The translations under genes were made by a program, and so were the position numbers. DNA of 25,386 nt from positions 1 through 25,386 of IMG/VR virus record IMGVR_UViG_3300009170_000028, one strand, 5' to 3'. Of the stretch, positions 1-25,386 are shown in pieces. Under the pieces are notes generated by a model. It searched no databases and was not told the origin of the DNA. It saw nothing but the letters and a program-made list of their open reading frames with translations. The stretch comes from a virus. The stretch's first letter is position 1, and each line of letters begins with the position of its first letter.

Positions 1-10
1 AGAAAAAATA

Positions 11-1675
11 ATGCCACGGGTAGCAGATATGCTTGGCTATCGAACAGGCTCACAGTTCGGGTCTGGGCAAAGTGTTGATCGTTCAATTCCGATGGCCACA
101 CCGTCGGGTGAGTTTATCCCAACACCACCAACGGCTAGTCAAGAGGCGTGGGCAGGTGCACTATCTAACCCTAGCGTTGCAAGTATCCTATACGGTGCTG
201 GCGAAACCGCTGCGTCCGTACTTAGCTCACCATTGCCGTATGTAGCAGGAATGGTTGGCTACGGATACGGTGCATTGACGGGCAAAGACCCAAGAGAAAC
301 AGGCGCACAGTTTCAGCAAGCAACTACGCTTGAGCCAAAAACAGCACTAGGACAATACTACACAGAGCAAGTGGGTGACAAATTAAGTGCATTGCCACCA
401 GTGATAAGCGGTATCCCGACACCAAGAATAGGCGCAGGTGCAACACGCTATGCAGGGCAGCAGTACGGTATGCCAATGCTAGAGAAAAGCCTGACAATGT
501 ACGAGCAAGGCAAATTAACGCCAGGCTTTACGCCAATTTCTGAAATATTTATTGGCGAAAAGGCAAAAGGTTGGAATCCTGAGCTAAACGCTAAAGCTAT
601 TGAAATGGAAAAGGCGGGTGCTACGCCAAGAGAAATTTGGTCGCAAACAATGAATTGGAAAGGGCCAGAAGGTCTTTGGCGGCAAGAGATAGACGATAGC
701 GGCGCATCATTTGCGGCTAAAAAAATACAAGATATGCCGTATAAAGATACGATAAAAACGCATGAAGCGTTAACACATCCTAAATTGTACGAAAATTATC
801 CAGGCGTTCAGTATTATGAACTAGGGTATGAACCGACTCCTGGCGTTGCAGGTAGTTTTAATCCAAAAGAACAAAAGTTTACTGTTGGCGGCGGGTCGAC
901 ATTAACAAACCCTGAAGCAATAAAATCAACTTTGTTGCATGAAATTCAACACGCAATTCAATCAAAAGAAGATTTTTCTAGGGGTGGAAATCCTGAAGCA
1001 TTGCCAACAATCGTACACGAATTACGAAAACAAGATTTAAGCCCATTGGAAGAAGGTGCAAGCAATTGGAAATTTGCAGCTAATAATCTTGGTCGTTCTT
1101 CCAGTAATTTATATATGCACAAGCTAGACAAGTTAAGTCAATCTGAAAACATTAGACCAAGACAAATAACGGGGTTGGCTGATTTTTATGAATACAGCAA
1201 TCAAATCAGATCAGAATACGGGCCAATGCCCAAACGAGCTGGCCTTGAGCGTGATTCATGGATGAGAAACGCTGCAAATTACATAAAAGAAAAGAATATT
1301 GAGAAAAAGCCATATTTAGCTAATTACGAAAATACAGACCCTAAAAAACAACAATCCATATATCGGAGTGCTTCAAGGGTAATGGATAAGTTTGCCCCAG
1401 ACGCTTTTAAATACCGTGAAACAGTCGCAAAATACAAAACATTGGCTGAGCTAACTCCAATTGAGCAATATATGCGTTCTGGTGGCGAAGCCGAATCAAG
1501 GGCTACACAAGCAAGAATGAATTTAAATATGGAACAACGTAGGGCAACATTTCCAGAAGAATCTTATGATCGTCCAACACAAGACTTAATTTTGTTTAAT
1601 AAACAAAAGTTGTCAGGAAGATTTGGAAATGATGTTTCGCAGCCAACAGACATATTTTCTATACTGTACAAATAA
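11..1675 (+). CDS. Putative virion-associated zincin-like protein (polyvalent-protein type)
   Basis: The 554-residue product has a Gly/Ala-rich N-terminal region (about residues 45-150) and a C-terminal half with a zinc-metalloprotease motif, HEIQH at residues 310-314, in the context STLLHEIQHAIQ. A GGEAESRATQAR motif lies near residues 491-502. This pairing is familiar from large phage polyvalent proteins carrying zincin-like domains; peptidase activity is inferred, not shown. The N-terminal stretch resembles in style the membrane-interacting region of the gp16-like protein at 20620, so it may be packaged or injected. There is no clear Shine-Dalgarno before the ATG, and the frame is open to the window edge (codons GAA AAA ATA precede it), so the true start may lie outside and this may be only the C-terminal part. 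Codon use becomes more AT-rich after about base 690. It ends in a TAATG overlap with the next gene. Confidence 0.65.
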   Translation: MPRVADMLGYRTGSQFGSGQSVDRSIPMATPSGEFIPTPPTASQEAWAGALSNPSVASILYGAGETAASVLSSPLPYVAGMVGYGYGALTGKDPRETGAQFQQATTLEPKTALGQYYTEQVGDKLSALPPVISGIPTPRIGAGATRYAGQQYGMPMLEKSLTMYEQGKLTPGFTPISEIFIGEKAKGWNPELNAKAIEMEKAGATPREIWSQTMNWKGPEGLWRQEIDDSGASFAAKKIQDMPYKDTIKTHEALTHPKLYENYPGVQYYELGYEPTPGVAGSFNPKEQKFTVGGGSTLTNPEAIKSTLLHEIQHAIQSKEDFSRGGNPEALPTIVHELRKQDLSPLEEGASNWKFAANNLGRSSSNLYMHKLDKLSQSENIRPRQITGLADFYEYSNQIRSEYGPMPKRAGLERDSWMRNAANYIKEKNIEKKPYLANYENTDPKKQQSIYRSASRVMDKFAPDAFKYRETVAKYKTLAELTPIEQYMRSGGEAESRATQARMNLNMEQRRATFPEESYDRPTQDLILFNKQKLSGRFGNDVSQPTDIFSILYK

Positions 1676-1872
1676 TGACCCCAAACGTCTATCTACCTTA
1701 CCCAATCCCACAGAACGTTAATGAGTTATATCAGAATGTGTTAACATTGCTTAAGCAGCCTGGCGTTCCAGACAGCCTGTTAAACGAATATAACGCTGTG
1801 GTCGATAATCCTGAAACACAAGACGATATTGACCAAGAAGAAGCTAACTCCGATTCAATGGCTAACGAATGA
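1675..1872 (+). CDS. Small acidic hypothetical protein
   Basis: A 65-residue protein that I do not recognise. The N-terminus is Pro/Tyr/Asn-rich, the middle looks helical, and the last 20 residues are strongly acidic (DDIDQEE and onward). Its ATG shares one base with the preceding stop (TAATG), and its own stop overlaps the next start as ATGA. No Shine-Dalgarno is visible, so it is probably translated by coupling. Its place directly before the small terminase suggests a packaging or assembly accessory role, but nothing in the sequence proves this. Confidence 0.55.
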   Translation: MTPNVYLPYPIPQNVNELYQNVLTLLKQPGVPDSLLNEYNAVVDNPETQDDIDQEEANSDSMANE

Positions 1873-2288
1873 GCAATCCAGTAGGTAGACCAAGCAAATA
1901 CAATCCCGACTTTTGTGAGCGGGTGATTGAGCTTGGGAAATTAGGGAAGTCAGTCGAGCAAATAGCTTGTGAATTGAATGTCGGCACTCGCACAATGTAC
2001 GAATGGCGTGACGTTCATGTCGAATTTTCGCACGCCTTGGAACAAGCTAAGGAATTTGAGCAGAACTGGTGGGAAACCATTGCTCAAACGCACATGATTG
2101 AGGAACAAGGCGCAGCAAAGCTAAATGCGTCAATCTGGTCTAGATCAATGGCGGCACGATTCCCAAAGAAATACCGAGAATCTGTTAAGCAAGAGGTTAC
2201 AGGCGCAGATGGCGCACCGTTGCTTGCTGGTATCCAAGTATCTTTCGTAAAGCCAAATGACACTAGCTCAAGCAATAGCGAAGGCTGA
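1869..2288 (+). CDS. terS: Terminase small subunit
   Basis: A 139-residue DNA-packaging protein that should bind the pac region of the concatemer and hand it to the large subunit. The N-terminus (GRPSKYNPDFCERVIELGK, residues 6-24) and the helix-turn-helix that follows (about residues 29-47, with EQIACELNV and TMYEW) are typical of phage small terminases of the GRPSKY type. So are the HVEFSHAL segment and the central NWWETIAQ helix. The C-terminal tail is Ser/Asn-rich. It overlaps the upstream gene by ATGA and the large subunit by 32 bases, a common arrangement for this pair. A pac site may lie inside this gene, but no specific sequence is recognisable. Confidence 0.87.
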   Translation: MSNPVGRPSKYNPDFCERVIELGKLGKSVEQIACELNVGTRTMYEWRDVHVEFSHALEQAKEFEQNWWETIAQTHMIEEQGAAKLNASIWSRSMAARFPKKYRESVKQEVTGADGAPLLAGIQVSFVKPNDTSSSNSEG

Positions 2289-3534
2289 GTTTCCTGAGAA
2301 ACTGAGTTGTTTATTTGATCCCCCACACTCCCGCTATCGAGTCTTATTCGGTGGTCGAGGCGGTGCAAAGTCTTGGGGAGTGGCTAGAGCGTTATTGATC
2401 CTAGCGGCTAAAGACAAACTCAGAGTGCTATGTGCCCGTGAATACCAGACTTCAATCAAAGATTCGGTGCATAAGCTGCTATCGGATCAGATCAGCGAGC
2501 TTGGGTTAGACGGGTTCTATGAGATTACCCAGGCATCAATCCGTGGAAAGAACGGCTCAGAGTTCTTTTTTGTCGGGTTAAAGAACAATATATCGAACGT
2601 CAAATCCTTTGAAGGCGTTGATATTTGCTGGGTAGAGGAAGCGCAGACGGTATCTAAATCGAGCTGGAACGTGCTGATCCCGACAATTCGTAAGGAAAAG
2701 TCTGAGATTTGGGTGACATTTAACCCAGAGCTAGAAACCGACGATACCTTTCAGCGGTTTGTTGCCCATCCCCCTAAAGACTGCGTAATTGAGAAAATCA
2801 ATTGGTCTGATAACCCTTGGTTTCCTGAAACGCTTAGGATGGAAAAGGATGATCTAAAAGAACGGGACATAGAGGCATACAACACGGTCTGGGAAGGCGT
2901 TTGCCGACAGACGGTAGACGGTGCGGTATTTGCTAGAGAGATGCAAGCGGCTGATCTTGAGGGCAGAATTATGCGGGTAGCTTATGACCCTGCAAAACCC
3001 GTCCATGCGGTATTTGACTTGGGTTGGGCAGACGCAACGGCTATATGGTTCATCCAGTTTATCGGTATGGAAATCCATTTAATCCGATATATTGAAGATA
3101 ATCAACGCACGATCAGCCATTATTTATCTGTAATGCAAACTTACGGATATGTGTACGACACGCTCTGGTTGCCGCACGACGCACAGAATAAAACCCTAGC
3201 GTCTAATGGTCGAAGCATTGAGGAAATAGTCAGAGCTGCGGGCTATAAAGTACAAATTACCGCAAAAGTGCCTGTTTCTGATAGCATTAACGCAGCGAGA
3301 ACGATATTCCCCAAGTGTTATTTTGATCGTGAAGAATGTGCAGAAGGGCTACAATGTTTAAGACATTATCGTTATGATGTAGACCCAGACACTAAAATGT
3401 TTAGTAAAAGCCCACTGCACGATCATTATTCGCATGGTGCTGACGCATTTAGATATATTGGTTTAGTGGTTAATGAGCCACGCAAGATTAAAAAACAGAC
3501 AACGTATCAATTACCTGCGAGTTGGATGGGATGA
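2257..3534 (+). CDS. terL: Terminase large subunit (packaging ATPase-nuclease)
   Basis: This 425-residue motor protein translocates DNA into the prohead and cuts it. The ATPase domain has Walker A GGRGGAKS (residues 32-39), Walker B VDICWVEEA (121-129, likely catalytic Glu127) and a coupling motif around WVTFNPE (152-158). The C-terminal RNase H-like nuclease has its expected acidic residues in VFDLGWAD (Asp254), PHDA (Asp308) and HGADAFRY (Asp396). Length and motifs fit the Terminase_3 / PBSX-type family. A headful mechanism is inferred from the P22-like neighbours. The gene starts within terS and ends in an ATGA overlap with the portal gene, so expression is coupled along the packaging operon. 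All key residues appear intact. Confidence 0.95.
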   Translation: MTLAQAIAKAEFPEKLSCLFDPPHSRYRVLFGGRGGAKSWGVARALLILAAKDKLRVLCAREYQTSIKDSVHKLLSDQISELGLDGFYEITQASIRGKNGSEFFFVGLKNNISNVKSFEGVDICWVEEAQTVSKSSWNVLIPTIRKEKSEIWVTFNPELETDDTFQRFVAHPPKDCVIEKINWSDNPWFPETLRMEKDDLKERDIEAYNTVWEGVCRQTVDGAVFAREMQAADLEGRIMRVAYDPAKPVHAVFDLGWADATAIWFIQFIGMEIHLIRYIEDNQRTISHYLSVMQTYGYVYDTLWLPHDAQNKTLASNGRSIEEIVRAAGYKVQITAKVPVSDSINAARTIFPKCYFDREECAEGLQCLRHYRYDVDPDTKMFSKSPLHDHYSHGADAFRYIGLVVNEPRKIKKQTTYQLPASWMG

Positions 3535-5648
3535 TGGAAAACGAAAACGATCCACGAATTGCTGATGCAATGAAGTTTCTGCGCCTGTCTAACGATGCTG
3601 ATACGTCAAACCGTAGCGAAGCACTTGAAGATTTAAAGTTTGCCGCTGGCGATCAATGGCCTACTGAGATTCAGAACAGCCGAAACCTTGAAGCCCGTCC
3701 ATGCCTGACAATCAACAAGATTGATCCGTACATCCGACAGGTTACAAACCAACAACGCCAGGCTAGACCCCGCATCAAAGTGCATGGGATGAATACTAGC
3801 TCAGACGAAAAACTAGCAGAAATCCTAACTGGCGTGATCCGTCACATTGAGGTTAACTCAGACGCAGATCAGGCTTACGACACAGCATTTGATTATTCTG
3901 TGCGTATGGGTTGGGGTTATTTCCGAGTTGTAACTGACTATATTCGTGACGATTCGTTTGACCAAGAAATTTATATTCGTCCGATTGATAACCCGTTCAC
4001 GGTTTATTTTGATCCAAATTCGATATTGCCTGACGGTTCGGATGCCGAGCGTTGTCTAATTACGACGGTATTAGAAAAGAAAGTCTTTCAGGATATGTAC
4101 CCAGACGCTGATCTTGGCAGCTTTACCTATCGTGGAACTGGTGACGATTCAGCCGAATGGATTATGAAGGATGATATTCGGATTGCCGAATACTTCTATA
4201 CCGAGCGTAAAGCGGTCAAGTTAGTCCAGTTAAGCGATGGCACAGCGGTTTTTGAGGATGAGTTGCCAGCCGAGGAAATCCTGCGAATGGCGGGAATTAC
4301 AAGGGTTGGCGAACGTGAGTCCATGCGTAAGCAGATCAAGTGGTGCAAGTTGACCGCTATGGAAGTGCTTGAAGAACGCACATGGCCTGGCAAGTACATC
4401 CCTATTGTTCCAGTCTACGGTCAACAGCTTGTTATTGAGTCTAAGCGCAAAAAGTACGGTTTGGTACGCAACGCTAAAGACCCACAACGGATGCTGAACT
4501 TCTGGCAAACATCTATCACCGAGTCCGTAGCACTAGCACCTAAAGCGAAGTGGTTACTAGCAGAAGGTCAGGATGAAGGCCACGAATTAGAGTGGGCATC
4601 GGCTAACATTAAATCTACGCCTGTCTTGCGGTACAAGCAAAAAGACATTGAAGGCCAGCCTGCACCAGCACCAGTACGCTTGCAGCCTGAGCCACCACCA
4701 GCGGGAATTCTTGCTGCGAGTGCGTCGATCAACAATGATCTGCAAGCTGTATTAGGTATCTTTGACCCGAATCAAATGCCAACTGGCAATATGTCGGGTA
4801 AAGCTATCAATGGTCAACAACAGCAAATGGATTTGACTAACTTCCATTACTTTGACAATTTGACCCGTTCGATTCGGTTTGCAGGCAAGATTCTGCTTGA
4901 TTTGATCCCAAAGATTTACGATCACGAACGAGTAATGCGGATCATTGGCTACGATAATCAGCCCGAACTGGTTGTTTTGAATCAGCGCACCGTTGATGCG
5001 GCTGGAGTCACCAAGATTCTGAACGATGTGACGGTTGGCGAATATGACGTTGTGATGGAGACTGGCCCAGGCTACAACTCCAAACGTCAGGAAGCTGTTG
5101 CCAACATGATGCCATTGCTTGCTGGAAGCCCAGACCTGATGAAGATTGCGGGTGATTTGGTCTTTAGAAACATGGATTTCCCTGGTGCTGATGTGATTGC
5201 GGATCGGTTGGCAGCGTCTAACCCATTAGCTAACATTGATGAAAAGTCAGACATTCCACCACAAGCGCAAATGCAACTAGCTCAGTCTAAGCAAATGATC
5301 GAGCAAATGCAGCAGAAAATGCAACAAATGGAAATGATGCTTAAGAGTCGTGCTGATGTTGTTGCATTGCAGCAAGACGGTGAAACCAAGCGTAAGTTAA
5401 TGGATGTGACTTCACGGGCGCATAATACTGAAACGATTAACGAAGCTAAAGTTAATCAAAATATTATGAATTCAATGGTTTCGCAGAATAAAGCTGAACT
5501 GGATGCGATGACCAAGTTAATGTTGGCTCGCATGGATACAAACCAATTACAGGCTGAGATTGCAAAGCGTGACGCTGAAACACAACAAATGTACGCATTT
5601 TCTGAGGGTGAAGTTCACACAGAAACTAGCCCATTCATTCAGCGTTGA
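3531..5648 (+). CDS. Portal protein, P22 gp1-like
   Basis: A dodecameric portal subunit that forms the DNA channel at the capsid vertex and docks the terminase. The N-terminus (GDQWP, ARPCLTINKI, then VTNQQRQARPRIKV) and the FDYSVRMGWGYFRVV segment are characteristic of P22-type portals. At about 705 residues it is close to P22 gp1 (725). From about residue 577 onward the chain is Gln/Met-rich and helical (QMQQKMQQMEMM), consistent with the long C-terminal barrel helix of P22 portal. A Pro-rich loop lies near residues 372-392. The reading frame also offers a TTG at 3522, but the ATG at 3531 forms an ATGA overlap with the terL stop and is preferred; ATG 3534 is a second option. Confidence 0.93.
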   Translation: MMENENDPRIADAMKFLRLSNDADTSNRSEALEDLKFAAGDQWPTEIQNSRNLEARPCLTINKIDPYIRQVTNQQRQARPRIKVHGMNTSSDEKLAEILTGVIRHIEVNSDADQAYDTAFDYSVRMGWGYFRVVTDYIRDDSFDQEIYIRPIDNPFTVYFDPNSILPDGSDAERCLITTVLEKKVFQDMYPDADLGSFTYRGTGDDSAEWIMKDDIRIAEYFYTERKAVKLVQLSDGTAVFEDELPAEEILRMAGITRVGERESMRKQIKWCKLTAMEVLEERTWPGKYIPIVPVYGQQLVIESKRKKYGLVRNAKDPQRMLNFWQTSITESVALAPKAKWLLAEGQDEGHELEWASANIKSTPVLRYKQKDIEGQPAPAPVRLQPEPPPAGILAASASINNDLQAVLGIFDPNQMPTGNMSGKAINGQQQQMDLTNFHYFDNLTRSIRFAGKILLDLIPKIYDHERVMRIIGYDNQPELVVLNQRTVDAAGVTKILNDVTVGEYDVVMETGPGYNSKRQEAVANMMPLLAGSPDLMKIAGDLVFRNMDFPGADVIADRLAASNPLANIDEKSDIPPQAQMQLAQSKQMIEQMQQKMQQMEMMLKSRADVVALQQDGETKRKLMDVTSRAHNTETINEAKVNQNIMNSMVSQNKAELDAMTKLMLARMDTNQLQAEIAKRDAETQQMYAFSEGEVHTETSPFIQR

Positions 5649-5672
5649 CATTTAATATATTTGGATTATTAT
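5645..5672 (+). promoter_or_regulatory. Candidate sigma70 promoter upstream of scaffold and coat genes
   Basis: A consensus TTGACA (5645-5650) overlaps the portal stop codon. After a 16-base spacer comes TATTAT (5667-5672), one mismatch from TATAAT. It lies 50 bases ahead of the scaffold start, in the only sizeable gap of the early late-operon. A short inverted repeat (CCAGTT/AACTGG, 5684-5701) lies just downstream. It would allow extra transcription of scaffold, coat and decoration genes. This is a sequence match only. Confidence 0.5.
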
Positions 5673-5721
5673 GAGCATACTTACCAGTTAGTTAAAACTG
5701 GGTCAATTCTTGGATAAAACC

Positions 5722-6597
5722 ATGTCAGATAGTCGTGAAGCAGGATCAGTTGTAACTAGTGAAAATATTGCAGAGTTTACGGCACAGAAATTAGGTTTAG
5801 CTGACCGTGCAGATACTGAGGCTGATGATTCAGAGCCAGATCAAGCACCGGAACAGAGTGAACCGAAGTCCGAGGACGAAGCTAAAACAGGTAAACAAAG
5901 TCCTAAACTTGAAAGGCGGTTTTCTGAGATTACTAAGCAACGTGAACAGGCTCGTGAAGAAGCGAAGCGTGAACGTGAAGCTAGAGAATCTTTAGAAGCA
6001 AAGGTAGCGGAACTTGAAAGACGCACTCAACCACAACAAAGGGTTGAATCGTTAGACGAAGAACCAAAGCCCGAGCAATTCAACGATGCTTTTGAATATG
6101 CAAGAGCGTTAGCTGAATATTCTGCTGAACAGGCGTTAAAGAATCGTGATCGAGTAGAGCTTGAAAAGAAGTATCAAGCAGAGCATGACAAACTAATTGA
6201 GGTTTGGAATGATCGGCTAGAGGCTACTAAGAAAGAACTACCGGATTATGCGGATATGATTGAGTCATCCGATGTAATGGTTTCTGACCAAGTTCGTGAT
6301 GCTCTATTAGAAAGTGATGCAGGGCCAAGAATCCTGTACCACCTTGCCGAGAATCCTGATTACGCTGAAAAGCTGTCGAAGATGACAGTCATTAGCGCAC
6401 TGAGAGAGATTGGGAAGTTGGAAGCTAAGTTTGAAAAAACTGAAACTAAACCTGTTGTGCGGTCTAAAGCACCAGCACCGATTAACCCTTTGCGGGCTAC
6501 GGGCGGTTCGATGGATACCACAATCGGAAGCGATGGTGAGTTTCACGGAACGTATAGCCAATGGCGTGAAGCCAGAAAAGCGGGGAAGATTAGGTGA
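5722..6597 (+). CDS. Scaffolding protein, P22 gp8-like
   Basis: A 291-residue, highly charged, helical protein between portal and coat, the position of the P22 scaffold (303 residues). The N-terminal third is acidic and Glu/Ser/Asp-rich. A coiled coil covers about residues 63-105 with many Arg/Glu heptads. The C-terminus ends in a basic segment (YSQWREARKAGKIR), matching the basic helix-turn-helix that binds coat in P22. The role, inferred from order and features, is to direct coat assembly around the portal and then leave. The frame opens with a TTG at 5710, but the ATG at 5722 is preferred because a GGAT sequence lies just before it, as in several neighbouring genes (GGATTATC-ATG, GGATAATC-ATG). 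Confidence 0.85.
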   Translation: MSDSREAGSVVTSENIAEFTAQKLGLADRADTEADDSEPDQAPEQSEPKSEDEAKTGKQSPKLERRFSEITKQREQAREEAKREREARESLEAKVAELERRTQPQQRVESLDEEPKPEQFNDAFEYARALAEYSAEQALKNRDRVELEKKYQAEHDKLIEVWNDRLEATKKELPDYADMIESSDVMVSDQVRDALLESDAGPRILYHLAENPDYAEKLSKMTVISALREIGKLEAKFEKTETKPVVRSKAPAPINPLRATGGSMDTTIGSDGEFHGTYSQWREARKAGKIR

Positions 6598-6632
6598 TGG
6601 AAAAATCTAATTTTTGATTAAAGGAAATTATT

Positions 6633-7871
6633 ATGAGTAATACTCTACTCACCATCAGCAAGATCACCAATGAAGCATTGATGGTCTTGGAAAACGAATT
6701 GACTTTTACTGGTCAAGTCGAGCGCAAGTACGATGACCAATTTGCTGTTGTCGGCGCAAAAATCGGTAACACTGTTAACGTCCGTAAGCCTGGTCGCTTC
6801 ATCGGTACGACTGGCCCAGCTCTGAACGTTGAAGATTTCAACGAAACTTCTGTGCCTGTTACCCTGTCGACTCAGTTCCACGTTGATACACAGTTCACCA
6901 CTCAAGACTTGGCATTGAGCCTCGATTCGTTTTCGGATCGTGTTCTCAAACCCGCTATTGCAGCGATTGCCAACAAGGTCGATGCTGACGGTCTAACAAT
7001 GGCTAAAAACGCCACTGCTAACACTGTTGGTACTGCTGGTACAACCCCAAGCGCACTGCTCACCTTTTTGACTGCACAGGCTTTTCTGGACAGCGAAGGC
7101 GCACCCCGTGACGGTAAGCGTTCTTGCATTATTGAACCATTCACTTCAGCTTCGATTGTTGACTCGCTCAAGGGCTTGTTTGTTCCATCGAACGTGATTG
7201 CCGATCAGTACAAGAAAGGCATGATGGGTCGTGACTCAGGCGGCATGAACTGGTATATGGATCAGAACGTTGTCAATCAAACGTATGGCACATCGGCTGG
7301 TACGGCTGTTGTTGCTACTACTACTGCTACAGGTTTCCTGACAAGCGGCTGGGCATCGACTTCGACGATCAGCTTGACTTCGACTGGTGCTGTTAGCTTG
7401 AACGTTGGCGATACCATTCAGATTGCTGGCGTATTCGCTGTCAACCCACAAAACCGTGCTGCTTACGGTACTAACAAACTGCGTTCGTTTGTTGTTACTC
7501 AAGCTGCTTCGGGTACTGGTGCAACGTTTAGCGTAGTGGTTTCGCCTGCTGTCATTACTGGCGGTCAATTCCAAAACGTTTCGATCCCAACCACTTCGGC
7601 AACTGCTGCTGTGACTTTCTTTAACAAGACTGGTACGGTTTCGCCACAAAACATCGTAATGCACAAAAATGCGTTCACTTTGGCTTGTGCTGACCTTGAG
7701 TTGCCAGACGGTGTGCATTTCGCAGGTCGTGCCTCTGATAAAGAGCTTGGTTTGTCGATCCGTGTGGTTCGTCAATACACCATCAACAACGATTCGATCC
7801 CGACTCGTCTAGATGTGCTGTACGGCTGGGCCCCGCTGTATCCCGAACTGGCTTGCCGAGTCGCAGCCTAA
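6633..7871 (+). CDS. Major coat protein, P22 gp5-like
   Basis: A 412-residue capsid protein of the P22 coat family with HK97 fold; P22 gp5 has 430 residues. The N-terminus (MSNTLLTISKITNEALMVL) and the segment with YDDQF and IGNTVNVRKP are typical. The region around residues 215-330 (GDTIQIAGVFAVNPQNR and on to VVVSPAVI) corresponds to the beta-barrel insertion domain of P22-type coats. The C-terminus has the expected core strands (VRQYTINNDSIPTRLDVLYGW, in part). A strong ribosome site, AAAGGAAAT, lies 8 bases before the ATG, consistent with very high expression, and codon use here is notably C-richer than in neighbours. It is probably transcribed from the portal/scaffold junction promoter as well as from upstream. 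Confidence 0.94.
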   Translation: MSNTLLTISKITNEALMVLENELTFTGQVERKYDDQFAVVGAKIGNTVNVRKPGRFIGTTGPALNVEDFNETSVPVTLSTQFHVDTQFTTQDLALSLDSFSDRVLKPAIAAIANKVDADGLTMAKNATANTVGTAGTTPSALLTFLTAQAFLDSEGAPRDGKRSCIIEPFTSASIVDSLKGLFVPSNVIADQYKKGMMGRDSGGMNWYMDQNVVNQTYGTSAGTAVVATTTATGFLTSGWASTSTISLTSTGAVSLNVGDTIQIAGVFAVNPQNRAAYGTNKLRSFVVTQAASGTGATFSVVVSPAVITGGQFQNVSIPTTSATAAVTFFNKTGTVSPQNIVMHKNAFTLACADLELPDGVHFAGRASDKELGLSIRVVRQYTINNDSIPTRLDVLYGWAPLYPELACRVAA

Positions 7872-7877
7872 TTTAGT

Positions 7878-7895
7878 GGGGGGTGAAAGCCCCCC
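7878..7895 (+). terminator. GC hairpin after the coat gene (attenuator or mRNA-stabilising stem)
   Basis: Six G (7878-7883), loop TGAAAG, six C (7890-7895) form a perfect 6-bp stem just after the coat stop. No U-run follows, so it may slow transcription or protect the 3' end of coat mRNA and is unlikely to terminate fully. Confidence 0.5.
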
Positions 7896-7921
7896 GTTAA
7901 TTAAAATCAAAGGAAATTATC

Positions 7922-8341
7922 ATGTCGAATCCAGGCCCAGCAGTAACTATTAGCTCGCACCCACAGGTTGCGGGTACTAACCAAGCAATTCGTTTGCTTG
8001 CATCGTTTCAAAGCGTGAACGTCAATGCTCTTGGCGATACCGTTTTGCAAATCATCAACACCACTAGCTACAGCGTTTCTAACGTTATCGTGACCAATGC
8101 AAGCATCAGCCTGTCAACGGCTGAAGCAGGACTGTTTACAGCCCCTGCTGCGGGCGGTACAGCAATTGTTGCAAACGCAGCATTGTCGGCTTGTAGCTCT
8201 GCATCGGTTGTGTCACAACGCAGCGTTGCAAGCACAGCAGCTCAAGCAGGGCAAAAACTCTACTTCAATGTAGCGGTTGCCCAAGGTGCTGCGGCAACTT
8301 GCGATGTGTTTGTTTATGGCTACGATTTGACGTTTAATTAA
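7922..8341 (+). CDS. Probable capsid decoration or small structural protein
   Basis: A 139-residue protein without a recognisable family signature. It is rich in Ala, Ser, Thr and Val with alternating hydrophobic residues, suggesting beta structure, and has no membrane segment or charged clusters. It lies directly after the coat gene and has an almost identical ribosome site and spacer (AAAGGAAATTATCATG against AAAGGAAATTATTATG). A strong terminator follows it. Placement, matched translation signal and C-rich codon use like the coat suggest a highly expressed virion component such as a head decoration protein. The function is inferred from context only. Confidence 0.6.
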   Translation: MSNPGPAVTISSHPQVAGTNQAIRLLASFQSVNVNALGDTVLQIINTTSYSVSNVIVTNASISLSTAEAGLFTAPAAGGTAIVANAALSACSSASVVSQRSVASTAAQAGQKLYFNVAVAQGAAATCDVFVYGYDLTFN

Positions 8342-8357
8342 ACAGTCATAACGTTAA

Positions 8358-8393
8358 GAAAGCCACTCAGTAAATTGGGTGGCTTTTTTTCTT
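8358..8393 (+). terminator. Rho-independent terminator after the coat/decoration unit
   Basis: A stem AAAGCCACTC / GGGTGGCTTT (one G-U pair) with loop AGTAAATT is followed by a run of seven T and then CTT. This is a textbook intrinsic terminator at the end of the scaffold-coat-decoration unit. Since no good promoter is visible before the next gene, some read-through or antitermination is likely. Confidence 0.85.
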
Positions 8394-8407
8394 AAAAAAG
8401 GATTATC

Positions 8408-8740
8408 ATGGCTTACAACAGTCCATTTTCACCATTTGGGCCAACAGTTTTAGTTGGAACATCATCGGTGCAAGTTTCTTCATCCAATAACAATCAGCCT
8501 ACTAGCTATCGGATAAAAAATATGTTGAGTACAACTCAATATTTTTCATGGAAAGCACCACAGCCAGGCGATGCAACTCAAAGTATTACTGTGACAGCAC
8601 CGACAGCGGGAAATCCATCGGCTAATACTATTGGTATGTTGCCATTGTCCGTTGAAGTGTTTGGTGGATTGCCAGGCAATGCTTGGTTTGAAGCTGATGC
8701 AGTTGGAGCGTTTGAGATTACTCCAGGCGAGGGGATGTAA
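8408..8740 (+). CDS. Small structural-like hypothetical protein
   Basis: A 110-residue protein, Ser/Thr/Pro/Gly-rich with predicted beta character and no membrane segment or signal peptide. It has no motif I can name. It begins after the terminator with ribosome site AAAGGATTATC-ATG, and two bases separate its stop from the next ATG. It opens the block that ends in the tailspike, so it may be a virion surface, tail or chaperone component. It has FSWKAPQPG and a C-terminal AFEITPGEG segment. Confidence 0.55.
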   Translation: MAYNSPFSPFGPTVLVGTSSVQVSSSNNNQPTSYRIKNMLSTTQYFSWKAPQPGDATQSITVTAPTAGNPSANTIGMLPLSVEVFGGLPGNAWFEADAVGAFEITPGEGM

Positions 8741-8742
8741 TT

Positions 8743-9105
8743 ATGTTAAGAGCAATTGCTTTAGCTGATAGTGATGTTGCGCCACGGGTTACAACAATCC
8801 CTGACGCAGCATCGGTTACGATCAACGTTAATACGACTGATCTTGCTATTCAAACAAATACGCAAGCAATTGGAACATTAACAATTAACGCACCTACTGG
8901 ATCACCAGCTCAAGGTCAAAAATTCATTTTTAGGCTGCAATCTACAAACGTGCAGACTTTTTCATGGAACGCTGTATTTGCAGCTTCTACGGATTTGAAT
9001 TTGCCTACAACATCGTCTGGCGCAAGTAAATATGATTATGTTGGTTTCATTTGGAACGCAACAGCATCTAAATGGCAATTGTTAAGTAAAGTATTTGGTT
9101 TTTAA
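8743..9105 (+). CDS. Small beta-rich hypothetical protein upstream of the tailspike
   Basis: A 120-residue protein with alternating hydrophobic and Thr/Asn/Ser residues (VTINVNTTDLAIQTNT, then IGTLTINAPTG) and a C-terminal WNATASKWQLLSK segment. This pattern is common in phage tail-associated beta proteins, often beside tail fibres, but I cannot name a family with certainty. Its ATG follows the previous stop by two bases, with a GAGGGG ribosome site inside the previous gene. The next gene's AAAGGAT overlaps its own stop. A structural or baseplate-like role near the tailspike is inferred. Confidence 0.55.
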   Translation: MLRAIALADSDVAPRVTTIPDAASVTINVNTTDLAIQTNTQAIGTLTINAPTGSPAQGQKFIFRLQSTNVQTFSWNAVFAASTDLNLPTTSSGASKYDYVGFIWNATASKWQLLSKVFGF

Positions 9106-9114
9106 AGGATTGCT

Positions 9115-11964
9115 ATGACTGTCAATTTATCTTTATTCGCTGGCGCAGGCGCACAGTTTTTTGATAATAACGGTGTGCCTCTTGCGGGTGGGTTAGTTTA
9201 TTCTTACCTTGCAGGAACAACAACGCCTGCTGCTACTTATACATCAAATACTGGCTTAGTGGCTCATGCTAATCCAATTGTATTAAATTCGGCAGGAAGG
9301 GTTGCTACGGGTGAGATTTGGTTGACAGAAGGCATTGAATACAAGTTTATTTTGTATACGTCTGCAAATGTGTTAATTGCGTCTTACGATAATATTATCG
9401 GTGCGATTAGTGACGCAAATATTTACGCAAATTTAGCTAACACTAGCGATCCAGCAAAAGGCGATGCTTTAATTGGATTTCGTCAATCAAACGATGCTGG
9501 CAACTTGGCTGGGTCAGTCGGCAGAACAGTCCATCAAAAATTGCAAGAATCAATCAGTCTTAAAGACTTTGGTGCGGTTGGCGATGGTGTAGCTGATGAC
9601 ACAGCAATTATCCAAGCTGCAATTACAGCATCGTATGGCAAAGAATTGTTTGTTAATCCAGGCACATATAAGATTACAAGCCAAATTGATATTACGGCTG
9701 GCATTACTATCCGAGGCGTAGCAGGACAAAGTATTTTTCAACAAAGTTTTGCTAATGCTGCTGGCTTTACTATGTTTGCAAGTGCTTCAGCTAATCCGCC
9801 TACACGGTCAATATCTAATGTTATTTTTGAAGGCATTACATTTGACGGTAATTTTCAAGCGGTCAACAGGTGGTTACAAAACAGCAATCGTGAGCCAATT
9901 GTTAACCCTCAAGCAGACTATTATGACGCAATAACAAATCCAACAGGAAAAATTGAAAGCCCATCGTATCCCGCTGTACCTGCTGGCGTTTGCACATCTA
10001 ACAGCACTAATGGTGCATTAGTTTTAAATGGGTCGCTTGTGGTAGGTGCTTCGGTTGATTTAACAAGCATTGGATGCAGGAAAGTTTCTATTACATCGTC
10101 TGGCAACGCATCAAATGCTCGCTATACTTTTGTTGGAACTAGCTTTTCTAATACGGCACTAACTCAAGTCGTTATTGGCCCAAATAACACTACTGTTTTT
10201 TCATCCCAAGTTTTTAAGACAATTACAAGCGTTACATCTAATGCAGCACCAGGCGCAGCGGTAACTATTGGTGTTAGACAATACGACATTTTTAGTGCAG
10301 TAGCAGACAACCGTAGAAACCCAAATTATGGAGTAGGCGTCCCTGCGTTTATATATTTAAATGTAACAGATAGCCCCAAAATTACAAATTGTGTATTTAA
10401 AAACATATATGGTAGGGCTATTTTTGCTAGAGGAAATAAAAACTTCATTATTGAAAAGAATCAATTTTCTTACTGCGGCAAAAACGATGGCCCTTTTCAC
10501 GTTATATATGTACATGAATTTGGGAATGGCCCAGTTTTAGAAGATGCGGATGGAATTGTTACCTCTACCAGCACATCAGGTAATTTAACTTTAAATGGCA
10601 CTTTAGTAAATGACGATGGGTATGTTGATTTATCAGCTTTTGGCGGTAGATATATTTCAGTTACCTCTGCTGGCAACGCCACGAATATTACAGTTACGAT
10701 TGAAGGAACAAATTTAAGCGGTGTATTTCAAACTAATACCATTCTTGGCCCTAATGCAACTACAAATCAAACCACAAATATATTCTTAACTGTTACCCGT
10801 GTTATTACTAGCGGCGCACCTGGCGCAGCTATCACAGTAGGTATATTCTCCGCTGGCGATGCGTTTTTTACTCCCGAAGAATACCCAATTATTGATAAAA
10901 ATAACGCAAACAATTTAGAGCGTTCGTTTATTGATTTTTCCCCCAGCTATGGCGGAATATTATCAAACAACGTTGTAAAAAATTGGGGTGAAAGCTGTGT
11001 GTTTATTGAAGGACAAAACATCAGTCTTGACGGTAGCACAGCTACGATTTGCAATAACGTTTTCGATACAGGTACTGTTACTGATATTTCTGGTCAAGCA
11101 ATTGAAACAGGTGAATCAAAAAACCTTAATATATATGGTAACTACGTAGCCAATACAGAAACCAGCGCAATCACTATGACTGGTAACAGGGGTACAAGTG
11201 TCCTTAATAATCAATTTAAAAATTGTAGTGATACTTATACCATTCCATACGGCCCTTTCTCTGAGCGATATAGCTTTAACATAAACTCAACGCCGATTGC
11301 AGGCAATGTAAAAGATGTTACGGATCTATCTTATATTGTTGTTGGAACGTCTGCTGGCGTGGGTATGCGAAACTGTTTGATTAAATCAAATACATTTTTA
11401 GAAAATAGAGCGCAATATCCAAGTCTTTTTGGGCAAATTAGAACAGGCGGGGCTAATCTATCTACTAATACTGTTATCGAAGGAAATGCTTTAGACGTTC
11501 CATCGGCAATGCCGTTTTTAAATTCTGCTGTTGGAAACGTTTGGACAACAAATTTTCCTTTGTTTATTCGTGGAAACTTAGGCCATGTGTCAGAAGCTCC
11601 AGTTATTATTAGTGACATTTACCCTGCTGTTGGGTCTACCAAAACAATTTTTGTTGGATTTAGACCATCTAAAATAGATGTGTATATGACTCCTACAAAC
11701 AATCTTTTGGGTAGATCATCATTTAGCACTTTTACATGGAACGCTGCGGCAGTTAGAAACGATTTTAGTTTGTCGACTAGCACTGACATTGCAGCACCTT
11801 ACAATCGTGCAGGTATCCAAGATACAGATGTTGCTGTGTTGTTTGATTCCGCGGGTGTTGTTACTTTTAGATTAGAATTTTTCGCTTGGCAAGTAGAGGG
11901 TTTTATTGTTTCTAATCCTGTTGCTTCTGAAGAAGTTGCAGTTAAATATGTATGCTACCCATAA
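9115..11964 (+). CDS. Tailspike with P22-like head-binding domain and pectate-lyase beta-helix
   Basis: A 949-residue receptor-binding protein. Residues 1 to about 115 (AGAGAQFFDNNGVPLAGG, TTTPAATYTS, NPIVLNSAGRV, IWLTEG) match the head-binding type at the N-terminus of P22 tailspike and many podovirus spikes. Near residues 148-172 is the signature of pectate-lyase-3-type beta-helices (KDFGAVGDGVADDTAIIQAA). Repeated N-rich turns follow, consistent with a right-handed parallel beta-helix. Two related beta modules of about 97 residues (about 291-387 and 480-577) interrupt the helix. The role is host surface polysaccharide binding and possibly cleavage; substrate and catalytic residues cannot be read from the sequence. 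It is longer than P22 tailspike (666) and lies before the gp4-like gene rather than at the end of the late region. Confidence 0.85.
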   Translation: MTVNLSLFAGAGAQFFDNNGVPLAGGLVYSYLAGTTTPAATYTSNTGLVAHANPIVLNSAGRVATGEIWLTEGIEYKFILYTSANVLIASYDNIIGAISDANIYANLANTSDPAKGDALIGFRQSNDAGNLAGSVGRTVHQKLQESISLKDFGAVGDGVADDTAIIQAAITASYGKELFVNPGTYKITSQIDITAGITIRGVAGQSIFQQSFANAAGFTMFASASANPPTRSISNVIFEGITFDGNFQAVNRWLQNSNREPIVNPQADYYDAITNPTGKIESPSYPAVPAGVCTSNSTNGALVLNGSLVVGASVDLTSIGCRKVSITSSGNASNARYTFVGTSFSNTALTQVVIGPNNTTVFSSQVFKTITSVTSNAAPGAAVTIGVRQYDIFSAVADNRRNPNYGVGVPAFIYLNVTDSPKITNCVFKNIYGRAIFARGNKNFIIEKNQFSYCGKNDGPFHVIYVHEFGNGPVLEDADGIVTSTSTSGNLTLNGTLVNDDGYVDLSAFGGRYISVTSAGNATNITVTIEGTNLSGVFQTNTILGPNATTNQTTNIFLTVTRVITSGAPGAAITVGIFSAGDAFFTPEEYPIIDKNNANNLERSFIDFSPSYGGILSNNVVKNWGESCVFIEGQNISLDGSTATICNNVFDTGTVTDISGQAIETGESKNLNIYGNYVANTETSAITMTGNRGTSVLNNQFKNCSDTYTIPYGPFSERYSFNINSTPIAGNVKDVTDLSYIVVGTSAGVGMRNCLIKSNTFLENRAQYPSLFGQIRTGGANLSTNTVIEGNALDVPSAMPFLNSAVGNVWTTNFPLFIRGNLGHVSEAPVIISDIYPAVGSTKTIFVGFRPSKIDVYMTPTNNLLGRSSFSTFTWNAAAVRNDFSLSTSTDIAAPYNRAGIQDTDVAVLFDSAGVVTFRLEFFAWQVEGFIVSNPVASEEVAVKYVCYP
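9985..10848 (+). repeat. Duplicated beta module inside the tailspike
   Basis: Residues about 291-387 and 480-577 of the tailspike align over nearly their whole length. Shared features in order are TS-STxGxLxLNG, VDL, then S(I/V)TS-GNA(S/T)N, xGT, (I/L)GPN-TT, F-T(I/V)T and APGAA(V/I)T(I/V)G. The DNA has diverged, so this is an old internal duplication or two acquisitions of the same module. Confidence 0.75.
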
Positions 11965-11976
11965 CAGGAAACAATA

Positions 11977-13113
11977 ATGGCAAATAGATATTGGGTTGGT
12001 GGCTCTGGCACATGGGACGCAAGTAGCACCGCAAATTGGTCTACGTCTACAGGCGGTTCATCGGGTGCTTCTGCTCCTGTTTCCGTTGACAACGTATTTT
12101 TTGACGCAAACTCTGGCACAGGAACTTGCACCACCGCAGCGGGTTCTACTTGTAACGTTTTAAACGCAGGAAGTTCGACTGTTACATTAGCTCTTGGCGC
12201 AAATCATACTTGTGTAGGAGCAATAGGTTTTACTTTAGGTTCTATAAGTCTAAATGATTTTATTATGACTTGTGCTTCAGTAAATTCTTCTAATGCAGGC
12301 GTTAGATCAATAAACTTTGGTACGTCCGGAAAAATTATATTAACTGGTAATGGCGCAACAATTTGGAATTTTAACAATTCGACAAATTTTAGCGTTAGTG
12401 GTACTTCATTTGTAGAAGCTAATTATTCCGGATCAACTGGAACAAGAGTATTTAGACCTGGCGCAGCAGGCGGTGGCTCTGAAAGTAACGCTGTAAATTT
12501 ATATATTACAAATGGTTCGGATGGCGTAAGCGTTGGGAATGGTGGTGCTTATGTAAAGGATTTAAACTTTACTGGGTTTTCTGGTAACTTTACTAATGAA
12601 GTAAGGTACATATTAGGAAATTTGACAATTTCTAGCGGAATGACATTGAGTAGCGGTTCTGCAGCAACAGTTTTTGCTGGCACTTCTGGTACGCAAACAA
12701 TCACATCCAACGGTAAAACTTTAGATTTTCCATTAACTTTTGATGGTGTTGGCGGAACATTTGCATTTCAAGATGCTTTAACCCAAGGCTCTACAAGAGC
12801 GTTTACCGTTACTAATGGTACGGTTCAATTAAAGAACGGTGTTACCTCTACCGTTGGTTCTTTTGTAACTTCAGGCGCAACTCAAAAGTTTTTACAGTCT
12901 ACTCTTGCAAGTTCATCGGCAACATTGTCACAAGCTAGCGGAACAATCAACACTTCTTACTTAACTATTCAAGACGTTAACGCAACTGGCGGTGCTGTTT
13001 TTAATGCACTTACTGGTGCTGGTAATGTATTAAGTGCTGAAAACGTTAATGCAGGAAATACAAATGGTTGGAATTTTATTCCTGCTGGTAGCGGCATGAT
13101 GGGATTTTTCTAA
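11977..13113 (+). CDS. Beta-rich virion surface or adhesin-like protein
   Basis: A 378-residue protein beginning RYWVGGSGTWDASSTANWS with a following VDNVFFDANSG. This start is shared by a group of phage tail or surface proteins with repetitive beta structure, known to me from phage proteomes and without a firm function. The rest is Gly/Ser/Thr/Asn-rich with short beta repeats resembling a solenoid, and the C-terminal end has NAGNTNGWNF. It lacks charged clusters, signal peptide and membrane helices. Its ribosome site is AGGAAAC before the ATG. It follows the tailspike, so an accessory adhesin, a second fibre or a surface decoration is likely. Its stop overlaps the next start (TAATG). Confidence 0.65.
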   Translation: MANRYWVGGSGTWDASSTANWSTSTGGSSGASAPVSVDNVFFDANSGTGTCTTAAGSTCNVLNAGSSTVTLALGANHTCVGAIGFTLGSISLNDFIMTCASVNSSNAGVRSINFGTSGKIILTGNGATIWNFNNSTNFSVSGTSFVEANYSGSTGTRVFRPGAAGGGSESNAVNLYITNGSDGVSVGNGGAYVKDLNFTGFSGNFTNEVRYILGNLTISSGMTLSSGSAATVFAGTSGTQTITSNGKTLDFPLTFDGVGGTFAFQDALTQGSTRAFTVTNGTVQLKNGVTSTVGSFVTSGATQKFLQSTLASSSATLSQASGTINTSYLTIQDVNATGGAVFNALTGAGNVLSAENVNAGNTNGWNFIPAGSGMMGFF

Positions 13114-13400
13114 TGATACATATTCCACAGGCGTTTTTGATTCAACTTGCAATCATGCCGTTTTTTGGTTGGTATGCAGGAGCTATTGCGGGTGCATTTT
13201 TCTTTATTGGTCGTGAACACGCACAAGCAGAATATCGTAATATTGAACACAATTACGAAAGAAAGCGAGCAAATATGCCGTGGTGGGGTGGATTTGATCC
13301 GAAAGCATGGAACATGAAAAGTATGCTTGATTGGATTTTGCCAACAATTACCGGATTTGCTGTTGCAATTCTAGCTACATTTATGGGTTGGACGCTATGA
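13113..13400 (+). CDS. Small phage membrane protein
   Basis: A 95-residue protein with two probable transmembrane helices, about residues 7-32 ([24 protein letters not shown]) in part hydrophobic and 72-92 ([19 protein letters not shown] in part). They flank a charged, Trp-containing middle ([10 protein letters not shown], then [11 protein letters not shown]). The GREHAQAE motif recurs in small membrane proteins of many phages, but their role is unsettled. It overlaps the previous stop by one base and the next start by ATGA. It sits in the structural block rather than beside the endolysin, so I do not call it a holin. Confidence 0.65.
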
Positions 13401-14365
13401 CAACACCACTAGATATTATTTCTAGGTCGCTTAAAGACATCGGCGCATTAGAGTCCGGTGAAACTCCAACAGCAGATGCGACGCAAGATGCTTTTGAGAT
13501 GCTTAATGATCTATTAGATCAATGGTCAAATGAAGGCATGATGGTCTATTATCAGACCGAAATTGTGTTTCCAGTGGTTTCTGGGCAGACTCAGTACACG
13601 ATTGGCCCAGGCGGTCAGATTGGCGCAATATTTACAGGTTCGATTTCAGGCACGACTTTGACGATTAGTGCGATTGCATCCGGTGCAATTGCTGTTGGGC
13701 AGACTTTAAGCGGCACAGGCATTACACCTGGCACAACAATTACGGGCTTTTTAACTGGCGCAGGTGGCAACGTTAACGAAGTTGGTACTTATACAGTCAG
13801 CATATCGCAAACAGTGCCTAGCACCACTATAAACGGCTATTACCAGCGTCCTACAGCTATTAACTCAGCTTTTGTCAGGATCAACACGAATTCTAACGGT
13901 GTGCCGATTATTAACGGCGGCTTGGACTATCCTGTAGCTGTTTTAGGGTTAGATCAATATGAAATGATTGGGTTGAAAACGCTGTCAGGCCCGTGGCCAA
14001 AAGCGATTTATTATCAACCGACTGAACTGTTAGGTAACATTTTCGTTTGGCCAAACCCAAGTCAGGGTGAATTGCATTTGTTTTGCGATACACAGTTTGC
14101 CAAGTTTATGACGCTGACCAACACGATCAATTTGCCACCAGGCTTTAACATGGCATTGCGTTGGTGTTTGGCTGAAAGACTAATGCCGATGTATGGCAAG
14201 AGCAATTCAACACAAATAGCAATGATTAACGCATTATCAGCGCAATCTAAAGCCACACTCAAGCGCACAAACATGAAGCCAGCACCAGTAGCTCGCTATG
14301 ATGATGTATTGCTTACAGGCAAGGCTAAAGATGCGGGTTGGATACTTAGCGGCGGCTTTAGATAA
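13397..14365 (+). CDS. Tail accessory / head completion factor, P22 gp4-like, with inserted module
   Basis: A 322-residue protein whose N-terminus ([15 protein letters not shown], then [18 protein letters not shown]) is typical of P22 tail accessory factor (gp4), which binds the portal and closes the filled head. The C-terminal part ([15 protein letters not shown] and a helical end) belongs to the longer versions of this family; P22 gp4 itself has 166 residues. Residues about 78-146 form a Gly/Thr-rich beta module that interrupts the expected YTIGPGG to [11 protein letters not shown] connection and recurs in the tail fibre at 15839. The frame opens at 13331, but the ATG at 13397, overlapping the previous stop as ATGA, begins the conserved sequence and is preferred. 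It is followed by the gp10-like gene as in P22. Confidence 0.85.
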
Positions 14366-14375
14366 GGGGTTGTAA

Positions 14376-15839
14376 ATGCCTGATTTTGGGTTTGTTGGGG
14401 CAAGCTACGAAGCACCTAGTATCTATCAAGATGCTCAGGAATGTATTAACTTTTTCCCTGAAATTGACCCAGTAAAGCCTCCAGGTGAGCGAGGCGTGGT
14501 TGCCCTGTATCCGACTCCTGGGTTAATTGAGAAAACGCAATTGTTGCCAGCAGAAGTGCGTGGGATGCGGGCTTTATCTGGTGGGCAAATTTTAGTTGCA
14601 GTCGCTGGTACAAATGTCTATTCGGTCAATACATCTTGGGCGGCTACGCTAATTGGTACGCTCACAACAAGCACTGGCTATGTATCCATTACCGACAACA
14701 TTATGACGGGAGATGGGTTAACGGCTTACATTGTGGACGGTGTAAACCGATACACATGGGTTGCGGCAACTAATACCTTTGCGACATTGCCATCTACAGA
14801 CGGTGCATGGCAAGGTGCTACGGTTTGCGATGTGATTGACGGGTATGTGGTTTATAACCAGCCAGGCACACAGAATTGGGCAAACACGGATTTAGATTCT
14901 CAATTGTCCACAACGGCTTTGTACGGCACAAAAAATGGCGCACCTGATCCGATTGTTTCTTTATTGTGTGACCATCGGCAAGTTTATCTATTAGGCGAAA
15001 AGACAACGGAAATCTGGGTAGATGTTGGTGGAACAATTCCATCCATTACCACTTTCCCGTTTCAACGCATTAGCGGCACGATGATTCAGCATGGTATTGC
15101 TGCACCGTTTTCAGCAGCCCGTTTTGCTGAATCCATGATGTTTGTTGGTCGTGATGATCGAGGCACAGCTACGATTGGCATGATTAACGGTTATGAATAC
15201 GTTAGATTGTCTACTCATGCGGTAGAAAATACAATTCAAGAAGTTTATGTAGGCAATGCGATTGCGTTCACGCAGCAAATCCGTGGGCATGAAATGTATG
15301 TTGTAACTTTTCCCGACGCTGATTTAACTTGGGTTTATGATTTTCAAACAAAGTTATGGCACAAGTGGCTGTCGTGGGAAAACGGTGAATACCATCGGCA
15401 TCGTGCAAATTGCGGCACTTTCTTTAATGGCCACAATATTGTTGGCGATTATGAAAACGGCAAAATTTACGATGTTGATTTAGACACTTATACAGATAAC
15501 GGCAATACGATCCGTCGGCTTCGTCGTTGTCCACACTTAGTTTCTGACTTGCAACGGTTTTACTTCCATGAGCTACAGATTCAATTTCAGCCTGGTGTGG
15601 GCTTAGTCAATGGTCAAGGTTCAGACCCAGAAGCTATGCTGCGTTGGTCAAATGACGGTGGATCGACTTACTCGAGCGAGCATTGGACAAGCATAGGAAA
15701 GATTGGTGTATATAAGAATCGAGCGATTTGGCGCAGACTTGGTTATGCACGGGATCGTATTTTTGAGGTTGTAGTGACTGATCCAGTTAAAGCTGTGATT
15801 GTCAGTGCTAACTTAAAAGCCTCGGTTGGTGACAACTAA
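14376..15839 (+). CDS. Packaged DNA stabilisation protein, P22 gp10-like
   Basis: A 487-residue head-closure protein, near the length of P22 gp10 (472), which binds below the gp4 ring and keeps packaged DNA inside. The N-terminus ([20 protein letters not shown] and NFFPE) and motifs such as [21 protein letters not shown] and FVGRDDRG are typical of the phage stabilisation protein family. The order gp4-like then gp10-like matches P22. A ribosome site with AAGGGG precedes the ATG by eight bases. The stop and the next start share one base (TAATG), so translation is coupled to the fibre gene. No unusual features or insertions are visible. Confidence 0.92.
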
Positions 15840-17278
15840 TGGCTAACCTTATTTTCCCTCAAAGCCCATTTCTTGATCCAAATGGAAGGCCAGCCCGTGA
15901 GTGGATTCAATGGTTACAAAACCCTGACGTTAATACAATTACGGCGGTAACTTTTGACGTTGATAACGTTATTTTAACTTTGCCGTTAGAAGTAATTTAC
16001 GGCGGCACAGGTTTAACGGCAATACCTACAAACGGTCAATTATTGATCGGTAACGGTACGGGTTACACACTTAGCACACTTACAGCAGGTACTGGTTTAG
16101 CAATTACTAACGCTGCTGGATCAATCACTCCAAGCATTGCAAACACTGGTGTCACGGCTGGCTCTTACGGTTCTGCATCGTCTGTTACGACTTTGACTGT
16201 AAACGCTCAAGGTCAATTGACGGTTGCGGGTAACGTTGCCATTGCAATTTCAGCTTCTCAGATTACTAGCGGCACATTGGCTGTTGCCCGTGGCGGCACT
16301 GGATTATCGTCATACACAATTGGCGATATTATTTTTGCTAGTGGCACAACGGCCTTATCAAGATTAGCAGACGTTGCTACGGGTAATGCGTTGATTTCAG
16401 GTGGTGTTGGTGTTGCGCCAAGTTACGGCAAAATAGGGCTAACCACTCATGTTTCGGGCGTTTTGCCTGAAGTAAATGGCGGCACTAATCAATCAACGTA
16501 TGCAACTGGCGATATTTTGTATGCATCTGCTACAAACACTTTGTCCAAGTTAGCAAAGCCATCGTCTAATTCGTATTTGGCGATGACTTCAGCGGGTGTG
16601 CCTAGTTGGAAGAATCCTAAATATGGCACGTTTTACAATACTACTGACGAAGTTGTTGGCATTATCAATACTCCATACCCATTAGCTTTAGATACAACAG
16701 ATTTAAGCAATGGCGTGACGGTTGCAACTACTACTGCGGTTGTTACGGGCAGCATTGCGCTATTTGTATTGACTGTCACAGCGGTCACAAGTGGCACACT
16801 GTCGATTGGACAGGTAATTAGCGGAACTGGTGTTACAGCGGGTACTCGCATTGTTGCGTTTGTTTCTGGCTCTGGGGGGGCGGGAACGTATACCGTTGAC
16901 AAGTCACAAACGGTATTAAGTACAACAATATCCGCAACCAAATCTACTCGCATTACTGTAGCTGCTGACGGTGTATATAACTTTCAGTTTTCAGCACAAC
17001 TTGATAAAACAAGTTCGTCTGCAAAAGATGTATGGATTTGGGCAAGAATTGATGATGTTGATGTACCTGACTCGGCAGGCAAAATAACTTTATCCGGTTC
17101 AAACGCTGCAACCATAACTTCATGGAATTATGTTTACAACCTTTCGGCAAATAGTTATTTTGAGTTGATGTGGGCGGCTGAAGATGTTGATTGCATCATG
17201 CCATCAACCCCAGCTTCATCTTTTGTGCCTAGTATTCCTGCGTTAATTATGACTGTAACGAACAATATCAGCGTATGA
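15839..17278 (+). CDS. Tail fibre / needle-position protein
   Basis: A 479-residue fibrous protein. Its N-terminus ([24 protein letters not shown]) looks like a virion attachment segment. The shaft has three phage-fibre repeats beginning GGTGL or GGTNQ near residues 55, 152 and 214, followed by GQLLIG, GDIIFA and GDILYA. Residues about 302-365 are a beta module also found in the gp4-like protein. Residues about 370-479 ([28 protein letters not shown]) resemble the C1q/TNF-type jelly roll seen at the tips of phage fibres. It occupies the slot of P22 gp26 (tail needle), so it may plug the tail or carry a receptor-binding knob; this is inference. A run of seven G lies at 16874-16880. Confidence 0.78.
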
Positions 17279-17640
17279 ACGCACTATTTATGATCTACAA
17301 ATCTGTAGAAAATAGATTGCCATTTGGATTTGATGAGTTTAGTGAAGCGGTAGAAGATTGGGAAATAATCCCTGTAATACAGCGAGGAAAGTTGTTTGGC
17401 GGGGTAATGGTCAAAGGCAATGAAATCCACGTTGGATTTGCTGAAAAACCTACGGCAAGTATTCGGGGCAATATTAAGGCGGTATTAAAGCCATTGTTTG
17501 AAAAACATGGTTTTGTGGTTACAGCGGTAAAAAAAGACAATATTAACGGGTTAAATTTTTGCAAACGGCTTGGATTTGTTGAATCTGGGCAAGATAGCGA
17601 TAAAATCTTATTGAAGTGTGACGGGAGTCATTATGTTTAA
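17275..17640 (+). CDS. GNAT-like protein in the P22 gp14 position
   Basis: A 121-residue protein with features of the GNAT acyltransferase fold: a central beta region ([14 protein letters not shown]), then a helix with FEKHGF and the C-terminal motif [16 protein letters not shown], typical of GNAT motif B. Small GNAT-like proteins of this kind are found in phage late regions, where P22 has gp14 between the needle and gp7. An acetyl donor or target cannot be inferred, and the usual acetyl-CoA loop is not obvious, so activity is uncertain. It overlaps the fibre stop by ATGA and the next gene's ATG lies inside its end. Confidence 0.7.
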
Positions 17641-18946
17641 AGTTTATCTCAGCCGAAAACAAACACGGGCAATGTCTAGCGAACATCCTATCGGTGATCC
17701 GACAGGTGGCGCAGCATACCGTGAAATGCGTGATCCAGTAACTGCAATTGCAGCCTCGGCGGGTGCAAACGTGCTTGGCTCTGTGATCGGTGGCGAAGCA
17801 TCAAAATCTGCGGCTGGCAAACAATCCAAAGCAGCATTGCAAGCGGCTGAAGCACAACAGCGTATTGCGTCGCAGCAAATTGGTGAAATGCAGCGTATGC
17901 GAGCGCAGCAGATTATTGAGCTGCAAAACGCTCAATCAGATGCACTTCAACGTGGCCAACAGGATCGAGCAAATGCTTTGCAACAACTTGTTGATCAGCG
18001 CACCGACGCATTGGCTCGCATTTATGGTTCAAAAGACGCTGCTTTAAATGTTATCAATGCTCAACGTTCAGATGCTTTATCGACAATTGGTCAGCAACGT
18101 GGCGAATCGTTGCAAACGTTTCAGCCTTATATGCAGGTTGGGCAACAAGGTGTTGGTGCAATTAGTCAACAGCTTCCGTACTTCCAACAGACATTTGGGC
18201 CTGAACAATTCAAGGCAAACCTTGACCCAGGCTATGAGTTTATGAAGCAACAAGGTCTTGGCGCAATTCGTCAAGGCATGAACGTTGGGGGCGGGGGTTC
18301 TAACATTGATCGAGCTGCGACAAAGTTTGCAGAGGATTATGCTAATACAGGCTATCAAAACGCATTTAATCGGTTTACTGGTCAACAACAAAACATTTAC
18401 AACCGATTGGCAGGGATTGCAGGAATTGGGCAAGCCGCCACGGGTACTGCGGCACAGACAGGATTAGGTTACGGTCAGCTTGGCGCACAAACAGGTTTAG
18501 GCTATGGTCAACTCGGCGCACAGACTGGTCTAGGGTACGAGGGTCTTGGGGCGCAGACAGGCTTAGGTTACGGTCAAGCAATTGCGAATACAGGTCTTGG
18601 TTACGATCAAATGATAGGTAATCAACAACTTGGCTACGGTCAAACAATGGCTCAATTTAACCAAGGCGTAGGCGCAAACATTGCTAACTTGGCTACTGGC
18701 ATGGGTACGGCACAAGCGCAAGGCATTACAGGATCAGCCCAAGCAAGTGCAGCGGGTGATGTTGGTCAAGCCAATATCTACGGCGGTGCTATTGGAAACC
18801 TTGGTAATCTTGGTATGCAATACGCTTATATGCAATCACCTGCGATTCAAAAGGCATTAGGATTAGGTGCGTATGCACCCCAAACAGGCGGTATAAGCGG
18901 CGCAGACCTTACGTCTGGAATTGATTTTGCTTACAGACCTGCATAA
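17633..18946 (+). CDS. DNA ejection / internal virion protein, P22 gp7-like
   Basis: A 437-residue protein in the first of three ejection-protein positions. Motifs GDPTGGAAYRE near the N-terminus, NLDPGYEFMKQQGLGAI in the middle and YQNAFNRFTGQQQNIYNRL followed by AGIGQAA are known from phage DNA-transfer proteins. Residues about 60-165 are a long Gln/Ala-rich amphipathic helix region. Residues about 275-340 are six 11-residue repeats (QTGLGYGQLGA type). It is longer than P22 gp7 (229), largely because of these parts. The frame opens with GTG at 17618, but the ATG at 17633 with GGGAG before it is preferred. The likely role is to leave the virion and help form a channel through the envelope. 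Confidence 0.8.
   Translation: MFKVYLSRKQTRAMSSEHPIGDPTGGAAYREMRDPVTAIAASAGANVLGSVIGGEASKSAAGKQSKAALQAAEAQQRIASQQIGEMQRMRAQQIIELQNAQSDALQRGQQDRANALQQLVDQRTDALARIYGSKDAALNVINAQRSDALSTIGQQRGESLQTFQPYMQVGQQGVGAISQQLPYFQQTFGPEQFKANLDPGYEFMKQQGLGAIRQGMNVGGGGSNIDRAATKFAEDYANTGYQNAFNRFTGQQQNIYNRLAGIAGIGQAATGTAAQTGLGYGQLGAQTGLGYGQLGAQTGLGYEGLGAQTGLGYGQAIANTGLGYDQMIGNQQLGYGQTMAQFNQGVGANIANLATGMGTAQAQGITGSAQASAAGDVGQANIYGGAIGNLGNLGMQYAYMQSPAIQKALGLGAYAPQTGGISGADLTSGIDFAYRPA
18455..18652 (+). repeat. Six tandem 33-base (11-residue) repeats
   Basis: Units start at 18455, 18488, 18521, 18554, 18587 and 18620 and encode QTGLGYGQLGA, the same again, QTGLGYEGLGA, QTGLGYGQAIA, NTGLGYDQMIG and NQQLGYGQTMA. 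Two further units (to about 18718) keep the spacing but little sequence. DNA units differ by synonymous changes, so the repeat is maintained at protein level. Confidence 0.85.
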
Positions 18947-18955
18947 AGGATAATC

Positions 18956-20620
18956 ATGGCTGATAACACCATTGCGTTGCAAGCAAGACCAATGCCGCAA
19001 ACCAATATTCTTACCCCAATTACTGACGTAATGAATTTGGGTCGTGCGGCTGTTGGTTTACAGCGTGAAACCGAAACTTTGCCATCTCAAATTGAAATGG
19101 CAAAGGGACTTGCATCACAAGCAACAACAGGCGCAGAAAGCTCTATATTTAAGCTAAATAATGAGCAATCACAATTAGCATTAAACATTGCTGGCGGCCT
19201 TGCAAACGATGATTCGATCATTAACGCAGGGAAAAATCCTCGGGCAGCGATGGATACAATTCTGCAAGCTAAAACACGGATGCTTGCTCAGGGTGTGCCA
19301 GCGCACGTTGTAGAAGCCAACACAGCACCGTTGATTACAAGTCTAGTGTCTAACCCTGGCGGGTTCTTGCAAACGCTTAAAAACGTCATTCAAGGCGGTC
19401 TTGGCGCATCAGGTCAGCAACAATTGCAAACCCCAGAACTTACCGAAGCTGGCGGCGCACCTGCAACATTTCAACGAGGCACAGGCGCATTACGCACAAC
19501 GCCTATCATGCCAGCCGCACCTACCGCACCGCCCCAAGGCGAAGCACAAGGCGCACCTACTGCACCACAAGCTGCACCAGCCGCACCAGGTGGCGATATG
19601 TATGCTAAAGGTCAGCCAACAGGCAAGCCTGGCACATTCTTCGGTGAAAACGGTCAGATTGTTGACGCAAGAGGCAATGTTGTTTTTGATGCTGCGGTGC
19701 GTGATTCGTCCGGTGCTGTGGTTGACTTCAAGGCAATGCCACCGGAATATGAGCCTGGTGTAAAACCAGTTGATAGAACGGTTGGCACAGTAGCGCAACC
19801 TTTCCCTGTGCAACCTACAGTTGGGCAACAAGGCGCACCAATTGCACCACAAGCAGGCGTGACTGCGGATCAAATGGCACAACCTGCGGGGGCATCACCA
19901 GGCTTTAAGTTGTCGTATCCAGTTCGCAAAGCGGGTGAAGCTGCACAACGTTTACCTGCTGAAATTGCAGACGAAAACGCTGGCAATATGTACCGTAATT
20001 CGTTGATTAAGAATCAAGGAAACTTGGTTACTAACCGCCGAAATCTTGAGGAAGTTATTTCCGAAGCCGACAAAGTTGAAAAGAATCTCAGCATTTTAGG
20101 GATGAAAGTTGATAATGCTGGATTTTTGGGCGCAGGGGCAAGAAAACTTAACGAATTCTTTGGTACTGAAACAGGCATTACGCTTAAACAGTTGAATAAA
20201 GACTTAGCTAACGTTGCCATTTCTAACATTCAGGCGGCTGGTGGTTCGATGGACACCGTGGCGGGTCAGCAATTAACCAGAATGGCAAACGGTGACGAAA
20301 CTTACCCACCAGTTATTTTGAAAGATATTGCTCGCCGTGCAATGGCTGATATGACTAACTTAGATATGCAAGCCCGTGGCGCACAGGAATTTGCCCGTAA
20401 GTTCGGCACTGCTAACCTAAACGATTACCGTCAGCAATGGGCTAAAAATGCTGACTCAAGATTGTTTGAATTGGTTAATATTGAAAACAGTTCGATGAGT
20501 GCAGAACAACGTCAGGCAGCACGGTCAAAGTTGTTCCAGAACATGAACGACAAGCAAAAAGCGGAAATGGCTGCGAAACTGCGTAACTTGCAAAAGTTAT
20601 CCACAACCGGACAACTATAA
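18956..20620 (+). CDS. DNA ejection / internal virion protein, P22 gp20-like
   Basis: A 554-residue protein in the position of P22 gp20 (471 residues), judged mainly from order. The N-terminal part is helical and Ala/Gln-rich. A Pro/Ala-rich linker (about residues 167-330, with many APxAP units) joins it to a C-terminal helical domain from about 340 on. That domain has GGSMDTVAGQQLTRMANGD and AKNADSRLFELVNI, motifs I associate with internal virion proteins of podoviruses. There is no signal peptide or clear transmembrane helix. It has ribosome site AAAGGATAATC-ATG, and its stop shares one base with the next start. It probably assembles with the gp7- and gp16-like proteins. Confidence 0.72.
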   Translation: MADNTIALQARPMPQTNILTPITDVMNLGRAAVGLQRETETLPSQIEMAKGLASQATTGAESSIFKLNNEQSQLALNIAGGLANDDSIINAGKNPRAAMDTILQAKTRMLAQGVPAHVVEANTAPLITSLVSNPGGFLQTLKNVIQGGLGASGQQQLQTPELTEAGGAPATFQRGTGALRTTPIMPAAPTAPPQGEAQGAPTAPQAAPAAPGGDMYAKGQPTGKPGTFFGENGQIVDARGNVVFDAAVRDSSGAVVDFKAMPPEYEPGVKPVDRTVGTVAQPFPVQPTVGQQGAPIAPQAGVTADQMAQPAGASPGFKLSYPVRKAGEAAQRLPAEIADENAGNMYRNSLIKNQGNLVTNRRNLEEVISEADKVEKNLSILGMKVDNAGFLGAGARKLNEFFGTETGITLKQLNKDLANVAISNIQAAGGSMDTVAGQQLTRMANGDETYPPVILKDIARRAMADMTNLDMQARGAQEFARKFGTANLNDYRQQWAKNADSRLFELVNIENSSMSAEQRQAARSKLFQNMNDKQKAEMAAKLRNLQKLSTTGQL

Positions 20621-22896
20621 TGGATTTTCAAAGCTCGATAGATTTTTTATCAGGAACAAAAAAGCCAAAAAGTGAAGGCGGCTTTGATTCCGCATTACAG
20701 TTTTTAGAAGGATTGTCTGCGCCACCTGTTGCGCCATTAACACCACAACAAGCGCAAGCGCAATTTGCCCAAATCCCGTATCAAGCGGGAAGTGCGCCAC
20801 CAGTTCAAGCACCGCAAGGTAATGTTGTACAACGAGCAATTGCACCTGTTGCGTCATTCCTAGATGTAACCTTGGGCGGTGTTGCACCTGGCATCATTGC
20901 ACCTGTTACTTACGCAGGATCACGGGCATTTGGTGCGACTCCTGAGCAAGCTACGACATCATCTCAAGCGGCTGCTGCGCCATTTGTAGACCCGTTTGGC
21001 AAGGCATTGGGCGTGTCTGAATTGCCACAGTACAAAGGCGAAGCAACCCGTCAGATCATGGATTTCGTCGGTGCGAACATGGGCAAAGGTGCTGCATGGA
21101 TTTCGCAGCAAACCGGATACCCTGCGGCTGATATTGAAAACATGATGCAAACCTTATCGGCTGGCGGTGGTGTGGCGGCAAGTCGAGCATTGGCAGGTCG
21201 TATGGGCGTAAGTCCCGCTGTGACTCAAGTTCAAGAGCAATTTAAACAAGCCCAAACTGCTAGAGGTCGAGTTGAACCGTCAATGACTCCCGAAATGGCG
21301 GGGGCAATTACACCTGAAACGGTAGCGGCTGTGACTCCTGAAGTTGCGCCTGTTGTTACACCTGAAAGTCAATTAGTAGTGTCGAAAGCACCAGGCATTG
21401 AGGTTTCCTATATAAAACCTACGCCAGACGTTCCTACTAACACACCGTTTATCACAAGCCCGTTGCAAGATAATATTGCACCGACTTCAGCGACAACACC
21501 CCGTCCGACAATTGACAATCCTTTTGTTGAGCCAATGTATGCCAAAACGGGCAAATTGCCTGTTGAAGAACAGCTATATCGAACCAAAACTATTGAAGAA
21601 TTGGGTATTCCAACAATTCGTGAAGGCACTCGAACTGGTGACGGGTTTCAGACTGCTAACGAATACGTTACGGCAAAGACTAGCGGCCCGAATAAAGACT
21701 TATTCAATCAACAGATTGCTACCGAACAACAAGCGTTGCGAAACTATGCAAACGGCATTGTTGAAAAGACGGGTGGCAGCATTGGGCTAGACGAAAACGC
21801 TTTGTACAACCGTGGTCAGTCTATTGCACAGCCGTTTGATGATTTTAAGGCTTTGTTAAAACAACAAATTAACGATTCGTATAAAGCAGCAAACGAAATA
21901 GCTCAAGGTAAACCAATTGTTGAAACAAACGCATTTCAAAAACTTTTAAAAATTAATTCTAAATTTGTTAGAGATGATGATTTTAAAGCGTTGCGTAACG
22001 GTGCTAGAGAATATTTTAAAGAATTAGGCTTAAGAAATAAAGATGGCAGTTTTAAACCAACTACTGTTGAAGAATTAGAAAGGTTTAAAGAATATTTAAA
22101 TAAAGGTTGGACTCCTGATAAATCTAATATTATTGCAGAAATAAAAAATGCAATCGACGATGATGTTTCTAAAGTTGCAGGCGAGGATATATATAAATCA
22201 TCTCGTGCGCTTCGTATTAAATTAGCAGATTTATTAGAAAACCCATCTGGCGTTTCTAAAATTATGGACTACGATCCACGAATGCCAATAAATCGCACAA
22301 CAGCTTTTCCTGATATTCCAACTACAGTTGAAAAGATGACACCGGATCATCAACAGCATTTAATTAAAGTATTGCAAGATATGCCACTTGAATTACAGCC
22401 ACAAGCTCAAAAGGCTATTGCTGAGATTAAGTCACAGTTTGCAAATCGGATTGCTGAAATTGGTGGCAAGGGTGAATTTTGGAACGCACCAGCGGTAAGT
22501 AAGTATCTCAAAGATAACAATCGATCCCTGCGTATCTTAACTGGTGATCCGCAAATGGCTAGATCATTAACCGTTTTAAATGACGGTGGACACTTTTTGC
22601 GAATGGATAACGGTTATAAAGGTGCTGCAATCCAGTTTAAAAATATGTACGACAGTCCGTTGATTAGCGGCACAGCACAATCACTTGGTAGTGCAGTTGG
22701 CGGTGGTTTGGGGTATGTTGCTGGTGCTGCTTTTGGCCCTACTGTTGCTGGTGCAAGCGCAATGACAGGCGCAGGTTTAGGTAAAGTAGGCGCACAAAGA
22801 TTTATGCAAAGCAAATCAGCTGCAAGAGCAGCTCGGAAAGGTCAAGAAAGTTTGCAACCGATTCAAGACGTTTTGAAACGATTAGAGAGAAAGTAA
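20620..22896 (+). CDS. DNA ejection / internal virion protein, P22 gp16-like
   Basis: A 758-residue protein in the last ejection-protein position (P22 gp16 has 609 residues). The N-terminus has a charged segment and then a Gly/Ala/Pro-rich hydrophobic region (about residues 70-175), similar in style to the protein at 11-1675. Residues about 224-252 carry four TPE repeats, and 420-547 are a charged helical domain encoded by clearly AT-richer codons than its flanks. Residues 688-723 are a Gly/Ala glycine-zipper-like hydrophobic stretch (GSAVGGGLGYVAGAAFG) that could enter a membrane. The C-terminus is basic. These features suit a protein that crosses or lines the inner membrane during DNA entry. 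The function is inferred from order and architecture. Confidence 0.72.
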   Translation: MDFQSSIDFLSGTKKPKSEGGFDSALQFLEGLSAPPVAPLTPQQAQAQFAQIPYQAGSAPPVQAPQGNVVQRAIAPVASFLDVTLGGVAPGIIAPVTYAGSRAFGATPEQATTSSQAAAAPFVDPFGKALGVSELPQYKGEATRQIMDFVGANMGKGAAWISQQTGYPAADIENMMQTLSAGGGVAASRALAGRMGVSPAVTQVQEQFKQAQTARGRVEPSMTPEMAGAITPETVAAVTPEVAPVVTPESQLVVSKAPGIEVSYIKPTPDVPTNTPFITSPLQDNIAPTSATTPRPTIDNPFVEPMYAKTGKLPVEEQLYRTKTIEELGIPTIREGTRTGDGFQTANEYVTAKTSGPNKDLFNQQIATEQQALRNYANGIVEKTGGSIGLDENALYNRGQSIAQPFDDFKALLKQQINDSYKAANEIAQGKPIVETNAFQKLLKINSKFVRDDDFKALRNGAREYFKELGLRNKDGSFKPTTVEELERFKEYLNKGWTPDKSNIIAEIKNAIDDDVSKVAGEDIYKSSRALRIKLADLLENPSGVSKIMDYDPRMPINRTTAFPDIPTTVEKMTPDHQQHLIKVLQDMPLELQPQAQKAIAEIKSQFANRIAEIGGKGEFWNAPAVSKYLKDNNRSLRILTGDPQMARSLTVLNDGGHFLRMDNGYKGAAIQFKNMYDSPLISGTAQSLGSAVGGGLGYVAGAAFGPTVAGASAMTGAGLGKVGAQRFMQSKSAARAARKGQESLQPIQDVLKRLERK

Positions 22897-23121
22897 ATGG
22901 ATTCACAAATGCTTTTTAATATTGCAATCGGTTTAGCTTCATTTTTTGGCGGCTGGGTGTTAAACAACATAACTAAAGCAATTGATCGTCTTGATAATGA
23001 TGTGCGTAAAATGCCAATGATTTACATTAGCAAAGAAGAATATCATCGTGATATTGATGACATTAAAATTATGCTTGGCAAGATTTTTGACAAACTTGAC
23101 AACAAGGTAGACAAATCATAG
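22897..23121 (+). CDS. Small membrane-anchored coiled-coil protein of the lysis cassette
   Basis: A 74-residue protein with one N-terminal transmembrane helix (about residues 6-24, ending GGWVLNN) and a charged, probably coiled-coil C-terminal half (DDIKIMLGKIFDKLDNKVDK). This layout resembles small holin-associated or XhlA-like proteins found before phage holins. It starts directly after the previous stop, with a TAAATG junction. Its TAG stop overlaps the proposed non-AUG start of the next gene. It could also be a spanin-like element, but it lacks the expected paired lipoprotein partner. Confidence 0.65.
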   Translation: MDSQMLFNIAIGLASFFGGWVLNNITKAIDRLDNDVRKMPMIYISKEEYHRDIDDIKIMLGKIFDKLDNKVDKS

Positions 23122-23483
23122 ACCCGCTAACCATCCTCGCAGCTCTTGGCCCTCTTGCCGTTGATCTTGGCAAAAGCCTGATTGGTCGATTCATTCAGAC
23201 TGACGTATATAAACCCGTCAATATCGGTGAGTACGTTCAAATGCGTGGCATTGATCTTGAAATGTTTAAGGCAATGAATAGCGTTGGGGGCGCAGGTACG
23301 ACTTACCCTTGGGTAGAGGCAATCGTTCGGTTAATGCGCCCAGGCGTGGCGGCGGTGGTGCTTGGCACATGGTCATTTATGATGATGACAGGTCAAGATA
23401 GCGCAGCAGTTAACAACTTTGCGTCGGCTGTTGGATTCTACTTATTCGGTGATCGGACTCTGTTTTACGCACAAAAGAAATGA
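23118..23483 (+). CDS. Holin-like membrane protein with apparent non-AUG start
   Basis: Translation from ATA at 23118 gives 121 residues; the first ATG is at 23241 (80 residues). From 23118 the frame reads (I)DPLTILAALGPLAVDLGK, which looks like the normal N-terminus of a phage small membrane protein, and no stop lies between it and the ATG. The only earlier options are ATC at 23115 and, further up, a stop at 23097. AAGG at 23104-23107 could serve as ribosome site, and ATAG overlaps the previous stop. Three hydrophobic segments (N-terminal, VAAVVLGTWSFMMM, and NFASAVGFYLFG) and the position directly before an endolysin suggest a holin. Family membership is inferred. If the ATA reading is wrong, the gene is 23241-23483. 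Confidence 0.65.
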   Translation: MDPLTILAALGPLAVDLGKSLIGRFIQTDVYKPVNIGEYVQMRGIDLEMFKAMNSVGGAGTTYPWVEAIVRLMRPGVAAVVLGTWSFMMMTGQDSAAVNNFASAVGFYLFGDRTLFYAQKK

Positions 23484-24091
23484 TTACAAAAAGTTTGTTG
23501 GTTGATTCAAAGACCTGTTCTGAGGACATGGCTGACAAATGGATTGACGCATTAAATCAAGTTTGCGAAAAATACGAGATAAATACCGCATTGAGAATTG
23601 CAGGGTTTTTAAGCCAATGCGGTCACGAATCAGGTGGTTTTAGATACACCGTTGAAAACTTTAACTACAGCGCAGCTCGGTTGTTAATGGTTTTTCCTCA
23701 TTACTTCAATGCGGATTCCGCTAAAAATTATGAGTACAAACCAGAAAAGATTGCAAACAGGGTCTACGCAAACCGAATGGGCAACGAAGATGAAGCCAGT
23801 GGGGATGGTTGGCAGTACCGTGGTCGAGGACTCATCCAGCTTACTGGCAAAGATAGTTACGCAGCTTTTTCGATGGCTTCTGACAATAACTCGCTAGTCG
23901 AGCCTGACTTGCTTGAGCAGCCTGAGTTGGCTGCAATGTCTGCTGGGTGGTACTGGTCTACTAGAAAGATAAATAGCCTAGCAGACGCTCAAGATGTGCT
24001 TGGAATGACTAAGCGTATTAATGGCGGCACTAACGGGTTAGATGACCGCCAAATGAGATACTCACGGTTAATTGAATACTATTCAAAATAA
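23480..24091 (+). CDS. Endolysin, GH19 chitinase-like
   Basis: A 203-residue glycoside hydrolase family 19 lysozyme-like enzyme that should cleave peptidoglycan at lysis. The motif GFLSQCGHESGGF contains the likely catalytic acid Glu50, with the second acidic residue Glu59 in TVENFNYSA. The conserved GDGWQYRGRGLIQLTG spans residues 108-123, and KRINGGTNGLDDR marks the C-terminal part. It has no signal peptide, so it should depend on the holin for access to the cell wall. Its start overlaps the previous stop as ATGA, and a strong terminator follows directly. All signature residues are present and the length is usual for a single-domain phage enzyme. Confidence 0.93.
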   Translation: MITKSLLVDSKTCSEDMADKWIDALNQVCEKYEINTALRIAGFLSQCGHESGGFRYTVENFNYSAARLLMVFPHYFNADSAKNYEYKPEKIANRVYANRMGNEDEASGDGWQYRGRGLIQLTGKDSYAAFSMASDNNSLVEPDLLEQPELAAMSAGWYWSTRKINSLADAQDVLGMTKRINGGTNGLDDRQMRYSRLIEYYSK

Positions 24092-24114
24092 AGCCCCAGT
24101 TACGGGGCTTTAAT
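24089..24114. terminator. Bidirectional intrinsic terminator between convergent units
   Basis: AAAGCCCC (24090-24097), loop AGTTAC and GGGGCTTT (24104-24111) form a perfect 8-bp stem. TAATTT follows on the plus side, and the complement of TCAAAAT gives a T-rich run on the minus side. It ends the plus-strand late operon and the minus-strand small-gene operon. Confidence 0.85.
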
Positions 24115-24267
24115 TTATAAACAAGTAGTTGTGCAATTACCAGGCGAATAACAACAGGTGGTGCAAATCACCATGCGTCCCCCAGACATAATTGTATTGG
24201 TTGTGCAAGCTGCATACGCTGCTGTTGCTGACAGGGCCAATACGACTGCAATGGCATATTTTTTCAT
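24115..24267 (-). CDS. Exported Cys-rich miniprotein
   Basis: A 50-residue protein with a clear Sec signal peptide: MKK, then a hydrophobic core (YAIAVVLALSATAA) and a type I cleavage site AYA at residues 17-19. The predicted mature part has about 31 residues with six cysteines (Cys21, 35, 38, 39, 45, 49), including a CTTCC cluster. A periplasmic disulphide-rich peptide is therefore likely. The residue at -3 of Cys21 is Tyr, so a lipoprotein box is weak. An AAAGGAAA ribosome site lies five to six bases before the ATG, inside the upstream gene, and the start overlaps that gene's stop as ATGA. Function unknown; the last gene of the minus-strand operon. Confidence 0.7.
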   Translation of the reverse strand: MKKYAIAVVLALSATAAYAACTTNTIMSGGRMVICTTCCYSPGNCTTTCL

Positions 24268-24416
24268 TTGTTTTCCTTTAGTGTGCTTGGTGGGACAAAG
24301 CCAAAACGCTTAAAGGTTTCAGCAATGTTGGTGGATGCTGCTGGGATATACTTCCATTCAGGATTGTCAATCAACGGGCATGGCAACTTAGGTTGCTCTG
24401 TCAGTTCGTAGCTCAT
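24264..24416 (-). CDS. Small conserved-type phage protein
   Basis: A 50-residue soluble protein with no signal peptide. Its central and C-terminal part, KYIPAASTNIAETFKRFGF then VPPS, looks like a short conserved motif I associate with small early phage proteins, but no function is known to me. The gene is linked on both sides by ATGA overlaps (to the genes at 24413 and 24267), supporting real translation of a very short frame. Confidence 0.65.
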   Translation of the reverse strand: MSYELTEQPKLPCPLIDNPEWKYIPAASTNIAETFKRFGFVPPSTLKENK

Positions 24417-24613
24417 TTCTTTTCCTTTATTAAATAGTATCGAGCAAAACGCACTTCACCATCATCTATCATCCAGGTCACAATGTTGTGGCCTCTTTGC
24501 TTTAGTTTAAACACAATGTCGGCAAGCCGTGTCGCACGGTAAAGGTTAATAGCTTCCCAACTGGTGATTGGTTTCTTTTTAAGGTGCATAAGCACTTGAT
24601 CTGTTTTGCTCAT
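24413..24613 (-). CDS. Small helix-turn-helix protein
   Basis: A 66-residue protein with the look of a winged helix-turn-helix of the type common in small phage proteins: SKTDQVLMHLKKKPITSWEA, then RATRLADIVFKLKQRGHNI (residues about 26-44), then a YYLIKEKK strand/tail. It could bind DNA and regulate early or late genes, but the target is not visible. It overlaps its upstream neighbour (24610-24732) and downstream neighbour by ATGA, so it is co-translated with the whole set. Confidence 0.72.
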   Translation of the reverse strand: MSKTDQVLMHLKKKPITSWEAINLYRATRLADIVFKLKQRGHNIVTWMIDDGEVRFARYYLIKEKK

Positions 24614-24732
24614 TTTGTAATCCAGTACATAAGTGGAAGAAAACCGAATACAGCAAACAACACGATTGCGCCAAGCACATAACCCTCAAACGGGATGCGT
24701 TGATCTTCAGGTTTGTATTTTAGGTATTTCAT
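24610..24732 (-). CDS. Small single-pass membrane protein
   Basis: A 40-residue protein with a charged N-terminus (MKYLKYKPEDQRIPFEG) and one hydrophobic segment (YVLGAIVLFAVFGFLPLMYW) ending ITK. It is likely an inner-membrane miniprotein. Too short for family assignment. It has ATGA overlaps at both ends, which is the main evidence that it is real. Position among small early-type genes suggests a host-takeover or exclusion accessory, but this is speculation. Confidence 0.6.
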   Translation of the reverse strand: MKYLKYKPEDQRIPFEGYVLGAIVLFAVFGFLPLMYWITK

Positions 24733-24968
24733 AGCCACCCCTCGATTTCATCTTCAAGTTCACAAACAAGCTCTTTGTACTTTGGGTCGTGTCTGTTACG
24801 CACAAGAATCATAACGATGTTGTGAAGTGCGTCACCAGATGCGATGCGCTTGTACCAACTCAACCAATCAAGCCCGTCTTTGTCGATGCCGTGGAACTGG
24901 ATCACATTCATTACGTCATTAGCGTCTTGAATGTTTAGATTAAAACGCTCATCATCGTATTCGCTCAT
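24729..24968 (-). CDS. Acidic hypothetical protein, first gene of the minus-strand operon
   Basis: A 79-residue acidic protein (MSEYDDERFNLNIQD at the start, ELEDEIEGWL at the end) that looks helical and soluble. I do not recognise a family. An AGGTG ribosome site precedes the ATG by about six bases, and the stop overlaps the next start by ATGA. It is the first gene after the candidate promoters at 25012-25040 and 25140-25145. Confidence 0.65.
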   Translation of the reverse strand: MSEYDDERFNLNIQDANDVMNVIQFHGIDKDGLDWLSWYKRIASGDALHNIVMILVRNRHDPKYKELVCELEDEIEGWL

Positions 24969-25011
24969 TTATGCACCTGTATGTAATTAATGGCGTTGTT
25001 GCCATGACTAG

Positions 25012-25040
25012 ATATTAAGTTGTCTTAACAATACAATCAA
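25012..25040 (-). promoter_or_regulatory. Candidate promoter for the minus-strand small-gene operon
   Basis: Minus strand TTGATT (25040-25035), a 17-base spacer and TAATAT (25017-25012) match -35 and -10 at four of six bases each. Transcription would start near 25005, about 37 bases before the first ATG. An inverted repeat ATCAA/TTGAT (25036-25051) overlaps the -35 and includes palindromic CAATATTG (25042-25049), a possible operator. Confidence 0.4.
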
Positions 25041-25086
25041 GCAATATTGATAGGTGTTTTCCCTAAGTGTTGTATTTTTGTTGGGG

Positions 25087-25135
25087 TGCGGGTACTCGCC
25101 GAACAAGGAGTGGAGGGACACTAGCTTTCCCCGCA
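25087..25135 (-). other. Candidate structured RNA (three-way junction) in a minus-strand leader
   Basis: On the minus strand, TGCGGG and CCCGCA close a 6-bp outer stem. Inside are a hairpin AGTG-TCCCTC-CACT and a second CTTG-TTCGG-CGAG (with one G-U pair), separated by one base and by two bases from the outer stem: a compact three-way junction. The element is GC-rich against AT-rich flanks. It would start at about +1 of a transcript from TATAAT at 25145-25140. No known RNA family is recognised. Confidence 0.3.
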
Positions 25136-25139
25136 ATTC

Positions 25140-25145
25140 ATTATA
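25140..25145 (-). promoter_or_regulatory. Perfect -10 hexamer overlapping the nuclease stop
   Basis: Minus-strand TATAAT includes the TAA stop of the nuclease gene. The -35 region is poor: TTGTTT with a 19-base spacer is the best I see. It would put transcription start near 25133-25134, at the first bases of the GC-rich structured element. Confidence 0.3.
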
Positions 25146-25386
25146 GGTTGTTTTTAATTGTGTAAAACAACAATAAACATTCAAAACAAAGCCAGGCTTT
25201 GTCTAGATCATCCTCGCTATGCTCAATGACTTTTACATCACCATTGGCCGTAAAAAAGACATTAGCGCACCGAGCTGTTGGTTTGCCAAGTCCGACACGG
25301 TATGCTGCCAGTTGCATGATCTGCTCAAAGTACGGCGCAACCTTGTCGAGATTGTCTTTGCTTTTAAAGTCTATAACGATGTTAGA
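25141..25386 (-). CDS. PD-(D/E)XK (RecB-like) nuclease, C-terminal part
   Basis: The last 81 residues of a protein that continues beyond the right edge; no start is in the window. The motif VIDFKSK supplies the (D/E)XK residues, and QLAAYRVGL supplies the QxxxY motif typical of RecB/Cas4/AddB-like nucleases. The ARCANVFFTANGDVKVIEH segment and a helical end follow, as in phage exonucleases of this superfamily. It probably acts in phage recombination or DNA processing; the absent N-terminal part would be needed to say more. It reads in the same direction as the small-gene operon and ends 172 bases upstream of it. Confidence 0.75.
   Translation of the reverse strand, partial: SNIVIDFKSKDNLDKVAPYFEQIMQLAAYRVGLGKPTARCANVFFTANGDVKVIEHSEDDLDKAWLCFECLLLFYTIKNNL

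Follow-up and report, generated by a model that had tools for sequence, protein, structure and literature searches.

The best explanation for the open frame at 23118–23483 of the window (the whole stretch of viral DNA that was analysed, 25,386 nt) is, in our view with high probability, that it encodes a 121-residue membrane protein of the lysis cassette, which starts at a weak AUA codon (23118) of the infC kind and is probably produced at a low level. Comparison with relatives establishes the position of this start, its reality and its recurrence: judged from the aligned genes, the use of ATA, ATC or ATT at the start position (together referred to as AUH) is real and recurrent in related aquatic phages.

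The reading frame and its lysis cassette

As originally predicted, the frame has no usual start before ATG 23241. An in-frame stop (TGA, 23097–23099) is followed by the codons CAA CAA GGT AGA CAA ATC (23115) ATA (23118) GAC CCG, there is no ATG, GTG or TTG between TGA 23097 and ATG 23241, and the frame remains open up to the next stop, TGA 23481–23483. The ATA overlaps the stop of the upstream gene in the sequence ATAG, exactly as had been described, and the ATGA overlaps to which this geometry was likened are indeed present elsewhere in the genome, e.g. at 23480–23483 (endolysin gene), 1869–1872 and 17275–17278. The relevant features, with the evidence for each, are:

22897..23121, + strand: upstream 74-aa gene with one N-terminal hydrophobic segment; ATG start (in 57/57 distinct homologues); phrog_462 match and weak phrog_9316 holin match
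23104..23108, + strand: Shine-Dalgarno-like (SD) AAGGT, 9 nt before ATA; same motif and spacing before ATG in L009 and L007
23115..23117, + strand: AUC codon (codon -1), candidate alternative or second start; kept in most, not all, AUH members
23118..23120, + strand: AUA start codon (codon 0); ATG position in most homologues, SD spacing, L005, L606 and L629
23118..23483, + strand: holin-like membrane-protein gene, 121 codons plus stop, start AUA; open frame, conserved N-terminus, purifying selection on codons 2–41
23119..23121, + strand: TAG stop of the upstream 74-aa gene, overlapping the start (ATAG)
23241..23243, + strand: first in-frame ATG (Met42), the ordinary gene-caller start and not the real start; Val in L160
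23480..24091, + strand: endolysin gene, GH19, phrog_181; its ATG overlaps the stop of the holin-like gene (ATGA)

No tRNA genes were found within the 25,386-nt window. Directly after the endolysin stop there is a GC-rich hairpin (24091–24113, AAAGCCCC AGTTAC GGGGCTTT) that resembles a lysis-operon terminator.

The designation “holin-like” made in the original prediction can be retained in part. The protein is small, has hydrophobic stretches at about residues 3–25 and 64–90, and is encoded directly upstream of the GH19 endolysin gene; searches of Pfam and PHROGs gave no convincing family match for the 121-residue protein and no match to a holin model. Its AlphaFold model is all-helical but poor (pLDDT 53.5). 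M15-type genes adjoin the corresponding gene in several relatives. We assign the product as a lysis-cassette membrane protein on account of its two hydrophobic stretches and the GH19/PHROG-endolysin gene directly downstream; the evidence does not reach beyond a putative holin-like protein of this kind.

Start codons among the homologues

The 121-residue reading has 439 relatives in IMG/VR (family A), and homologues have the N-terminus DPLTILAALGPLAVDLGKS in common. The stretch encoded between 23121 and 23241 is present in the best 80 of the 439, whose first-position codon is ATG in 63, ATC in 13, ATA in 3 and ATT in 1. In 221 distinct genes (distinct start-region-plus-gene sequences, with scans that used divergent members as queries included and those fetched by an AUH-biased DNA pattern left out), codon 0 is ATG in 161, AUH in 51 (ATA 32, ATC 17, ATT 2) and GTG in 3, while 6 of the 221 have ATG or GTG one codon earlier, followed by ATT or ATC. 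The last scan contributed three further AUH genes (L554, L606, L629). The alignment of homologues that had been proposed thus places M-D-P behind ATG in most members and behind ATA, ATC or ATT in about a quarter, which confirms the position of the start; none of the homologues was seen to begin at the residue encoded by 23241. In some subgroups (L160, L286, L289, L290, L561, L565) the start, ATG or GTG, is displaced upstream by one codon, and ATT/ATC or TTT occupies the usual start position.

In several members, including L091, L085, L238 and L554, an NTG start is impossible as there is an in-frame stop 12–24 nt upstream; in these four, as in the window, no ATG, GTG or TTG occurs between the in-frame stop and the conserved N-terminus. 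Codons 2–41 have pN/pS values of 0.014, 0.051 and 0.106 in three AUH clades, lower than codons 43 to the end, and the frames are intact at a synonymous divergence (pS) of 0.23–0.67 within these clades. The low pN/pS implies that translation in those members covers the codons ahead of the first ATG. The start position is conserved and coding selection extends right up to it; together with the shared N-terminus, the purifying selection on codons 2–41 bears out the coherent N-terminus that was read from the window before 23241.

All 170 genes of four neighbouring control families have an ATG start (upstream TM gene 57/57, SprT-like 34/34, M15 27/27, lysozyme 52/52), and the GH19 gene has one in 10/10. 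Three small genes downstream of a second family, B (see below), were left out as controls because GTG was counted or because local matches did not begin at residue 1. When 5918 ORFs of the same loci were scanned for other AUH genes, the hits were confined to family A, proteins resembling family B, and two isolated ORFs whose coding status is doubtful. The gene that follows the SprT-type AUH members at first seemed likely to start with AUA as well, but its start is ordinary: one codon earlier there is an in-frame ATG that overlaps the stop. Among the genome contigs searched, the only relative is in one Sulfuritalea MAG (56% identity, ATG-TTC start), and none was found in 299 further genomes of that MAG's order.

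The AUH start has been exchanged repeatedly. On a tree of 191 genes, built only from the codons after the start, at least 17 AUH/NTG changes are required (bootstrap range 16–17, the bootstraps being not fully settled), and supported branches impose at least 12 of these; a quick tree gave 12 changes, with 6 so imposed. Recombination can transfer a start region along with the upstream gene, and so these changes are best described as swaps of start regions rather than as proven point mutations. At least 5 kinds of upstream gene precede AUH starts, and two genes that are 97.8% identical have opposite start kinds, TAAGGAG...ATC ATA in L167 vs TTA ATG in L378. In the other AUH subgroups there is usually a well-placed SD (UAAGGAG or AGGUGA) before the AUH, and ATC followed by ATG occurs in none. 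An association of strong SDs with AUH, as would be expected if the SD compensated for the weak start, is a trend only (p 0.003 if kinship is ignored), and significance is lost over independent pairs.

The initiating codon and a possible mechanism

ATA 23118 had been proposed as the start with ATC 23115 as the other candidate, and our data favour ATA, as it is homologous to the ATG starts, is properly spaced from the SD, and has counterparts in L606 and L629. Initiation one codon earlier at AUC 23115, or at both codons so as to give M-I-D-P and M-D-P forms, is unlikely, although one pattern speaks for it: codon -1 is conserved as ATC (27/30 dereplicated AUH genes, with AUH of some kind in nearly all) while codon 0 varies between ATA, ATC and ATT, and L160, L286, L561 and L565 have their ATG or GTG start at -1, with ATT/ATC or TTT as the next codon. 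The spacing argues against it. Among 654 ATG ORFs of these contigs, GGAG ends 5–11 nt before the ATG, rarely 14–15 and never <5, whereas in AUH genes with TAAGGAG it ends 6–7 nt before codon 0 but only 3–4 nt before codon -1. In the window's own clade, the usual distance from the end of AGGT is 6 nt to codon 0 and 3 nt to codon -1, and no AGGT at a spacing of 3 nt was found before ATG starts in the ORFs of these contigs. The AAGGT of the window, at a proper spacing for codon 0, is weak but shared with ATG relatives. Further, in L606 and L629 the ATA at codon 0 is preceded by a non-AUH codon (TCT/GCT), with the ATAG overlap exactly as in the window, and in L023 an ATC replaces the ATG while its -1 codon (ATA) is unchanged. 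Finally, isoleucine codons in the window are ATT 221, ATC 61 and ATA 51, against ATA or ATC at codon 0 in 49/51 AUH genes, so that codon 0 does not resemble an ordinary Ile codon.

Even with AUA 23118 as the preferred start, the presence of AUH at codon -1 in nearly all AUH members is left unexplained by a single start at codon 0; the two codons may together form a double weak start. ATC-ATN behind an SD occurs in 47 AUH genes and in no ATG gene, though a single substitution would suffice to regain ATG. Few ATG members have ATC at codon -1, and in infC tandem AUH codons are rare. One-base indels between SD and ATC distinguish L238 from L259, which argues against any start upstream of that ATC.

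A frame that has no start of its own and is joined to the upstream gene by frameshifting or stop read-through is very improbable. It would fit the observation that the upstream gene ends no more than 14 nt from the start in nearly all AUH members, but these upstream genes are unrelated (a single-TM protein, another small TM protein, an M15 peptidase, a SprT-like protein, an HNH-like ORF), they end in phase 0, 1 and 2 relative to the start, and in-frame stops and SDs sit between them and the start; we reject it on the unrelated genes and the three phases.

That the sequence is in error, or that the window carries a lone broken copy of an ATG gene, is less likely still. ATA and ATG are one base apart, as the original prediction pointed out when it raised this alternative, but it is refuted by an independent contig from another sample (L005, 88% nucleotide identity over 2.1 kb), which has the same ATA, and by AUH in many other contigs. 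AUH occurs in 51 distinct genes with intact frames, the AUH clades have diverged (pS 0.23–0.67), and ATG is found at codon 0 in none of the genes with an SD-ATC-ATN start region. L002 and L095 represent the same sequence as the window. Translation from ATG 23241, with the 41 codons before it untranslated, can likewise be rejected with near certainty: although this is the first ATG of the frame, codons 2–41 are the more conserved part (pN/pS 0.01–0.11 in AUH members), most homologues have their ATG 41 codons earlier, Met42 is not always Met (Val in L160), and the first hydrophobic stretch would be lost.

For the AUA start at 23118 we envisage that the codon would be read by initiator fMet-tRNA with a third-base mismatch, and that ribosomes finishing the upstream gene would restart at the ATAG overlap, aided by the weak SD AAGGT. 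In family A, a weak AUH start has replaced AUG time after time, the likely effect being that output of the lysis protein is held low and tuned. We infer fMet initiation, low output, coupling to the upstream gene and sensitivity to IF3; any role in the timing of lysis is likewise conjectural, as the original prediction already said.

A second family and comparison with known systems

Family B is a dissimilar protein of about 200–240 residues (xDPLTLLAAANAAVAAVKKGCQLYKDIKG...) with a C-terminal hydrophobic segment. It sits at the head of lysis cassettes which, read from sequence, comprise an 84-aa TM gene, a small TM protein, a spanin-like pair and a lysozyme. The family was first pulled by the AUH-biased DNA pattern, and the counts are from an unbiased scan with one member: in 67 distinct genes the start is GTG in 33, ATT in 32 and ATG in 2. 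The ATT often directly follows an in-frame TAA (GGAGGAATAA ATT). Among the many examples are:

L098:1173-1886, + strand: family B gene
L088:2358, - strand: family B gene
L477:3001-3708, + strand: family B gene

The structural model of family B is helical with moderate confidence (pLDDT 78), and the alignment between A and B is confined to the first 11 residues (hhalign probability 46%). Both families have a single-TM gene, or genes ending ITPGEG-L, as upstream neighbours, and as these are shared, B seems to take the place of A. An N-terminus xDPLTxLAA and the habit of weak starts are common to the two otherwise dissimilar families. In GenBank MW202462 (L553:4001-4690), the annotated start of a family B gene is an internal ATG lying 24 nt downstream, while the conserved N-terminus follows a GTG (GTG CTA GAC CCC).

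AUH recurs about a dozen times in phage genes, and ATT makes up half of family B. That a weak start recurs close to lysis genes suggests that low output has been selected for. In favour of selection, as against accident, are this recurrence, persistence, the lack of reversions beside good SDs, and the preference of family B for GTG or ATT. More tentatively, and with rather less than even confidence, we propose that in a broad group of aquatic phages the genes that open the lysis cassette (families A and B) have been selected for an AUH or GUG start, such that a good SD with a weak start, or stop-start coupling, may govern lysis at the stage of translation, perhaps in connection with the level of host IF3 and with the tandem AUC-AUH codons. 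Natural AUG/AUH pairs such as L167 and L378 allow the effect of a weak start on lysis to be tested. There is also a practical consequence, as gene finders restricted to ATG, GTG and TTG truncate or lose such genes; the best they can achieve here is an 80-aa fragment from 23241.

To our knowledge, very few bacterial genes have an AUH start, the main example being infC. AUH is a known kind of start, but we found nothing in the open-access literature on AUH starts in phage lysis genes, nor on their recurrent use there. GTA_holin_3TM and other small phage holins are small proteins with hydrophobic segments, encoded beside the endolysin, and the 121-residue protein is like them in size, hydrophobic segments and endolysin-adjacent position, with no Pfam or PHROGs holin match. 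In phage lambda, the S gene (S107/S105) starts at either of two AUGs, two codons apart, and a charged residue distinguishes the two products. It is similar in that lysis-protein output is set at the start site, and many members of the present family have neighbouring in-frame starts (ATG-ATG, ATC-ATA); it differs in that two forms here would differ by one neutral residue, with no known antiholin role.

In sigR of Streptomyces, a GTC start keeps the protein low, and a swap to ATG, GTG or TTG leads to over-production (PMC5472188). Common to both cases is a non-canonical start, which here would likewise act as a brake on protein level; sigR differs as a cellular gene with a different codon and an effect that was experimentally shown.

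The original prediction invoked infC as a precedent for rare non-AUG starts; AUH starts are established for this gene, and IF3 represses such starts by rejecting initiation complexes on non-canonical start codons (PMC5472188); third-base pairing and IF3 are also treated in PMC10158994. In infC genes of Burkholderiales genomes (L444-L472), ATC or ATA is at the start position in 25/25 readable cases, which serves as an illustration only. The family described here differs from infC in that it is a phage lysis-cassette gene, AUH alternates with AUG among relatives and the preceding codon is usually AUH too; autoregulation does not apply, since the product is not IF3. What the two have in common is an AUH codon that serves as the sole start and is conserved over long evolutionary distances.
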